Source: Alcanivorax sp. DP30 (GTDB lineage Bacteria > Pseudomonadota > Gammaproteobacteria > Pseudomonadales > Alcanivoracaceae). Taken from it: 64,000 nt of DNA. Both the position numbers and the translations under genes were made by a program. The notes under the pieces are model-generated. The model saw only the letters and a list, made by a program, of their open reading frames with translations, ran no database searches and was not told the DNA's origin. Shown in pieces: positions 1 to 64,000 of this stretch. The DNA lies in NCBI RefSeq assembly GCF_009882945.1, contig NZ_WTUY01000002.1, positions 436,927 through 500,926 of the forward strand, in the 5' to 3' direction. How positions within the stretch are numbered: position 1 is the first letter of the stretch; each line of letters opens with the position of its first letter.

Positions 1-92
1 GAAATGGACTTGTTCCACAACAACAGGCCGGCACAGCCAAGCAGGTTGAAGACAACAATCACGATAATGAACCAACTCCAGAAATCGCTCAT
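1..92 (-). CDS. ccoP: cbb3 cytochrome oxidase subunit III (CcoP), N-terminal fragment
   Basis: Only the first 30 or so codons are present; the gene runs off the left edge. They begin [19 protein letters not shown], a hydrophobic membrane anchor typical of CcoP, the diheme c-type subunit that feeds electrons to the cbb3 oxidase. The ATG overlaps the ccoQ stop codon in an ATGA arrangement, which implies translational coupling. The heme-binding part lies outside the window, so the call rests on the N-terminal anchor and on the operon position after ccoQ. Confidence 0.85.
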   Translation of the reverse strand, partial: MSDFWSWFIIVIVVFNLLGCAGLLLWNKSI

Positions 93-241
93 TGCTCACC
101 CCCTTGGTGATTGCGATCCTCTTCCAGTGCAATCTCACCCAGTTTTTCGTAGTCCTGTTTTCGGCCCGGACGGTATACCCAGCCAACCATGACGATGAAC
201 GCCACAAAGAACACCAGAGTTAGTAGTGCGTGATAGCTCAT
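89..241 (-). CDS. ccoQ: cbb3 oxidase small subunit CcoQ (FixQ)
   Basis: This is a 50-residue protein starting [20 protein letters not shown], with one membrane helix followed by WVYRPGRK and a charged cytoplasmic tail. That is the usual architecture of CcoQ/FixQ, the small subunit that stabilises the cbb3 cytochrome c oxidase in the inner membrane. Its ATG overlaps the ccoO stop by 4 nt and its stop overlaps the ccoP start by 4 nt, so the order is the standard N-O-Q-P. Confidence 0.9.
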
Positions 242-873
242 TGGGTGATCTCCTTGCGTTCCTGGCCCAGGGAAAGCAGGTACGCCACCAGAGCATCCTC
301 TTCCGTGGCATCAGCCCATTCGCCCTCGATTTTGGCAAGTTGCTGATTCAGGTCTTCCTCACTGTAGGGCACACCGAAGGTGTCCTTGAACAGACGCAGC
401 TTTCGCTCGGTATGCTTCCAGCTCAGTGGGTTTTCCTGTAGCCACGGATAGGCTGGCATATTGGACTCCGGCACCACCTGACGGGGATCGCGAAGGTGCT
501 CGCGGTGCCACTGCTCGGTGATCGGGCGAATGCCGACACGGGCCAGATCCGGGCCGGTCCGCTTGGAGCCCCACAGGAAAGGGTGCTCCCAGACATCTTC
601 ACCAGCCACGGAGTAGGCGCCGTAACGCTCCGTTTCTGCCCGCAGGGGACGCACCATCTGGGTGTGACACACATGGCAGCCTTCACGGATGTAGATATCC
701 CGGCCTTCCATCTCCAGTGCGGTATAGGGCCTCAGGGTTTCCAGGGGTTCCGTGGTGGCCTTCTGCCAGAACAGCGGCACGATTTCAGCCAGACCACCAA
801 AACTCACTGCAATCAATGTCAGCACAATCATGAGGCCGACATTCTTTTCCACTCTTTCATGGGCATTGGACAT
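238..873 (-). CDS. ccoO: cbb3 cytochrome oxidase subunit II (CcoO), monoheme c
   Basis: The 211-residue protein is the membrane-anchored monoheme cytochrome c of the cbb3 oxidase, passing electrons from CcoP to the CcoN active site. A membrane helix lies around residues 12-33. A single heme c motif, CHVCH, is at residues 66-70, and a possible axial methionine occurs in SNMPAYPW further on. Length and motif order match the family. The gene follows ccoN after 10 nt and overlaps ccoQ by 4 nt. Expression is expected to rise under low oxygen from the FNR-type site upstream of ccoN. Confidence 0.95.
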
Positions 874-883
874 GTCGTTCTCC

Positions 884-2314
884 TCAGGCAGCCTGCATTA
901 CATTGTCGGCACCGCTCACATCACGGTTGCCACGAATGGTCTTGTAGACGTTGACCGCCATTAGCAGCATCCCCGCCAGGAAGATGACCCCGCCCAGCAA
1001 ACGAATGATGTAGAAAGGCTGCCGCTCCACCAACTCCTGAACGAAGTTGTAGGTCAGGGTGCCGTCGGTGTTCACCGCGCGCCACATCAGACCCTGCATG
1101 ATGCCGGATACCCACATGGACGCGATGTATAGCACCGTACCGATGGTGCTAAGCCAGAAGTGCGCGTTGATCCAGCTGATGGAATACATCTGCTTGCGAT
1201 CAAACAGGCGTGGAATCATCACGTAGATGGCACCGATGGTGATCATGGCCACCCAGCCAAGTGCGCCGGAATGCACATGGCCAATGGTCCAGTCGGTGTT
1301 ATGGCTCAGGGCGTTCACCGTCTTGATGGACATCATCGGGCCTTCGAAGGTGCTCATGCCGTAGAAGGAGAGGGCAACAATCATGAAACGAATGATCGGG
1401 TCGGTGCGCAGTTTGTGCCAGGCACCGGACAGGGTCATCATCCCGTTGATCATGCCCCCCCAACTGGGAGCCAGCAGGACAATGGAGAACACCATGCCCA
1501 CGGATTGCGCCCAGTCGGGCAGGGAAGAGTAGTGCAGATGATGCGGACCCGCCCACATGTACACGGCAATCAGGGCCCAGAAGTGAACAATGGATAACCG
1601 GTACGAGTACACCGGACGCTGGGCCTGGACCGGAATGTAGTAGTACATCATCCCCAGGAAGCCGGCGGTGAGGAAGAAGCCTACCGCGTTATGGCCGTAC
1701 CACCACTGCACCATGGCATCGATGGCGCCGGAGTACACTGAGTAGGACTTCATGGCGGAAACCGGGATTTCCAGGTTGTTGACCACGTGCAGCAGGGCGA
1801 TGGCGATGATGAACGCCCCATAGAACCAGTTGGCCACATAGATATGAGCCTGCTTGCGCCGTGCGATGGTAGCGAAGAACACAATGGCGTAGGCCACCCA
1901 GACCAGGGTAATAAGAATATCGATGGGCCATTCGAGCTCGGCGTATTCCTTGGCGCTGGTGAAACCCAGGGGCAGGGAAATGGCCGCGGCCACAATCACC
2001 GCCTGCCAGCCCCAGAAGGTGAACGCCGCCAGCCTGGGAAAGGCCAGCACAGCATTACAGGTGCGCTGCACCACATAATAGGATGTCCCCATCAACGCAC
2101 AGCCACCAAATGCGAAAATCACCGCATTGGTGTGTAGTGGTCTCAGACGCCCGAAGGTGAGCCAGGGGATTTCAAAGTTCAAGACAGGCCAAGCCAGCTG
2201 GGCGGCGATCAGTACCCCCACCAGCATCCCGACAATACCCCAGACCACCGACATGATGGTGAACTGTCGGACAACCCTGTAATTATAGGGTGGCGAAGCA
2301 ACAGCGTTTTCCAT
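884..2314 (-). CDS. ccoN: cbb3 cytochrome oxidase subunit I (CcoN)
   Basis: This is the catalytic subunit of the high-affinity cbb3 oxidase, which reduces oxygen to water and pumps protons. The 476-residue protein has about twelve hydrophobic helices and the expected histidines: [10 protein letters not shown] for heme b, GHNAVGFF and [10 protein letters not shown] for the copper-heme centre, and [10 protein letters not shown] chose the ATG at 2314 because GGAAGG lies about 8 nt before it and [17 protein letters not shown] is a normal CcoN start. A GTG 45 nt upstream extends the frame but has no such support. First gene of ccoNOQP. Confidence 0.96.
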
Positions 2315-2373
2315 GTGCGTTTCCTTCCGGTTGATTCTGCCCGCGACTCTAGCAGGCACGTCACTGGCTCTTT

Positions 2374-2387
2374 TTGATACAGATCAA
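2374..2387. promoter_or_regulatory. FNR/Anr box upstream of ccoN
   Basis: TTGATACAGATCAA is a perfect match to the FNR/Anr consensus TTGAT-N4-ATCAA. It lies 59 bp before the ccoN start codon, a distance suited to activation. FNR-type regulators are iron-sulphur proteins that act when oxygen is low, and cbb3 operons are classic targets. The match is seen directly; the regulator gene is not in the window. Confidence 0.85.
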
Positions 2388-2565
2388 GGGTTTCTGTGAG
2401 CTGTTCGTACCTTGATCGTTATAAGGAGCTCTCCCTGATAGCCGAAGTTATCAAGGGCATATGAACATATGGCTATACTATTTAGCTATAAGCCAAATAG
2501 CGACAACAAACCCGCAGGTTTCATGTGGACAAATTGTCGCAGCCAAGTGATTTCCGGCGGAAGCC

Positions 2566-2913
2566 TTACACCAGGCTGATACCAAACGAACGGACGACCA
2601 GTGCAAAGACAAAAAAGCAGACGAGCGTCAGAAGAACGGCACCAGCCATGGCGAGCCAGAAGCCCCAGCGACTGATCATCATCGGAAACAAGGCGAACAT
2701 CGGCAGCGTCGGGATCACGTACCAGAAGGTGTACCAGGCATGATTGGCGATCTTTTCCTGCGGCTGGTTATTCATATACAGCCAGAACATGGCGAGCAAA
2801 GTGACCATGGGCAGTGACGCGATCAAGGCGCCAGCACGATCGCTGTGCCTGGCAATTTCAGAAACAGCCACAACGATGGCCGCCGTGATGAGGTACTTGA
2901 GATAAAGAGGCAT
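2566..2913 (-). CDS. DUF3147-like small inner-membrane protein
   Basis: The 115-residue protein has four hydrophobic stretches and starts MPLYLKYLITAAIVVAVSEIA. It resembles the DUF3147 family of small membrane proteins with no known function. The ORF can be extended by 35 codons, but the extension is not hydrophobic and reads poorly, so I start at 2913; the ribosome site there is weak. It stands alone between ccoN and a convergent thioesterase gene. Family assignment is by recognition only. Confidence 0.65.
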   Translation of the reverse strand: MPLYLKYLITAAIVVAVSEIARHSDRAGALIASLPMVTLLAMFWLYMNNQPQEKIANHAWYTFWYVIPTLPMFALFPMMISRWGFWLAMAGAVLLTLVCFFVFALVVRSFGISLV

Positions 2914-3202
2914 AAGACGTCTTGGCCAATCCTTGGTATGAACAGATAGTGCCATAGACTGTGGCAGAGACAAGGGTGAGGATGATATCGACCTCACCAC
3001 CACCGCATATATAGCCATGCATAATGTATATTATGTTAAATAGAGTATTTGGGATAATTCAGTGACACCCAAGGCCCGCTAATTATCAGTCCCCTCGCAA
3101 TCAGGCTGCTGTACCATGGTCACCCGCCACATTCCTGCTTGAGTGCCGGACTGCGACCCACTGTCGTAGTTCGCAACGTCCATTCTGGATTTGAGAACAG
3201 CA

Positions 3203-3631
3203 ATGAGAGTTTCCATTCCGTTTCCGGACCATGCGATCTTTGACTACACCATGGTCGTCAGCAAGGACCACGAAAACATTGCCGGCCACCTGGCCCACGA
3301 CAAGGTGGTCACAATCATCGGCGATTGTCGCGATGCCTGGTTTGCCAGTCTCGGCTTCCCAGGTTGTGTTGTGGACGGCATCAGCATCGTCAATTCGGAC
3401 CTGATGCTGATGTACATCGCCGAAGCCTTCCACGACGACCAGCTGGACCTGCAGCTGGCGATTGCGGATATCAACAAATACGGCGGCGACATGCTGATCC
3501 GTGCGATCCGCGCCCAGGATGGTGCCGAGATCTTCCGGGCCAAGTCCGGGTTTGTGTTCTACGATTATGATCAGCGAAAGGTGGCCAGGCGCCCCGCTGC
3601 TTTCAATAATCAGCTTGGGCTGGAAGATTGA
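3203..3631 (+). CDS. hotdog-fold acyl-CoA thioesterase (4HBT type)
   Basis: The 142-residue protein reads MRVSIPFPDHAIFDYTMVVS and continues with GHLAHDKVVTIIGDCRDAWFASLG. This is the layout of small 4HBT/FcbC-like hotdog thioesterases, which hydrolyse acyl-CoA esters in the cytoplasm. The later segment NSDLMLMYIAEAFHDDQL fits the second half of the fold. I take the ATG at 3203 rather than the in-frame TTG at 3191. Substrate is unknown. The gene stands alone, convergent with the lipoprotein gene that follows. Confidence 0.7.
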   Translation: MRVSIPFPDHAIFDYTMVVSKDHENIAGHLAHDKVVTIIGDCRDAWFASLGFPGCVVDGISIVNSDLMLMYIAEAFHDDQLDLQLAIADINKYGGDMLIRAIRAQDGAEIFRAKSGFVFYDYDQRKVARRPAAFNNQLGLED

Positions 3632-3673
3632 AACAGGGAAAACTGGCACGCCCATGGTTTGATTCAAGATTTG

Positions 3674-3976
3674 TTATCCGTCCTGTTTATCCAGCTGGCT
3701 GGCAATGAAGCTGCACCACTCGTCACTGCTCACGGACGGGATATCGCTATTACCTCGAATGCCCAATCTGAATTCAATGGATGATCGCCATTCGCTGGAG
3801 CCCAGATCCGGGCCATGACCCTGGGTATCACTACCAGGCACAATGCGTTCAACCTTTTCGTACCACTGCGCAGAACAATCTATGCCTTGTGCCATGTCAG
3901 AGGTGTCACTACAGGCAGTCATTCCTGCGATGGCTGCAGCGGCGAGCGGCAGGCTGGACCAGATACGGAATTTCAT
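3674..3976 (-). CDS. putative lipoprotein, unknown function
   Basis: This 100-residue protein has a signal peptide ending in a lipobox-like AGMTAC with Cys22, followed by SDTSDMAQGIDCSAQWYEKVE. GGAG lies upstream of the ATG. Two further cysteines in the mature part could form a disulphide. I do not recognise the family. It would be an envelope lipoprotein if the lipobox is used; the residue at -3 is Met rather than Leu, so this is not certain. Confidence 0.6.
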   Translation of the reverse strand: MKFRIWSSLPLAAAAIAGMTACSDTSDMAQGIDCSAQWYEKVERIVPGSDTQGHGPDLGSSEWRSSIEFRLGIRGNSDIPSVSSDEWCSFIASQLDKQDG

Positions 3977-4140
3977 GAAATGTTCGCTCCATCAAAAAGG
4001 GAAATTAGGGGCGGGTACCCTGGGTGCAATAAGCAGCCGAAACACTCCCATCACAACACGTTTATCAAGCAGAAGAGATACCGTTCCTGCGCCAGGTTAT
4101 CGGCAGGTTGCGTTGTCATGTTTGATCTTTTCCTGCTGAG

Positions 4141-4578
4141 TCAGTCAAACACTCCATCTCCATCCCGTTGCTCATGATGGCAAAGATGATGGTCAGAGAG
4201 GGCCTCTATGATGCGGCAATCAGCTACCCGATTCTCTTCGCACTGGCTGATCATCCGCTCCAACTCGTCGCGCATGGCTTCAAGCCGCTCGATGCGGGCT
4301 CTCACTCTGCCCAGATGCATTCTTGCCATTTCATCCACCTGCTGGCATGAAGACTGGGGTTCATTGACCATGGCAATCAGCTCTCTGATTTCTGTGAGGG
4401 AAAAACCCAGCTCGCGGCTGTGGCGAATGAACAGCAGGCGGTCAAGGTGGGATTGCGTGTAGCGACGCTGGTTCCCCTCGCTGCGGGCTACGGTCGGCAA
4501 CAGTCCCTCCTTCTCATAATGACGAACCAGACCAACCGTGCAACCTGCAGCCTCCGCCAGTTTGCCAATGGTGTACAT
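4141..4578 (-). CDS. MerR-family metal-responsive regulator (CadR/PbrR-like)
   Basis: The 145-residue protein starts MYTIGKLAEAAGCTVGLVRHYEKEGLL, the MerR winged helix-turn-helix, followed by a long dimerisation helix. Cysteines at 78, 113 and 121, plus the His/Cys-rich tail HHLCHH at 130-135, sit where CadR and PbrR bind cadmium, lead or zinc. The gene is divergent from a cation-efflux transporter across a 71-nt gap holding a MerR-type promoter. I infer that metal-bound protein activates the transporter and that the regulator controls itself. The exact metal is unknown. Confidence 0.85.
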   Translation of the reverse strand: MYTIGKLAEAAGCTVGLVRHYEKEGLLPTVARSEGNQRRYTQSHLDRLLFIRHSRELGFSLTEIRELIAMVNEPQSSCQQVDEMARMHLGRVRARIERLEAMRDELERMISQCEENRVADCRIIEALSDHHLCHHEQRDGDGVFD

Positions 4579-4582
4579 GGGC

Positions 4583-4613
4583 TTGCACCTACAACTATTG
4601 AAGGTTTTATAGT
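4583..4613 (+). promoter_or_regulatory. MerR-type promoter/operator for the cation transporter
   Basis: A -35 element TTGCAC (4583-4588) and a -10 element TATAGT (4608-4613) are separated by 19 bp, longer than the usual 17. This is the hallmark of promoters activated by MerR proteins through DNA untwisting. The dyad ACCT-N11-AGGT (4587-4605) lies inside the spacer, where MerR operators sit. It drives the transporter at 4650 and overlaps the leader of the regulator gene. Confidence 0.8.
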
Positions 4614-4649
4614 GGCACTACAGCATGAGGATCATCAAGGAGAACGAGT

Positions 4650-5267
4650 ATGGCTGGTTGCTGCGATCACGAAGTGTCATTTGATGGGCAAAGCGCCTCG
4701 TATCGGCGAGTGCTATGGGTGGTGATTGCCATCAACGCAGTGATGTTTGTAGTGGAACTGGTGACCGGCGCGTTGTCGGACTCACGCGCCCTCCAGGCAG
4801 ACTCACTGGATTTTGCGGGTGACACGGCAACTTATGCCTTGAGTCTGTTCGTGATCGGCAAGCCGCTCATCTGGCGCAGTCGCGCTGCCACCCTGAAAGG
4901 GATCTCGCTGCTTGCCATGGGTATTGCCGTTCTGGTGATGACGCTGGGAACACTGGACCATGAAACACCGCCACTGGCTGGATGGATGGGAGGCATTGCC
5001 TTGCTCGCCCTGGCGGCTAATGCCATCAGCGCCCTGCTGTTGATGAAATTCCGGGATGGCGACGCCAATGTGCGCTCGGTGTGGCTGTGTTCGCGCAACG
5101 ATGCCATCGGCAATCTGGGCGTGTTGATTGCAGCAGGCATGGTGGCCTGGCTGAATTCACCCTGGCCGGACCGGGTTCTGGCCATGATTATGGCCAGCCT
5201 GTTTGTGCATAGCGCCATTTCGATCCTGCGGCAGGCTCGGCACGAGTCTATTTCCACAAGGGAGTAA
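4650..5267 (+). CDS. CDF-family heavy-metal cation efflux transporter
   Basis: This 205-residue inner-membrane protein has six predicted helices and starts MAGCCDHEVSFDGQSASYRR, with metal-binding Cys/His residues in the N-terminus. TM2 carries DSLDFAGD, the CDF DxxxD-type site (D54, D58). TM5 carries SRNDAIGN, where other CDF proteins have HxxxD or DxxxD; here the second position is Asn. It lacks the long cytoplasmic C-terminal domain. AAGGAG lies before the ATG. Control by the divergent MerR protein suggests export of Cd, Zn, Co or Pb in exchange for protons. Confidence 0.82.
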   Translation: MAGCCDHEVSFDGQSASYRRVLWVVIAINAVMFVVELVTGALSDSRALQADSLDFAGDTATYALSLFVIGKPLIWRSRAATLKGISLLAMGIAVLVMTLGTLDHETPPLAGWMGGIALLALAANAISALLLMKFRDGDANVRSVWLCSRNDAIGNLGVLIAAGMVAWLNSPWPDRVLAMIMASLFVHSAISILRQARHESISTRE

Positions 5268-5326
5268 ACCAAAGCTGGCAGATAACCACCAGAGGGCTCT
5301 GAGAGCCCCCTGCCTTGTCATCGGGA

Positions 5327-6523
5327 TCAGTTGCGGTTTTCGTGCAGGAAACGGTAGGTCAGGTTCAACTGAACCCGTGGCGCTTCATTGCGTTGGCCTG
5401 CCTGATTGTCACGCAAGCCATAGGATACTTCTGCACCATAGCTGAGCTTGGGCGTGTGCTGGTACACCAACGACAGGGTGCCGTACCGGGTACGGCGCAT
5501 GGCATCAGAGGGCAGACGGTCATCAGACTCGATGTCGATTTGCCCGGCCACAGAAGCCACTGACCAGTCACGGGCTACCTGCCATTCCGCCCCAAGGTAG
5601 CCTCCACTGGCCAGCAGGGCTTGCAGTCCATCATCCGCAAAGACATAGCCGTCCATTCCACCGTCACCAAAACCGGATAGATCGTTGTAGTAATGGGCCA
5701 ACCCCTCGCCATAGCTGATACTGCCCAGTAACCGGAAAGCGTCAGACGCTTGCAACGTGCCACTCAATACGGCGCCGCCGGCGTTAGCAAACTGCTGATC
5801 GCCATTGGCGAACTCAACACCGATCTCGCGATTGACCAGACCCAGTCGGGCATGCCCCAGCGGCAGTGTCTGATGCCAGCCGAGAATCAGATCCGGGCGG
5901 CGAGCTGCCGCACTGCTCAGGTTTTGTGGATCATAGACTTCGCTGTTGGGGTCTTCCACGGACACAAAGACATGCTCTCCCTGCCAGCTCACACTGGTCT
6001 GACGGGCAAAAATGGCACTGTTTGGGCCTTGCGGGTCCAGGGTCAGGGGCCAGGCGGCACCATCCAGCAGCCTGGTATAGCCGTAGCCGGCCTGAAACCC
6101 GCCGCGTTTGTAGTAGAAATCCCGCACACGAAGTTCGTAGCTGTCGATGCTTCCGAACAGGTCTGCGGCAAAAACGATATGAGGGCCAGTTTTGTCCCCG
6201 ACTCGGACACCGAGTTGGCTGTTCTTGCCATGCAGCACGAAATTTTGCTGGTCGGTATCGCCCATGGGGATCGTGCTGGGGATGAGCAGCTCGTCCAGGC
6301 CGGCATCCCGGTCGTCGTAGATGGCATCTACACTGACCTTGCCGAACACGGCAAGACGGGGAAGAGAAAGGGAGCGCGCCGGTTCAGAGGCGATATCAGC
6401 CTTTAGCGAGTCGATCTGTTCTTGAAGACGGCGGATTTCGGCCTGGGTGTTGTCAGCCGCTACCGATGTCGCTAGCGCCACAAGCCATGCCGTCATCCAG
6501 AAGGTGGATTGCACCCTGGACAT
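5327..6523 (-). CDS. DcaP-like outer-membrane porin
   Basis: The 398-residue protein has a signal peptide (cleavage near ATSVAADN), a short coiled coil AEIRRLQEQIDSLKADI at about residues 28-44, and then a beta-barrel rich in alternating aromatic strands ending in NLTYRFLHENRN. This is the layout of DcaP-type trimeric porins, known for uptake of organic acids and other small molecules. The terminal residue is Asn rather than the common Phe. It is a single gene, convergent with the cation transporter. The substrate cannot be read from sequence. Confidence 0.75.
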   Translation of the reverse strand: MSRVQSTFWMTAWLVALATSVAADNTQAEIRRLQEQIDSLKADIASEPARSLSLPRLAVFGKVSVDAIYDDRDAGLDELLIPSTIPMGDTDQQNFVLHGKNSQLGVRVGDKTGPHIVFAADLFGSIDSYELRVRDFYYKRGGFQAGYGYTRLLDGAAWPLTLDPQGPNSAIFARQTSVSWQGEHVFVSVEDPNSEVYDPQNLSSAAARRPDLILGWHQTLPLGHARLGLVNREIGVEFANGDQQFANAGGAVLSGTLQASDAFRLLGSISYGEGLAHYYNDLSGFGDGGMDGYVFADDGLQALLASGGYLGAEWQVARDWSVASVAGQIDIESDDRLPSDAMRRTRYGTLSLVYQHTPKLSYGAEVSYGLRDNQAGQRNEAPRVQLNLTYRFLHENRN

Positions 6524-6963
6524 TGCATTCTCCTGAAATCTGCCGGATTACGGCAGGGGTTCAACCAGTACCCCGCTATCCCTGGTCATTTTTGTCGCCT
6601 TGTGGGCGTTATTTCATGCCTGCGGGGCGCGAAAGGCGCGCACTATATTGATGCAGGGGTATACAGTCCATAGAGAACTGGCAACGAGGCGCCACCGCGA
6701 GCCAGCGGCCGACCAGCGGAATGCAAATTGGAATCACAGGCGCGGATTGGAAAAGCCATCCTCGGAACCGTCAGGCTTTACCCGACTTAAGAGTCTTGTC
6801 TTTTTAACCGCCAGGAACCCACTCCCCCGACAGCGACTGTCAATTTTGATACATAAAATGAAATTTGTGTCATTTCACCCTTGTCCCCATCCCCCTATCC
6901 TTCTGACGCGTATACAACACCAGCGAATCCAGGCTCGACAACTGACTCAAGGGAGACTTACCC
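6524..6963. other. 440-nt divergent intergenic region
   Basis: This gap separates the divergent porin gene and the duplicated-domain gene, so it must hold promoters for both. I see no convincing gene. An A+T-rich patch near 6841-6875 could contain a promoter for the downstream gene, but no element pair was good enough to call. Confidence 0.5.
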
Positions 6964-7674
6964 GTGACCAGCCCCTTTGTGGCTTTCCCCTGCTCTGACG
7001 CACTCCGAAGTGAAACCGAAAAGCTCATCATTAACCTGAATGCGGGTGTGACCGAACCACAAAACAAGCTGGCCATGCAGACCATCGACCTGCTGATCGA
7101 GGATCTGCTGGCCGGGTTCCTGCTGAACCTGATTGATGTGCTGGAGATGAAAAACTTCATGGCCAGGCTGGTTCGCAGCACCGGCGGCACCATTAACAAG
7201 GCGGGCTCTTCCATCGCCAATGCCTCGCTCAAGAAGATGGATAACAAACAGATGCGGCCCATGGCCGATCATGTGGCCTCCCTGATGCTGGATGTGCAGA
7301 TAAACGATGAAGTCCAACCCTGGATGGGTGTGCCGGTGGATGAGGCGTTGTCCTCGGAAATAGAAAAGCTGATCGACGGGCTGCGAAGCGACAATCCAAA
7401 GGTCTTCGTGCCCATGGCCATGGACGTGCTGGAAAAGCTCACCGACCAGGCTGCCGATGTGTACATTTCCCAGTCCGTTCAGCTACTCCAGGTGGGCATG
7501 GTGCTGCGCAAGATGGCCAGCGCTGCCATTTCCGCCGTGAAAGGCGCCATGCGCATGATGAACAAGAAAACCCTGCCCGATCTGAACGAGGAGCAATTGC
7601 GCGCCTTGGCGGACTACATCGATGACCTGCATATCATGGAAGGGGAACCGGTGAAGATTGTTTCAGCCGCATGA
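6964..7674 (+). CDS. unknown protein with two tandem copies of a ~115-residue helical domain
   Basis: The 236-residue protein has a GTG start preceded by GGGAG. It has no signal peptide or membrane helix. Residues 4-109 and 119-224 align with each other at a constant offset of 115: PFVAFPCSDALRSETEKLI matches PWMGVPVDEALSSEIEKLI, and MDNKQMRPMADHVASLM matches DLNEEQLRALADYIDDL. It is therefore an internal duplication of a mostly helical domain. I do not recognise the family, so function is unknown. It is monocistronic and ends at a strong terminator. Confidence 0.8.
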   Translation: MTSPFVAFPCSDALRSETEKLIINLNAGVTEPQNKLAMQTIDLLIEDLLAGFLLNLIDVLEMKNFMARLVRSTGGTINKAGSSIANASLKKMDNKQMRPMADHVASLMLDVQINDEVQPWMGVPVDEALSSEIEKLIDGLRSDNPKVFVPMAMDVLEKLTDQAADVYISQSVQLLQVGMVLRKMASAAISAVKGAMRMMNKKTLPDLNEEQLRALADYIDDLHIMEGEPVKIVSAA

Positions 7675-7710
7675 ATATACCCCAGCCTCCGGAGGCTGGA
7701 CGCGTTTAAA

Positions 7711-7746
7711 ACCAGAAAGGCCGGACATTTGTCCGGCCTTTCTGGT
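7711..7746. terminator. bidirectional hairpin terminator
   Basis: A perfect 16-bp stem with a 4-nt ATTT loop (arms ACCAGAAAGGCCGGAC and its complement) lies between two convergent genes. The arm carries AAA/TTT but no long T-tract follows. A second, 16-nt perfect palindrome CAGCCTCCGGAGGCTG lies just before it at 7682-7697. It probably stops transcription from both sides. Confidence 0.75.
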
Positions 7747-7780
7747 GTTGGCGTCTGGCATCAAGCGTTAGGCGTCCGAC

Positions 7781-8959
7781 CTACTTGCTCAAATACCGCA
7801 TGGCCTTTTCCAGTCCTTCCAGGGTCAGCGGGAACATGTTGTGTTCCACTAGTTGCTTGATCCACTGGGTGGACGTGGTCATCTGCCAGGCTCGCTCGGG
7901 TTCGGGATTGAGCCACACCACCTTTTCGTAGGTTTCCATGATGCGCTGGAACCATACCGCCCCTGCCTCATCATTCCAGTGTTCCACACTGCCACCCACG
8001 GAATTCACTTCGTAGGGGCTCATGGCCGCATCGCCCACAAAGATCACCTTGTAGTCGCTGCCGTACTTGTGGAGCACATCCCAGGTGGACATTTTTTCGT
8101 CCCAGCGACGCCGGTTGTCCTTCCAGACGTACTCGTAGACGAAGTTATGGAAGTAGAAATACTCCATATGCTTGAACTCTACCCGGGCGGCCGAAAAGAG
8201 TTCTTCACAAGTCTTGATGAAGGGGTCCATGGAGCCACCCACATCAAAGAACAGCAGCACCTTGGCGCGGTTTTCCTGCTCGCGCCGCATCTTGATGTCG
8301 AGCAGACCGGCATTGGCCGCCGTGGAGCGGATGGTGTCATCCAGATCCAGTTCTTCCTGGTTACTGGTGCGGGCGAACTTGCGCAACCGACGCAGGGCCA
8401 GCTTGATGTTTCGCGTGCCCAGCTCCACGGAATCATCCAGGTTGCGAAATTCGCGTTTTTCCCAGACCTTCACCGCGCGCTTGTTGCGCGAAGGGCCGGT
8501 CATGCGCACCCCTTCCGGGTTGGCGCCGTGGCCGCCAAAGGGGCTGGTACCGCCGGTACCCACCCATTTGTTGCCGCCCTGATGACGCTTTTCCTGTTCC
8601 TCCAGGCGCTTGCGCAGCTCGTCGAGAATCTTCTCCAGGCTGCCCAGCCCCTGAAGTTTCTCGAATTCTTCCTGGCTGAGGTTCTTTTCCAGCTCCTTGC
8701 GCAGCCACTCATCGGGAATGACCTTGCTGAGCCAATCCGGCTCCAGCTCTTCCAGCCCTTCAAAATAGCTGGCGAAGGCCTGGTCAAAGCGGTCATAGAA
8801 TTTCTCGTCCTTGACCATGACAGCACGGCTGAGCATGTAGAAGTCTTCCACGGAGCCAAAGGCCACATGGGCCTGCAGGGCGGAACAGAGATCCAGCAGC
8901 TCGCGCAGGGTGACGGGCACCCGGTAACGGCGAAGATTTTCAAAAAAACCAATCAGCAT
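7781..8959 (-). CDS. VWA domain protein of the CoxE/MoxR-partner type
   Basis: The 392-residue protein has an N-terminal helical region with a charged coiled segment (residues 95-125), a Gly-rich linker, and a C-terminal von Willebrand A domain. The metal site reads FFDVGGSMDPF, so the first Ser of the usual DxSxS motif is Gly. Downstream pieces VIFVGDAAMSPYE and VVWLNPEPE fit the VWA core. It lies 6 nt after a MoxR AAA+ ATPase. MoxR-VWA pairs act together as cytoplasmic chaperones for metal-centre insertion or complex assembly. The client here is unknown. Confidence 0.85.
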   Translation of the reverse strand: MLIGFFENLRRYRVPVTLRELLDLCSALQAHVAFGSVEDFYMLSRAVMVKDEKFYDRFDQAFASYFEGLEELEPDWLSKVIPDEWLRKELEKNLSQEEFEKLQGLGSLEKILDELRKRLEEQEKRHQGGNKWVGTGGTSPFGGHGANPEGVRMTGPSRNKRAVKVWEKREFRNLDDSVELGTRNIKLALRRLRKFARTSNQEELDLDDTIRSTAANAGLLDIKMRREQENRAKVLLFFDVGGSMDPFIKTCEELFSAARVEFKHMEYFYFHNFVYEYVWKDNRRRWDEKMSTWDVLHKYGSDYKVIFVGDAAMSPYEVNSVGGSVEHWNDEAGAVWFQRIMETYEKVVWLNPEPERAWQMTTSTQWIKQLVEHNMFPLTLEGLEKAMRYLSK

Positions 8960-8965
8960 AGAGGA

Positions 8966-9808
8966 TCAGCTTTCGCGGCGGTTCATGAAGGCCAGACGCT
9001 CAAGCAGCTGAACGTCGGACTCATTCTTGAGCAGCGCGCCATAGAGCGGCGGCACCGCACTCTTAGTGTCGCGGCTGCGCAGGATGTCCTCGGGAATGTC
9101 ATCCGCCATCAGCAGCTTCAGCCAGTCGATCAGCTCGCTGGTGGACGGCTTCTTCTTCAGGCCCGGCACCTTGCGCAGATCGAAGAAGATCTGCAGCGCC
9201 TCGGTAACCAGGTTCTTCTTGATCTCGGGATAATGCACATCAACGATGGCCTGCATGGTCTCGGCATCAGGGAAGTTGATGTAGTGGAAGAAGCAGCGAC
9301 GCAGGAAGGCGTCGGGCAGCTCTTTCTCGTTGTTGGAGGTGATGATCACAATGGGGCGCTGCTTGGCCTTGATCAGTTCACCGGTCTCGTAAACGAAGAA
9401 TTCCATGCGATCCAGCTCCTGGAGCAGATCGTTGGGGAATTCGATATCGGCTTTGTCGATTTCGTCGATCAGCAACACCACCTGCCCCTCATGGGTAAAG
9501 GCTTCCCAGAGCTTGCCCTTTTTCAGGTAGTTGGACACATCTTCCACGCCTTCGGCACCGAGCTGGGAGTCACGCAGACGGGATACCGCATCGTACTCGT
9601 ACAGGCCCTGCTGCGCCTTGGTGGTGGATTTCACATTCCAGGACAGCAGCGGCAAACCCAGAGATTCCGCCACCTGTTCTGCCAGCAAGGTCTTGCCGGT
9701 GCCGGGTTCGCCCTTGATCAACAAGGGGCGCTTCAGCGCGATGGCAGCATTCACCGCCATTTTGAGGTCATCAGTGGCGACGTATTGGTCGGTACCCTGA
9801 AACTGCAT
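8966..9808 (-). CDS. MoxR-family AAA+ ATPase
   Basis: The 280-residue ATPase has Walker A GEPGTGKT near residue 36, Walker B VVLLIDEIDKAD, sensor 1 IITSNNEKELP and an arginine finger in DAFLRRCFF. This is the compact MoxR subgroup, which remodels partner proteins together with a VWA protein. I start at the ATG at 9808, with GGAG 8 nt upstream, rather than at the GTG four codons earlier. It is the first gene of a two-gene operon with the VWA gene and is divergent from rsmE. Confidence 0.9.
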   Translation of the reverse strand: MQFQGTDQYVATDDLKMAVNAAIALKRPLLIKGEPGTGKTLLAEQVAESLGLPLLSWNVKSTTKAQQGLYEYDAVSRLRDSQLGAEGVEDVSNYLKKGKLWEAFTHEGQVVLLIDEIDKADIEFPNDLLQELDRMEFFVYETGELIKAKQRPIVIITSNNEKELPDAFLRRCFFHYINFPDAETMQAIVDVHYPEIKKNLVTEALQIFFDLRKVPGLKKKPSTSELIDWLKLLMADDIPEDILRSRDTKSAVPPLYGALLKNESDVQLLERLAFMNRRES

Positions 9809-9936
9809 GCATTTCTCCACTCTTTGGTGCTATCCGGGACAAGGGTGCAACTCTAACAATCCGTATTCGGGCCGCAAAGGGCTATTTGAGCCAAGGAAAC
9901 AGTGATTTACGTCAGTGCTGTGCCATAATCCGCACC

Positions 9937-10653
9937 ATGAATCTGCTGCTTCTCACTCCGCAACAACACCTTTCAGGGGACCAATGGCGACTGACCGAGC
10001 GCCAGGCCAGGCATGTACTGGAGGTGCTCAACGCGGATGTGGGCACGCAAATACGGGCAGGCTTGCTGGATGGCGGAACGGGATATGCCAGCATTGAGTC
10101 ATTAAAAAACAAAGAGATAGAAGTTTCTTTTAAGGTGGATTCTCCTCCGCCACCCCCGCCGGGGTTATCCCTTCTGCTGGCCCTGCCCCGCCCCAAGATG
10201 CTCAAACGCATCCTGATCGACGCCACCAGTCTGGGCATCAAGCAGATCGTGCTGATCAACAGCTGGAAGGTGGACAAGAGCTACTGGCAGACGCCCAATC
10301 TCAAGTCCGACCTGTTACGGGAAAAGATGCTGCTCGGCCTGGAACAGGCCCGGGATACGGTGCTACCCCGCCTGACCCTGGCGCCCCGCTTTCGCCCCTT
10401 CGTGGAAGATGAACTGGACAGCTGGGCCGGCCATGGCCAGCGCATTCTGGCTCACCCGGGTGACTTCCCGACCCTGCCCCACAGCCAGACCGGGCCGGTA
10501 ACCCTGGCGATTGGGCCTGAGGGAGGCTGGACCGACTACGAAGTCGACATGCTGAAGCAGCAGCAGTTCGCCTGCCACAGCTTCGGCTCGCGGATCCTCA
10601 GGGTGGAAACTGCCCTCCCCGCCCTGGTCGGGCGCTTGATGCAGCTGCCGTAA
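9937..10653 (+). CDS. rsmE: 16S rRNA (uracil1498-N3)-methyltransferase RsmE
   Basis: The 238-residue SPOUT methyltransferase starts MNLLLLTPQQHLSGDQWRLT and has an N-terminal PUA-like domain. Its C-terminal knot reads GPVTLAIGPEGGWTDYEV and FGSRILRVETALPALVG, which bind S-adenosylmethionine. It methylates U1498 of 16S rRNA. I chose the ATG at 9937 by comparison with family N-termini; an upstream in-frame start adds 17 unlikely residues. A run of six prolines (SPPPPPPGLS) in the linker is unusual. Confidence 0.95.
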   Translation: MNLLLLTPQQHLSGDQWRLTERQARHVLEVLNADVGTQIRAGLLDGGTGYASIESLKNKEIEVSFKVDSPPPPPPGLSLLLALPRPKMLKRILIDATSLGIKQIVLINSWKVDKSYWQTPNLKSDLLREKMLLGLEQARDTVLPRLTLAPRFRPFVEDELDSWAGHGQRILAHPGDFPTLPHSQTGPVTLAIGPEGGWTDYEVDMLKQQQFACHSFGSRILRVETALPALVGRLMQLP

Positions 10654-10694
10654 ACAAAGCCACACCAGTGCCCGCCTCCTTCGAATCCCGGCTA

Positions 10695-10868
10695 TTCGCG
10701 TGCAAGCACGCTCCCACAAAGAGTCACCCTTTGTCTGTTCCCTAAAAGGTGGGTTATGCATGGATTCTTGGGGGTATCTTAATCTAAAGCTCTCGGGGGA
10801 ATGCCTGCCCGACGCGGAACCAGAAAGTAGGGCTCCGGAAATATTGTGGGAGCGTGCTTGCACGCGAA
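10695..10868. repeat. inverted pair of REP-like elements
   Basis: Two near-identical REP elements face each other: the copy at 10695-10718 is on the minus strand and 10845-10868 is on the plus strand (TGTGGGAGCGTGCTTGCACG...). Each contains an imperfect palindrome, GCGTGCTTGCACGC. They resemble the Pseudomonas GTGGGAGC REP family. The pair lies between the convergent rsmE and rluB and could form a large hairpin in RNA or DNA. No gene is evident between the copies. Confidence 0.85.
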
Positions 10869-10966
10869 TCGACTCTGATGATTTCACACCCTCTGCGCGT
10901 GTGAGCTGAAGAAGCCATCTCCGGTGGCCGATCTAATTTTTCACTAACACGCCACGAACCACAAAA

Positions 10967-10990
10967 AAGGGAGCGTTAATTCGCTCCCTT
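10967..10990 (-). terminator. intrinsic terminator after rluB
   Basis: The stem AAGGGAGCG pairs with CGCTCCCTT across a 6-nt loop. On the minus strand it is followed by a run of T residues (plus-strand A-run 10963-10968). It ends the rluB-scpB-scpA operon, 10 nt beyond the rluB stop. Confidence 0.88.
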
Positions 10991-11000
10991 GATGATCAAC

Positions 11001-11846
11001 CTAACGCCGGTAAGGCCCACGGCGGGCCTTGCGCGGTGGCTTGCTGCCACGCTGGTGGCGCAGACGGGCACGGCCATACAAGCCGGTGTATTTCTTGCCC
11101 TTGAGTTCCACCTTGTCGATCAAGCCCTGAATCTGCTCTGGCTCAAGCTCCATCCAGCGGCCCTGGCGCAACTGCGGCGGCAGGCGCAGATCGCCAAAGC
11201 GAATACGCATCAAACGTGCCACATCCAGATCCTGGGACTGGAACAGGCGACGTACCTCGCGATACTTGCCGCCAACCAGGGTGACCTTGTACCAGTGGTT
11301 GGCACCCTCTTCCGCGCCACCGGCATCGCTAATGGTTTCGAACTTTGAAACCCCGTCTTCCAGCAGAACACCCGCCAGCATTGCCTGACGCTTGTCTTCT
11401 GTCAGCTCACCGCGTACCCGCACCGCGTATTCGCGCACAAAACCATTGGACGGATGCATCAGACGATGGGCCAGCTCACCATCGGTGGTGAACAGCAGCA
11501 AACCGGTGGTGCTGATATCAAGACGACCTACCTGAACCCAGCGCAAACCATTCAGCTTCGGCAGATTATCGAAGACAGTAGGACGCCCTTCGGGATCATT
11601 GCGCGAGCACACCTCGCCCGGAGGCTTGTGGTACATAATCACACGCTGTTCAATGTCTTCTTCAGCCTTCACTTTTACTGTCCTGCCATCCACTCTAAGC
11701 AAATCATCAGGGCCAACCCGGTCACCCAGAGTGGCGATATTTCCGTTCACGGATACCCGACCAGCTTCGATCCAGGTTTCCAGTTCACGGCGTGAGCCAA
11801 GACCCGCCCGGGCCAGGACTTTCTGCAACTTTTCCGTTTCACTCAT
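11001..11846 (-). CDS. rluB: 23S rRNA pseudouridine2605 synthase RluB
   Basis: The 281-residue protein has an S4 RNA-binding domain (KLQKVLARAGLGSRRELETWI), then the RsuA-family catalytic domain with the active aspartate in GRLDISTTGLLLFT. RluB makes pseudouridine 2605 in 23S rRNA. The C-terminus is a basic Arg/Lys-rich tail (residues 255-281), common in RluB. It overlaps the end of scpB by 8 nt, in the order scpA-scpB-rluB seen in many gammaproteobacteria. Confidence 0.93.
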   Translation of the reverse strand: MSETEKLQKVLARAGLGSRRELETWIEAGRVSVNGNIATLGDRVGPDDLLRVDGRTVKVKAEEDIEQRVIMYHKPPGEVCSRNDPEGRPTVFDNLPKLNGLRWVQVGRLDISTTGLLLFTTDGELAHRLMHPSNGFVREYAVRVRGELTEDKRQAMLAGVLLEDGVSKFETISDAGGAEEGANHWYKVTLVGGKYREVRRLFQSQDLDVARLMRIRFGDLRLPPQLRQGRWMELEPEQIQGLIDKVELKGKKYTGLYGRARLRHQRGSKPPRKARRGPYRR

Positions 11847-12798
11847 GACGATTGGGGCTGTCCTCGGTATTGGCAGCCTCAGCGGCTGTCACGTCAGCGG
11901 GGGTGTCCTCGCTGCTCTCTTTACTGTCATCTGCATTGCTGCCCTGATCGTCCTCGGTGGGCGTCTGTTCCTCTTTGTCTTCTGCAGCCACTTGCGGTTC
12001 TTCTTCAGGTGCCGCTGCGGGTTTGCGGCGGAATTCCTGCTCAAAGCTGGCCAGTACGGAGTCCACGTTCTCCATACTCATCAGCTCAGCCTCATCCACA
12101 TCCGGCTCCTGCTCCAGCCCCGGGAAACTTTCCTGATCGCTGGGCAGACGGGCCTCATGCTCATCTTCCAGCAAACCATGCCCATCTTCACCGGCCGGCG
12201 CTTCGTCGTGATCACCCGGAGCCGCATTCACTGGCGGCACATCGGTGAGCTCAAGCTCTTCATTGACCTTGTCCAGATCACGAATTTCGGACAACGGCGG
12301 CAAATCTTCCAGGCTCTTCAGGTCAAAGTAATCCAGAAACTGTCGGGTTGTGGCAAACATGGCAGGCCGGCCAGGCACATCACGGTGACCGACAACCCGC
12401 ACCCAGTTTCTCTCCAGCAGGCTTTTGACGATATGGGAGCTTACTGAAACACCACGAATTTCTTCGATTTCACCACGGGTAATCGGCTGGCGATAGGCAA
12501 TCAATGCCAGGGTTTCCAGAATCGCACGGCTATAACGTGGCGGTTTTTCCTGCCATAAACGACTGACCCAGGGGCCAAGCTCAGGCCGTGCCTGAAAGCG
12601 GAAACCGGATGCCACTTCACGCAGGTATATCCCACGCTCTTCATAATCTTCTGCGAGGGATTCCAGCAACTTGCCCAACTCAGGCTTGGTGGGCTGGTCT
12701 TCCTCATCAAACAGCATCAGCATGGCGTCGCGGTCCAGGGGCCCTTCGGCAACCAGAATCGCGGCTTCAATAATTTTCTTTATCTTGTCAGCGTCCAC
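11839..12798 (-). CDS. scpB: segregation and condensation protein ScpB, with long acidic tail
   Basis: ScpB is the winged-helix subunit of the SMC-ScpAB condensin. Residues 1-180 carry the core (KKIIEAAILVAEGPLDRDAM, IAYRQPITRGEIEEIRGV). Family members are usually about 180-200 residues, but this one has 319. The extra 130 or so residues are rich in Glu, Asp, Ala and Pro and look disordered. The start is a GTG preceded by GAGGGG. It follows scpA after only 2 nt. Confidence 0.93.
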   Translation of the reverse strand: MDADKIKKIIEAAILVAEGPLDRDAMLMLFDEEDQPTKPELGKLLESLAEDYEERGIYLREVASGFRFQARPELGPWVSRLWQEKPPRYSRAILETLALIAYRQPITRGEIEEIRGVSVSSHIVKSLLERNWVRVVGHRDVPGRPAMFATTRQFLDYFDLKSLEDLPPLSEIRDLDKVNEELELTDVPPVNAAPGDHDEAPAGEDGHGLLEDEHEARLPSDQESFPGLEQEPDVDEAELMSMENVDSVLASFEQEFRRKPAAAPEEEPQVAAEDKEEQTPTEDDQGSNADDSKESSEDTPADVTAAEAANTEDSPNRHE

Positions 12799-12800
12799 GC

Positions 12801-13727
12801 TTACCCCTCGGTACCGTCATGGGCGTCAATCTCCGTTTCCGGTTCGTCCTCAAGCTCCAGCTGGGCGAGAACATCCGATTCTTCCAATACCAGGGTCTTG
12901 GCTTTCACATGGATGGGAGCAAATGGTGCCGTCTGCACCAACTCAATGAGCGAGCCTTTGACCAGTTCCAGCACTGCCAGGAAGCTCACTACCACGCCCA
13001 GCTTGCCTTCCTCCGGGTTGAACAACTCAATAAAGGGAACAAACTCGCGCCCTTTGAGCTTGTCGAGCACATTTGCCATACGCTCACGGGTGGACAGTTT
13101 TTCACGGGAGACCTGATGGCTCTCGAACATGTCCGCCCGGTGCATGACCTCTTTCAGTGCCAGCAGCAGTTCGCGCATATCCACATCAGGCTGCGCCTTT
13201 TCACGGCTGTAATCCGGACGCTTTGCTTCAGCCGGAAACACATCCCGCTCCAGCCGCGGCAGCTCATCAATATCTTCAGCCGCCTGCTTGAATCGCTCGT
13301 ACTCCTGAAGACGACGAATCAGCTCGGCACGGGGGTCTTCCCCTTCCTCATCTTCTTCGTCCTTCTGCCGGGGCAGCAGCATGCGAGACTTGATCTCCCC
13401 GAGCATGGCGGCCATGACCAGGTATTCCGCTGCCAGCTCGAAGTTCATGGCCTTCATCAGCTCCACGTACTCCATGTACTGGGCGGTGATGGTGGCAACG
13501 GGTACATCAAGAATGTCCAGATTCTGCCGCTTGATCAGGTAAAGCAGCAGATCCAGAGGTCCTTCGAAGGCCTCCAGGAAGACCTCCAGTGCATCCGGCG
13601 GGATATACAGATCATCTGGCAGCTTGGTGATCGCCTTGCCATAGACCAGCCCGAAGGGCATCTCGGCCTGATGGGCGAGAAGGGCCTCCTGGGGTGCCTG
13701 CGGTGTGGACTCTGCTGTTTCTGTCAT
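12801..13727 (-). CDS. scpA: segregation and condensation protein ScpA
   Basis: The 308-residue kleisin subunit bridges SMC heads in chromosome condensation. The core begins LEAFEGPLDLLLYLIKRQNLDILDVP at about residue 50, the signature N-terminal helix of ScpA, and includes FELAAEYLVMAAMLGEIKSRMLL. The first 45 residues and the acidic end are extensions often seen in Pseudomonas-type ScpA. The ATG at 13727 has GGAGCAGGG upstream. It lies 14 nt after trpS. Confidence 0.93.
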   Translation of the reverse strand: MTETAESTPQAPQEALLAHQAEMPFGLVYGKAITKLPDDLYIPPDALEVFLEAFEGPLDLLLYLIKRQNLDILDVPVATITAQYMEYVELMKAMNFELAAEYLVMAAMLGEIKSRMLLPRQKDEEDEEGEDPRAELIRRLQEYERFKQAAEDIDELPRLERDVFPAEAKRPDYSREKAQPDVDMRELLLALKEVMHRADMFESHQVSREKLSTRERMANVLDKLKGREFVPFIELFNPEEGKLGVVVSFLAVLELVKGSLIELVQTAPFAPIHVKAKTLVLEESDVLAQLELEDEPETEIDAHDGTEG

Positions 13728-13741
13728 ATCCCTGCTCCGCG

Positions 13742-14956
13742 TTAGCGGTAGTTCAGCCCCATGCTGGCGCGCACTTCTTCAAGCGTGGCGCGTGCTGCTT
13801 CCCGGGCTTCTTCACAGCCTTCCGCGACTATGGTGCGTACCAGATCCGGGTTGCGCAAATGCTCTTCCGCACGCTTGCGTATGGGCTCCAACTCTTCCTG
13901 AATGGCTTCGATGATCGGCTTCTTGCAGTCCAGGCAGCCGATACCGGCGCTGGTGCAGCCCTCGCGCACCCACTCCCGGGTGGGCTCATCGGAGTAGACC
14001 ATGTGAAACTGCCATACCGGGCAATTATCCGGGTTGCCCGGGTCGGTACGTCGCACGCGCGCCGGGTCCGTGGGCATCCGGCGAACTTTGCTTTCCACTT
14101 CCGCCGGCTCTTCACGCATGCTGATGAAGTTGCCGTAGGATTTGGACATTTTCTGACCGTCCAGGCCCGGCATCTTGGATGCCGGGGTAAGCAGCGCCTG
14201 GGGCTCGGGCAGGATCACCTTGCCGCCGCCTTCCAGGTCGCCCAGCAAGCGTTCCTTGTCACCCAGGGTGATGTTCTGCTGGCTGTCCACCAGGGCGCGG
14301 GCCGTTTCCAGAGCGGTTTCATCGCCCTTTTCCTGGTACTGGCGACGGTGGCCAACGTAGATCTTCGCCTGTTTCTTGCCCATCTTCTTGATGGCGGCTT
14401 CCACGGCCTCTTCGAAACCCGGCTCGCGGCCATACAAATGGTTGAATCGACGAGCCACTTCCCGGGTCAGCTCCACATGAGCCACCTGATCGGCGCCCAC
14501 AGGCACCTGCCCGGCACGATAAGCGAGGATGTCCGCAGATTGCAGCAGCGGGTAACCAAGAAATCCGTAGGTACTGAGATCCTTTTCACGCAGTTTTTCC
14601 TGCTGATCCTTGTAGGTCGGAACCCGTTCCAGCCAAGACAGCGGCGTCATCATGGAGAGCAGCAGGTGCAGCTCCGCGTGTTCCGGTACCTGGCTTTGGA
14701 TGAACAAGGTCGCAGAACCGGGATTGACCCCTGCCGCCAGCCAGTCAATCACCAGATCCCAGACATGTTGCTCAATCTTCTGGGGGTTCTCGTATTCCGT
14801 GGTGAGGCCGTGCCAGTCGGCCACAAAGAAATAGCACTCGAACTCATGCTGCAGACGCACCCAGTTCTTGAGAACGCCATGGTAATGCCCCAAGTGCAAA
14901 CGGCCAGTAGCGCGCATGCCCGAAACAACGCGCTGGGAAGAAACCACGGAACTCAA
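13742..14956 (-). CDS. trpS: tryptophanyl-tRNA synthetase TrpS
   Basis: This class I synthetase charges tRNA-Trp. The HIGH-type motif is HLGHYHG near residue 21 and the KMSKS loop is GQKMSKSYGN. The C-terminus has CTSAGIGCLDCKKPI, as in Pseudomonas-type TrpS. I place the start at a TTG at 14956 with AAGGAG 6 nt before it, giving 404 residues beginning MSSVVSSQRVVSGMRATG. A longer in-frame start at 14989 has no ribosome site. It sits between yciO and scpA in the operon. Confidence 0.93.
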   Translation of the reverse strand: MSSVVSSQRVVSGMRATGRLHLGHYHGVLKNWVRLQHEFECYFFVADWHGLTTEYENPQKIEQHVWDLVIDWLAAGVNPGSATLFIQSQVPEHAELHLLLSMMTPLSWLERVPTYKDQQEKLREKDLSTYGFLGYPLLQSADILAYRAGQVPVGADQVAHVELTREVARRFNHLYGREPGFEEAVEAAIKKMGKKQAKIYVGHRRQYQEKGDETALETARALVDSQQNITLGDKERLLGDLEGGGKVILPEPQALLTPASKMPGLDGQKMSKSYGNFISMREEPAEVESKVRRMPTDPARVRRTDPGNPDNCPVWQFHMVYSDEPTREWVREGCTSAGIGCLDCKKPIIEAIQEELEPIRKRAEEHLRNPDLVRTIVAEGCEEAREAARATLEEVRASMGLNYR

Positions 14957-15097
14957 AATCAACTCCTTATGCCTGATCAGTGCCGCCACCCTTGGTCTGG
15001 CGCCAGCAAAGCAAGCGATTATACGGTGAACAAGGGGATCAGGGACAGCATAATGCCGCCGGGACAGGCGTCACTGGTGAAAAGTTCGCCAACGGGA

Positions 15098-15721
15098 TCA
15101 GTAAATGCTGTCCAGCGGACCGGCCCCTTCACGGATGACCTCGGGACCGTCACCATCGACCAGAGAAATCACCGTGGTTTCCTGGACACCGCCAAAGCCT
15201 CCGTCGATGACCAGATCTACCTGCCCTTGAAGAAAATCACGAACATCCTGCGGATCAGTGAGCGGGAATTCATCATCTGGCAGATGGCAGGTGGAGGTCA
15301 TAATGGGCTGGCCGTGTTCCGCGAGCAGGGCCTGACAAATGGCATGGTCCGGCACACGAATCCCGATGGTGCGCTTCTTGGCATCCATCAGCCGCCGCGG
15401 CACCTCGGTGGTACCATTGAGAATGAAGGTATAGGGGCCAGGTGTGTGCGCCTTGATCAACCGGTAGTCCGGATTTGCCACCTTGGCATAGATCGCCAGG
15501 GCGGAGAGGTCTTCACACAACAGCGTGAACTGGTGCTTCTTGTCCAGTCTGCGCAGGCGAATCAGACGATCCAGCGCATTCTTTTCACCAATGCCGCAGC
15601 CCAGCGCATAGGTTGTATCCGTGGGATAGGCGATCAGCCCGCCCTTGCGCAACACATCAACAGCCTGACGAATCAGGCGCGGCTGCGGCGATTCCGGGTG
15701 TATATAAAGCACTTCTGTCAT
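15098..15721 (-). CDS. yciO: YciO/Sua5-family threonylcarbamoyl-AMP synthase-like protein
   Basis: The 207-residue protein has the Sua5/YrdC fold: GGLIAYPTDTTYALGC, then KKHQFTLLCEDLSALAIYAKV, and TIGIRVPDHAICQALL. Proteins of this family make threonylcarbamoyl-AMP for the t6A tRNA modification. The YciO branch is distinct from TsaC and is less well characterised. It lies upstream of trpS and downstream of the PHP phosphatase, the common gammaproteobacterial order. Confidence 0.88.
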   Translation of the reverse strand: MTEVLYIHPESPQPRLIRQAVDVLRKGGLIAYPTDTTYALGCGIGEKNALDRLIRLRRLDKKHQFTLLCEDLSALAIYAKVANPDYRLIKAHTPGPYTFILNGTTEVPRRLMDAKKRTIGIRVPDHAICQALLAEHGQPIMTSTCHLPDDEFPLTDPQDVRDFLQGQVDLVIDGGFGGVQETTVISLVDGDGPEVIREGAGPLDSIY

Positions 15722-15798
15722 GCGGTCATCACTATTTCGACATTATACGAAACGACAAATCACTTTAATTTAACGTCATAATATATTGTTTTTATTTG

Positions 15799-16644
15799 CT
15801 AAAAGCTTTCCCATACCGGCGTTGCCCCTTTTGGCAGATCAGGGAGGCGTCCCAGCGCCAACCATTTCTGCTCCGGAGAATGAAAGTCGGATCCCGCTGA
15901 GACCTTCAAATCAAAATACTGCCAACATTCATCCAGCAACTCCTGCTGCTGACGGGTCAATCCGGGCATCGCCACTTCCAGGCCGTCGCCACCCTGCGCT
16001 TTAAAAGCGGTGAGAAGTTGGCGAAGCTTTTTGCGAGTCAGCCCATAGCCATGCGGGTGGGCCACTACTGCCTGGCCTCCGCCGGCATGGATATCCGCGA
16101 TCGCCTCTTCCATGCTGCACCAGGGGGTTGCCACAAACGCAGACTGTCCCTGCTTGAGAAAGCGATTGAATGCATGCCGCGCATTACGCACCCGCCCACT
16201 CTGCTCCAGCAGTTTGGCAAACCAGGGGCGGCCCGGGGCCGGGCTACCCGCCAGTTCACAGGTGCGCTCATAGGAATTGGCCAGCCCGGCAGCCTTGTCG
16301 AGGCGACGACCTATTTCCTGGGCCCGCCTGACCCTTGCCTGCTGCTGACTGGCCACACGCTCGCACAGCTGGGCATTGTCAATGTCGAGTCCAAGACCGA
16401 GGACATGGAACTCCCGGTTCTCATGGCGAACGGACAGCTCAATGCCATTGATCAGGCGAATACCTCGCCGTGACGCGGCCTCATGTGCCTCCGGCAAACC
16501 TGCCAGGGTGTCGTGATCGGTCAAAGCCAAGTCCGTTACGCCATAATCTGCTGCACGATCCACCAGATCTGCAGGCGATAACGCACCGTCTGAGGCCAGA
16601 CTGTGACTATGCAGATCGAAACATGCTGAATCCTGATTTGACAT
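15799..16644 (-). CDS. rnm: PHP-domain phosphatase/5'-3' exonuclease (RNase AM, YciV/TrpH)
   Basis: This PHP-superfamily metalloenzyme carries DLHSHSLASDGALSP at the N-terminus, TDHDTLAG, then VAHPHGYG and the C-terminal SAGSDFHSP, which supply metal-binding His and Asp residues. E. coli YciV (RNase AM) hydrolyses 3',5'-bisphosphonucleosides and trims rRNA 5' ends. I start at MSNQDSACFDLHSHS (16644); an upstream ATG at 16683 would add 13 residues. Neither start has a clear ribosome site. Confidence 0.85.
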   Translation of the reverse strand: MSNQDSACFDLHSHSLASDGALSPADLVDRAADYGVTDLALTDHDTLAGLPEAHEAASRRGIRLINGIELSVRHENREFHVLGLGLDIDNAQLCERVASQQQARVRRAQEIGRRLDKAAGLANSYERTCELAGSPAPGRPWFAKLLEQSGRVRNARHAFNRFLKQGQSAFVATPWCSMEEAIADIHAGGGQAVVAHPHGYGLTRKKLRQLLTAFKAQGGDGLEVAMPGLTRQQQELLDECWQYFDLKVSAGSDFHSPEQKWLALGRLPDLPKGATPVWESF

Positions 16645-16770
16645 GGAACCCGACACCGCGAATAAGGGTCGACAAGCTACCATATTGCAGGGTGAATTGC
16701 TGCGCTGATGTGGTTAACATCATGCGCCTGCGCTGCCCTTTTCCATTACCCGAGGTGAAATTCGTCCCGC

Positions 16771-17496
16771 ATGTCCAATTCCACAGACACAGATCGCCCC
16801 AGCGCCCCGCCAGCCAAGAAAGAAAGCCTGCTTGCCAACCTGCTGCTGAACATCATCATTCCCACCCTGATACTCAGCAAACTCTCCAGTGACGAGTATC
16901 TAGGCACCAAACTGGCTATCGTGGTGGCGCTGGCCTTCCCGTTTGCCTATGGCGTCAAGGATCTCATCAGCAACCGCAAGGTAAACTTCTATTCCGCCCT
17001 GGGGATCATCAGCATCATGCTCACCGGCGGCATCGGCCTGCTGGAGCTTGACGCGGAATACATGGCTATCAAGGAAGCCACCATCCCGGGCATCCTTGGC
17101 ATTGCCACAGTGGGCTCTCTTTACACTCGCTGGCCTCTGGTTCGGACCTTTGTTTACAACGACAAGGTATTTGCCACGGAGAAAATTGCCGCCGGGTTGG
17201 CGTTCAAGGGCACTGAAAGTGAGTTTGAACGGACTCTTACGCTGGCCTCGTGGATGATTGCCGGGTCGTTCTTTGTGTCATCGGTGCTCAACTACGTGCT
17301 TGCCAAGGTTATCCTGCAAAGCCCACCCGGCACGGTTGCATTCAATGAAGAGCTGGCCAAAATGACCGCTCTCAGCTACCCGGTTATCGTCATCCCCTCC
17401 ATGATCATCTTCGCCGCAGCGCTGTTTTACCTGATTCGGCGACTTACCCGGCTGACCGGGCTGAGTTTTGAAGAGATGCTCGAACACCACAAATAA
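16771..17496 (+). CDS. multi-pass membrane protein (VC0807/YciB-like)
   Basis: The 241-residue protein starts with a hydrophilic stretch of about 20 residues and then has about six hydrophobic helices, with the loop KDLISNRKVNFYSALGIIS between them. It looks like VC0807-type inner-membrane proteins and occupies the spot where many gammaproteobacteria have yciB (ispZ), next to yciI and the PHP phosphatase. I infer a similar role in the cell envelope, but function is not shown by sequence. Confidence 0.6.
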   Translation: MSNSTDTDRPSAPPAKKESLLANLLLNIIIPTLILSKLSSDEYLGTKLAIVVALAFPFAYGVKDLISNRKVNFYSALGIISIMLTGGIGLLELDAEYMAIKEATIPGILGIATVGSLYTRWPLVRTFVYNDKVFATEKIAAGLAFKGTESEFERTLTLASWMIAGSFFVSSVLNYVLAKVILQSPPGTVAFNEELAKMTALSYPVIVIPSMIIFAAALFYLIRRLTRLTGLSFEEMLEHHK

Positions 17497-17518
17497 CTGA
17501 CCCTGAAAGGATTCTGTC

Positions 17519-17818
17519 ATGCTGTACGCCATTATCAGCCAGGACATTGCGAACTCTCTGCCCCTTCGCAAGCAGGCACGGGCTGACCATCTCGCCCGGC
17601 TGGAAACCCTCCGCGATCAGGGCCGGCTGGTACTTGCCGGGCCGCATCCCGCCATCGACAGTGATGATCCCGGAGAGGCCGGATTTACCGGCTCACTGGT
17701 CGTAGCCGAGTTTGAATCCCTGGCTGCCGCTCAGGCCTGGGCGGATTCGGACCCGTATATCGAGGCTGGTGTTTATGTCCAGGTTACCGTCAAGCCCTTC
17801 AAGAAGGTGCTTCCCTGA
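17519..17818 (+). CDS. yciI: YciI-family protein
   Basis: The 99-residue protein begins [31 protein letters not shown] and has the conserved [13 protein letters not shown] near the end. YciI is a ferredoxin-like dimeric alpha-beta barrel with an Asp-His pair (His24 here). The family is poorly characterised; some members act in degradation of aromatic compounds. It follows the membrane gene after 22 nt and is probably co-transcribed with it. Confidence 0.9.
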
Positions 17819-17937
17819 GCGGCCAGTTTGCGATTTTTTACAAAGACGCCGCAGTCTCACGCCTGATTTGTGATTATTGTTGCGCCAGCCCAGTCCCCTC
17901 TGCATTAGACTGCGCGGCCTGAACCAAGGAGTTATCC

Positions 17938-18600
17938 ATGCTCACAAGAGCCACCCTACTGCTGATCCTGGTTGCCTGCTGGGGTAACACCCACGCTGCT
18001 GCCGCCTGGGTTGATGACAGCATCTATGTACCTATCCGCGCTGCGGCCAACCCTGGCGGCCGAATCGTTCACCGTGGCATCAAGAGCGGCACCCGCGTTG
18101 AGTTCTTCGGCTTCGATGGCGATTGGGCCAAGATTCGTTACGGGGATGTGGAGGGGTATATCGGCAAGCAGTATCTGAGCCAGTCGCCCACGGCCGCCAT
18201 CCTGCTGGAGCGTGCCCGCAGTGACAGTGAGGCGGCCAAGGCGGAAGCCGCCAAGCTGCGCACCCAGCTGGCCGAAATCAAGGGAGAGCGTGACGCCCTG
18301 TCTGAACAATCAAGGAACCTGAAGGACTCGCTCTCCTCCCGTAGCGAGCAGCTCGAGCAACTTCAGGAAGTGGCTTCTGACCCAATCAGGCTTGATCAGG
18401 CCAACCGTCGACTGAACGAGGAACTGAGCCTGCTTCGTTCTGAGCTGGATCAGGTCAAGGCAGAAAACGTGATGCTGCGCAGCAGTAATCGTTACCGTGA
18501 ATGGCTCACAGGCCTTGCCATTCTGGGCGCAGGCCTGGTTATCGGGCTGATCATGCGCTCTCGCTCTGGCCGTCGCCGTACGGGTGGCTGGGCCAATTGA
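17938..18600 (+). CDS. SH3-domain envelope protein (YgiM/TIGR04211-like)
   Basis: The 220-residue protein has a signal peptide (cleaved near THAAAA), a bacterial SH3 domain (YVPIRAAANPGGRIVHRG to DVEGYIGKQYL, residues 30-80), a long coiled coil (about 95-180), and a C-terminal membrane helix followed by RSRSGRRR. This is the YgiM layout: periplasmic SH3 and coiled coil held by a C-terminal anchor. It may bind peptidoglycan; the role is unknown. GGAG lies upstream of the ATG. Confidence 0.85.
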   Translation: MLTRATLLLILVACWGNTHAAAAWVDDSIYVPIRAAANPGGRIVHRGIKSGTRVEFFGFDGDWAKIRYGDVEGYIGKQYLSQSPTAAILLERARSDSEAAKAEAAKLRTQLAEIKGERDALSEQSRNLKDSLSSRSEQLEQLQEVASDPIRLDQANRRLNEELSLLRSELDQVKAENVMLRSSNRYREWLTGLAILGAGLVIGLIMRSRSGRRRTGGWAN

Positions 18601-18616
18601 TTCTCAGCGGGGCGGC

Positions 18617-19642
18617 CTAGTTGTAGGGCAGCCCCGCCTGAATCTCCAGCCTCAGCACGATCCCCGCAACCCCCTGATAATTCTCTTCCCGGGGCCAGAA
18701 CACATAGGGCTCCACCTCGTAAAAAAACCAGCGGCGCCAGATATTCCGTCTGAAACGCACACTGGTCCGCCAGGTCTTGATGGCTGACACCGGGCTGGTA
18801 AAACCATCAAAGCCGGCCGAGGCGCCGATACCACTCTGGTCACCCAATCGAAAATACACGCTGGCAGACTGATTGAAATACCAGCCACGCCCCATTTCAT
18901 TGAACTCTTCACTAATCTCCCATTCGCTGGCGAGACGCACCGTTGAGTTCTTGGTAAAGGGCCTGTCAACCTCAAACAGGCTGTTGGCACCAAAACCATC
19001 CGGGTCTTCCCAATACATTTTTTCCGTGAACCGGAAGGTGGCCAGGGTATTGGCAATGGGGTTGGTAAACCGGTATCTGGCCCTGACGAAACCCGTAAGC
19101 TCAGACCTCACCCCAGCATCCAGATCCACATCCATGCGGTCGGGCATGTCTACCATCCAGCGCAGTGCAGCCCTGTAGCCCGTATTGTTTTGCCCCACCT
19201 CTTCAGGGCGGCTATCAAGATCATTGCGCAACTCGTCGCTGGCATCATCATCATTGCGGAACATCAGGCTTAACCGGTGCTGGGCGCTGGGCAGTTCGAC
19301 CCGGGCACGCACCTTCAGCTCGTTATCATCCCCGTCATGCTCCTGAAAACGGGAGGCTCCAATCACCCGCAGCTGGGTGCCCGGTTCCTCGGTGTAAACT
19401 TCATTGGGGCCTGCAAAGAACCCATCGACCCAGCGCGTCGGCCCGCACACGGTTCTCGACATCCAGTCGTGCGTGCGGTCTACCCAGCCATTGTGATCGT
19501 TATGGTAGGTGCACGGATGGGGCTCCTGCTCAACCGCCGCCTCAGACTCCAGGTCAGTGCCTTGTTGTGTTTCTGCATGCACCCCGGAGGCCAGAAATAA
19601 CCCCGCAAAAAACCAGCATAGCCGGAAAAAAGTCCTGTTCAT
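18617..19642 (-). CDS. putative outer-membrane beta-barrel protein
   Basis: The 341-residue protein has a signal peptide (AGLFLASGVHAE) and an N-terminal region with two Cys and the tryptophan motif DWMSRTVCGPTRWVDGFF. A region of alternating beta-strands follows (LRVIGASRFQ, VRARVELPSAQHRLSLMFR, YRAALRWMVD). It resembles an outer-membrane barrel of unknown function found in marine gammaproteobacteria. The ATG at 19642 was chosen over a GTG two codons upstream. It is convergent with the SH3 gene. Confidence 0.65.
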   Translation of the reverse strand: MNRTFFRLCWFFAGLFLASGVHAETQQGTDLESEAAVEQEPHPCTYHNDHNGWVDRTHDWMSRTVCGPTRWVDGFFAGPNEVYTEEPGTQLRVIGASRFQEHDGDDNELKVRARVELPSAQHRLSLMFRNDDDASDELRNDLDSRPEEVGQNNTGYRAALRWMVDMPDRMDVDLDAGVRSELTGFVRARYRFTNPIANTLATFRFTEKMYWEDPDGFGANSLFEVDRPFTKNSTVRLASEWEISEEFNEMGRGWYFNQSASVYFRLGDQSGIGASAGFDGFTSPVSAIKTWRTSVRFRRNIWRRWFFYEVEPYVFWPREENYQGVAGIVLRLEIQAGLPYN

Positions 19643-19762
19643 TGTCACAGAATAGCTGCAGGTTAAAGCGTTCTACCAACAGTTTTTGACCGAATTCGAA
19701 TGGGACTTATGAACGGTCATTGGGTAGCATCTTGTTCAGTTGATTCGAACCAAGACAAGACT

Positions 19763-20656
19763 ATGAACTACTGGCATAAAATTCGTGGCGCCGCCGCTCT
19801 GATCGGCATTGTGCTCAACACCCTCGTCCTTTGCCCCATTCTCTATCTCTTCGTGCTGGTGCGCCTGATCCTGCGTTTTGACAAGGCACAAGTCACCCTG
19901 TCCAAGGTACTCGTCTTCATCGCAGAAACCTGGATCGCCATCAACAACATGATTGTTGCCCTGACCAGCCAGATCCACTGGAAGGTCTCCGGGATGGAGA
20001 GCCTCGACCGGGACCAGTGGTACCTGGTCACCTGTAACCACCAGAGCTGGTCAGACATTCTGGTATTGCAGCGCATCTCCAATCGCCGAATTCCTTTCCT
20101 CAAGTTCTTCCTCAAGCAGGAGCTGATCAAGGTGCCCATTCTCGGTCTGGCGTGGTGGGGCCTGGATTTCCCCTTCATGAAACGCTACACCAAGGATGAG
20201 ATCGCCAAAAACCCGGAACTCAAGGGCAAAGACCTGGAAACGACACGCAAGGCCTGCGAGAAGTTTGCGTACTTCCCCACTTCGGTAATGAACTTCTTCG
20301 AGGGCACCCGTTTCACCCAGGCCAAACACGACAAACAGCAGTCTCCCTATCGGTATCTGCTCAAGCCCAAGGCCGGCGGCGCCGCCTTTACCCTTGGTGC
20401 CATGTCAGGGCATTTGCGAAATCTGCTTGATGTGACCATTATTTACCCCCCGGAAGCCCCCCGTACCCTGCTGGCTTACCTGGGTGGCGCCATGCAAAAC
20501 GTGGAAGTTGTTGTGACACAGCGCGTGGTACCGGCCTGGGCATCAGAGGGAAACTATGAAACGGATCCAGCTTTCCGGGAAAGGTTTCAGCAATGGATTG
20601 GTGAACTCTGGGAAGAAAAGGACGCCTTGATCGCATCACGACTGGAGCAACAGTAA
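19763..20656 (+). CDS. PlsC-family lysophospholipid acyltransferase (YihG type)
   Basis: The 297-residue inner-membrane enzyme carries NHQSWSD, the HX4D catalytic motif, followed by FFEGTRFT, the acceptor-binding block. The N-terminal 60 residues are hydrophobic. The layout is that of E. coli YihG, which acylates lysophospholipids. The ATG at 19763 (MNYWHKIRG) is preferred; the frame opens 21 codons earlier without hydrophobic or conserved sequence. It is followed after 58 nt by the DUF349 gene on the same strand. Confidence 0.85.
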   Translation: MNYWHKIRGAAALIGIVLNTLVLCPILYLFVLVRLILRFDKAQVTLSKVLVFIAETWIAINNMIVALTSQIHWKVSGMESLDRDQWYLVTCNHQSWSDILVLQRISNRRIPFLKFFLKQELIKVPILGLAWWGLDFPFMKRYTKDEIAKNPELKGKDLETTRKACEKFAYFPTSVMNFFEGTRFTQAKHDKQQSPYRYLLKPKAGGAAFTLGAMSGHLRNLLDVTIIYPPEAPRTLLAYLGGAMQNVEVVVTQRVVPAWASEGNYETDPAFRERFQQWIGELWEEKDALIASRLEQQ

Positions 20657-20714
20657 GCATTACTGGCTTCAATCCAGAACAGGATGCCCGGCGAAAGACC
20701 GGGCCAATAACTCT

Positions 20715-23279
20715 ATGTTTGGTCGATTTTTCAAACCGCGCTGGCAACACACCAATCCTGACATCCGACTCAAAGCCATCGAAGCCATGTCTGCCTCCGA
20801 GGAGGCTGACACTCTGGCGCAACTGGCCCGAGGTGACGCCAGTGATCTGGTGCGCGCGGCAGCTACCACCCGACTCACGGATTTCAACCTGCTGGATGAA
20901 ATCTTCAATCACGATAGCGCCCCCTCGGTGCGTGAGTCCGCGTCCATGCGAATCATGGCCTTGCTGGCCGGGACAACCACCGACGCCCCACCCCACGACA
21001 CCCGGCTTCGCCTGGTGAGGCTCACTGACAACCCGGACGTACTTGCCCATATTGCCTCGCAAAGCCCCGACGAAGCCTGTCAGCAAGCTGCCATTGAGCG
21101 CCTGGACAACGGATCGCTACTGCTGACACTGGCCATTGAAGGGCCAAGTGAACCCGTCCGTGTTGCCGCCGCCATGCAGATTCGCTCTCTCTCGGACCTG
21201 AAGCGACTGGCTCGGGAGGGTCGCGACAAGCGTGTTGTGCGCATTGCCAGAGACGCGGCCAAGGCACTGCAGGAACAAGAGCAGCAGCACAATGCCGAAT
21301 CTGCCCGGGTCATTCAACTGGCAGACCGCTTTGAGCAGCATGCCCGCCGTCGCGTCGATGCCCTTTATGGTCCGCGTCTGGAGCAGCTTGAGCAGCAATG
21401 GCAGGCATCCGCCAGTGTAGCCACCCCAGAGCTGGCCACACGGGTGCAGCAGGCACTTAACCAGTGTCGCTCGCAACTTGCCCAATTGCAGGAAGAACAC
21501 CGCAGAAAGGCACTGTCTGAAACTGCTCACATGGAGCGAAACGCCGCCTGCCGATCCCTCTATCAGCTTCTTGGCGAAGCCAGCGGGGAAACCTGGGAAA
21601 ACCAGATTGGCGAAATGCATTCGGCCCTTGCCACACAGCAACGTCGCTGGCAAAGCGCCAGCCAGCAGAGCGCTCCCAGCGATGAAGAGCGGGACGCGTT
21701 CGACAATCTCAGCGCGGCATTCCAGGCGATGCTGAATCTGGCAACTGAAGCCAACGAAAACCGCGACAAACCGGAGAGACTGGCCGAGCTGGCACAGCAA
21801 TGGCCCGCAGAGTACTCCCGGCCCTCCCTGCTGGAGGCCATTGTCCAGCCCACCAGCAACGACACTGCCCCGCCCGTCAGAAGCAAAGCCAGCAACCCAC
21901 ATCGGGGCTTGCTCATTGCCCTGAAACGAGAGTTGACCAAAGGCAACCTTCGCCATGCCAACCGACTCTGGCACAAGGCCGAAGCCATTATTGCCGAGGG
22001 CGAATCACAGCAACTGGCCCGAGAACTGGAAAAACTCAGCGCCCGTCGCGCAGAACTGCAGGACTGGCACCGCTTCGCTGCTGAACCGAAGAAACTGGAA
22101 CTGTGCGAGCAGATGGACACGCTGGCTGGCAGCACCATGGATGCACCGCAGCTTGCCAGTGCCATTCAGGCGCTCCACGAAGAATGGCGCAGCCTGATGA
22201 GTTCCGATCAGGACGAAGATCAGGCCCTGTGGGACCGTTTCAAAACGGCAACCGACCTGGCTTACGAACCCTGCAAGGCGCACTTCGCCGAACAGGATGC
22301 ACAACGTAAAACCAATCTCGCCAAACGCCTGGAGCTTTGCCAGCAACTGGAAGGCTTCATCCAGGCTCAGGACTGGAGCAAGGCAGACTGGGAAGGCGTG
22401 TGGCAGATTCGCCAACAGGCTCCCCGTGACTGGCAGCGCTACCATCCGGTCCGATTTACCGATGCTCGCGAAGCGCAGAAACGTTTTTCCGCTGCGCTCA
22501 CGACCCTTGATGAGCAGATTGAAGCGCACAGCAAGGAGGCAGAACGTCAGCGGGAGTCTTTGATCAGCAAGGTCGAGGAGATCCCCCTGGCCGGCGGCGA
22601 CCTCCGTGATGCCATCGCCCAGGCACAGGCCATACAGAAACAATGGCGCAATACCGCCTGGTTGCCGCCTTCAAGGCATCGCCCCCTGCAAAAACGGTTT
22701 CGCAAGGCGGTGGACGCTGTCTTCAAGGCCAGAGATCAGCAGAAAGATGCTCACAAGCAGGAAATGGCACAGCGTCAGGAACAGATCTCTACTCAACTGG
22801 AAGCACTTGAGAATGCTCTGGCAGCGGATTTCTCTGACGCCAGTGCCGCCACCCTGAAAACAACCCTCACGGCGCTGGATAATGCCACTGAAGGGCGCCT
22901 GCCCGCTCCTCTCAATCGGCAAGTGCAACAATTGCGCCGTAGAGCCCAGGATCGACTGGGTCGTCTCGGTGAATGGCAGGTATGGCATCGCCTCCAGGAG
23001 CAGGTGCAACAGCTTGAACCGGAAGGGGCTGCTACGGAAGCGTCACTGGTGCTGGCCGTGGCCTTTGAGGCCCTGGCCGGTGTTCCGTCACCCGAAGCCG
23101 AGCGTCAACGCCGTCTGACGTGGCAACTTGAAGCATTGCCCAAAGCCATGAAACAACAAGGCTTCGCAGTGATGGATGAAATGGCCAGGCTGGTGAAGTC
23201 TCACTCTGGTGGCATCAGTGAACCGGAGCGCAAACGGCTTCTTGACGCACTTGCCGTGCTGGAACCCGGAAATGCGTAA
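20715..23279 (+). CDS. DUF349-repeat protein, large and coiled-coil rich
   Basis: The 854-residue protein has an N-terminal HEAT-like repeat region (about 15-190; IRLKAIEAMSASEEADTLAQ, SDLVRAAATTRL) and then several DUF349 helical repeats (for example AEYSRPSLLEAI, LPPSRHRPLQKRFRKAVDAVF). Trp/Arg-spaced heptads are typical of DUF349. It is cytoplasmic, with no membrane segments. Function is unknown. The stop overlaps the next gene by 8 nt. Confidence 0.8.
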   Translation: MFGRFFKPRWQHTNPDIRLKAIEAMSASEEADTLAQLARGDASDLVRAAATTRLTDFNLLDEIFNHDSAPSVRESASMRIMALLAGTTTDAPPHDTRLRLVRLTDNPDVLAHIASQSPDEACQQAAIERLDNGSLLLTLAIEGPSEPVRVAAAMQIRSLSDLKRLAREGRDKRVVRIARDAAKALQEQEQQHNAESARVIQLADRFEQHARRRVDALYGPRLEQLEQQWQASASVATPELATRVQQALNQCRSQLAQLQEEHRRKALSETAHMERNAACRSLYQLLGEASGETWENQIGEMHSALATQQRRWQSASQQSAPSDEERDAFDNLSAAFQAMLNLATEANENRDKPERLAELAQQWPAEYSRPSLLEAIVQPTSNDTAPPVRSKASNPHRGLLIALKRELTKGNLRHANRLWHKAEAIIAEGESQQLARELEKLSARRAELQDWHRFAAEPKKLELCEQMDTLAGSTMDAPQLASAIQALHEEWRSLMSSDQDEDQALWDRFKTATDLAYEPCKAHFAEQDAQRKTNLAKRLELCQQLEGFIQAQDWSKADWEGVWQIRQQAPRDWQRYHPVRFTDAREAQKRFSAALTTLDEQIEAHSKEAERQRESLISKVEEIPLAGGDLRDAIAQAQAIQKQWRNTAWLPPSRHRPLQKRFRKAVDAVFKARDQQKDAHKQEMAQRQEQISTQLEALENALAADFSDASAATLKTTLTALDNATEGRLPAPLNRQVQQLRRRAQDRLGRLGEWQVWHRLQEQVQQLEPEGAATEASLVLAVAFEALAGVPSPEAERQRRLTWQLEALPKAMKQQGFAVMDEMARLVKSHSGGISEPERKRLLDALAVLEPGNA

Positions 23280-23751
23280 GCTGATGGGGCGCTTTGCCCG
23301 TAGCCCAGCTGGCTTGCGCTGGTTTCTCAACCTTTACGGCCCTTATCTTGGGGCCGGCGTGCGCGTGGATTATCTCGCCGAAGACTTTCGCGAACTGAAA
23401 GTGTCCATGGGGCTACGCTGGTACAACCGCAATTACGTGGGCACTCATTTCGGCGGCAGCCTTTACGCCATGATCGACCCCTTTTACATGCTAATGGTCA
23501 TGAATGTCATGGGGCCTGACTATGTGGTGTGGGACAAGGCTGCCAGTATCGATTTTATTCGCCCCGGCGTGGGCCGTGTCTATGCCCATTTCACCCTGTC
23601 AGATACGCAGATTGAGGCTATCCGGCAACACACCGCCGACGGCGAGAAATACCTGCCCAACTGGAACGTGGACATCGTTGATGAGCACGGTCAGTGCGTC
23701 GCACGAGTCACTAAAACCCTTTATATCCGCCGCAAACCCCAGCGGGACTAA
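23272..23751 (+). CDS. DUF4442 hotdog thioesterase-like protein
   Basis: The 159-residue protein starts MRKLMGRFARSPAGLRWFLN and contains RWYNRNYVGTHFGGSLYAMIDPFYMLMVM, which is the DUF4442 signature. DUF4442 proteins have a hotdog fold and are thought to act on acyl-CoA or acyl-ACP. The ATG overlaps the last codons of the DUF349 gene, implying coupled translation. Substrate is unknown. Confidence 0.8.
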   Translation: MRKLMGRFARSPAGLRWFLNLYGPYLGAGVRVDYLAEDFRELKVSMGLRWYNRNYVGTHFGGSLYAMIDPFYMLMVMNVMGPDYVVWDKAASIDFIRPGVGRVYAHFTLSDTQIEAIRQHTADGEKYLPNWNVDIVDEHGQCVARVTKTLYIRRKPQRD

Positions 23752-23758
23752 ACCGGCG

Positions 23759-24373
23759 TTACTGGCCAAACCGTCCGCTTTGTTCCAGAAACTGCAACTC
23801 CTCACGAGTACTGTCACGACCCAGCACCTTGTTACGATGGGGAAACCGCTGAAAACGACGGATAATTTCCGCATGATGCCGAGCCGAAGCAAGGTGCAGC
23901 TGAACATGATTGACGGCAAATTCCGGTGCGGTTTTCTCGATTTCTTCCAGGTTGCGAATGCACAAGTCCTGCAGGTCTGCGTCTTCAGAATGCATTAGCG
24001 GCATCACGAAGAACACCTGACCGCAGACCGGCAAGCTGGCATTCATGCGCCGCGACAGCCCCTCCACTGCCAGCGTGGCGGCTCGGTGATCTCCGGCAAA
24101 GGCATGGGCTGTGCCACGATGGATGTGGCGGGTGAATTGATCCAGCAACAAAATCAACGCCAGCCGGGATTCCGGGTGTCGCTCCCATTCCACCAGTTCC
24201 TGCTGCAGCGCAGCACTGACGGCATCCCCGAAGCGGTGCTCGATTTCTGCATCATCCCCCTTTGACGCGCGAAACCATTTACGGGTTGCCGGATCACTGG
24301 GCCAGCCGCGACTCAGGCCATCCTCAAACCAGTAATCAAGAATGCTCTCCCATGGAGACATGAGATCAAACAT
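23759..24373 (-). CDS. DUF924 family protein
   Basis: The 204-residue soluble protein reads MFDLMSPWESILDYWFEDG and then LILLLDQFTRHIHRGTAHAFAGD and QVFFVMPLMHSED. These are DUF924 motifs, with an alpha-helical TPR-like fold. Function is unknown. GGAGG lies 9 nt before the ATG I chose; another ATG two codons upstream is possible. It overlaps the tesA stop by 8 nt on the same strand. Confidence 0.85.
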   Translation of the reverse strand: MFDLMSPWESILDYWFEDGLSRGWPSDPATRKWFRASKGDDAEIEHRFGDAVSAALQQELVEWERHPESRLALILLLDQFTRHIHRGTAHAFAGDHRAATLAVEGLSRRMNASLPVCGQVFFVMPLMHSEDADLQDLCIRNLEEIEKTAPEFAVNHVQLHLASARHHAEIIRRFQRFPHRNKVLGRDSTREELQFLEQSGRFGQ

Positions 24374-25031
24374 GGTCATCCGCCTCCGTCGCAGAGTCAT
24401 TGCCCACGTAGCAATCGGGAAGAATGGGGCTCAGTACCGACTCGGCATTGCGCAACAACAAAGCCTGTGCTTCAGCGACAGGGTGAATACCATCCGGCTG
24501 AAAACCTCCGTGCTCAAGAATGCCTTCCAGGAAGAACGGCACAAAGGGGACTTTCTGCTGCTGAGCCACCATCTGAAACTGTTGCTCAAACAGGCGGGTG
24601 TATTGTGGGCCGTAGTTGGGTGGTATCTGCATTCCCAGCAATACCGGGGTGGCGCCGCTGTCGCGACTCAATGCCACCATGGCTTCAAGATTACGACGCA
24701 TGGCGATCGGCGAGAGACCACGGAGCCCGTCATTGCCGCCCAACTCAATGACCACGATATCCGGTTTGTGGGCGCCCAGCAAAGCAGGGAGCCGGGACTT
24801 GCCACCCGCACTGGTCTCGCCGCTTACTGACGCATTAATCACCTGTGCATTGGTGCAATGGGGCACCAGCTTCTTCTCGAACAGGTGCACCCAGCCCTGG
24901 GATTTTTCCATCCCGTAGGCTGCGCTGATACTATCGCCGAGAATCAGCACGGACTGTGCCCTGGCTGAACCCGCGACCAGCATCGCGGTCACAAGCATCA
25001 ACACAGCCATTACCCGATGACGCTGCAACAT
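24366..25031 (-). CDS. tesA: TesA-type multifunctional esterase/thioesterase
   Basis: This periplasmic SGNH hydrolase is 221 residues long. It has a signal peptide (AMLVAGSARA^QSV), then block I VLILGDSISAAYG with the catalytic Ser, block III GGNDGLRG, and block V DGIHPVAEA with Asp and His. E. coli TesA hydrolyses long-chain acyl-CoA and other esters. The gene is divergent from ybbA, as in E. coli tesA/ybbA-ybbP. An in-frame ATG at 25049 would extend it and overlap the start of ybbA. Confidence 0.93.
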   Translation of the reverse strand: MLQRHRVMAVLMLVTAMLVAGSARAQSVLILGDSISAAYGMEKSQGWVHLFEKKLVPHCTNAQVINASVSGETSAGGKSRLPALLGAHKPDIVVIELGGNDGLRGLSPIAMRRNLEAMVALSRDSGATPVLLGMQIPPNYGPQYTRLFEQQFQMVAQQQKVPFVPFFLEGILEHGGFQPDGIHPVAEAQALLLRNAESVLSPILPDCYVGNDSATEADDHV

Positions 25032-25047
25032 GAGTAGCCTGACTGAC

Positions 25048-25725
25048 ATGAATAATAAATCTCCGGTTTTACACGCACAGGATCTTGGTAAAGAGGTTAA
25101 CGGCCCGGAAGGGAACCTGAAACTCCTGCAGAGTATCACGTTCGATGTATTTCCCGGAGACAGCGTCGCGATTACCGGCCCTTCCGGGTCGGGTAAATCC
25201 ACCCTGCTCTCTCTGCTCGCCGGCCTGGATACCCCCACCTCAGGCCAGGTAAGTCTGCAAGGCGAATCGTTCAGCGATCTCAGCGAAGATCAGCGCGCCA
25301 GGCGACGTGGCCAGCATTGCGGGTTTGTTTTTCAGCAGTTTCAGTTGGTGGCTGACCTCAACGCCATTGAAAATGTGATGCTCCCTCTGGAGATCCTTGG
25401 CAACTCTGCACCACGGGAAACCGCCAGGCAGTGGCTCGATCAAGTCGGCCTTGGCAAACGACAACAACATTATCCAGCACAACTTTCCGGTGGCGAGCAG
25501 CAACGGGTGGCACTGGCCCGGGCATTTGCGGTGTCCCCCGCCCTGCTGTTTGCCGATGAACCCACTGGCAGCCTCGACTATGCCAACGGTCAGCATGTGG
25601 CCGACCTGCTGTTTCAGCTGAACCAGGAACAGGGCACCGCACTGGTCCTGGTCACTCACGACCAGGCTTTGGCAGAGCGTTGCCAGCGTCAGTTCACGTT
25701 GAACGAGGGCCGGCTCAGTGATTAA
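25048..25725 (+). CDS. ybbA: YbbA-type ABC transporter ATP-binding protein
   Basis: The MacB/LolD-like ATPase of about 225 residues has Walker [11 protein letters not shown]-loop FQQFQLV, signature [14 protein letters not shown] and Walker [12 protein letters not shown] start at the ATG at 25048 because the resulting N-terminus matches YbbA; an ATG six codons earlier is also open. Only 16 nt separate this start from that of tesA on the other strand. It overlaps the permease gene by 8 nt, as expected for a two-gene ABC system. Confidence 0.92.
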
Positions 25726-28117
25726 GGTTTGGCGCTCCAACGCCTTCCGGCTGCAGGCTCTGGCAATTTTTATCGCCGCCCTCGCCATGACCACCATGCT
25801 GGTGCTGCGCAATAGCGTTGACGACCGCTTCAATCAGCGCACAGCCGTGGCCCTGGGCGGCGACCTGGTACTGGACGGTACGCGCTTTCCCGAACCCGAA
25901 CAGCGCACACTGCTTGAAGCTCTGCCGCATACCGAGACCACCAGCTTTGCCAGTGTGCTGATTCACCAGGAGCAGTTCCTGCTGGCCAGCGTTCGCGCTG
26001 TCTCTGACAGCTACCCCCTTTACGGCGACCTGCAAGTCAGTGACGACCGGTTCTCCCCCCCCTATATCGCCACTGCTGGTCCGAAGCCCGGCAATATCTG
26101 GCTGGCTGGCCAGGCGCTGGATCGATTGCAGCTCAAGGTCGGGCAACGCATCACCCTGGGCGCCCGCGAACTGTTGATAGAGCGAGTGATCGTTCAGGAG
26201 CCGGACCAGCAATCCGGTTTTTACAGCATGAATCCCCGCGCCATGATTGCCATGGCTGACCTTGAAAGCACCGGGGTCCTCGGGGCAGGCAGCCGCTATC
26301 ACCACAATTTTCTGGTTGCTGCCGAGGCCAGTGAGCGTGAAAGGATCACCCGGGAGCTGGAACCCACGTTACGCCCGGACCAGGAACTGGAGACTGTGGT
26401 TAACACGGCGTTGCGGGAGCGCGGCCCCATTCAACAGCTGTTTCTCTGGTCACAGCTTGCCATCATGCTGGTGGTTCTGCTGTGCGCAGCGGCCCTGTTT
26501 CTCACCTCACGGCACCGGGCCAGACAGCAACAGACGCTTTGTGCGGTCATGAAAACCGTCGGCGCCAGTCAGCAACAGATCGCACAACGGCTACTGGGTC
26601 ATGATGCCCTTGCCCTGCTACTGCCTGCCCTGATCGGTGTAATGCTCGCCTCCCTGCTCGGCAGTGAAGTGGCGACGCGACTGGAGAGCAGCGCCCGCTT
26701 TCAATGGCACGCCGCCCTTCAGGGGCTGGCGGGTCCGGTAGTCCTGTGGCTTGGGTTTGCCGCCCCCACACTCTGGCAGCAACTTTCCCAGTCCCCGCTG
26801 GCCCTGCTGCGCGGAGAAGATGAAAAAACCAGCAAGGCTCCCCTGATTATCGCACTGATTACACCGGTACCACTGGCCCTGCTACTGACTGGCTCTTTCA
26901 CCACCCTGTGGCCTTTGTTGCTGCTGACTGGCGCCGTGGCAGCAGGCTTGCCGGTGATACTGTGGCCACTGGTCATGCTCGTGGACCGTGTTCTGCGCCA
27001 TGCCCCATTACCCGCAAGGCTTGCCTTTCGCAGGCTCAGCCGCCGCAAGGCCACGACCTTGCCATTACTGGCCGCACTGATTATTTCCCTCTCTGTGCTT
27101 TCCATGTCCCTGCAGGCCGGTAGACAGCTGCTGGATGACTGGCAGAGTTCCTTGCCGGAACAAGCCCCCAATTATTTTGTGATCAATCTGTTTGATGACG
27201 ATCTGCCGAGTTTCCAGCAGTGGTTGAAAGGCCACGAGAGTCAGGCCCAGCCCCTTTATCCGGTGGTGCGGGCAAGGTTGACAGAAATCAACGGCGAATC
27301 TGTTCGCGATGCGGTCACCAAGGAAGAAGATCGTGCGGAACGGGCCCTCAACCGTGACCTGTCTCTGACCGAGAGCAATACGCTTCCGGACAGTAACAAG
27401 ATCACTGCCGGGCGCATGGCAGAGCACCCCGGGGAAGTCACCGTGGAAAGCAAGCTGGCCAGCTCACTGGGGCTTGAGATCGGTGATCAACTCACTTTCA
27501 CCGGCTCTGCCACACCGATCACCGCCACGGTCACCGGGCTGCGCGAAGTGGACTGGGAGAGTTTCGCTCCCAACTTCTATTTCATGTTCGCGCAAGGCAC
27601 CCTGGCCGCACAGAATCGCACCTGGATCACCAGCTTCTTCATGCCGGAGACTAAAAGCGCCGAGCTAAGCCAGCTGGTGGCACAGTTCCCGCAAATCAGC
27701 CTGCTGGATGTGAACGCAATCCTGGCCAACCTGAAGGCCATCGTAGCCCAGGCCAGCCAGGCAGCGTTCATGGTGGGGGCGCTCTTGATGATTGCCGCAC
27801 TGCTGGTGCTCGGAGCCGCATTGCTCACTACTGCTGACCAGTTACGACGTGACAACAGCCTGTTGATGACCCTGGGCGCGGATAACAGGTTATTGCGTAA
27901 AACCGCCGCGTTGCAGGCATTGTTCATGGCGGGCGGTGCAGCCCTGCTGGCCACCATGATTCATGGCATTGCCCTGTGGCCCCTGGGGGAGCGACTGTTT
28001 GATGGGCAGCTGCCCCTGAGTGGCTGGCTTGCCCTGCCCTGGCTGCTGCCACTGTTGCTTACCATTACCGTTGCTGCATTGCCGCCCATGAAAGCAAGGC
28101 AACACACTCGACAGTAG
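25718..28117 (+). CDS. ybbP: YbbP-type FtsX-like ABC permease
   Basis: The 799-residue inner-membrane protein has an N-terminal helix, a large periplasmic domain, and later clusters of hydrophobic helices at about 240-440 and 680-800. It is a duplicated FtsX/MacB-type permease that pairs with YbbA. Systems of this class move hydrophobic molecules or exert force on the envelope rather than import nutrients. The YbbA-YbbP substrate is not established. The GTG start overlaps ybbA. It ends 2 nt from the convergent Bcr/CflA gene. Confidence 0.9.
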   Translation: MIKVWRSNAFRLQALAIFIAALAMTTMLVLRNSVDDRFNQRTAVALGGDLVLDGTRFPEPEQRTLLEALPHTETTSFASVLIHQEQFLLASVRAVSDSYPLYGDLQVSDDRFSPPYIATAGPKPGNIWLAGQALDRLQLKVGQRITLGARELLIERVIVQEPDQQSGFYSMNPRAMIAMADLESTGVLGAGSRYHHNFLVAAEASERERITRELEPTLRPDQELETVVNTALRERGPIQQLFLWSQLAIMLVVLLCAAALFLTSRHRARQQQTLCAVMKTVGASQQQIAQRLLGHDALALLLPALIGVMLASLLGSEVATRLESSARFQWHAALQGLAGPVVLWLGFAAPTLWQQLSQSPLALLRGEDEKTSKAPLIIALITPVPLALLLTGSFTTLWPLLLLTGAVAAGLPVILWPLVMLVDRVLRHAPLPARLAFRRLSRRKATTLPLLAALIISLSVLSMSLQAGRQLLDDWQSSLPEQAPNYFVINLFDDDLPSFQQWLKGHESQAQPLYPVVRARLTEINGESVRDAVTKEEDRAERALNRDLSLTESNTLPDSNKITAGRMAEHPGEVTVESKLASSLGLEIGDQLTFTGSATPITATVTGLREVDWESFAPNFYFMFAQGTLAAQNRTWITSFFMPETKSAELSQLVAQFPQISLLDVNAILANLKAIVAQASQAAFMVGALLMIAALLVLGAALLTTADQLRRDNSLLMTLGADNRLLRKTAALQALFMAGGAALLATMIHGIALWPLGERLFDGQLPLSGWLALPWLLPLLLTITVAALPPMKARQHTRQ

Positions 28118-28119
28118 TT

Positions 28120-29307
28120 TCAGGACGGTGCTTGCTCGCGGGTGAGCACCAGAAACAGTGTCAGAGCGCCAACACTGGCCACCACCATGAGCAGTGCCAT
28201 CGGCAGCGGCGTGCCATTGTGGAAACTGCCCAACACCGTGCCGACCACCCCCGCCAGCAGAAACTGCAGGGCGCCATTTAGCCCTGTGGCTGCCCCGCTG
28301 TCTCGTTCGAACAGACTGAGAAAACAGGCAATACCGTTTGGCATCACCAGCGCCATCATGCCGCAGACCACCATGATGAGTGGGATGACCAGCCACAAGG
28401 TCAGCAGGCCGCTCACTGCCAGCACCAGCATCAACACCGCCGCCGCACTCTGTATCATCAACCCCGTGCGCATGATGGCAGCCGTATCGTAGTAACGCAG
28501 CAAAATGACATTTAGCCGGTTCAGCAGCAGCATGGTGACCACATTGGCCCCAAACGCCACGGGAAACTGGGCTGCGCTCAGGCCAAAATAATCCATGTAC
28601 AGGAAAGCGGCATCGGTGATGAAGGTGAACATGGCACTGAAGGACAGCCCGTTAGCCAGAATGAAGCCCATGGCACGGCGCTGGCGGATCACTCTGCCAT
28701 AGGCCGTAAACAAGCGCTTTCGGAGCGGCTCGCTCCCTCCCTGGGAGGGTACGCCGGGCAGCAAAAAAGCCACCACAAGCCCCAACAGGACCCCATAAAG
28801 GGCGAGCATGTAGAAAATACTTTGCCAGCCAGCCAGATGAAGCAGCAACGAGCCCACAGCAGGGGCAAGCAACGGGGCCAACAGCATCACCAGACCGATC
28901 GAGGTCAGTACCCTGGCCGCTTCCTTGCCAGAAAAATGATCACGCACCGACGCGGCGGCAATCACCGCCGTGGCACCGCCCCCCAGAGCCTGAAGAAAAC
29001 GCAGTAAATACAGCTGCTCCACATCCCCGGAGAACGGGATCATCAAACTGCCAGCGACAAACAATACCAACCCGGCGTACGCAACCGGCTTGCGACCAAA
29101 CTGGTCCGAGAACGGCCCGCCCAGCCATTGCCCCACGGCGACGCCCAGCACGTAAACGCTGACCGAGATCTCCACGTCGTGGATGGGCACCTGAAAATGG
29201 CCGGACATACTCAACAGCGCAGGCAGGTAGGTATCAATGGCCAAGGGCCCGAGCGCGACCAGTGAGCCAAGGATAATGGCCAGTCGACCGGGGCTGATAG
29301 TTGGCAT
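28120..29307 (-). CDS. Bcr/CflA-family MFS drug exporter
   Basis: The 395-residue protein has twelve hydrophobic helices and begins MPTISPGRLAIILGSLVALG, followed by DTYLPALLSM, typical of Bcr/CflA drug:proton antiporters. Motif A reads GGPFSDQFGRKPV between helices 2 and 3. The substrate cannot be read. It is convergent with ybbP with almost no space between them. Confidence 0.85.
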   Translation of the reverse strand: MPTISPGRLAIILGSLVALGPLAIDTYLPALLSMSGHFQVPIHDVEISVSVYVLGVAVGQWLGGPFSDQFGRKPVAYAGLVLFVAGSLMIPFSGDVEQLYLLRFLQALGGGATAVIAAASVRDHFSGKEAARVLTSIGLVMLLAPLLAPAVGSLLLHLAGWQSIFYMLALYGVLLGLVVAFLLPGVPSQGGSEPLRKRLFTAYGRVIRQRRAMGFILANGLSFSAMFTFITDAAFLYMDYFGLSAAQFPVAFGANVVTMLLLNRLNVILLRYYDTAAIMRTGLMIQSAAAVLMLVLAVSGLLTLWLVIPLIMVVCGMMALVMPNGIACFLSLFERDSGAATGLNGALQFLLAGVVGTVLGSFHNGTPLPMALLMVVASVGALTLFLVLTREQAPS

Positions 29308-29618
29308 AGGGACATCCCGTTGAGTAGGCGAGCAGCAAGTCTAACCTGGCTGGCGCCGGCCTTCACGGAAAAATGAACACGATTCACGAACAGGTAAGCA
29401 AGCAACCGCTTGGCTTAACACAATCGTAAAAGGGCCCAGAAAGCGGTTGCCAGCGGCCAGACAGGCTGTGAGTATTAGCCCGAACCATTATGAGTGTACT
29501 GCATGCTTTTTGCGTCAACAGGTTTTAGTGCCAGCGTAGTTTACCTGACACGGATCAGACATATTCAGCCCCACGCCCTGCCCCGACTCACGATTTTTCC
29601 TGACTGCCAGGGTGTTGC
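29308..29618. other. 311-nt divergent intergenic region
   Basis: This region lies between the MFS exporter and the Na+/H+ antiporter genes, which diverge from it. I see no gene, RNA or clear regulatory dyad. It presumably holds the two promoters. Confidence 0.5.
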
Positions 29619-31514
29619 ATGCAACTAGAAATCGCCTACCAGCTAGCCATCATTACCGTTGTTGCCTTTGGCTGTCAGTGGCTCGCGTGGCGGATCAAAC
29701 TGCCAGCCATCCTCCCCTTGCTGCTCACCGGGCTTGCCCTCGGCCCGCTTTTCGGCGTGGTTTCCCCGCAGGATCTGTTCGGTGATCTGCTGCTTCCCGG
29801 GGTCTCCCTGGCCGTCTCCATCATTCTTTTCGAGGGCGCAATGACCTTGCGCTTTGACGAGATTCGAGGCCTTGAGAAAACCGTGCAGCGACTGGTGACC
29901 TGGGGGGCGCTGATTACCTGGTCTGTGGTTACCCTTTCTGCCTGGTGGCTGCTGGAGCTGCCACTGGGGCTGGCCCTGCTGTTTGGTGCGCTGGTCGTCG
30001 TCACAGGCCCCACAGTGATTGTCCCGTTACTGCGCAGTGTTCGACCTGTCAGCAGCGTGTCCCGCTTGCTGCGCTGGGAAGGTATCGTGATCGACCCGAT
30101 CGGTGCGATCCTCGCGGTACTGGCCTATGAGCTGGTGGTGGCCACCGGCCAGGATGGCGCCATCCTTCATTCCCTCTGGTTGTTCTTCCAGGCCATCCTC
30201 GTGGGTGGCGGAATCGGCACTGTTGTCGCCCTTGGGCTTGCAGAGCTCCTGCGTCGTCACCTGATACCGGAATACCTGCGCAGTTTTCTGGTGCTTTCCA
30301 CTGTCATTGGTGAATTCGTACTGGCCAACGGCCTCAGCGAAGAATCCGGCTTGGTGGCCGTAACCGCTACAGGTATCGTTCTCGCCAACCGCAAGGGTGT
30401 GCGCACTGACGATATTCTCCACTTCAAGGAGAACCTGTCGGTGATGCTGATTTCCGTGCTCTTCATTGTGCTGGCTGCACGGCTGGAAATGGAGGAACTG
30501 AGCCGGCTCAGTGCCACGGCGCTGGCTGTGCTGGTCATCATTCAGCTGGTCGCCCGGCCCCTGTCCGTGCTGGCATCCACCCTGGGCTCCTCGCTGAACT
30601 GGCGTGAGAAATCACTGCTGGCCTGGATTGCCCCGCGAGGTATCGTTGCCGCGGCCATCTCTGCCCTGTTTGCCGAACGACTCACCCAGAATGGGGTTGA
30701 GGGAGCCGAAATGCTGGTGCCGCTTACCTTTATGGTGATTATCGGTACGGTTGCCCTGCAAAGCCTCACAGCACGCCCGCTGGCACGATTACTCAAGGTG
30801 GCAGAACCTGCCCCTCGCGGTTTCCTGATCATCGGCGCCAACCCGGTTGCCCGTGCCATCGGTTCCGCCCTGCAAAAAAACCAGTTCCCGGTCACCGTCA
30901 CCGACTCCAGCTGGGAGTCTATCCGTGCCGCACGCATGGAAGGGCTGGGGACGTTTTACGGTAATCCCGTGTCACAGCATGCCGACCAGTATCTGGATCT
31001 GGTGGGTTCGGGCAAATTGCTCGGCCTGAGCCCGCGCCGCGAACTCAATACCATGTCTACCATGCGTTACCGAATTGAATTTGGTGAGCAGAATATCTTC
31101 AGTCTCCCCACCCAGAAAACCGAGAAGGAAGTGAAGCACGAGGTGGCCCCGGAGCACCGTGGCGCGACCCTGTTTGGCCCGGAAATGACCTATGCCCGTC
31201 TCGCCAGTCTGCTCAGCCAGGGTGCGGAAATTCGCAAGACCCGTCTCACCGAAGAATTTGGTTTTGACGCCTACCTGAACACACCGGGGCGTCAGGTCTG
31301 GCCGTTGTTTGCCATTGATGGCCGTGACCGTATTCTGGTCTTTACCGCCGAATCACAACCTGAGCCCAAGGCGGGATGGCATATCTTGGGGCTGGTGAAA
31401 GAAGACGTGGCGAAGGAAGAAGCAAAGGCCGAAGCTCGCGCCGAAGCCGCAGCTGAAAAGATTGCCGCTGACAAGGAAAAGGCCAAAGAGCCCGGGAAGA
31501 ATAAAGACAACTAG
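29619..31514 (+). CDS. CPA1-type Na+(K+)/H+ antiporter with RCK-like domain
   Basis: The 631-residue protein has about twelve hydrophobic helices in residues 1-385, including ALLFGALVVVTGPTVIVPLL and LLRWEGIVIDPIGAILA, the CPA1 ion-binding region. A nucleotide-binding RCK/TrkA-N-like domain follows (RGFLIIGANPVARAIGSALQ, residues 399-418). The C-terminal 40 residues are a charged Ala/Glu/Lys helix. It probably exchanges sodium or potassium for protons under pH or salt stress. Confidence 0.85.
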   Translation: MQLEIAYQLAIITVVAFGCQWLAWRIKLPAILPLLLTGLALGPLFGVVSPQDLFGDLLLPGVSLAVSIILFEGAMTLRFDEIRGLEKTVQRLVTWGALITWSVVTLSAWWLLELPLGLALLFGALVVVTGPTVIVPLLRSVRPVSSVSRLLRWEGIVIDPIGAILAVLAYELVVATGQDGAILHSLWLFFQAILVGGGIGTVVALGLAELLRRHLIPEYLRSFLVLSTVIGEFVLANGLSEESGLVAVTATGIVLANRKGVRTDDILHFKENLSVMLISVLFIVLAARLEMEELSRLSATALAVLVIIQLVARPLSVLASTLGSSLNWREKSLLAWIAPRGIVAAAISALFAERLTQNGVEGAEMLVPLTFMVIIGTVALQSLTARPLARLLKVAEPAPRGFLIIGANPVARAIGSALQKNQFPVTVTDSSWESIRAARMEGLGTFYGNPVSQHADQYLDLVGSGKLLGLSPRRELNTMSTMRYRIEFGEQNIFSLPTQKTEKEVKHEVAPEHRGATLFGPEMTYARLASLLSQGAEIRKTRLTEEFGFDAYLNTPGRQVWPLFAIDGRDRILVFTAESQPEPKAGWHILGLVKEDVAKEEAKAEARAEAAAEKIAADKEKAKEPGKNKDN

Positions 31515-31554
31515 CGGTTTGCCAGGCAATGGCGGAGACCGGCTCACCCCGTCT

Positions 31555-31974
31555 TCAGCCCTTGCCCTCATCCCCCACCACCGCATCAATCAAACCACAC
31601 ACCCGACCGTCATCCAGGTGGCAGTCGGGCTTGTCTTCCCATTCCGCCATGGCGGAGCGCATACGCTGACTCAGCGCCTGCAGTTCTCTGATTTGGGTCT
31701 CCACGTCGGCGAGACGGCATTCGATCAGGCTGCGCACCTGACCACAAGGCGTTTCACCTTCCTCCGACGCGGTGGCCAGCGACTGGATGTCCGACAGGGT
31801 AAAGCCCAACGAGCGGGCCTTGATGGCAAAGCGCAGCAGATGAAGATCTGCCAGATCGTAATGCCGATAGCCGTTCCCCGGATCACGCCGTGGCTTGAGC
31901 AGACCAATATCCGTGTAATGTCGCACCGTCTCGCTGGTGGTATCCGCCTGCCTGGCCATGTCAGAAACTCGCAT
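31555..31974 (-). CDS. MerR-family regulator with cysteine metal-site signature
   Basis: The 139-residue protein has the MerR helix-turn-helix (MRVSDMARQADTTSETVRHY) and a coiled-coil dimer helix. Cys77, Cys86, Cys118 and Cys126 (TPCGQVRSLIEC and DCHLDDGRVC) look like a metal-binding site in the ZntR/CadR style. AGGAG lies 9 nt before the ATG, inside the end of the upstream gene, 3 nt away. No metal transporter is adjacent, so its target is unclear. Confidence 0.8.
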   Translation of the reverse strand: MRVSDMARQADTTSETVRHYTDIGLLKPRRDPGNGYRHYDLADLHLLRFAIKARSLGFTLSDIQSLATASEEGETPCGQVRSLIECRLADVETQIRELQALSQRMRSAMAEWEDKPDCHLDDGRVCGLIDAVVGDEGKG

Positions 31975-31977
31975 GAT

Positions 31978-32985
31978 TCACTCTCCTGTGGTTTCACTCA
32001 TCCAGGGGCTCAATGCACCGGGTGTCACACGTTGCTGGTGTTGATAGTAACGTTTGATGGCCGCTGAGAGACGCTGTGGGCCTAGTTGCTCAGACAGCCG
32101 ATCCAGGAAAACGGTTCCGCGGGCATCCAGTGTCTCCACATTCTGAGGAATGGCAGCAAGGGAGCATTGCAGGGCGCTGTCAGCCAGAGACCGGCTATTC
32201 GGCTGCTCCTTCCAGGCATCCTGAAGGGGGACAACCACCCAGTCGCAATGCTGGTGATGACGGGCATATATGCCAGTGATCTGCCAGAACCAGGGATCAT
32301 CACCCAGCGCCGATCGCAAAGCCGACAGTTGTGAATCAACCGCAGATCTGTCGTTATCCGCAAACGCCTTCCGCAATTGCCACAGTGCTGGCTGTCCTGT
32401 ATCGATCTGTGCCTGCAATGCTGCCAACTCACAGGGCTTGTCACTACACTGGGCCAGCCACAAGGCCAGGGGAGCTGCCCTGCCCTGGGCAAGCTTAGCC
32501 AGATCGGGATTTCCCGGATCCTGGCTCAGGGTTGTCATAAACATTTCCCCGGAACGGGAGGCAAGCCAGGCCTGCTGCGATCGCAGAGAAACCAGATCGA
32601 GGCCTGTGGCGTAATCATAGAACTGATCGACGGTATATTGCGTTCCCGGGGTGCCGGCAACACGGATGAAAGTGACGCTGGCGATATTATCCGTCCCCTC
32701 ACCCTCCGCAAGATGCAGCCGCACACGTGCGGCATAACGTTCACTGTTCTGGTTGAATCCAGTGACGGCAAACGTCTCAAAGCGGACCTCAGCGAGCCAT
32801 TTCTCCTGTAAGGATTGGGGCAGGTTGACGATGGTCTGTCGTGACAGCAACGGGCGCAACGATCCTGTTTGCAGGTCTGCACGGATTGCCGCCAGGGTAT
32901 CGGTTTCACTCGCGTAAACAGACTGGCCGAATGGCCAGAACAACAAGGCCGTCAGACAAACCTGCAACAGGGACATCCATCGCAT
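31978..32985 (-). CDS. secreted protein of unknown function coupled to a MerR gene
   Basis: The 335-residue protein has a signal peptide (ALLFWPFGQSVYASE) and no other membrane segment. It reads as a mix of strands and then helices with periodic Ala/Leu, possibly TPR-like, with CSDKPCELAALQ and a later DALQCSLA. I do not recognise a family. It ends 3 nt before the MerR ATG, whose ribosome site lies in its last codons, so the two are co-expressed. The start is uncertain by 7 codons. Confidence 0.6.
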   Translation of the reverse strand: MRWMSLLQVCLTALLFWPFGQSVYASETDTLAAIRADLQTGSLRPLLSRQTIVNLPQSLQEKWLAEVRFETFAVTGFNQNSERYAARVRLHLAEGEGTDNIASVTFIRVAGTPGTQYTVDQFYDYATGLDLVSLRSQQAWLASRSGEMFMTTLSQDPGNPDLAKLAQGRAAPLALWLAQCSDKPCELAALQAQIDTGQPALWQLRKAFADNDRSAVDSQLSALRSALGDDPWFWQITGIYARHHQHCDWVVVPLQDAWKEQPNSRSLADSALQCSLAAIPQNVETLDARGTVFLDRLSEQLGPQRLSAAIKRYYQHQQRVTPGALSPWMSETTGE

Positions 32986-33074
32986 GCAGCAACCCACTCT
33001 CTGCAAAACAGTGAGCCTAGCACAGAGTCAGCGAGGAAGGCTTGATGGCCTTGGCGCCCTTGAAGAGCATCCGG

Positions 33075-34634
33075 CTAGCGCGCCGGGTAGCCGGTAATAT
33101 GACGAATCGAGCGATACAGCGGCGCCAATCTCGGGTAAAGACGCCGGTAAACCTGCTGGTAGAGCTTGTCGTAGGTGTCAGTAAATTCTTCACGAGGTAG
33201 AAAACGTGCCCCCGGCCGTGTCATGGCAGCAACTGCTGAGCCATGATCGGCATGCACCCCGGTGGCCACGGCAATGTTGATGGCAGCCCCAAGCCCGGAC
33301 GTTTCAGAGGTGTGGGGGCGCTCTGCCGGCAATCCAAAGATATCCGCGGTGATCTGCATGATGGCATCGCTCTGGGAGCCTCCACCGGACACCTTCAAGC
33401 GAGTGACTGGCACGCCATTGCGCTTCTCAAGCCGCTCCTTGCCCTCGCGCAAGGCATAGGCAATGCCTTCGATAATCGCGCGATACAGATGAGCACGGGT
33501 ATGAACATCGCCAAAACCGACGATGGCACCCTTGGCCTCAGGCCCGGGGATTCTCACGCCGGGATTCCAGAACGGCTGCAGAGTCAGCCCCATGGCACCG
33601 GGCGGGGTCTGTTGCAGAAATTCCTCGAACAGGGTTTCCGGAGACACCCCCAACTGTTCGGCCCGGTCCACTTCTTCGCGGGCAAATTCCCGCTTGAACC
33701 AGTTCACCATCCAGTAACCGCGCTGAACGATAATTTCGGAGTTGTATCTCCCCGGTACTGCAGCGCCATAGGCTGGAACAAAGGGAATCGGCTCAACATA
33801 TTTCTGGTTACAGGTGTTGAAGGTCGCAGTGGTGCCATAGCTGAGATTCCCCACTTCCGGCGAAAACGCACCGGCGCCCAGCACTTCACAGGCCTTGTCT
33901 GCGCCACTGGCAATCACCGGCAGACCTTCCGGAATCCCGGTGTGACGACTGGCCATTTCTGTGATGCGGCCCAGTGTTTCGCCGGGAGGCATCAACGACG
34001 GCAATTGCGTCGGATGAACCCTCAGCGCCTTCCACTTGAGATCATGGCTGGCAGCCCACTGGCCGCGCTTGTAGTCATAGGGGATGTAACCCACCTGGGA
34101 AGCCGTGCAGTCACGTATTTCACCGGTAAGGCGATAATTCAGGTAACCAGAGAGCAGCAGAAAATGCGCCGTTTTTGACCAGATTTCAGGCTCGTCCTCG
34201 GCCAGCCAGTTGCACTCTGCCTTGGCCTGAAACTGACGCAAGGTTTCGCCCTGCCCCAACAACTTTACCGGCGCCGCCAGCCAAAAGGGCAGTATCGGTG
34301 GTGACGCAGTGCGGCGCTGGTCCAGCCAGATGATCGCTGGCCTGAGAGGCTTCATACGAGAATCAAGACACACAACGGAGGCCCGCTGGGTCGTTAACGA
34401 CACTCCCGTTACCCGCCCCTTCAACTCCGGAAATTCCAGCCACAGCGCCTGACAGGCCTGACCAAGCTCTTCCCAGAAATACTCTGCATCCTGCTCTGCC
34501 CAGCCTGGCTGCGCAGACACATAGGGTTCGATATGACGCTGGGATTTGGCCACCAGTTCACCGGTTGCATCAAACACCATGGCTCGAGCACTCTGGGTAC
34601 CCTGGTCCAGCGCCAAAAACAGGGGGCTATCCAT
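33075..34634 (-). CDS. FGGY-family carbohydrate kinase (glycerol-kinase-like)
   Basis: The 519-residue ASKHA-fold kinase has the phosphate-1 loop LALDQGTQSARAMVFD, the second domain YGTTATFNTC, and the adenosine block KVSGGGSQSDAIMQITADIFG. It is clearly FGGY, but the glycerol-binding set of GlpK is not obvious, so the substrate is an inference. It overlaps the stop of the GlpD-like gene by one base in a TGATGG junction, with AAGGCGAG ahead of the ATG. It belongs to the operon with a GlpD-like oxidase and an AGPS-like protein. Confidence 0.85.
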   Translation of the reverse strand: MDSPLFLALDQGTQSARAMVFDATGELVAKSQRHIEPYVSAQPGWAEQDAEYFWEELGQACQALWLEFPELKGRVTGVSLTTQRASVVCLDSRMKPLRPAIIWLDQRRTASPPILPFWLAAPVKLLGQGETLRQFQAKAECNWLAEDEPEIWSKTAHFLLLSGYLNYRLTGEIRDCTASQVGYIPYDYKRGQWAASHDLKWKALRVHPTQLPSLMPPGETLGRITEMASRHTGIPEGLPVIASGADKACEVLGAGAFSPEVGNLSYGTTATFNTCNQKYVEPIPFVPAYGAAVPGRYNSEIIVQRGYWMVNWFKREFAREEVDRAEQLGVSPETLFEEFLQQTPPGAMGLTLQPFWNPGVRIPGPEAKGAIVGFGDVHTRAHLYRAIIEGIAYALREGKERLEKRNGVPVTRLKVSGGGSQSDAIMQITADIFGLPAERPHTSETSGLGAAINIAVATGVHADHGSAVAAMTRPGARFLPREEFTDTYDKLYQQVYRRLYPRLAPLYRSIRHITGYPAR

Positions 34635-36136
34635 CAGCTCGCCTTGCGGCTTTCAAGCACGCCAGTAGGGACACCATAAAATTGCTGGTGAATATTCAGG
34701 TAGCGGTCCAGCTCCTGTTGCCAGCGCACGTCATCCCAGCCAAGTGCACTCTGGATCTGCAGACGACGCTGTTCAATAACGGCTTGCCCGGCATGGGGTC
34801 GAGTCAGACCCAGGCGGGTACGGCGCAACATTAAATCATCCAGATGCTCCACAGCCTCATGCTCCAATAACCAGTCGAAGAATGCCGTGTCATCCTGGTT
34901 AGCATGCAGAAAGTTCTCCACCGCCGAAGGTGCAGACTCCAGCGGGCGGTACATGGGATCCCTGGTTTTTTGCCCCTGACGATGCGCGGCTTCATCAATC
35001 AGGCCCGTGGCCAGCAAGGCATCCAGCGCAATGAGACGGAACGTGGTGAGCTTGCCGCCGCTCACGGTCACCACCCCGTTATCGCCCCATACCGCATGAT
35101 CACGGCGCTCTTTTGACGGGTCCACACCCTTGCCTGAAGCAATGACCGGACGCACCCCCGCAATGGTGGCAAACACATCCTTACGGGAAATATCCCGGCC
35201 CGGAAACTGGCTATTGATAAGGGTCAGCAGGTAGTCCACCTCCTGACTGGATGCGCTGGCTTCGATGTCCATATCCTGCGGATGATCCAGGTCTGTGGTC
35301 CCCACGCAAGTGACCCCTTCCCAGGGAAAGACAAAGACCGGTCGGCCATCATCCGGATGCATGACCGTCAAACAGTCACTCACCGGCAGACGCTCGGGGT
35401 CCACAAAAAGGTGGCTGCCACGCAACGGCCTTACCCGGGCCTCACTGCCGGAAAATCGATCCGCCCAGGCCCCGGTGGCATTAATCACCTGAGCCGCTCG
35501 TACGGCGCCATCCTGGTCTGCTACCTGATCATTCAGGCTCACGGTGAAACCCTTTTCATCACGCTTCACCGAGGTTACCTGCAGGTAATTACACGCCACT
35601 CCACCATGCCGCGCCCCTTCCAGCAGGGTTCGCATGACCAGACGGCAGTCATCGGTGAGCGCGTCCGTGTAGCTCATGGCACCGGTCAGTCCATCGGCGT
35701 TCAGGGATGGGGCTCGCTCCTTCACCTGCTGGAGTGAGAGATAACGATGATCACGAATCCCGGCAAGAAAGTCGTACAACCACAGAATCGCCTTCATGGG
35801 CCAGCGGCCGGGAAACACTCCCTTGCGTAGCGGAAACAGATAGGTCGCCCGCTCTACCAGACCCGGCAGTTCCCTGAGTAGCCTCTCACGCTCCAGCAAT
35901 GAATGACGGGTGAGCTTCACATCGCCCTGGGCGATATAACGCAGGCCTCCGTGCACCATCTTTGAAGATCGGCTGGAAGTCCCCCAGGCATAATCACGTT
36001 GCTCTACCAGCAGTACCTTCAAGCCACGTCGAGCGGCTTCCAGCATCACACCGGCCCCGGTTATCCCGCCACCGATCACCAGCAAATCCCATTGCTGATC
36101 AGCCAGCTGAGTCATGTCCTGTCGTTTGCCAAGCAT
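34634..36136 (-). CDS. GlpD-family FAD-dependent glycerol-3-phosphate dehydrogenase
   Basis: The 500-residue flavoprotein has the dinucleotide fold WDLLVIGGGITGAGVMLEAARRG shifted to about residue 17. GTSSRSSKMVHGGLRYI and YPLFPL-type membrane-binding residues follow, and TFRLIALDALLA lies near the C-terminus. GlpD oxidises sn-glycerol 3-phosphate to DHAP with electrons going to quinone. I start at the ATG at 36136, with AGGGA upstream; the frame extends 48 more codons into unconserved sequence. It is the second gene of the AGPS-like operon, 29 nt after it. Confidence 0.88.
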   Translation of the reverse strand: MLGKRQDMTQLADQQWDLLVIGGGITGAGVMLEAARRGLKVLLVEQRDYAWGTSSRSSKMVHGGLRYIAQGDVKLTRHSLLERERLLRELPGLVERATYLFPLRKGVFPGRWPMKAILWLYDFLAGIRDHRYLSLQQVKERAPSLNADGLTGAMSYTDALTDDCRLVMRTLLEGARHGGVACNYLQVTSVKRDEKGFTVSLNDQVADQDGAVRAAQVINATGAWADRFSGSEARVRPLRGSHLFVDPERLPVSDCLTVMHPDDGRPVFVFPWEGVTCVGTTDLDHPQDMDIEASASSQEVDYLLTLINSQFPGRDISRKDVFATIAGVRPVIASGKGVDPSKERRDHAVWGDNGVVTVSGGKLTTFRLIALDALLATGLIDEAAHRQGQKTRDPMYRPLESAPSAVENFLHANQDDTAFFDWLLEHEAVEHLDDLMLRRTRLGLTRPHAGQAVIEQRRLQIQSALGWDDVRWQQELDRYLNIHQQFYGVPTGVLESRKAS

Positions 36137-36165
36137 GTTGTATCCCTGTCTGTTCCCTGCCCGTG

Positions 36166-37764
36166 TCAGTCCTGATCCTGGATCAGGCAGCCCGGATTGA
36201 GTTGCTGGCGCGGGTCCATGGCCTGCAGCAGATCCTTGATCATCTGCATACCCTGCTCGCCTTTCTCGTGGTGCAGCCACGGCGCATGATCACGGCCAAC
36301 CCCATGCTGATGACTGATGGTCCCGCCATGGGCGACGATAGCCTCACTGGCAGCGGCTTTCATGGCTTGCCAGCGCTTTAGCGTCTTCTCGTAACTGTCT
36401 GAACTGCGGAACACGTAAGTGGTATAGATACTGGAACCTTGCGGATAAAGGTGTGACAAGTGGGTAAAGACATGCACCTGCTCTCCGTCACCGGCATTGT
36501 CTCTCACCGCCTGTTCCATGGCGGTCATGGCCGGGGTGACCTGATTCCAGTTAACTGCTGTCTCGAACGTATCGACCACATAGCCATGTTCCCACAGGCC
36601 ATGGCGCAGATACGGAGAACGAAAACGGGATTCTTCCCATTTTCGGCCCAACAATTCGCCCACCATCACGCCGCCAGCTGCACGAATGCGGCGTTTACAC
36701 GTTGCCAGGATCTGCCGGCTCTGGGTTTTGTCTCCAGTCACACCAAAGGTGATCATGCATTTGCGATCACCACAGCTCCGCACGGAAAGATAGCGATGCA
36801 ACAGGGATACCAGTTTCTCATGACCGGCCAGCATCAAATGGGTGCGTGTCTCTTCCGCATTGGAAAGACGCAACATGGAAAGCGGCAGGCGGGACTGGGT
36901 CAGGCCGCGAACCAGTTCCACCGCCACATCCCAGTTCGGGGCAAATGCCACCTGAAAGGTTTCCACATCCGGCAGTGGCGTCACCCGCACTTTCACCTCG
37001 GTGATAACACCGAGGCGCCCCTCGGACCCCAGCACCATCTCACGGATATCCGGGCCTGCCGAAGAGGCCGGGATAGCGGGAATATCCAGGGTGCCGCGGG
37101 GCGTTTCCACACGGCCACCCGCAAACATCTGCTCGATGCGGCCATAACGCATGGATTGCTGGCCACTGGAGCGGCTGGCCACCCAGCCCCCCACAGTGGA
37201 CAACTCCCAGGACTGGGGGAAATGCCCCAGGGTATACCCCCTCTCCTTCAGCTGTTGCTCCAGCAGTGGACCGGGGGTTCCTGCACCAAAGGTGGCTATC
37301 TGACTCTCGCAATCAAGATGCAGCAAGCGGTTCATGCGCGCCAGGGAAAGCGTGAGAATAGGCTTGTCGCTGGCCTGGGGATTGATATGACCAGCAACCG
37401 ACGTACCTCCCCCATAGGGAATGACAATGATGTCTTGCCCGGCAGCCCAATCGAGGAGTTCCCTTACCTGAGCGGAATTTTCCGGCTCTGCCACCCCATC
37501 AGGGAAGTGATCAAATTGACCGGAGCGCATAGCCAGCCAATCCGGAAGACTTTGTCCGCGGGCGTGGCGCACCCGGGTTTCCGGGGCAGTATCAATAAGC
37601 GGATGGGGATTCAATCGGCTTTGCGGCACCGCCGCGATAACAGAGGCCAGTTCAGCGTCCTGCAGAGGAGAAGCATTCCCCAGCCGCGACTGAAGAAATC
37701 GCAACCCGGACGGTTTGAGAGGGTATTCGTTGGCGCTATCGCCCCAGCCATTCCAGCGTCGCAT
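36166..37764 (-). CDS. AGPS-like FAD oxidoreductase (alkyl-DHAP synthase family)
   Basis: The 532-residue VAO/PCMH-fold flavoprotein has the FAD loop IVIPYGGGTSVAGHINP and STVGGWVASRSSGQQSMRYG. The C-terminal motif SHQHGVGRDHAPWL corresponds to the His triad region of alkyldihydroxyacetonephosphate synthase. AGPS swaps the acyl chain of acyl-DHAP for a fatty alcohol, the first ether step. The bacterial branch could instead be a 2-hydroxyacid or related oxidase. AGGAG lies before the ATG. It leads an operon with a GlpD-like oxidase and an FGGY kinase. Confidence 0.75.
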   Translation of the reverse strand: MRRWNGWGDSANEYPLKPSGLRFLQSRLGNASPLQDAELASVIAAVPQSRLNPHPLIDTAPETRVRHARGQSLPDWLAMRSGQFDHFPDGVAEPENSAQVRELLDWAAGQDIIVIPYGGGTSVAGHINPQASDKPILTLSLARMNRLLHLDCESQIATFGAGTPGPLLEQQLKERGYTLGHFPQSWELSTVGGWVASRSSGQQSMRYGRIEQMFAGGRVETPRGTLDIPAIPASSAGPDIREMVLGSEGRLGVITEVKVRVTPLPDVETFQVAFAPNWDVAVELVRGLTQSRLPLSMLRLSNAEETRTHLMLAGHEKLVSLLHRYLSVRSCGDRKCMITFGVTGDKTQSRQILATCKRRIRAAGGVMVGELLGRKWEESRFRSPYLRHGLWEHGYVVDTFETAVNWNQVTPAMTAMEQAVRDNAGDGEQVHVFTHLSHLYPQGSSIYTTYVFRSSDSYEKTLKRWQAMKAAASEAIVAHGGTISHQHGVGRDHAPWLHHEKGEQGMQMIKDLLQAMDPRQQLNPGCLIQDQD

Positions 37765-37869
37765 GGAATTTTCTCCTGATTTTTTCGCATGTTAGCGCTC
37801 AATCAGGGCTATTTCACTGGCGTAGCGGGACAGCTAATGAACTTTTTCGGACACGACTTCAGGCCGCAT

Positions 37870-38694
37870 TCAATCCTTTAGAAGCCACTTTCGCCAACCC
37901 CTGCGCCGCGCCACAGAACGATCCTGATCAAGCTCTGCCAACATGCCGTGAATGGAAGTTGCCACTTCTTCGCGCAATTCCCAGCATGCCTCTTTATCTG
38001 CTGACCGCCCAGCCCAGCGTTCAGTGGAAATGGGTTCGCCAATCTGGAACCACAATGGCTCGGGTTTTGGCAGCAGCGTCGGCCCCACTCCACGGGCCAA
38101 GGGCATGAACAGATCTCCATCCCGAAGCAGCTTGTTCACCCTGCTGTTCTTCAAGATGCGCTTGCCAAACCGTGATTGTCTGAACGCATCACCATCGTAG
38201 AGAACGTCATAGGTATAATCACAGCCCGCAGAGGCAAACGGGATGATGTCATAACCATGGGCAATGGCCATTCTGGCGAATCCTGTTCGCTGCTTCCAGA
38301 CCAGCCGGTGCTCTTCACCCTTGCGCATGGCAACTTCCCTCCCGCCGCCAGGGAATACCAGCACATGCTGTCCACTTTCCATAAGTTCCTGGCAATTTTC
38401 CGGAGTACCATCCACCGCGCCAAAACGCTGCAGCATGCTACCCCAACCCGGAATCACGAAATGAAAATGATCACCCAGAGCCCTCGGATACACCCCTGTT
38501 TCCCGGTACAACTCGGCCACAAACAGCGGCGAGTCAATCAAACCGTACAGGCCATGATTCCCAACGAACAAGGCCGGGCGTTGCGGGTCGACATTTTCAA
38601 CCCCACGCAGTCTGGGCGCAAAATACCAGCGTTGCATACGCAAGCGTTTGTCCAGTGACTGGAGTGAGGGCGGTGTAAACGTCGAACTTTTCAC
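37870..38694 (-). CDS. LPLAT-family acyltransferase (MGAT/DGAT-like)
   Basis: The 274-residue protein lacks the classic NHX4D but has FVGNHGLYGLIDSP, the H-(X)4-D variant seen in MGAT/DGAT2-like LPLATs. It then has LVFPGGGREVAMRKGEEHRLVWK, the glycerol-phosphate-binding block. Such enzymes acylate glycerolipids. The GTG start has AAAGGACAGG upstream. It is 105 nt upstream of the AGPS-like gene on the same strand and may be part of the same unit. Confidence 0.78.
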   Translation of the reverse strand: MKSSTFTPPSLQSLDKRLRMQRWYFAPRLRGVENVDPQRPALFVGNHGLYGLIDSPLFVAELYRETGVYPRALGDHFHFVIPGWGSMLQRFGAVDGTPENCQELMESGQHVLVFPGGGREVAMRKGEEHRLVWKQRTGFARMAIAHGYDIIPFASAGCDYTYDVLYDGDAFRQSRFGKRILKNSRVNKLLRDGDLFMPLARGVGPTLLPKPEPLWFQIGEPISTERWAGRSADKEACWELREEVATSIHGMLAELDQDRSVARRRGWRKWLLKD

Positions 38695-38832
38695 TGTTTG
38701 ACCTGTCCTTTGTAGGTACTGTTGGCAAAAATACGAGGCGGGACTTTACCAGCTTTTACACCGCAGCTATGGTTAAAACGCGCCTAAACCATTAAAAAAA
38801 TCTATTACATTCTTTCCGTCCAAGGAGCTTCC

Positions 38833-39498
38833 ATGAAACGTTTTGCCGGTTCTCTGGTTCTTGCCAGCGCCGTAGCTTTTGCAGGCTGTAGCACAATTAA
38901 TCCTTACACCGGGGAAAAGCAGACTTCCAAAGCCACTTCTGGCGCCGCCATCGGCGCAGTCGCGGGCGCATTGATCGGTATCGCCACGTCTGACAGCGCC
39001 AAAGAACGTAAGGAACGCGCGCTGGCTGGGGCCGGCATCGGCGCCGTGACCGGCGGTGGCGTGGGTTACTACATGGATGTTCAGGAAGCAAAACTGCGCC
39101 AGAAAATGGAAGGGGCTGGTGTTTCCGTAACCCGTGACGGTGACAACATCATCCTCAACATGCCGGGCAACCTGACCTTTGACACTGACAGCAGCACCGT
39201 GAAGTCTTCGTTTGCTCCTGTGCTGGAAGCGGTAGCCGAAGTGCTTGAGGAATATGAATCCACCATGATTCAAGTGGCTGGCCACACCGACAGCACCGGT
39301 GGCGACCGTTACAACTTGCTGCTGTCCCAGCAGCGTGCCCAGGCCGTTGCCAATCAACTTGGCAGCCATGGTGTTCAGCAAGTTCGCATGGATGTAGTCG
39401 GTTTTGGTGAGACCCAACCCATCGCCAGCAACGGCACCCCTGGCGGCCGTGAGCAAAACCGTCGTGTAGAACTGACGCTGATGCCCTACACCAAGTAA
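38833..39498 (+). CDS. OmpA-family lipoprotein (YiaD-like)
   Basis: The 221-residue lipoprotein has the lipobox AFAGC (Cys19). Two glycine-zipper stretches follow (SGAAIGAVAGALIGIAT and LAGAGIGAVTGGGVG). The C-terminal OmpA domain (FDTDSSTVKSSF, VAGHTDSTGGDRYN, SQQRAQAVANQL) binds peptidoglycan. AAGGAG lies 6 nt before the ATG. YiaD-like proteins link the outer membrane to the wall. It is divergent from the acyltransferase gene. Confidence 0.93.
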   Translation: MKRFAGSLVLASAVAFAGCSTINPYTGEKQTSKATSGAAIGAVAGALIGIATSDSAKERKERALAGAGIGAVTGGGVGYYMDVQEAKLRQKMEGAGVSVTRDGDNIILNMPGNLTFDTDSSTVKSSFAPVLEAVAEVLEEYESTMIQVAGHTDSTGGDRYNLLLSQQRAQAVANQLGSHGVQQVRMDVVGFGETQPIASNGTPGGREQNRRVELTLMPYTK

Positions 39499-39523
39499 TC
39501 TGCGCTGACAGAACCAGATGAAG

Positions 39524-39550
39524 AAGGCAGGCCAGTGGCCTGCCTTTTTT
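39524..39550 (+). terminator. intrinsic terminator after the OmpA lipoprotein gene
   Basis: The 9-bp stem AAGGCAGGC pairs with GCCTGCCTT across a 5-nt loop and runs into a T-tract ending at 39550. It lies 25 nt after the stop codon at 39498. Confidence 0.9.
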
Positions 39551-39712
39551 ATATTTCTCTTATTCGCAGAAATGCGGGATGGTAAGGCTCTGACGCCTGA
39601 CCAGCCCATATCTGCGTAAGTACGTGATGCAGATTTTATCCGCACTGCTTTTTTCGGCTGTGATCACAAGATCCCGGATGCGGGCCGGGTTTCACACAGG
39701 CATCATTGCCTT

Positions 39713-40798
39713 ATGGAACCAATGAGTCGTCCAAGCATGAATGACCACCAAGATCTGAATGCCTACCGCTGGCAGATACTGGCTTCAAGGACCCGAAATC
39801 CGCAATACCCTTTTTGCTACGCAGTGGTTACCACCGGAATCGTGTGCAGACCCGGCTGCCCATCGCGGCTACCCAACCCGGAAAACGTGCGTTTTTTCGA
39901 TAACTGCCAAGACGCGCTCAAGGCAGGCTATCGACCCTGTAAACGCTGCCACCCACTTGATGACAACAAGGAACCATCGGAGCTGGTAGTGCGCGTTTGT
40001 CGGCAAATAGAACGCGACCCGGACCAGGCCAACCTGAACACTCTCGCGTCGGTTCTTGGCTACACACCTGCGCATTTACAGAAAACGTTTCGGCAACAAA
40101 TTGGCATCACACCGTTTGACTACGCCAGAGCCTTGCGTCAGCAGCGCATCTACCGGGAGCTGGGACACAGCCGCAGCAATACCGATGCCCTTCTCCAGGC
40201 GGGATATCAATCCAGCAGTCAGTTCTATACGGAGTTCAAACAGTTCAGCAGTCTTCCACCCGGGAGCCATCGGCAATCCGGCAAGGGCGAAATTCTGACC
40301 TTTGCGGTCGCAGACACTACCCTGGGCGCTCTGGTTGTGGCTGCCAGCGACAAGGGGCTGTGCTGGATTTCCCTGGGCGACGACCCGCACGCTCAAGTGG
40401 AAGAACTTCAGCGACATTTTGCCAGGGCCGAGTTCTGTCCACCTGACGAGGCATTTAACCAATGGGTCAGTCAAGTCACGGGCCTCGTAGAGGCACCCGG
40501 CGAGAGACTCTCCATCCCTCTGGATATTCGCGGCACCGTGTTTCAGCGACAGGTATGGGAAGCACTGCGCAAGATCCCCATGGGCTCCACGATGGATTAT
40601 CAGGCCTTGGCCGACAAGATCGGCAAACCAGGCGGAGCCAGGGCAGTAGCCAGTGCCTGCGCAGCCAATGTGCTTGCTGTCGCCATTCCCTGCCACCGCA
40701 TCGTTCGGCGTGATGGCAGCCTGTCAGGCTACCGCTGGGGGGTAGAACGAAAAGCTGATCTGCTGGCGCGAGAGAAAGGCCAGGGCATGGGCAATTAA
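39713..40798 (+). CDS. ada: Ada: alkylation-response regulator / O6-methylguanine-DNA methyltransferase
   Basis: The 361-residue protein has an N-terminal Zn domain (VTTGIVCRPGC and YRPCKRCHP, so Cys45, Cys49, Cys76 and Cys79), a helix-turn-helix AraC domain (LASVLGYTPAHLQKTFRQ), and a C-terminal methyltransferase with AIPCHRIVRRDG. It repairs methylated DNA and, once methylated itself, activates the response. The start is ambiguous among three nearby ATG codons. It ends 4 bp inside the convergent MFS gene's stop. Confidence 0.94.
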   Translation: MEPMSRPSMNDHQDLNAYRWQILASRTRNPQYPFCYAVVTTGIVCRPGCPSRLPNPENVRFFDNCQDALKAGYRPCKRCHPLDDNKEPSELVVRVCRQIERDPDQANLNTLASVLGYTPAHLQKTFRQQIGITPFDYARALRQQRIYRELGHSRSNTDALLQAGYQSSSQFYTEFKQFSSLPPGSHRQSGKGEILTFAVADTTLGALVVAASDKGLCWISLGDDPHAQVEELQRHFARAEFCPPDEAFNQWVSQVTGLVEAPGERLSIPLDIRGTVFQRQVWEALRKIPMGSTMDYQALADKIGKPGGARAVASACAANVLAVAIPCHRIVRRDGSLSGYRWGVERKADLLAREKGQGMGN

Positions 40799-42030
40799 CT
40801 CTGGTGAGGCACCGAACGCCTCACCAGACGCCAGGCGAGAAAGGTAAGTGGTGCGAGCAAGACCATCACCAGTAGATAGGGCCATCGATGGTCCAGGGTG
40901 TATAGCCCTGTTCCCACCAGTGGTCCCAAAATGAAGCCCAGCGCAGGACAGGCGCTGGCCAGACCCGCTACCCGCCCCTGCTCTTCGTGGCTGACACGCA
41001 GACTTGCCAGAGACATGATGGCGGGCATCCCGAATCCCAGTCCCAGCCCCACAAGCAACACAGCACCACTCATCAACCACTGCGAGTCCGCTATCCATAG
41101 CAGAACAGCGCCAGCGCCAATGGCCGGCACGGCCATGACGATCAGCAATGTAGCCGGCGCTCGCAGCCATTGCACCACAATGATCTGCCCGGATAAGGAC
41201 GTAATGGCTGCCGCCATCATGGTCATGCCCAAGGTACGAGCAGCTTCTTGTGGCGACATTTGAAAATGATCCTGAAACAGAAAGCCCAGGGTCTGCTGAA
41301 TCAACGCGAAGCTCATGAACAGCATGACCCCGGTCATCAGCAAGTCCCGCAAACGGGGGTCCGCATACGCCCCCAATCCTTTTCTCAGCGTTTGCATCAG
41401 GCCAAGGGTTCGCTGAGTCCTTACCTGCGGTGAAGGAGGCAGAAAAATGGCGGTGCCAATCGCCATCACCCCGGTGATGATGGCAACCGCATAAAGCGGG
41501 AACACCAGCGTGATGGCAGCAAGAATGCCACCGGAAACCGGGCCGATGACTGTCCCCAGATTATTCGCCGCTCCGATACGGCCCATACCCTGAGTCCGCT
41601 GTTCCGGGGTGGTGATATCCGCCGTGTAAGCGGCAGCGGCAGCAGGTGTTGCCGCCATGATAGCCGCTTGCAGCATCCGGCTGAGCACCAGCCCCGCCAC
41701 CAGCAAGCCACCGGTAACCCAGCCACTGAGGCCCGCCTGAAAAACCAGTGCGAACATCAATGTGCCCAGGGAATAGCCGGTCAGGCCGATCACCAGAACG
41801 CTCTTGCGCCCCAGAGACTCGCTTACGGTGCCCCACACCGGACTGGCCAGCGCAAAGACAAGCGCTGAACAGCTGATGATAAGCCCCACTTCCATCTCGG
41901 CCATGCCGGTCGCTCGCCCCAATGAGGGCAACAGGGTAAACACCAGCGTCTGGCCCAGGGCTGTCACTGCCACTGCCATTAGCAGAATTGAGTGTTGCAG
42001 GGTGCTCGCGGTACGCTTGCCACTATTCAT
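40795..42030 (-). CDS. MFS efflux transporter (TetA/MdtG-like)
   Basis: The 411-residue protein has twelve predicted helices, with the motif A segment SPVWGTVSESLGRKSVLVIGL and a motif C-like region in helix 5. This is the drug-exporter type of MFS. I begin at MNSGKRTASTLQHSILLM (42030); the frame extends 22 codons with no support. It is divergent from the patatin gene with only 17 nt between, and convergent with ada. Confidence 0.82.
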   Translation of the reverse strand: MNSGKRTASTLQHSILLMAVAVTALGQTLVFTLLPSLGRATGMAEMEVGLIISCSALVFALASPVWGTVSESLGRKSVLVIGLTGYSLGTLMFALVFQAGLSGWVTGGLLVAGLVLSRMLQAAIMAATPAAAAAYTADITTPEQRTQGMGRIGAANNLGTVIGPVSGGILAAITLVFPLYAVAIITGVMAIGTAIFLPPSPQVRTQRTLGLMQTLRKGLGAYADPRLRDLLMTGVMLFMSFALIQQTLGFLFQDHFQMSPQEAARTLGMTMMAAAITSLSGQIIVVQWLRAPATLLIVMAVPAIGAGAVLLWIADSQWLMSGAVLLVGLGLGFGMPAIMSLASLRVSHEEQGRVAGLASACPALGFILGPLVGTGLYTLDHRWPYLLVMVLLAPLTFLAWRLVRRSVPHQS

Positions 42031-42047
42031 TATCGAGGATTCGCCTT

Positions 42048-42860
42048 GTGTCACAGCCCGCGCCCTTGTTGGCGGACTGGCTTTCCCGCGTGCCATTCAC
42101 GCTGGGAATGTCGTCCGGTTTTTTTGGGTTTTTTGCCCATTTCGGTGTCGTCAAAGCCCTGGCTGAAAACGGTATTCACCCGGCACGTTTCACCGGGTCC
42201 AGCGCTGGCGCACTGGTTGGCGCCTGTGTTGCCGCAGGATGCAGTGTGACGGCGCTGGAAAGCCGTTTGCTCTCGCTGACCAAGGACGATTTCTGGGACC
42301 CCTCTCCTGGCCTGGGCCTGCTTGCCGGCAACCATTTTCGAGACATGCTGGGCCAGCTGCTCCCTGTTACAGAGCTGGCCGACTCACCCAGACCTGTTGC
42401 GATTTCCGCCTGGCACGGCCGCCATCGCCGCACCCGGGTACTGCGTAGTGGCAATGCCGTGGAAGCCATCTATGCCTCCTGTGCCGTGCCCGGACTGTTT
42501 CAACCCGCCAGAATTGATGGCCATCGCTATTGGGACGGCGGCATTGCCGACCGTCATGGGCTGGCAGGCACCTGGCCCGGCGAGCGGGTACTCTATCACC
42601 ACCTGCAATCCCGTTCCCCCTGGCGTCGCCGCCACAGTCAGGCACTGGTCCCGCCGCAGCGCCCCAACCTGGTCACACTGACCATCGATGCCCTGCCCCG
42701 CAGCGGCCCGAACAAACTTGCGCAGGGGTATCTCGCCCTTGAGCACGCCTATGATGCAACGCAACAGGCCCTGTCCCAGCCCATTACTCTGGGCCGTGTG
42801 CAGGCGTTTGCCAATGACAGGGAGAAACCGGGCAGCCCACAATCGGAACAACCCGGCTAA
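42048..42860 (+). CDS. patatin-like phospholipase
   Basis: The 270-residue protein has the patatin nucleophile elbow FTGSSAGALVGA (GxSxG) and the Asp motif YWDGGIADRHG, forming a Ser-Asp dyad. The oxyanion region reads SSGFFGFFAHFGVV, less Gly-rich than usual. It probably hydrolyses acyl lipids in the cytoplasm. The GTG at 42048 follows GAGGA; this start overlaps the promoter region of the divergent MFS gene. It is convergent with the ferritin-like gene. Confidence 0.8.
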   Translation: MSQPAPLLADWLSRVPFTLGMSSGFFGFFAHFGVVKALAENGIHPARFTGSSAGALVGACVAAGCSVTALESRLLSLTKDDFWDPSPGLGLLAGNHFRDMLGQLLPVTELADSPRPVAISAWHGRHRRTRVLRSGNAVEAIYASCAVPGLFQPARIDGHRYWDGGIADRHGLAGTWPGERVLYHHLQSRSPWRRRHSQALVPPQRPNLVTLTIDALPRSGPNKLAQGYLALEHAYDATQQALSQPITLGRVQAFANDREKPGSPQSEQPG

Positions 42861-42874
42861 GCGCTGCAGAGCGA

Positions 42875-43978
42875 CTATTCATAGAGGGGGCGTGACAACT
42901 CTGCCCAGTCGACCTCACCGTCATCCACCAGGTTCTCGAACTGCAATAACCCGAGGGCTTCAAAGCGCGGTCTGACCGAATCGGTGAGCAACCCGATGCG
43001 CTTCAGGTTCGGCATGATGCGGGTAAACAGCAGATTACGGAACTGCCCCATGATGGCAGAGGACAGCACCTGTTCCCGGGCGACATCCACATCCCACCCG
43101 AAATGTTCAAACACTTCAGTGCTGATCAGCCGCTCACGCATGACCACACAGGCTTCATAGGCAAAGTGGGCGCGCTCCTCCAGTTCTTCTTGAGAAAGAG
43201 ACTTAACAAAGTCCTCCAAGTAATTGACACCAAAGGTAACGTGTCGGGCTTCGTCACGAATTACCAGGTGCACAAGCTGCTTCAGCAAGGGGTCCTTGGC
43301 GGTCATTTTCAGAGTATTGAAGGCAGCCAGTGCCAGCCCCTCGATGATGATCTGCATGCCGATAAACTTCAGGTCCCAGCGTGGATCCGAGAGAATCTTG
43401 TCGAGCAGAGACTTGAGGTTGGGGTTGACTGGATAAAGGATGCCGACCTTTTCCTGCAGGTAGCGGGTAAACGCCTCTACATGCCTGGCTTCATCAAAGG
43501 TCTGGCTGGCGGCATACAATTTTGCATCATAGGACGGGGCACAGCTGGCCAGCTGCGAGGCCACCAGCAAGGCGCCCTGCTCGCCATGCATGAACTGGGC
43601 AAGCATCCACGCCAGGTTATGCCATCCAAAACGTAACTTCTCGTCGTCACTGAGTGCCTCAAAGGGTGCCCAGCCGTTGAAGGGATTAAAGGATTCATCC
43701 ATGGGAATCTGGCTGCGTGGAAAGTCCTGGCTCCAGTCCAGATCCATATCTGCATTCCAGTTCAACTCTTTACCCAATTGGTAAAGCTTGCGAATCCGCC
43801 CATCTGCAGACGCATAATCCCAGTTGTAGTGTCCGGTCAGTGGTGTCTGAAAAATCTCCACCACATCCTCCACATGTTGGGTAGAAAGTTTGTCCTCGAT
43901 ATCCTCGGCGCCAGGTCCATCCCAGTTCTCATAAATGCTGATGTGGGTGGGCGGGGTGTTGACTCTGGTTATTTTCAT
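42875..43978 (-). CDS. ferritin-like diiron protein, unknown substrate
   Basis: The 367-residue protein starts MKITRVNTPPTHISIYENWDG. It carries two EARH motifs (TFDEARHVEAF and IRDEARHVTFG) and HGEQGALLVA between them. The arrangement E...EARH...E...EARH is that of carboxylate-bridged diiron oxidases and desaturases. It lacks a membrane anchor. AAAGGTG lies before the ATG. I do not recognise a precise family; homologues are known as ferritin-like proteins in Pseudomonas and Marinobacter. It lies next to lipid genes. Confidence 0.7.
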   Translation of the reverse strand: MKITRVNTPPTHISIYENWDGPGAEDIEDKLSTQHVEDVVEIFQTPLTGHYNWDYASADGRIRKLYQLGKELNWNADMDLDWSQDFPRSQIPMDESFNPFNGWAPFEALSDDEKLRFGWHNLAWMLAQFMHGEQGALLVASQLASCAPSYDAKLYAASQTFDEARHVEAFTRYLQEKVGILYPVNPNLKSLLDKILSDPRWDLKFIGMQIIIEGLALAAFNTLKMTAKDPLLKQLVHLVIRDEARHVTFGVNYLEDFVKSLSQEELEERAHFAYEACVVMRERLISTEVFEHFGWDVDVAREQVLSSAIMGQFRNLLFTRIMPNLKRIGLLTDSVRPRFEALGLLQFENLVDDGEVDWAELSRPLYE

Positions 43979-44132
43979 TCCGGCACCTTTGGCATTGTTA
44001 TGGATATCACTCCACGCTAACGCTGACCGGGATCTGAGGGAATGGGTTTGGATGACATTTGAACCGGCTGTTGGCGTGAAATCACAACCCACCATGAAAG
44101 CCATGTCGTTAGCTGCATACGGGCCGGAATGG

Positions 44133-44205
44133 TGCGGGAGCGTACTTGCACGCCAACCAGGGGGCTCCCTGGTCAAGGTCCTCCCCGTGCAAGCACACTC
44201 CCACA
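44133..44205. repeat. inverted pair of REP-like elements
   Basis: Two REP copies face each other (44133-44155 plus and 44186-44205 minus), with a 30-nt spacer holding GGGGCTCCCTGG. They are the same family as at 10695 and 10845 but slightly diverged. They lie in the 312-nt gap between the ferritin-like gene and the thioesterases on the minus strand. No gene is evident in that gap. Confidence 0.8.
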
Positions 44206-44290
44206 GCGCGTGCATGAATGTCCCCTGTAAATCACTAACGGCGACTTCAAAGCCGAGACAAACCGGAAAAGCCCGGCTCAGGCACAAGCT

Positions 44291-44740
44291 TCAGGCGTTA
44301 TCGTCCGACAGCAGAAAGTGTGCACGGGCCAGGGTTATGGGCTCCTGCCGGTTTTTCTGCCAGGCGCTGATATGGACGTTGGCAATGCGCCGCCCGAGGC
44401 GGGTGACACTGCACTCAGCATAGGTGTCACGAAAATGCCCTGCGCGCAGATAATCAATGGTGAAATCGATGGTCTTGGGCACCCGCGGCTCCCCCATCTG
44501 CAGCAAGATGAAAATAATGGCCGCCTGCTCCATGAAGCCCGCTACAGCGCCGCCGTGAAGGGCTGGCAGGGTCGGGTTGCCGACCACATTGTCATTCTTC
44601 GGCAAGACGAAGGTAAGCTCATCCCCCTGGGACACAACCTGAATGCCGAGAAACCGCGCATAGGGTACGTGGTCAACCAGCGCCTGGTATTCAACCTTGC
44701 CGCTGCGGCAGTCCTCGATCAGAGATTTCAGTACATTCAT
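44291..44740 (-). CDS. PaaI-type hotdog thioesterase, copy 1
   Basis: The 149-residue protein has the PaaI signature NPTLPALHGGAVAGFMEQAA, followed by KTIDFTIDYLRAG. These enzymes cleave acyl-CoA thioesters in the cytoplasm as homotetramers. Its ATG overlaps the stop of the upstream thioesterase by 4 nt, so the two are translated together. They may form a heteromeric pair. Confidence 0.82.
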   Translation of the reverse strand: MNVLKSLIEDCRSGKVEYQALVDHVPYARFLGIQVVSQGDELTFVLPKNDNVVGNPTLPALHGGAVAGFMEQAAIIFILLQMGEPRVPKTIDFTIDYLRAGHFRDTYAECSVTRLGRRIANVHISAWQKNRQEPITLARAHFLLSDDNA

Positions 44741-45264
44741 TGGCCTACTACCTTGCCAGCGTTATCAATTTTCAGTCGCGTATAGGTGGCCAGTCCGGTG
44801 GCTATGGGTTCGGCGTCGCTGCCCTCTTCCCAACTGGTCAGCCGCACAAAGGCCACATGGTTAGTGAGCCGGTAGCAGCTGGCCTCACACACCACAGCGG
44901 CTCCTTTTGCCGGCCCGCGTAAATGATCGAGGCGAAAATCGATGGTGGGGGTAATTTCGAACGCCGGGAAGGTGCGACAGGTCACCGCCATGCCGCCAGC
45001 CTGGTCCATCATGGCGAAAATGGCACCGCCATGCATGACCCCGGTGTCCGGGTTGCCGACCAGATCTTCACGCCAGGGAAGACGGGTACGCACGCAATAT
45101 TCTTCTGCACTGAGCACTTCCATTCCAAGCACCTTGGAATGGCGCACGGATTCCAGGAATCTGTTACAGATATCCAGGCGGGTAAACGTTGGGGCGCTGT
45201 CTGTCACGGCGGCCAATGCCTCCTTCACGGTAAAAACGTTACATTCTTGGGGCTGTTTGAGCAT
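44737..45264 (-). CDS. PaaI-type hotdog thioesterase, copy 2
   Basis: The 175-residue protein has GNPDTGVMHGGAIFAMMDQAGG and TPTIDFRLDHLRGPAKG, again the PaaI family, with an N-terminal helical extension of about 35 residues. It is clearly homologous to its downstream partner but diverged. It is divergent from the PhaC-like gene, 151 nt away, so both sides may share control. Confidence 0.82.
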   Translation of the reverse strand: MLKQPQECNVFTVKEALAAVTDSAPTFTRLDICNRFLESVRHSKVLGMEVLSAEEYCVRTRLPWREDLVGNPDTGVMHGGAIFAMMDQAGGMAVTCRTFPAFEITPTIDFRLDHLRGPAKGAAVVCEASCYRLTNHVAFVRLTSWEEGSDAEPIATGLATYTRLKIDNAGKVVGQ

Positions 45265-45415
45265 TTATCCGTCACTATGGATAAACGGACACCACCCCGG
45301 ATCGGCAATTATACCGGTCTGACGGTAACAATGGCCCAGTCCATGTTACTTTTTTACCCGTGTACCAGACCGAGCATGGCCCAATCCGGCCACATACGCA
45401 TCAGGGAGAATCGCG

Positions 45416-46540
45416 TTGGCATCATCGTCAAGGCTACAGACCGGCCTCCGAGCTGTCGGTCATATTGTCGAGCGGCGCCGCCATCCGCAGCGCTTCATTC
45501 AGGTGGACAAGGCCCCCTGGGATGAGATCTACCGGGACGGGATCATGGCGGTGCGTCATTACAGCCTGCCCCCCGGCGACAGCATTCCCCTCAATGACGA
45601 CACCATGGCGGTTGAAAAGCGCAAGCATCGCACTCCCCTGCTGCTGATTCCGGCCCTGGGCATTCATTGCTGGACCTATGACCTGATGCCAAACCGCTCC
45701 ATGGCGCTTTACCTTATGGCACGGGGTTATGACATTTACCTGGTGGATTGGGGCAAGCCCTCCCAGGCAGAACGCAGCCTGAGTCTGGATACCTACGTTA
45801 ACCGCTGGCTCCCAGCGGCGGTGGATGCGGTTAAACAGCACGCCGAGTCTGATCAGGTGAACCTGATGGGATATTGCATGGGTGGGCTATTGTGCCTGAT
45901 GTATCTGGGCGGGCACCCGGATGCCCCTGTTGGCAGCTTGATCACCATCGCCAGTCCTGTGAATTTTCACAAGAGCGGCCCCTTTGGCAAAGTGGCAGGG
46001 CTGGCAGCCATACCTGCCATGCAGGTGCACGACTGGTTCAAGGTTCGCCTGAAACCTCTTGATGACAAGTTGTTCCACATCCCTGCGGGCATGCTCACGC
46101 TGGGCTTCAAGATGACCAACCCACCGGGGGTGGTTCAGGCGTACATGGATCTGATCCGCAACCTGGCCGACCGGGAATACATCACCGGCTACATGACCAT
46201 GGGACAGTGGTTCAATGACATGGTGGACTACCCTGGTGCGGTGGTTCGCGAAGTGATCGAAAAGATGATTCTGGCCAACAGCCTGGCTCGTGGACGCATT
46301 CGCATCGGCGGCCGCGAAGTGGATTTCTCATCCATCCGGCAAGACCTGCTGGCGTTTGCGGGCACTACGGATAACATCGTCAGCCTGCGTGCAGCACGGG
46401 ACATCATGAAGCTGGTGGGCAGCCAGGATAAACGTTTCGAGGAAGTCCCCGGCGGCCATGCCGGCGTTTTTTCTGGTTCAAAGGCACCCACCCATGCCTG
46501 GCGCATCAGTGCTGACTGGCTGTCTACGCGATCAGATTAA
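45416..46540 (+). CDS. phaC: PhaC-like polyhydroxyalkanoate synthase / alpha-beta hydrolase
   Basis: The 374-residue protein has the PHA-synthase lipase box GYCMGGLLCLM, with catalytic Cys154 in place of Ser. Asp in GTTDNIV and His in PGGHAGVF complete the triad, and YDIYLVDWGKP lies upstream. Its length matches class III PhaC (about 355), which normally needs PhaE, but no phaE is adjacent. It polymerises 3-hydroxyacyl-CoA if truly a synthase. The start is a TTG with AGGGAG 7 nt before it. Confidence 0.82.
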   Translation: MASSSRLQTGLRAVGHIVERRRHPQRFIQVDKAPWDEIYRDGIMAVRHYSLPPGDSIPLNDDTMAVEKRKHRTPLLLIPALGIHCWTYDLMPNRSMALYLMARGYDIYLVDWGKPSQAERSLSLDTYVNRWLPAAVDAVKQHAESDQVNLMGYCMGGLLCLMYLGGHPDAPVGSLITIASPVNFHKSGPFGKVAGLAAIPAMQVHDWFKVRLKPLDDKLFHIPAGMLTLGFKMTNPPGVVQAYMDLIRNLADREYITGYMTMGQWFNDMVDYPGAVVREVIEKMILANSLARGRIRIGGREVDFSSIRQDLLAFAGTTDNIVSLRAARDIMKLVGSQDKRFEEVPGGHAGVFSGSKAPTHAWRISADWLSTRSD

Positions 46541-46747
46541 GCTGCCCTGCAGTCTGTCCGTGAGATCGCCGAGAAGAGGGTTGTCGAATTGGTAGAGCGT
46601 CTGCCGTGCACGATTTAAAGGACAAAACGGCAGGCCGTGAAGCGTATCCAGATCAACTACACCCGAGCCGCGTTGAACGACGACAGTTTGCGGTTTCTGG
46701 CTTCAGATCTTCGGCATCAGGCGATTGAGCAGTTTTTCTGGCGGTAA
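46541..46747 (+). pseudogene. possible remnant or short ORF in the frame after the PhaC-like stop
   Basis: Straight after the PhaC-like stop codon, the same frame stays open for 23 codons (AALQSVREIAEKRVVELVER...). It meets one stop at 46610-46612 and then continues open to 46747. A 36-codon ORF with a GTG at 46637 reads VKRIQINYTRAALNDDSLRF. Gene decay is possible, but the frame may also be open by chance. Confidence 0.25.
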
Positions 46748-46768
46748 ATCCACGATATACCCAATAAA

Positions 46769-46805
46769 AAGGCGGAAATCCCACCGGGGAATCTCCGCCT
46801 TGATT
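46769..46805. terminator. bidirectional hairpin terminator
   Basis: The stem AAGGCGGA pairs with TCCGCCTT and extends inward with two mismatches (AATCCC with GGGGAATC). On the minus strand a T-run follows (plus-strand AAAAA at 46766-46770). It lies between the PhaC-like gene and the convergent secreted-protein gene. Confidence 0.7.
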
Positions 46806-46828
46806 TTGGGTTTGGTGAAGGCCGGCGT

Positions 46829-47590
46829 TTACTGCCCCTGGACCAACGCCTCAACGCGTTCCGCCACCTGGGTGGCATAACGGTAAAACAGATACGGCAC
46901 CTTTTTGCTTTCGGTATCATTCATTTTCGGCACTGTAGAGCGCACAAAGGCCCAACGCTGCCCAACAAAGTCCAGCACATCGCTGGCCGCGGCATCATCC
47001 TGGTACTTCTGCTTCAATGCAGCCAGGCTCTCATCAATCTGCCTGGCTTCGCTGGCAAAATCCATAGGCTTCAACCCAGTGCCCGTGGGCAAACCCGCAG
47101 AAGGGAATGCCGCCAGTGCAAGATACTCACTGGCCACACGCTGCATGGCAACGGACAAGTCAGCAATGTCCAGATAATCGGCTTCGTCGGTCTGAGCCTG
47201 CTCGGCAACCTGAATCACCGCCAGTGTCGTGGTATTCATCTCGCTCATGGCGGCATAGTCCGCATAACCCAGTGAAGCCAGGGGATTGTCCAGCGCCCGG
47301 TCAGATAGGGCCTGCCAGGCGTCACCCAGTTCCATGGCGGCTTTCTCCTGGGCTGGCTCTGCCTTGTCTTGCAGGGCCGATGCATCATTTTGGCCCTGTG
47401 CAAGCAAGATCCTCAGAGATTCGCGGTCTTCCGGGTTGTCACCCCGAATAGCAAGCAAGTGAAACCCCATCCGGGCTCGCCATGCATTCGCTTCCACTAC
47501 TGCCAGATCCGTGGCCTTGATCGCTGCATGCCCGCTCGCTGCCAATGCCAGCAGCCCACCGGTCACAGTCATCCATAACGTCTTTCTCAC
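46829..47590 (-). CDS. secreted helical protein, tandem paralogue A
   Basis: The 253-residue protein starts at a GTG (VRKTLWMTVTGGLLALAASGHAA) with GGGG upstream and has a signal peptide. The mature part is mostly helical. It aligns with the next gene on the strand: RARMGFHLLAIRGD with RADFHMLTIMTGG, QRVASEYLALAAFPSAG with QRMTSEYLNVAADPSGG, and VPYLFYRYATQV with VPFLVYRYTKQM. Function is unknown. A longer frame to 47812 has no start support and runs through the terminator of the upstream gene. Confidence 0.78.
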   Translation of the reverse strand: MRKTLWMTVTGGLLALAASGHAAIKATDLAVVEANAWRARMGFHLLAIRGDNPEDRESLRILLAQGQNDASALQDKAEPAQEKAAMELGDAWQALSDRALDNPLASLGYADYAAMSEMNTTTLAVIQVAEQAQTDEADYLDIADLSVAMQRVASEYLALAAFPSAGLPTGTGLKPMDFASEARQIDESLAALKQKYQDDAAASDVLDFVGQRWAFVRSTVPKMNDTESKKVPYLFYRYATQVAERVEALVQGQ

Positions 47591-47614
47591 CCGATACCCC
47601 TTTCTACTAACTAA

Positions 47615-47640
47615 CAAAAAACCCCCGCCGTGAGCGGGGG
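47615..47640 (-). terminator. intrinsic terminator between the two paralogues
   Basis: The stem CCCCCGC pairs with GCGGGGG around a 5-nt loop. On the minus strand it is followed by a run of T (plus-strand A 47615-47621). It lies after paralogue B and before paralogue A, so A may depend on read-through or on its own promoter. Confidence 0.88.
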
Positions 47641-47669
47641 CATCAATGTGCAACTGAAACTTGCCGGAG

Positions 47670-48464
47670 CTATTCAACCGGCCCAAAGGTGGGCTTTTCC
47701 ACTTCCGTGGATGCCAGGCTGATAGCTTGGTCAATGGTATCAACCATCTGCTTGGTATAGCGATATACCAGGAATGGCACCGCATTCTCGTAAAACTTGA
47801 CCATGGACTCACGGATGAAGCGCCACTTCAGGCTCACCTGGCCCAGCGCCCGGCTCATGGCATCATCGCCACTGTGATTCTTGCGCGCTGCAGCCAGCAT
47901 GGATTCAAATTGTGGCACAGCATCCTTGAATTCAATACGTCCTTCATCGGTACCGGCGGCCATGCCACCACTGGGATCCGCCGCCACGTTCAAATATTCG
48001 GATGTCATCCGCTGCAGATACGCTGCCAGTTCTCGCACATCATCGTATTTGCCAGCAGTGCCGCCCTCAAATGCTTCCATTTTTTCCAGCATCAATGACG
48101 GAATCACATTCACATCCTGAATGGTATAGGTGTCGGTATAACCCTGCTCAGCCATGGTGTTGGCGCTAGCGGCTTTTTCGAATTTGTTCCACTCATTACT
48201 GAGCTCGACAGCGAGCGTACGCTCCTCACTGCCTTCGGCATCCGCATCAATGCGTTTCAGAGCTCGACGTGCCTTGTCGATGGAGCCGTCCAGATCTGAG
48301 GCATATTTTTCGCCCCCAGTCATGATGGTCAGCATGTGGAAATCCGCGCGAACCTGCCACAGCCCCAATTCAAACTCTTCCAGATCGGCATTGGAAATGG
48401 CAGCCATACCATTTAGTGGCAAGATGGCGAGTGCCATAAGGCTCCCCAGCAGACGCATTGCCAT
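47670..48464 (-). CDS. secreted helical protein, tandem paralogue B
   Basis: The 264-residue protein has a signal peptide (MAMRLLGSLMALAILPLNGMAA). Its helical body contains QRMTSEYLNVAADPSGGMAA and later KWRFIRESMVKFYENAVPFL. It is the better-preserved partner of the downstream paralogue. The ATG is preceded by GGGAG. No known domain is evident. It might be periplasmic; a four-helix bundle is possible. Confidence 0.75.
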   Translation of the reverse strand: MAMRLLGSLMALAILPLNGMAAISNADLEEFELGLWQVRADFHMLTIMTGGEKYASDLDGSIDKARRALKRIDADAEGSEERTLAVELSNEWNKFEKAASANTMAEQGYTDTYTIQDVNVIPSLMLEKMEAFEGGTAGKYDDVRELAAYLQRMTSEYLNVAADPSGGMAAGTDEGRIEFKDAVPQFESMLAAARKNHSGDDAMSRALGQVSLKWRFIRESMVKFYENAVPFLVYRYTKQMVDTIDQAISLASTEVEKPTFGPVE

Positions 48465-48605
48465 CAGCTTCTCCCTTTCTCATAGAATTGTTATTGGACT
48501 TTATTGTTGTCGTTCGCCGTCAATATGCCGAGCGAATCAAAGTAAACACTATCACAAAATTCATCAAAATGAGGAATATGGCACAGCAATACCGCTAACC
48601 CAGAG

Positions 48606-49181
48606 CTACCAGGGAGTCACGGGTCCGTAATGGGCATATCTATGCATATATTCATTCAGTATTTCCGGGAACAGCCAGGCCGCGACCAGCAACGCCAGAG
48701 TCACCAGCAGGCCCAGGACATTTACCACCAGGTAAAGACCTCCCACCAGCATTACCAGCCATCCTGGCGGAGGGTTTGGTGTCCCATACCGGTTCACAAA
48801 ACTGTCGCCATCGCCCAGAAACAGGTAAAGCATTAGCAGGGCATTAACCACCGGTATCAGGCTGACCATGGCCCACCACCCGGTTCTACCCATGTCATGG
48901 AGCCGACGAACCATCAGGCACAGCAGATAAACGGCAAGCACAATAATGACTACCAAGCTGCCAGCCACCCCTGAAGGCCGGGGCAGCAGCTGCTGAGACA
49001 GCAACATCAACAGGACAATCAGCAATGCACCAAACAGCGAGGCAACGAGTTGATAGCAGGCAAACCTAAGCCGCCCCAATCGCTGGGAAAGACTGAGTGG
49101 GGAAAGTGCCTCATAGACGATCGTGCCGTTTCCTTGATACCCGGGACGTAAATCCGGGGCATCGTAATAATCATTCCCCAC
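48606..49181 (-). CDS. DUF805-like inner-membrane protein
   Basis: The 191-residue protein has four hydrophobic helices with the DUF805 pieces LSLSQRLGRLRFACYQL, VRRLHDMGRTGWWAMVSLIP and LFLGDGDSFVNRYG. DUF805 proteins are small membrane proteins with no known function. The GTG start overlaps the end of the YkvA gene by 11 nt, implying coupling. Confidence 0.82.
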   Translation of the reverse strand: MGNDYYDAPDLRPGYQGNGTIVYEALSPLSLSQRLGRLRFACYQLVASLFGALLIVLLMLLSQQLLPRPSGVAGSLVVIIVLAVYLLCLMVRRLHDMGRTGWWAMVSLIPVVNALLMLYLFLGDGDSFVNRYGTPNPPPGWLVMLVGGLYLVVNVLGLLVTLALLVAAWLFPEILNEYMHRYAHYGPVTPW

Positions 49182-49599
49182 CAGGATCCCCTACCTGCTG
49201 TTCTCGCCATGCCTTGTAGTTCCCAATGTCATTCTGACATTGCTTCCAGACCCGACTTAACAGTGCCAAATCATCAAGCAAGCCCAGCGCCAGTATCGGG
49301 TCGGGAATCGCATCAAGGGGCATCATGAAATAGACCAGCGCCCCAGTGATGGAAAGCAGGGTTGAGCCGGGCAAATTGGGATAACGCCCAGTTGCCCAGT
49401 CATACAGCATGTGTGCCAGTAGCTTAACCTGCCCGGCGCCCTCCCCCAGCCGGCTGGATAACTTCTCTCCACGGCGACCCGCCAGGGTCGCCAACCAGCG
49501 AGTGGCCGAGACAGACCGGGTAATCCGTCCGGCTCGGGCCAGAGCCTGGCGCCGAAACCGGTTAATGTGACAGCTCCTGGAACAGCGCCCGGTACTCAT
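49171..49599 (-). CDS. YkvA/DUF1232-like membrane protein
   Basis: This protein contains LPGSTLLSITGALVYFMMPLDAIPDPI and LALLSRVWKQCQND, the DUF1232 signature, after a basic helix. I start at the ATG at 49599, which overlaps the end of the ParA gene by 38 nt and gives 142 residues. The better ribosome site, AGGAG, sits 7 nt before an ATT at 49566, so an ATT start is possible. The frame extends to 49749, but that part reads as the shadow of the ParA gene. Confidence 0.7.
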   Translation of the reverse strand: MSTGRCSRSCHINRFRRQALARAGRITRSVSATRWLATLAGRRGEKLSSRLGEGAGQVKLLAHMLYDWATGRYPNLPGSTLLSITGALVYFMMPLDAIPDPILALGLLDDLALLSRVWKQCQNDIGNYKAWREQQVGDPGGE

Positions 49600-50341
49600 C
49601 AGTGAGCTTGTGCCGCGGCTGCATATTGACCAGCGGCGTCGCTCGCTCGTGGGATTCACGCATGACCACACTAGAGGACAGCTTGCTCTCCAGAATCGGC
49701 AAACCTTCTTCCTGCAAGGAGGCAACCAGTTCCTGGGGAAGTCGGGCACGGGGCTGATACTGGTTTACGATAATTCCTTCTACCCTCAACTCATCGTTAT
49801 GGTCTTCCCGCGCTTCCTGAATATTTTCCAGCAGGGTGTAAAGCGCCTTGCGAGAGAAAGCATCACAATCAAACGGTATCAGAACCCGGTCAGCGGCAAT
49901 GAGCGCGGACAAGGTATAGAAGTTATAGGCAGGCGGGGTATCAACAAAGATGGTGTCAAAATCACGGGACAGGGTTTTAAGCAGGCCTCGTAACTTGTAG
50001 ATCTTGTGTTTGGATTCGAGCATATGCTCGATTTCACCCAGTTCCCCATCGGAAGGCAGCACGTAAAGGTTCTCGAATGGCGTCGCGTGCACGTACTCAC
50101 GGGGCTCCTTTTCCTTGAGACGAAATGACAGGGTCTGAGCAAAAAAGGTCCCGATATTTGGCTTCGGGCCTTCCCCATGGCCATAGGCATCCATCCCCAG
50201 CAGGTACTGACTGGCATTACATTGTGGATCCAGATCGACCACCAGAGTCCGGTTGCCTTCAGCTGCGCTGATGGCCGCCAGATTTACGGTGATACTGGAT
50301 TTGCCCACGCCCCCTTTCTGGTTAAACACCACACGACGCAT
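49562..50341 (-). CDS. ParA/Soj-family ATPase, orphan
   Basis: The 259-residue protein has the deviant Walker A FNQKGGVGKSSITVNLA, Walker B TIFVDTPPAYNF, and the ParA A' block VDLDPQCNAS. There is no parB nearby. Lone ParA proteins can position protein clusters or plasmid-like elements. Its stop overlaps the YkvA gene, and a DnaA-box match lies 159 bp upstream. AAGGAG lies ahead of the ATG. Confidence 0.85.
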   Translation of the reverse strand: MRRVVFNQKGGVGKSSITVNLAAISAAEGNRTLVVDLDPQCNASQYLLGMDAYGHGEGPKPNIGTFFAQTLSFRLKEKEPREYVHATPFENLYVLPSDGELGEIEHMLESKHKIYKLRGLLKTLSRDFDTIFVDTPPAYNFYTLSALIAADRVLIPFDCDAFSRKALYTLLENIQEAREDHNDELRVEGIIVNQYQPRARLPQELVASLQEEGLPILESKLSSSVVMRESHERATPLVNMQPRHKLTDEYRALFQELSH

Positions 50342-50732
50342 TCCTTGTTCTCCTTAATACAGCTCGGATGATGGCCCGAACCTTATGGCTCCAAGTCTCG
50401 GGCTCAACTGCCACCCCGGCAGTAAATAAAGGCTGAATGATACACAGCTCACCAGTGGACTCACAGTGCCTGTAGCGACCGCAAGTTACTCACAAAAGCT
50501 GTGGATAAGTCCCTTGATAACCTCTTGAGCATTTCCCCGGGCCACGGTGGCGCTGAAGGTTGCCCTGACTGGCTAAATTTCAACCTGATGAGCGCACCAG
50601 GATCTGCTTGGTAATCATGTCAGGCCGTTTTGAGATCAAAGGTAGACATGATCACAAAATCTATCTCCCAACTCTTGCTCCTGATGCCCTACCGGGACTA
50701 ATAGTAAACACTATGTCGACAGGAGAATAATA
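50342..50732. other. 391-nt divergent intergenic region with a DnaA-box match
   Basis: This gap between the ParA gene and the P450 gene contains TTATCCACA (minus strand, 50500-50508), a perfect DnaA-box 9-mer. A 14-nt ATAGT-N4-ACTAT dyad lies at 50701-50714, 18 bp before the P450 start. There is no clear gene. A single 9-mer is not an origin. Confidence 0.5.
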
Positions 50733-52076
50733 ATGTCTCAGCCGTTAAGCACCGTCCCTGCCACCAGCCACCTCAAGGCAATTCCCGGCGACCGCGGGTT
50801 ACCCGTGATTGGCAACACCCTTGCACTAATGCGCGACCCTATCGGCGTAATGCGGCAGCGCTATGATCGCTATGGCCCCATATCCTGGACGAGCAGTTTC
50901 GGCCTGCGCATCGTGCAAATGATCGGCCCGGAAGCCAACCAGTTTGTGATGTTGAACCGTGGCGACCTGTTCTCAAATCATGATGGCTGGGACTTTTTCA
51001 TCGGCAAATTTTTCCACCGTGGCATCATGTTGCTCGATTTCGATGAGCACAAATGGCATCGCAAGATCATGCAGCAGGCCTTTAACCGGGATGTACTGAA
51101 AGGTTACCTGCAGCGCATGGGACCGAACATCGAAGACGGCATACAGCATTGGGAACAGGTTCCGGACTTTCATGTACTCAGTGCGGTCAAACAGCTGACA
51201 CTGGATCTTGCCACGGACGTATTCATGGGCTACGAGTTGGGTCCGGAAGCCGATGCTGTCAACACCGCGTTTATTGACACGGTTCGCGCAGGTACTGCCC
51301 TGGTGCGTTTCAATGTTCCAGGAGGTCGCTGGGCCAGAGGGCTGAAAGGCCGCAAAGTCCTGGAATCGTTTTTCCGCAAGGGGCTACCAGTCAAACGTGC
51401 CAGCCAGGATTCAGACCTGTTCAGCGTGCTGTGCCACGCGAAAACTGAAGAGGGTCAACAATTCACCGACGATGATGTGGTCAACCACATGATCTTCCTG
51501 ATGATGGCCGCCCATGACACCTCTACCATCACCCTGTGCACCCTGTTCTACTATCTGGCCAAGAACCCCGAGTGGCAGGAGAAACTCCGCGAAGAAAGCC
51601 GGGCTCTGGGCAAGACCTGTATCGACTACGAAGACCTGGCGAGCCTGGAAGGCATTGGCATGGCCATGAAAGAAGCCCTGCGTCTGTGCTCGCCGGTACC
51701 GTCCATGCCCCGCAAAACGGTCAAGGACGTGGAGTTCAATGGCTACCTGATCCCCAAGGGCAGCTTTATCACTGTTAGCCCCTTCTTCACCCATTACATG
51801 GAAGAAATCTGGCCAGAACCCGAGAAATTTGACCCGGAACGGTTCAGTGAGGAACGCCGTGAAGACAAGGTACACCCTTATGCATGGGTACCCTTTGGCG
51901 GCGGTGCACACAAATGCATCGGATTACATTTTGCGGAAATGCAGGTCAAAGCCATACTTCACCAGGTACTACTTAACTACCGCTGGAGTGTCCCGGCAGA
52001 CTACGAAATGCCGCTGGATCTCACCAGCCTGCCGGTACCCGGTGATGGACTCCCGGTGAATCTGGAACGTTTGTGA
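50733..52076 (+). CDS. cytochrome P450
   Basis: The 447-residue P450 has the I-helix AAHDTSTIT (residues about 260-268), ExxR in KEALRLCSP, and the heme loop FGGGAHKCIG with Cys395. It has no membrane anchor and so is soluble. This loop resembles CYP136/CYP51-like families, but I would not name a family. AGGAG lies before the ATG. No ferredoxin or ferredoxin reductase gene is next to it; a P450 of this kind needs a redox partner supplied elsewhere. Substrate is unknown, possibly a terpenoid, sterol or fatty acid. Confidence 0.92.
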   Translation: MSQPLSTVPATSHLKAIPGDRGLPVIGNTLALMRDPIGVMRQRYDRYGPISWTSSFGLRIVQMIGPEANQFVMLNRGDLFSNHDGWDFFIGKFFHRGIMLLDFDEHKWHRKIMQQAFNRDVLKGYLQRMGPNIEDGIQHWEQVPDFHVLSAVKQLTLDLATDVFMGYELGPEADAVNTAFIDTVRAGTALVRFNVPGGRWARGLKGRKVLESFFRKGLPVKRASQDSDLFSVLCHAKTEEGQQFTDDDVVNHMIFLMMAAHDTSTITLCTLFYYLAKNPEWQEKLREESRALGKTCIDYEDLASLEGIGMAMKEALRLCSPVPSMPRKTVKDVEFNGYLIPKGSFITVSPFFTHYMEEIWPEPEKFDPERFSEERREDKVHPYAWVPFGGGAHKCIGLHFAEMQVKAILHQVLLNYRWSVPADYEMPLDLTSLPVPGDGLPVNLERL

Positions 52077-52092
52077 AAAGCAGCGGCGAGGT

Positions 52093-52155
52093 ACGAGTTT
52101 CGAAAATCAAAGGCCAAAGCCCGCTTAACTGCGCGGATTCACCTTCGAAACTCGT
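52093..52155. repeat. inverted repeat with ACGAGTTTCGAA arms
   Basis: The 12-nt arms ACGAGTTTCGAA (52093-52104) and TTCGAAACTCGT (52144-52155) are perfect reverse complements. They lie in the 195-nt gap after the P450 gene. A related set lies at 56196-56272, suggesting a small dispersed repeat family. Position fits a structured 3' end or a mobile-repeat remnant. Confidence 0.6.
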
Positions 52156-52271
52156 AACTCGTCACTTTTCTCGCCAAGGTTCGAATCACTTGCAGTTAAG
52201 CTCCTGCAGCCGCGGCGAGGAGGCCTGTCCCTACGCCCGCAGTGCATTAACCGGCTGTCCACCTTTAACGA

Positions 52272-53648
52272 TTAGGGGCTGGCAGTGATCAACTCCCCCT
52301 GGCGCATGGTCACCAGTTCTTCGGCAGCCGTTGGATGAATTCCCACGGTGGCGTCGAAGTCTGCTTTGGTGGCGCCCATCTTGATGGCAACAGCGAAGCC
52401 CTGGGTAATCTCCGCAGCATCTTCACCCGCCATGTGCAAACCCACTACACGGTCGGAGACGTCATCCACGATGAGTTTGAGCATTGAACGCACCTGGCGG
52501 TCTCCCAGGGTGTAGCGCATGGGCCGGAAGTTGCTCTTGTACACCCGGATTGCGCCACATTGTGCCAGTGCCTCCTCCTGTGTCATCCCGACCGTACCGA
52601 TATTGGGGTGACTGAACACGGCGGTGGCAATGTTGCGATAATCCAGTGGCGCCTGTGGCTTATCCTTGCCATAGAGGTATGCAGCCAGCCACATGCCCTC
52701 GGCAAGTGCCACAGGCGTGAGCTGAAGACGGTCAGTCACATCACCCAGCGCAAACACCCCCCTGATACTGGTTTCATAGTGTTCGTCAACCTTGATGGCG
52801 CCACCGCTATTCAATACCGGCATACAGTCTTCGGCAAAGAGATTATCCAGCAACGGAACACGGCCAGTAGCGTAGAAGACTTCGTCAAATTCCAGCTGCT
52901 CACCTCTCTCGGTGAATACCTGCCGGGTGCCCCCTTCTCTTTCTAGTTCAATACGCGTCACCTCCGTATTGAATCGCAAGCTGATACCATGCGCAGCCAT
53001 CTGTTCAGCTACGAATTCGCGGATGTCGGCATCAAACCCCCGCAAGAATAGGCCACCGCGGTAAATCTGCGTAACCTCACAACCCAGCCCGTGAAGAATG
53101 CCGGCAAATTCGGTAGCGATGTAGCCCCCCCCCACCACAGCGACCCGAGCGGGTAACTGGTCGAGATAGAACAGATCGTCGGAAATTCTGACCAGTTCCT
53201 TGCCGGGAAAATCAGGGACAAACGGCTTGCCGCCGACTGCCACCAGTATCTTGTCGGTGGTGACCACTCTTTCGCCCACGGACACCCGCCCCGGCCCCTC
53301 TATACGACCGTGGCCTTCGATAATGGTGACACCGGCCTGGTCGAGAATTTTCTTGTAGATACCATTCAGGCGTTCAATTTCACGGCTTTTGTTCTCCCGC
53401 AAGGTAGGCCAGTCAAAATCCCAACTGTCTACGGAGTAGCCAAAATCCTTTGCCAGTGCGAATTCATCCGGAAAGTGGGCACCGTAGGAAAACAGCTTTT
53501 TCGGTACACATCCCACGTTGACACAGGTGCCGCCGAAGAACCGTTCTTCCACAATGGCAACGCGGGCGCCGTGTCCTGCGGCCATCCGTGCAGCACGCAC
53601 CCCACCAGAACCCGCGCCTATCACCACCAGATCAAATTCGTTACTCAC
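52272..53648 (-). CDS. gor: glutathione-disulfide reductase
   Basis: The 458-residue flavoprotein has the FAD fold LVVIGAGSGGVRAAR, the redox-active pair GGTCVNVGCVPKK (Cys42, Cys47), the NADPH fold VVGGGYIATEFAG, and the C-terminal HPTAAEELVTMR with the catalytic His. This is the NADPH-dependent Gor type with the normal length. The GTG start follows AAAGGAG. It regenerates reduced glutathione. Confidence 0.93.
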   Translation of the reverse strand: MSNEFDLVVIGAGSGGVRAARMAAGHGARVAIVEERFFGGTCVNVGCVPKKLFSYGAHFPDEFALAKDFGYSVDSWDFDWPTLRENKSREIERLNGIYKKILDQAGVTIIEGHGRIEGPGRVSVGERVVTTDKILVAVGGKPFVPDFPGKELVRISDDLFYLDQLPARVAVVGGGYIATEFAGILHGLGCEVTQIYRGGLFLRGFDADIREFVAEQMAAHGISLRFNTEVTRIELEREGGTRQVFTERGEQLEFDEVFYATGRVPLLDNLFAEDCMPVLNSGGAIKVDEHYETSIRGVFALGDVTDRLQLTPVALAEGMWLAAYLYGKDKPQAPLDYRNIATAVFSHPNIGTVGMTQEEALAQCGAIRVYKSNFRPMRYTLGDRQVRSMLKLIVDDVSDRVVGLHMAGEDAAEITQGFAVAIKMGATKADFDATVGIHPTAAEELVTMRQGELITASP

Positions 53649-53733
53649 TCGCTACTCCTTTCAAAACGGTTTTGCTCTATGGCGTTACAGCCAAAGGAAG
53701 GTAAGTGCATTGGATGCAGGCCGGCAAATTACG

Positions 53734-55302
53734 TTACGGCCGCCCTGTCTGCCAGCGCACCTTCACAGGCTGCTCGCTGGGGCGCCCATGCTCCAGATGG
53801 AAACCCGGCTGGACCACAGGCCACAGGTGATCAAGGGGAATCGACTCGCCGTTACTGCTTAACATACGGGCATGAAAACGCTTGAGCTGCCGGGGCTCTG
53901 TCACACCGCAGGAATGGGCGATGGTTTCCACTTCCTTGACAAGGTTATCGTGAAAATGTGCCACCCTTTGTGCCTTGTCTTCCGGCACAAGACCACGCTG
54001 CAGACGGGCATTGTGTGTGGTAACACCGGTTGGGCAGGTATTCTTGTTGCATTGCAGCGCCTGGATACAGCCCAGCGCGAACATGTAGCCGCGCGCAGAA
54101 ACACAGAAGTCAGCCCCAGCAGCAATGGCCCAGGCCACCATGCTCGGATTTATCAATTTACCGGATGCGATAACACGGATGCGATCCCTCAGGCCGTAGC
54201 CATCACGCAGATCCACGACCAGAGGCAGGGATTCAGCCAGATAGAGGCCCACATCATCCATTAATGACATGGGTGCAGCACCGGTGCCGCCGTCTCCGCT
54301 GTCAATGGTAATGAAGTCAGGAGCCGATTCCAGCCCCCGGTCATGGATCGCCAGAAACAGATCTTCCAGCCAGCCCCAGGCCCCCAACACAAGCTTGATC
54401 CCCGTGGGCTTGCCGGTCACCGTTCTTACCCTATGAACAAGATCAAGCAGGGATTCCGCATCATTCACCTCCGGTTGCCCATTGGGACTGATCGACGCTT
54501 CTCCGGGGGGAATGCCACGAATCGCCGCAATTTCCTTCGTTACCTTTCCCGCCGGCAGGATGCCGCCCTTACCCGGTTTTGCGCCCTGGCTGAGCTTGAT
54601 CTCGAACATCTTTACCTGTTGATGGGATGCCACTTCCCGGAGCTTGCCATCATCCAGTTCCCCGTGCTCGTCACGAACCCCATAACGGGCTGTCCCGATC
54701 TGGAAAACGATGTCACACCCTCCCTCAAGATGATAAGGCGACAACCCGCCCTCCCCGGTGTTCATCCAGCAGTTAGCCATGGCCGCCCCTTTCGATAGTG
54801 CCTGAACCGCCGGCTTCGAAAGTGCCCCGTAGCTCATGCCTGAAATATTGAAAATACTGCGCGCCACGTAGGGCTGCTCACAATGGGGGCCGACCATGAT
54901 AGGTAGCGTCTCGGCAGCATTGCGTTCAAGCGTTGGATAGGGGCAATTCATGAAGATAACCCGTCCTGCCCCGATTTGTTTGGTTGAGCCGAATGCGGAG
55001 GTATTGCTCAAATTCTTGGCCGCACGATACACCCAGCTGCGCTGAGCACGATTGAAAGGTAGCTCCTCGCGATCCATGGCAAAGAAATACTGGCGGAAAA
55101 ACTCGCCAATATGCTCAAAGAAATAGCGAAAACGCCCGATCAGGGGAAAATTACGCCGGATAGCATGCTTTTTCTGGAAGAAACGATCCTGGACCCATAG
55201 CCCCGCGGCGACCAACATCAGCAGCAGGACCAGCACAAGAAACCCCAGTGCCAGCCAGGCGATAATGCCCGTCAACCAGGGCTGTAGTTGTTCCGGGAAC
55301 AT
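53734..55302 (-). CDS. glutamate-synthase-like FMN-binding membrane protein
   Basis: The 522-residue protein has one N-terminal membrane helix (LGFLVLVLLLMLVAAGL), then the GltB synthase domain: SKPAVQALSKGAAMANCWMN, GAKPGKGGILPAGKVT, FITIDSGDGGTGAAPM and the Cys cluster CIQALQCNKNTCPTG for a 3Fe-4S centre. It lacks the glutaminase domain. The reaction is not established; such single-chain proteins are common in bacteria. AAGGAG lies before the ATG. Confidence 0.85.
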   Translation of the reverse strand: MFPEQLQPWLTGIIAWLALGFLVLVLLLMLVAAGLWVQDRFFQKKHAIRRNFPLIGRFRYFFEHIGEFFRQYFFAMDREELPFNRAQRSWVYRAAKNLSNTSAFGSTKQIGAGRVIFMNCPYPTLERNAAETLPIMVGPHCEQPYVARSIFNISGMSYGALSKPAVQALSKGAAMANCWMNTGEGGLSPYHLEGGCDIVFQIGTARYGVRDEHGELDDGKLREVASHQQVKMFEIKLSQGAKPGKGGILPAGKVTKEIAAIRGIPPGEASISPNGQPEVNDAESLLDLVHRVRTVTGKPTGIKLVLGAWGWLEDLFLAIHDRGLESAPDFITIDSGDGGTGAAPMSLMDDVGLYLAESLPLVVDLRDGYGLRDRIRVIASGKLINPSMVAWAIAAGADFCVSARGYMFALGCIQALQCNKNTCPTGVTTHNARLQRGLVPEDKAQRVAHFHDNLVKEVETIAHSCGVTEPRQLKRFHARMLSSNGESIPLDHLWPVVQPGFHLEHGRPSEQPVKVRWQTGRP

Positions 55303-55544
55303 ACACTCTCCTTGTCGTGTTTTGCCAAAAACGCGTCAGGTCTTGGGCCTCAGAGGCGCAGCGAGTATGATGGTAGGCCGTCTGTGCATACGCTGGCCCT
55401 GACATCATGCCATTTTATCGGGTATGACTCGGCCATCAATGACACACCGGCTAGTATTGGGGGAATCGCCCAGTTTCCTGCGTGGCGATAGCACACAATA
55501 AAAGGCCAGCCACATCGGCCACCAATAATCGGGTACGACATCAC

Positions 55545-56183
55545 ATGAACAAGCGCGCTCTGCTGGCGCTGCTGGTCAGCGGAATCCTCGGGTTTACAGG
55601 CTCGGTCTGCGCAAGCGATATCTATAAATATCGCGCCGCGGACGGCACGATCCTGTTTACCGATCAGCCGCAGGAGCGGGTTGGCCGGGACCATACCCTG
55701 TTGTCGGTGCGCAAAGGCTGGAGCTATACCCCCCGTGCGCTCACCTCGCAGGAACGCGACCGCTATGACAGCATGATCTCCCAGGCGGCGTCACAATTCG
55801 ATGTGGAACCCGCGCTGATCAAGGCGGTCATCCACGCCGAATCCCTGTTCGACCCCAGAGCCGTATCACGGGTTGGCGCCCAGGGCCTGATGCAGTTAAT
55901 GCCCGAAACAGCCACCTCTCTGAACGTCAGCAACCCCTTCGATGCCCGCCAGAATATTCTGGGTGGCACCCGCTTTATCGCCTACCTGAAAGGCAAGTTC
56001 AGCCAGCTTGATGAGATCCTGGCCGCCTACAATGCCGGCGAAGGCAATGTACGCCGCTACGGTGGCATTCCTCCCTTCAAGGAAACCCAGGCATACGTGC
56101 GCAAGGTGAAGCAGCTCAAGCAGCGCTATGCCGGGCACTTCTCAAAAGGCATGGGCGAAGAAGAAGTCGTCGCGGCGCGCTAG
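55545..56183 (+). CDS. lytic transglycosylase (Slt-like) with N-terminal DUF4124 segment
   Basis: The 212-residue secreted protein has a signal peptide (GSVCAS), a DUF4124-like strand set (DIYKYRAADGTILFTDQP) and a C-terminal lysozyme-like domain with HAESLFDPRAVSR (catalytic Glu), GAQGLMQLMPETA and AAYNAGEGNVRRYGG. It cuts peptidoglycan. The ATG at 55545 is chosen over a frame starting 21 codons upstream because the signal peptide follows immediately. Confidence 0.92.
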   Translation: MNKRALLALLVSGILGFTGSVCASDIYKYRAADGTILFTDQPQERVGRDHTLLSVRKGWSYTPRALTSQERDRYDSMISQAASQFDVEPALIKAVIHAESLFDPRAVSRVGAQGLMQLMPETATSLNVSNPFDARQNILGGTRFIAYLKGKFSQLDEILAAYNAGEGNVRRYGGIPPFKETQAYVRKVKQLKQRYAGHFSKGMGEEEVVAAR

Positions 56184-56195
56184 GCCAGCCATGAT

Positions 56196-56272
56196 GAGCT
56201 TCGAGCTAATAGAATCCTGACAAGACCACTACCCGATTCTGTTTCGATTTTCGTAGCTCGTAGCTCGTAGCT
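56196..56272. repeat. GAGCTTCGAGCT-type repeat and CGTAGCT tandem array
   Basis: GAGCTTCGAGCT at 56196-56207 and three tandem copies of CGTAGCT at 56252-56272 face each other around a 44-nt spacer. The minus-strand reading CTACGAAAATCG resembles the TTCGAAAATC next to the repeat at 52093. It is located just after the transglycosylase gene. Confidence 0.55.
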
Positions 56273-56282
56273 GTAACTGATT

Positions 56283-56579
56283 TTATGCCTCCACTCCCAG
56301 CCACGGGCCGTCATAATCAATCCGGTACTGCTCAATGCGGTAACTGTTGGTCAGGCACTGCCCTGTGCGCAGGGAAAACTCCATGCCATGCCCCGGGCAA
56401 CGCAGTTGGTTGCCGGACACGGTACAACGGTCGAGAGGAAAATCCGCATGGGGGCAGCGGCGCTGGATCAACCAGCTCTGGCCATCCTCATGGATCAACA
56501 ACAATTCTTCCCTACCCACCCTGACAGGCATTCGCAGCCCGTCATAGAGATCCATGGTGCGCACCAGACGATGAAACAT
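56283..56579 (-). CDS. small Rieske [2Fe-2S] protein
   Basis: The 98-residue protein consists of little more than the Rieske fold, with the cluster ligands CPHADFPL and CPGHGMEF (Cys-x-His, Cys-x2-His). It would carry one electron to an oxygenase or act as a nitrite-reductase small-subunit-like carrier. It is a stand-alone gene with no oxygenase next to it. The ATG is at 56579. Confidence 0.85.
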   Translation of the reverse strand: MFHRLVRTMDLYDGLRMPVRVGREELLLIHEDGQSWLIQRRCPHADFPLDRCTVSGNQLRCPGHGMEFSLRTGQCLTNSYRIEQYRIDYDGPWLGVEA

Positions 56580-56618
56580 GCTCCACCCTCACCTTCGCAA
56601 TCTGTGCTCAAACATTGC

Positions 56619-56642
56619 TGCGGGAGCTTGCTTGCAGGCGAA
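56619..56642 (+). repeat. REP-like element
   Basis: A copy of the REP family (TGCGGGAGCTTGCTTGCAGG...) lies between the Rieske gene and the ppsA terminator. It is single, without an inverted mate. Confidence 0.75.
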
Positions 56643-56700
56643 TGATGCAACCCGCTTACTTGCAAGAAAACACCGGCAGCAATCCCTGAATGGCCACAAC

Positions 56701-56730
56701 GTAAAAAGCCCGCAGAAGCGGGCTTTTTAC
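56701..56730. terminator. intrinsic terminator after ppsA
   Basis: The stem AAAAAGCCCGC pairs with GCGGGCTTTTT across a 4-nt AGAA loop, with GT/AC closing pairs beyond. On the minus strand a T-run ends the stem, so it terminates ppsA; it can also work in the other direction. Confidence 0.9.
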
Positions 56731-56767
56731 TGTGCGATGAAGCACGGGGCGGGTCAAGCGTGGCGAG

Positions 56768-59140
56768 TTACTCGCCGTGCGTTTCCGCCAAGTAGAACCA
56801 GGTATCCAGAACCGAATCCGGGTTCAGGGACACAGAGGAAATCCCCTGCTCCATGAGCCACTTGGCAAGATCAGGATGATCCGACGGGCCCTGCCCACAG
56901 ATACCGATGTACTTACCCTCGGCATTACAGGCATCGATGGCCATCTTCAACAGCTTCTTCACCGCCGGGTCACGCTCATCGAACAGGTGACTAACAATAC
57001 CGGAGTCACGGTCAAGACCCAGGGTCAGCTGGGTCAGGTCATTGGAACCGATAGAGAAACCGTCGAAGTGCTGCAGGAAGTCTTCCGCCAGCAGGGCATT
57101 GGTGGGCAGCTCACACATCATGATGACGCGCAGGCCGTTCTCACCACGCTTGAGGCCGTTTTTGCCCAGCAGATCGATTACTTGCTCCGCTTCACCAACG
57201 GTACGCACGAAGGGCACCATCAGTTCCACGTTGGTGAAGCCCATCTCGTCGCGCACTTTCTTCATGGCGCGGCATTCCAGCTCAAAGCAGTCGCGGAAGT
57301 TTTCGCTGATGTAACGGCTGGCACCGCGGAAGCCCAGCATGGGGTTTTCTTCTTCCGGCTCGTAGTGCTTGCCGCCAATCAGGTTGGCATATTCGTTGGA
57401 TTTGAAGTCAGACAAACGAACGATGACCTTCTCCGGGTAGAATGCGGCGGCCAGGGTAGAGACCCCCTCCACCAGCTTCTCTACATAGAAGTCCACCGGA
57501 TCGCCGTAGCCAGCGACACGCTTGTCGATGTTCTGCTTGATGTCCTGGGGCATGGTGTCGTAGTTCAACAGCGCCTTCGGGTGCACACCGATCATGCGGT
57601 TGATGATGAACTCAAGACGCGCCAGGCCCACACCCTGGTTCGGCAGGCCAGCGAAATCGAAGGCCCGGTCCGGGTTGCCCACGTTCATCATGATCTTGAA
57701 CGGCAGTTTGGGCATGGACTCGATGGAGTTGCGCTGTACATCAAAGTCCAGCTTGCCTTCATAGATGTTGCCGGTGTCACCTTCCGCACAGGACGCGGTC
57801 ACTTCCATACCGTCCTTGAGGACATCGGTGGCATCGCCACAACCCACAATCGCAGGCACACCCAGCTCGCGGGCGATAATCGCAGCGTGACAGGTACGAC
57901 CACCGCGGTTGGTGACGATGGCAGCCGCACGCTTCATGACCGGCTCCCAATCCGGGTCGGTCATGTCGGTAACCAACACATCACCAGGCTGGACCTTGTC
58001 CATTTCCTTGATGCTGTGCACGACACGGACCACACCGGCACCGATACGCTGACCGATAGAGCGACCTTCCACCAGCACCTTGCCGGTTTGCTTGAGCAGG
58101 TAACGCTCCATCACGTTGGCATCGGAACGACTTTTCACGGTTTCCGGACGGGCCTGTACGATGTACAACTTGCCATCGTCACCGTCCAGCGCCCACTCGA
58201 TATCCATGGGCATGCCATAGTGCTTCTCAATCTCGATGGCCTGACGAGCCAGGTTCTCTACCTGCTCGTCAGTGAGGCAGAAGGTCATGCGATCATCACG
58301 ATCCACATCAACGATCTCCACAGACTTGCCGGCAGTGGCTTCCGCGCCGTAGATCATCTTCTGCATCTTGCTGCCCAGGTTGCGACGCAGCACGGCAGGC
58401 TTGTTGTTCACCAGAGTGTTCTTGTGAACATAGAATTCGTCCGGGTTAACCGCACCCTGAACCACCATTTCACCCAGACCGTAGGACGCGGTAATGAAGA
58501 CCACATCACGGAAGCCGGATTCGGTATCCATGGAGAACATCACGCCGGCGGCACCGGTTTCAGAGCGAACCATGCGCTGAATACCCGCAGACAGAGCAAC
58601 CAGCTTGTGGTCAAAGCCCTGGTGTACCCGGTAGCTGATGGCACGGTCATTGAACAGGGAGGCGAACACCTCTTTGACGGCGATCATTACGCTATCGATA
58701 CCACGGATGTTCAGGAAGGTTTCCTGCTGGCCAGCAAAGGAAGCATCCGGCAGATCTTCTGCGGTCGCAGAGGAACGTACCGCCACCGGCAGGTCGGCAT
58801 TGCCTTCGCCGATCTGCACGTAGGCCTCACGGATCGCCTCTTCCAGCGCAGGCTGGAACGGTGCATCGATGACCCACTGGCGAATTTCCTCACCGGTCTT
58901 GGCCAGGGCATTCACGTCCTCGACATCCAGCGCGGTCAACGCGTCGTTGATACGCTGTGTCAGGTTGTTGTGCTCGAGGAACTCACGGAAGGCTTCAGCA
59001 GTGGTCGCGAAGCCGCCGGGAACGGAGACACCCGCTGCCGACAGATTGCTGATCATTTCGCCCAGGGAGGCATTCTTGCCGCCAACGTGCTCTACGTCGT
59101 CCTTCCCCAGATCCTGAAACCAGACTACATATTCCGCCAA
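56768..59140 (-). CDS. ppsA: phosphoenolpyruvate synthase
   Basis: The 790-residue enzyme makes PEP from pyruvate and ATP (AMP plus Pi as products), essential for growth on organic acids or alkanes. It has the N-terminal ATP-grasp ([31 protein letters not shown]), the phosphohistidine [15 protein letters not shown] and the PEP-binding barrel ending [19 protein letters not shown] start at a TTG at 59140 with AAGGAG 6 nt before it, giving the family length. The upstream frame to 59212 lacks any ribosome site. It is divergent from ppsR. Confidence 0.95.
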
Positions 59141-59677
59141 GGTCGTCTCCTTAAATACGTTATACCGGGTAAATCCTGATGGCGCGGAAGCTGCCGAATC
59201 CGCACTGCCCAAGGCGTTCAGCGCCTTATTCGGGCTTGCTACACGGCAATGACCGGCGTTGCCGGATCAAATCGAGCCGACATTCTACTCAAAACCGTCA
59301 CGCTTTGCCTGCCCTTCACGCGAAAATGCACCCGACTTTCGGCCAGCAATGGCCCTTTCATACTGGCCAGTCACTTTAAACGCCCTATCCCATTGAATTT
59401 ACAAGGATAATAGTCAGGTTACGGAAGGTCGCGGAGTGTAAAGCCATCCCCCCGCCAGGACAACGGCCAATTTCCTCAAAATGACCGTCATTTCGGTGGC
59501 ATACGTCGTGCGGAGACACTAGACTGCCATGACAAAACAACGACTTAGCCTCGCACCTGGCCTGACCAATGCCCCTGTGGGAGCTTGCCTGCAAGCGATT
59601 CGCCTGAAACTCGTGGGTCAATGTCACGCCATCCCAAGGCCAAGTCGCCATAAAAGACAGACCACAGCGAACCCATC
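59141..59677. other. 537-nt divergent region between ppsA and ppsR, with a REP element
   Basis: This stretch holds the two leader regions and a REP copy at 59576-59600 (TGTGGGAGCTTGCCTGCAAG...). I see no gene or clear operator. The REP copy has a TGCAAGC/GCTTGCC core like the others. Confidence 0.6.
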
Positions 59678-60496
59678 ATGACCCGAACAGCCTTCTATCT
59701 TTCCGACGGTACCGGCATCACCGCAGAAACCCTGGGCCACAGCATGCTCAGCCAGTTTGGCGGTATCGATTTCCTGCAAGTCACCCTGCCCTTCGTGCAG
59801 TCAGATCAGCAAACCCGGGAAGCCGTAGAGAAGATCAACAAGGCCTTCGACCAGGATGGCGCCAAGCCCATTGTGTTCTCAACCCTGGTCAACAGCGAAC
59901 ACCGCGAGATTCTGCACGGCTGCAAAGGCATGGTGCTGGACCTGTTCGGCGCCTTCCTGAACCCGCTGGAAGCAGAACTGGGCATGCGCTCCAGCCACAA
60001 GATCAACCAGAGTCACGCCATTCGCGATGCCGAGTCCTACCGGATTCGCATCAACGCCGTCCACTTTGCGCTGGATAACGATGATGGCGCACGCACCCGC
60101 CATTATGACCAGGCCGATATCATCATGATCGGCGTATCCCGCTCCGGAAAAACGCCCACCAGCCTTTACCTGGCCCTGCAATTCGGCCTTTTTGCCGCCA
60201 ACTACCCACTCACAGAAGATGATTTCGACGATCTTCGCCTGCCCAAGGCGTTGCAGGAGCACAAGAGCAAACTGTTCGGCCTGACCATCAACGCCGAACG
60301 CCTCAGCGCCATCCGCAGCGAACGCAAGGCCAACAGCCGCTATGCCTCACTGCGTCAGTGCGACATGGAACTGCGCGCCCTGGAAGCCATGTATAACAAG
60401 CACAATATCCCGTACCTGGATGCGACCGAGCTGTCGATTGAGGAGATCAGTACGCGGGTGTTGGCGATGAAGGGGTTGAAGCGGCGGCTGCAGTAG
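59678..60496 (+). CDS. ppsR: phosphoenolpyruvate synthase regulatory protein (PSRP)
   Basis: The 272-residue DUF299 protein starts MTRTAFYLSDGTGITAETLG and has the P-loop-like GVSRSGKTPTSLYLA. PpsR is an ADP-dependent kinase and Pi-dependent phosphorylase that switches PEP synthase off and on by phosphorylating it next to the catalytic His. Its position divergent from ppsA matches the conserved pairing. Confidence 0.95.
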   Translation: MTRTAFYLSDGTGITAETLGHSMLSQFGGIDFLQVTLPFVQSDQQTREAVEKINKAFDQDGAKPIVFSTLVNSEHREILHGCKGMVLDLFGAFLNPLEAELGMRSSHKINQSHAIRDAESYRIRINAVHFALDNDDGARTRHYDQADIIMIGVSRSGKTPTSLYLALQFGLFAANYPLTEDDFDDLRLPKALQEHKSKLFGLTINAERLSAIRSERKANSRYASLRQCDMELRALEAMYNKHNIPYLDATELSIEEISTRVLAMKGLKRRLQ

Positions 60497-60538
60497 CAGG
60501 TAATTACTTCGAATTTGCTCGCACACGCCCAAGGTCTA

Positions 60539-60561
60539 TGTTGGAGCGTGCTTGCACGCAA
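60539..60561 (+). repeat. REP-like element
   Basis: TGTTGGAGCGTGCTTGCACG... is a near-copy of the 10845 element, one base different in the first six. It lies in the 192-nt gap between ppsR and the surface protein gene; the rest of the gap shows nothing clear. Confidence 0.75.
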
Positions 60562-60688
60562 AGGGGCCAACACCCACAACAGATCAATAACTGGGAAATG
60601 GGAGACGAGACGCCGAAGGATGCTTATGACGAAAAACCCTTAGTCATCCCCTCCGCCCAGAAGACAGGGGAGCGTCAAGGGAAAATAA

Positions 60689-62824
60689 TCAACGCTGCTC
60701 TTTGAGAATCAATGCAGCGTTCATTTGACCAGCCGGCACCACAATTGAACCAAGTTCCCGGTTACCAAATTCGACCCTGCCAACCTTAAATACATCACCT
60801 GCAGCACCAGCCGGCTGGACAGCTGCGCCCCCGAGTTTCAGTGTGTGCGATATCCGTAATTCCGGTCTGCCATGATCTGTTTCAGAACTTGTTCTTAGAT
60901 CAAGCATCCCGTTATCTATTTCGATATCACCACTCAAATCAGCCAAACGAAAATCCACCGCCAAACGATCCAGTGATGGCTCCGCAAGAGATATATAAGA
61001 CCCATCATCGCTCCCATGAGCCCCTCCCTGCTGATTTGAGAAATTATTAACATTGAGGTCTGTTAGACTCAAGAAAGCAGAATAGCCAAGATAGCTTTGC
61101 CCTAAAGGCGCGGGCTCAAGACCAAAGACAAAACGATCTGACTCTAAATTGATGTCAACGTAGGCCATACTTTGTGGAACTGCCATGTTCGGTATGTCTC
61201 CGCCCCCAAGCATGCCTCGAATCTGGAATCTGGCTTGCGGACTATCCAGCGACAACCCTGAATTTCCAAGCCCAACCTGCATATTGTTTGCTGCAAAAAG
61301 TAGATCGGCGCCGACGAGGCCGATGGCAAGGTTATTATCAGTATCACCAATCATGAAATGAGAGCCATTCTGCCAACGCTCTTGGTCAGTTGCTCCGAAT
61401 GTTTGTAGAGCAGCAACAACGTCAATGTAAAGCCCGCCACCGAATTGAGGATATGAATAAATGTTTGCGTCAAGATCACCAAAGGTATAGATAAGCGCCC
61501 AGTTTTCATCAATAACATCACCATTAGCTTCATCTCGATAGACAACTTCAGAGGAATAGCCTCTTAGCCGCCAGTCACGAGCGATCAAAGCAAATGCATT
61601 GTCTTCTGGAGCAATATTTACTTGTTCCGGCGCAGCAACAACTCCAGAGCCACTAACACACCCAATGGCACCATTGACACCAAAATCGCCGGTGTTTGCA
61701 CCGAAACAAATTCCTCCTGGACCTCGGGAAGCATGCAAAGTATCTAATGTCAGATAACCAATCTGAAAATCCTTGCCTGAATATGAGGTTGATCCGAGCC
61801 CACTTCCAAGAAGGCTTTCAGGTGCTGACAATTCTATATATGCCTTACTTCCTGCAGCCTCACCCAAAATGACCTGGTAATCATCGGCAAAATCAAATCC
61901 CAGAGAAGCTGTCAGGCCCTGGTTATGAACTTCGGACGGCCATGCACCTTTACCTTGCAGTTGAAAAAGTAAATTTTCCCAGCCTCCTCGCCAGCCGAAA
62001 TGAAGAACCGGAAGATCCTCAGCAGTGACCTCGAAAGGCGAAGAACCTGACTGATCGTAAAGAATGTCAAAGGTGAGATGGAAATCGGTTCGACTACCCG
62101 GTGCGCTCCTGACAATGATCCCGTCAGAGTCAACGCCGACAGCCCCCTGCTGCATATTAAAAAGAAAGCCTAAGTTATCAAGTACAAGTTCGGAAGAACC
62201 TGCAATATTATTTTGAGCATAATAAAACTGGCTAGGGCTATTGATTGTCCAATTGCTCGGAGCGGGATCTGAAGCGTCGACAGAACCAAGGTTTATTAGA
62301 AGCCCTGCATCAGTAGCCGTGGAGTTCAGAATCCCTCCATCACCTTTTAGAACAAATCGTCCGTTACTATCAAACGCCGCACGACCAAAGGTAGCGCTCG
62401 TGTCATCAGCCATATATATCGCGCCTGTTGACACACGCATTCTTTCCCAAAAAAGATCAATTGCCAGGCTCGGCCTTCCTGAATTAGTGTTAGTAAAGGC
62501 ATCAATAGCGACAGAAATATCTAGCGGAGAGGTTGCGACGCCCCCAAGAGGCCCAACAGGAACGATATCAATTTGGTCTACAAACAATGTATTGCTATCA
62601 ACGACTGATGACTGGTCCGTTGCCCAAGAAATTTGGGAGATTTCTATACCGTTGCTCAGATCTGAGCTGTCACTTTGAAGGTTAATCGTCACCCCATCAC
62701 GGCCCGAAACGGCAGACAGTTCGTGCTCTGAAAGAGAGTCCATTGCAACAACCTGCCCAGCAATCAAGAATAAAATTCCAGATCGGAGTGCTGTGCGAAT
62801 CGTGTCAAGGTCAACTATAACCAT
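60689..62824 (-). CDS. large secreted protein with post-signal motif (DUF6160-like)
   Basis: The 711-residue protein has a signal-like helix (RSGILFLIAGQVVAMDS) and then DSLSEHELSAVSGRDGV just after the expected cleavage. The rest is beta-rich with many Gly, Asn and Asp, for example GFLFNMQQGAVGVDSDGI and FGGGLYIDVVAALQTFG. It resembles DUF6160-type proteins of gammaproteobacteria. AAGGGG lies before the ATG. The region looks lower in GC than its neighbours. Function is unknown, probably outer membrane or surface. It is 10 nt after the upstream partner gene. Confidence 0.7.
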   Translation of the reverse strand: MVIVDLDTIRTALRSGILFLIAGQVVAMDSLSEHELSAVSGRDGVTINLQSDSSDLSNGIEISQISWATDQSSVVDSNTLFVDQIDIVPVGPLGGVATSPLDISVAIDAFTNTNSGRPSLAIDLFWERMRVSTGAIYMADDTSATFGRAAFDSNGRFVLKGDGGILNSTATDAGLLINLGSVDASDPAPSNWTINSPSQFYYAQNNIAGSSELVLDNLGFLFNMQQGAVGVDSDGIIVRSAPGSRTDFHLTFDILYDQSGSSPFEVTAEDLPVLHFGWRGGWENLLFQLQGKGAWPSEVHNQGLTASLGFDFADDYQVILGEAAGSKAYIELSAPESLLGSGLGSTSYSGKDFQIGYLTLDTLHASRGPGGICFGANTGDFGVNGAIGCVSGSGVVAAPEQVNIAPEDNAFALIARDWRLRGYSSEVVYRDEANGDVIDENWALIYTFGDLDANIYSYPQFGGGLYIDVVAALQTFGATDQERWQNGSHFMIGDTDNNLAIGLVGADLLFAANNMQVGLGNSGLSLDSPQARFQIRGMLGGGDIPNMAVPQSMAYVDINLESDRFVFGLEPAPLGQSYLGYSAFLSLTDLNVNNFSNQQGGAHGSDDGSYISLAEPSLDRLAVDFRLADLSGDIEIDNGMLDLRTSSETDHGRPELRISHTLKLGGAAVQPAGAAGDVFKVGRVEFGNRELGSIVVPAGQMNAALILKEQR

Positions 62825-62834
62825 GATATTCCCC

Positions 62835-63968
62835 TTAACAGAATCTGTTGTTGCCGTAGCAGTTAATTGCCGGAGTCTGATTCAATTCAATATTTGTGAG
62901 ATTAACCCCCTCCCCTAAGGCAGAGATTGCATCTAATAAGTTCAAGGTTACTTGCTCACCCTGAATATTAAGAACTTTCACATCAGGCACATTCATCCAC
63001 CAGCCTGTATTGGCAGTCTGAGTATATGCATTTTGATCAAAGTTTGGATAACTAATACGCTCACGCTGAAAAGATAGACCAAAATCACTTGTATCTTGCA
63101 AGGCGAAGCCGTGGATAAACCTTAGCGACTGAGAAATATCTGCACGAGCGGAACTAATCAGATCAAACAGGCCTCCGTTGTTTGTCAAATCCACATCTTG
63201 GAGACCGACTGCAGTCATTCTAGTACCCGTCACTTGCGTCGTAAATTTTTCCGAAGGGCCGCAGTCATCAGAGGTGTTCGCCGTATTACCGAAACATGCG
63301 ATACCCGAAAAGCCAGCCCCGAATAAAATATTTAGCTTAATGGGAACAGCGACAGACATTTCAACACCCAAGGCCCCGCTCAAATTATTAATGCCGGAAT
63401 GACAATTTAACGCATTACTCCCAGACCCGCACTGCCCGCCATTTTCATGATTTATTTGGCCGCTTTGATAGCGCCTGCCGATACTTACAAAGCCATCTGC
63501 GGACTGCGAACCAATTTTAATGCCCGCAATCTGTCGTAATGTTGGATTGTCATCGTTTTTAACTGCCAGCTCCACAAACGGACGAGTTAGCTTAAAATCA
63601 GATGTCACAGGACTCCCTGGACCACTGCCAACACGCCCCATAAAGCTGACGTAGTCGAAGTCAATATCACATCCCACAACCAGATTATCGTTCACGCCCC
63701 CACACCCCAAAGCGAGCTTGTCAATATTTGCGTTCATTGCAAGCTCAACATCAAGGCCCATGCGATAAAAACCAAATTCGTTATAAGGATCACCGTCATT
63801 GGTACCGACACCACTCACATAATCGGAAACAAACAAAGCCTGACCTGTTATATCGCTTAGTTCATCATCATCAAGGGATGTCATGGCTTTAGACGAGGGC
63901 GAGTTCAAAAACAAGCAAACCACGATCAATGAGATAGAACAGCCATGAATAAAAGCATTAACTTTCAT
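62835..63968 (-). CDS. secreted protein with post-signal motif, partner of the 711-residue protein
   Basis: The 377-residue protein has a signal peptide (CLFLNSPSSKA) and then MTSLDDDELSDITGQALFVSD, the same motif class as the downstream gene. It has six or more Cys (LALGCGG, VVGCDIDF, GGQCGSGSNALNCHSG) that could form disulphides. It is rich in Asn, Gly and beta strands. Function is unknown. It heads a two-gene unit on the minus strand. The window ends 32 nt beyond its start. Confidence 0.7.
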   Translation of the reverse strand: MKVNAFIHGCSISLIVVCLFLNSPSSKAMTSLDDDELSDITGQALFVSDYVSGVGTNDGDPYNEFGFYRMGLDVELAMNANIDKLALGCGGVNDNLVVGCDIDFDYVSFMGRVGSGPGSPVTSDFKLTRPFVELAVKNDDNPTLRQIAGIKIGSQSADGFVSIGRRYQSGQINHENGGQCGSGSNALNCHSGINNLSGALGVEMSVAVPIKLNILFGAGFSGIACFGNTANTSDDCGPSEKFTTQVTGTRMTAVGLQDVDLTNNGGLFDLISSARADISQSLRFIHGFALQDTSDFGLSFQRERISYPNFDQNAYTQTANTGWWMNVPDVKVLNIQGEQVTLNLLDAISALGEGVNLTNIELNQTPAINCYGNNRFC

Positions 63969-64000
63969 CAGTTGGCCCCCAAACTTGTGATTTTAAGATG

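Follow-up and report, generated by a model that had tools for sequence, protein, structure and literature searches.

The closest described relative of the locus analysed here is the PA3026-PA3024 operon of Pseudomonas aeruginosa, which encodes an AGPS-family flavoenzyme, a GlpD-like oxidoreductase and an FGGY kinase and is controlled by the activator GliR (PA3027). Besides this operon GliR drives the lipid kinase PA3023 and the phospholipase C PA3464. A PA3026-PA3024 deletion strain showed no phenotype, whether on glycerol or in the BIOLOG plates that were tried, and alkylglycerols are not reported among the substrates (PMC8151288). A bacterial AGPS homolog is also part of the ether-lipid operon MXAN_1676-1674 of Myxococcus (PMC9131029). 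The mycobacterial genes Rv2249c-Rv2250c-Rv2251-Rv2252 are expressed together in BCG (PMC4564863), and Rv2252 has been assigned by experiment as a diacylglycerol kinase (PMC3229680). In E. coli an AGPS-like flavoprotein gene, ygcU, lies near the FGGY kinase gene ygcE.

We have analysed a stretch of 64,000 nucleotides from Alcanivorax sp. DP30 (the window) that carries the same three families as PA3026-PA3024. The trio locus itself is not new, since the gene set is already known from Pseudomonas, and PA3026-PA3024 is the similar Pseudomonas trio that a first-pass annotation of this DNA had mentioned. Its gene order is the same, AGPS-GlpD-FGGY on one strand, and close relatives are found in many Pseudomonas species. 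Unlike the P. aeruginosa operon, the trio of the window has no adjacent divergent GliR-type AraC gene; instead an LPLAT gene precedes it and a MerR gene lies downstream. A GliR-type AraC gene lies near 48 of 96 orthologous trio loci. The Myxococcus operon, compared here by its published description, differs in content and encodes a fused FAR/GNPAT and an epimerase-type protein where the window has the GlpD-like gene and the kinase.

Gene order, loss and neighbours of the trio

The four genes named in the first-pass annotation, together with their spacing, are borne out at 33075-38694 on the minus strand (Table 1). The mechanical reading frame of the GlpD-like gene is open to 36280, and its likely start is the ATG at 36136, 29 nt past the AGPS stop; its end overlaps the kinase start by a single base at 34634. 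The LPLAT gene lies 105 nt upstream of the AGPS-like gene and is possibly co-transcribed with the trio. The protein encoded behind the kinase shows 38-47% identity within the genus, has no Pfam match, and no counterpart was matched beside the trio elsewhere.

Table 1. Same-strand genes in and around the trio of the window
Feature	Position	Strand	Remarks
MerR-family regulator	31555-31974	minus	final gene of the same-strand run
Fast-evolving protein behind the kinase	31978-33006	minus	TTG start; 68 nt from the kinase
FGGY kinase	33075-34634	minus	519 aa; Pfam FGGY_N/C; proposed substituted-glycerol kinase
GlpD-like FAD oxidoreductase	34634-36136	minus	~500 aa; Pfam DAO and weak DAO_C
AGPS-family flavoenzyme	36166-37764	minus	532 aa; Pfam FAD_binding_4/FAD-oxidase_C; trio core
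LPLAT / DAGAT-like acyltransferase	37870-38694	minus	Pfam Acyltransferase and DAGAT; accessory

The gene set is present in Pseudomonas, Marinobacter, Endozoicomonas, SAR86 and others. Among the ortholog loci with enough flanking sequence, 91 of 93 keep the three genes in the same order and on the same strand, at AGPS identities down to 54%, and the clustering is therefore not due to chance. In four members of the host family (G017, G026, G033 and G035) the locus persists with its central GlpD-like gene, and the AGPS and FGGY genes on either side of it are both gone. This joint disappearance around a retained gene is new here. Because the genera g2 and g4 hold trio carriers too, AGPS and FGGY were lost together at least twice independently, and as the loss of both neighbours leaves the GlpD-like gene in place, the three genes are not a mere deletion unit. 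At L067 and L077 the AGPS gene has moved away, and GlpD-FGGY is still present in the genome. The functional tie of the AGPS gene with the GlpD-like and FGGY genes that had been proposed from the letters alone is upheld.

The acyltransferase behaves differently from the trio in the co-occurrence check suggested by the same annotation, as it comes and goes independently of AGPS. Its position beside the trio is confined to some members of the host family, several trio carriers gave no LPLAT match, and G026 retains it in the absence of AGPS and FGGY; this patchy distribution rules it out as a core member. No transporter or lipase was constant beside the trio among the loci compared. Two SDR-family genes (SDR and extended-SDR) lie upstream of the trio in SAR86/SAR92-type loci. 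Other neighbours we take as unrelated lineage synteny, namely CheW-type and MOSC proteins in Pseudomonas (c23, c19), type II secretion and transglutaminase-like proteins in Marinobacter (c31/c103) and a nicotinate phosphoribosyltransferase in Pseudovibrio.

Active sites of the three proteins

The best PDB matches of the AGPS-like protein are true AGPS enzymes (254 and 215 bits), against 75 bits for glycolate oxidase/D-LDH, and the first 37 PDB matches of its AlphaFold model are AGPS structures, followed by D-lactate dehydrogenases. With the eukaryotic enzymes (guinea pig 4bby, Dictyostelium 2uuu) it has in common the fold, the FAD domain, the N-terminal WNGWG motif and the equivalents of R419, R515, Y578, H615 and H617, and H300 and T309 are kept as well. 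However, identity is ~27%, the protein belongs to a separate bacterial clade, and it carries Q for H616 and D303, N for D422 and S for C576. Position 616 is Q in most trio members. At position 303 every bacterial homolog in the comparison has Q, so that D303 may be non-diagnostic for AGPS. The GlcD-like protein of the same genome has SAEHGVG at the site of SHHHGVG in AGPS. The score gap, the fold and the catalytic residues support the membership in the AGPS family that had been assigned before. An ordinary 2-hydroxyacid oxidase, which the first-pass annotation had named as the refuting case, is disfavoured by the active-site and fold comparison, and with the score gap and the active-site motif we reject it. 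That the protein retains most AGPS catalytic residues within a predicted AGPS-type fold is new here.

The kinase was scored at the GlpK glycerol-site residues R83, E84, W103, Y135, D245, Q246 and F270. The window protein keeps R83, W103 and D245, and has A, F, K and T at E84, Y135, Q246 and F270. These four of the seven glycerol-holding residues are replaced in all 87 of 87 trio kinases (Q246 by K in 86 and by N in one), and the catalytic D245 is retained with R83 and W103. The score against NCBIfam TIGR01311 is 141 bits, below the cut-off of 590, and a separate canonical GlpK is encoded elsewhere in the host genome. The pocket residues rule out a canonical glycerol kinase. This altered glycerol pocket across the trio kinases, beside a separate host GlpK, is new here. 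Thus, the previously suggested route from glycerol over G3P, DHAP and acyl-DHAP to alkyl-DHAP is unsupported, since its first enzyme lacks four GlpK residues and a real GlpK is present.

The GlpD-like protein keeps the G3P-site residues R54, H233, T270, R317, R332 and K354 (E. coli GlpD numbering) in 86 of 86 trio members. It reaches 269 bits against the NCBIfam GlpD equivalog, below the cut-off of 360, and is the sole GlpD homolog of the host. As it also survives alone in AGPS-less relatives, it probably handles plain G3P as well.

Direction of the proposed pathway and competing explanations

We consider it quite possible, although we hold this tentatively, that the trio is a three-step glycerol-ether pathway, most likely for 1-O-alkylglycerols released from ether lipids. 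The FGGY kinase would transfer phosphate to the primary hydroxyl left free in a glycerol substituted at position 1. The GlpD-like flavoprotein, judging from its conserved G3P-site residues, would oxidise C2 to yield 1-O-alkyl-dihydroxyacetone phosphate and pass the electrons to the respiratory chain. In the forward direction AGPS is known to produce alkyl-DHAP. Running in reverse, the AGPS-family enzyme would take off the alkyl group as fatty alcohol and leave DHAP. Where a fatty acid replaces the alkyl group, acyl-DHAP would remain instead. Fatty alcohol and DHAP would then feed ordinary catabolism.

We infer substrate, step order and direction, and the comparative evidence favours ether-lipid breakdown over synthesis. 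It comprises the AGPS residues and fold, the altered kinase pocket beside a separate GlpK, the intact phosphate/glycerol site of the GlpD-like protein, the co-loss of AGPS and FGGY together with the GlpD-FGGY pairs still held where AGPS moved away, and the succession of a kinase and an FAD oxidase, which is an oxidative, catabolic order. The joint control by GliR of a lipid kinase and a phospholipase C fits as well. A further argument comes from actinobacteria, where the kinase is replaced by a diacylglycerol kinase. A GlpD-TetR-AGPS-diacylglycerol kinase cluster is found in Streptomyces (L159) and Tsukamurella (L161), and like Rv2249c-Rv2252 of M. tuberculosis it combines AGPS-family, GlpD-like and kinase genes, but with a kinase from the YegS/DAGK lipid-kinase family, a divergent GlpD gene and an intervening TetR gene. 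The occurrence of these AGPS/GlpD genes beside a lipid kinase in actinobacteria is new here. Against breakdown count the lack of a phenotype of the PA3026-PA3024 deletion, the Q at H616 in most trio members, the SDR-family genes of SAR86/SAR92-type loci, which could encode alkyl-DHAP reductases for synthesis, the GlpD-like gene that survives alone and is the only GlpD homolog of the host, and the missing constant transporter or lipase. Our literature searches yielded nothing decisive on bacterial growth on batyl or chimyl alcohol or on a reverse AGPS reaction. Alkylglycerol catabolism, which the first-pass annotation had listed as an alternative, fits better than its synthetic route, with the direction inferred.

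The main rival is ether-lipid synthesis by the AGPS-family enzyme, which we regard as unlikely. Acyl-DHAP could come from the acyltransferase, or from monoacylglycerol via the kinase and the GlpD-like oxidase. Family membership with most catalytic residues present would agree with this, as would the LPLAT gene adjoining the AGPS-like gene in the window, and the SDR genes of SAR86/SAR92-type loci recall the NAD-dependent epimerase gene beside MXAN_1676 (PMC9131029). However, LPLAT is uncoupled from the trio, no reductase or fatty acyl reductase is constant beside it, and an FAD-linked GlpD opposes the reductive step that synthesis requires. Within the window no fatty-alcohol-forming (FAR) or acyl/alkyl-DHAP-reducing gene is attached to the trio, which together with the independence of LPLAT leaves the four-gene synthetic route unsupported. 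The window does not show the eukaryote-type synthesis set, in which linked FAR, GNPAT and acyl/alkyl-DHAP reductase genes accompany AGPS. Ether lipids are also not known from P. aeruginosa. The AGPS homologs at L046, L050 and L051, considered as synthesis-type operons, are unsupported by their neighbours (ClpB, adenylosuccinate synthetase, TonB receptor/benzoate transporter).

The same logic of kinase, oxidase and cleavage could serve the catabolism of other glycerol ethers or polyols, such as aryl-glycerol ethers, glycosyl-glycerols or sugar-like compounds, and this we find distinctly unlikely. Distant AGPS/FGGY pairs stand in sugar-like contexts, as GlpD-AGPS-FGGY on a Novosphingobium plasmid and at L052, as AGPS with a xylulokinase and an ABC transporter in Roseibium and as ygcU/ygcE in E. 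coli, and dioxane catabolic clusters contain AGPS-family genes. The E. coli ygcU/ygcE pair shares R83 and K246 of the kinase pocket, but comes with ETF-like genes and transporters and has no GlpD-like gene. These AGPS proteins, YgcU included, form separate branches in which several residues conserved in the trio are missing, among them E306 and T530 in the sugar-context group. Moreover, no solute transporter is linked to the trio, and the replacement by a lipid kinase indicates a lipid substrate. Backup glycerol/G3P metabolism by a second GlpK/GlpD pair beside an unrelated flavoprotein is very improbable, for although the GlpD-like protein is the only GlpD homolog of the host and is kept alone in relatives, the kinase pocket is altered throughout, a canonical GlpK exists separately, and AGPS and FGGY are lost together while GlpD stays.

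Possible implications for alkylglycerol breakdown

A review describes alkylglycerol monooxygenase (AGMO) as the only known alkylglycerol-degrading enzyme (PMC7911779). It is possible, if somewhat doubtful, that reverse AGPS action, supplied by a kinase dedicated to alkylglycerols and by an oxidase of the GlpD type, amounts to an oxygenase-independent ether cleavage, with a lipid-kinase equivalent in actinobacteria including M. tuberculosis. If this is true, kinase, oxidase and AGPS would form a second route of alkylglycerol breakdown, chemically different from AGMO, and the gene set of Pseudomonas, Marinobacter, Endozoicomonas, SAR86 and others would gain a function. It would likewise suggest a role for the M. 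tuberculosis flavoprotein Rv2251, encoded beside the diacylglycerol kinase Rv2252.

Gene content and distribution of the trio

Domain searches confirm the four gene identities proposed in the first-pass annotation (LPLAT, AGPS-like, GlpD-like and FGGY kinase), and ORF coordinates agree with its spacing: 105 nt between LPLAT and AGPS, 29 nt between AGPS and GlpD and a 1-base overlap of GlpD and FGGY. The 342-aa protein behind the kinase has no Pfam or family match and was not seen beside the trio in other genera. The AurF-like di-iron protein, which shows about 74-96% identity within the host family, often neighbours the trio locus and weakly matches aldehyde-deformylating oxygenase.

Features of the trio region in the window and of AGPS-family loci (L) in other genomes, the latter in their own coordinates
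Feature	Position	Strand	Basis or remark
LPLAT	37870-38694	-	ORF and domain search
AGPS-like	36166-37764	-	ORF and domain search
GlpD-like	34634-36136 (likely ATG; ORF open to 36280)	-	ORF and domain search
FGGY kinase	33075-34634	-	ORF and domain search
342-aa protein, fast-evolving, TTG start	31978-33006	-	behind kinase, same strand
MerR regulator		-	same-strand run, after 342-aa protein
AurF-like di-iron protein	42875-44287
Actinobacterial GlpD-like/TetR/AGPS-like/YegS-type lipid kinase cluster	L161:3779-8417; L159:5723-10525; L160		YegS-type kinase not detected in L160
AGPS-family flavoenzyme, Xanthobacter dioxanivorans	L155:9842-11509		dioxane-degrader plasmid
AGPS-family flavoenzyme, Mycobacterium dioxanotrophicus	L154:10052-11395		dioxane-degrader plasmid

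Of 57 relatives, 38 have an AGPS homolog at E <= 1e-40. Samples of 274 genomes from the class and 398 from the phylum yielded 10 genomes with homologs (E <= 1e-60, distant ones among them) and 16 (E <= 1e-100), respectively. The set is thus widespread but patchy, and its carriers include Pseudomonas, Marinobacter, Oleiphilus, Vreelandella, Moritella, Endozoicomonas, Pseudovibrio, SAR86, SAR92, Janthinobacterium and Undibacterium. The neighbourhood comparison confirms that the trio co-occurs: order (AGPS-GlpD-FGGY) and strand are kept in 91 of the 93 ortholog loci with room for the full trio, and in both exceptions GlpD-FGGY sits at another place in the genome. An AraC gene resembling GliR, the activator of the Pseudomonas aeruginosa operon, lies near the trio in 48/96 loci, a YegS lipid kinase in 8/96 (Pseudomonas) and LPLAT in 8/96.

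Several variants were seen. In one relative a rubber-oxygenase/mpaB-domain gene is inserted between LPLAT and AGPS (L037:11534-12868). In SAR86 (L117:6169-9973) a DUF3604 protein, a mycolate-reductase-like SDR and an extended SDR lead directly into the trio, and the same two SDR genes recur upstream in SAR92/Porticoccaceae-type loci and L054. A distant version ordered GlpD-AGPS-FGGY occurs in L052 and on a Novosphingobium plasmid (L158:6279-10725), where a sugar-phosphate isomerase and MFS transporters are its neighbours. One MAG labelled Actinomycetota (L060) has a gammaproteobacterial-type trio (AGPS identity 61%) and is probably misbinned or mislabelled.

Active sites and co-loss

The AGPS family assignment of the first reading holds: the top PDB sequence relatives are Dictyostelium and mammalian AGPS (254 and 215 bits) versus 75 bits for glycolate oxidase, the next solved relative, and the first 37 fold matches of the AlphaFold model (mean pLDDT 82) are all AGPS structures (TM 0.74-0.87), followed by D-lactate dehydrogenases. 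The N-terminal RRWNGWGD motif also matches AGPS. Aligned in guinea pig numbering, the window protein retains H300, S304, E306, S308, T309, R419, Y513, R515, Y571, G574, Y578, S614, H615 and H617, including R419 and Y578, the positions mutated in the solved structures 4bc7 and 4bca; D303->Q, D422->N, C576->S, S527->T and H616->Q are changed. The SHHHGVG of AGPS reads SAEHGVG in the host's own GlcD-like protein. In the tree the trio proteins form one clade (support 0.93). It is nested in a larger bacterial clade with full support, to which eukaryotic AGPS is sister and ygcU-like proteins do not belong.

Among the residues that contact glycerol in the E. coli GlpK structures (R83, E84, W103, Y135, D245, Q246 and F270), R83, W103 and D245 are present in 87/87 aligned trio kinases. 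E84 is replaced by G/A/Y/S, Y135 by F/L/V/M, Q246 by K in 86/87 (N in one) and F270 by T in all 87; all seven are intact in the host's separate GlpK. The trio kinase has kept its predicted chemistry, with a remade glycerol pocket. The GlpD-like proteins keep the substrate-site residues R54, H233, T270, R317, R332 and K354 in 86/86 trio members, which fits a G3P-type substrate.

In four AGPS-less family members (G017, G026, G033 and G035) the neighbourhood is still recognisable by the OmpA lipoprotein and AurF genes (4/4) plus MFS, Na+/H+ antiporter, MerR or Bcr genes. All four retain the GlpD-like gene (~55% identity) and lack both AGPS before it and FGGY after it; no FGGY ortholog is left in these genomes, only GlpK-like kinases (~25% identity). 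Since the two genera concerned also include genomes with the trio, at least two losses were independent, and because both flanks went while the middle gene stayed, AGPS and FGGY appear to depend on each other. The GlpD-like protein probably has a further use in plain G3P oxidation, as the host genome holds no second GlpD homolog. LPLAT is retained in G026 despite the absence of AGPS and has no match in the trio carriers G028, G029, G050 and G054.

Proposed pathway and its direction

The direction of the pathway and its substrate we infer. The FGGY kinase would convert alkylglycerol to alkyl-glycerol-3-phosphate, the GlpD-like enzyme would oxidize this to alkyl-DHAP, and the AGPS-family enzyme would release fatty alcohol and DHAP. 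In this order every enzyme would take up the product of the one before it, and the final intermediate, alkyl-DHAP, is the known ligand of AGPS. A kinase followed by an FAD oxidase is an arrangement typical of catabolism, and only the cleavage of the ether is out of reach of lipases.

Synthesis of ether lipids would instead require fatty alcohol, acyl-DHAP and a reductase. The two SDR-family genes upstream of the trio in SAR86/SAR92-type loci may speak for it, but none of these functions is constantly linked to the trio. The Myxococcus AGPS has a minor role in ether-lipid synthesis, and its linked partners are a FAR/GNPAT fusion and an epimerase-type gene (PMC9131029), whereas the window has GlpD-like and FGGY genes instead.

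The Pseudomonas trio mentioned in the first-pass annotation corresponds to the PA3026-PA3024 operon, for which a route from glycerol to alkylglycerone phosphate was already sketched by the authors. GliR overproduction raised PA3026-PA3024 and PA3023 (YegS) 47- to 173-fold and phospholipase C PA3464 130-fold, and deleting PA3026-PA3024 caused no phenotype on any of the media or BIOLOG plates used (PMC8151288). The GliR regulon adds a phospholipase C and a lipid kinase to the breakdown picture.

Related clusters and other ethers

The AGPS-family genes of Streptomyces and Tsukamurella (37-38% identical to that of the window) adjoin a divergent TetR-GlpD pair, with a YegS/diacylglycerol kinase gene behind them; GlpD-TetR-AGPS is also present in Nonomuraea. 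By gene order this cluster matches M. tuberculosis Rv2249c (glpD1), Rv2250c (regulator), Rv2251 (flavoprotein) and Rv2252 (diacylglycerol kinase), an order that suggests that Rv2251 is AGPS-like. One BCG data set lists the four genes as a group, with changes of like size (2.1 to 2.3; PMC4564863); Rv2252 is cited as a diacylglycerol kinase by experiment (PMC3229680). Because actinobacteria put such an enzyme in the kinase position, the comparison points to a glycerolipid as the substrate of the kinase step.

On a Rhodococcus plasmid (L157:8785-11590) an AGPS-family gene adjoins a gene of the sterol-desaturase family, the superfamily that also includes AGMO.

AGPS-family genes also lie on plasmids of degraders of dioxane, a cyclic ether, next to aldehyde dehydrogenases and glycolate/glyoxylate genes. 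The Xanthobacter order (glcF-glcE-glcD-GST-AGPS-aldehyde dehydrogenase) matches, in its sequence of genes, the dioxane-induced GE05986-GE05991 cluster, although the AGPS-like gene is absent from that paper's listing (PMC8508750). These enzymes are possible ether-cleaving steps. Should the Xanthobacter enzyme cleave the linear ether intermediate, the ability to split ethers would extend to the bacterial AGPS branch in general.
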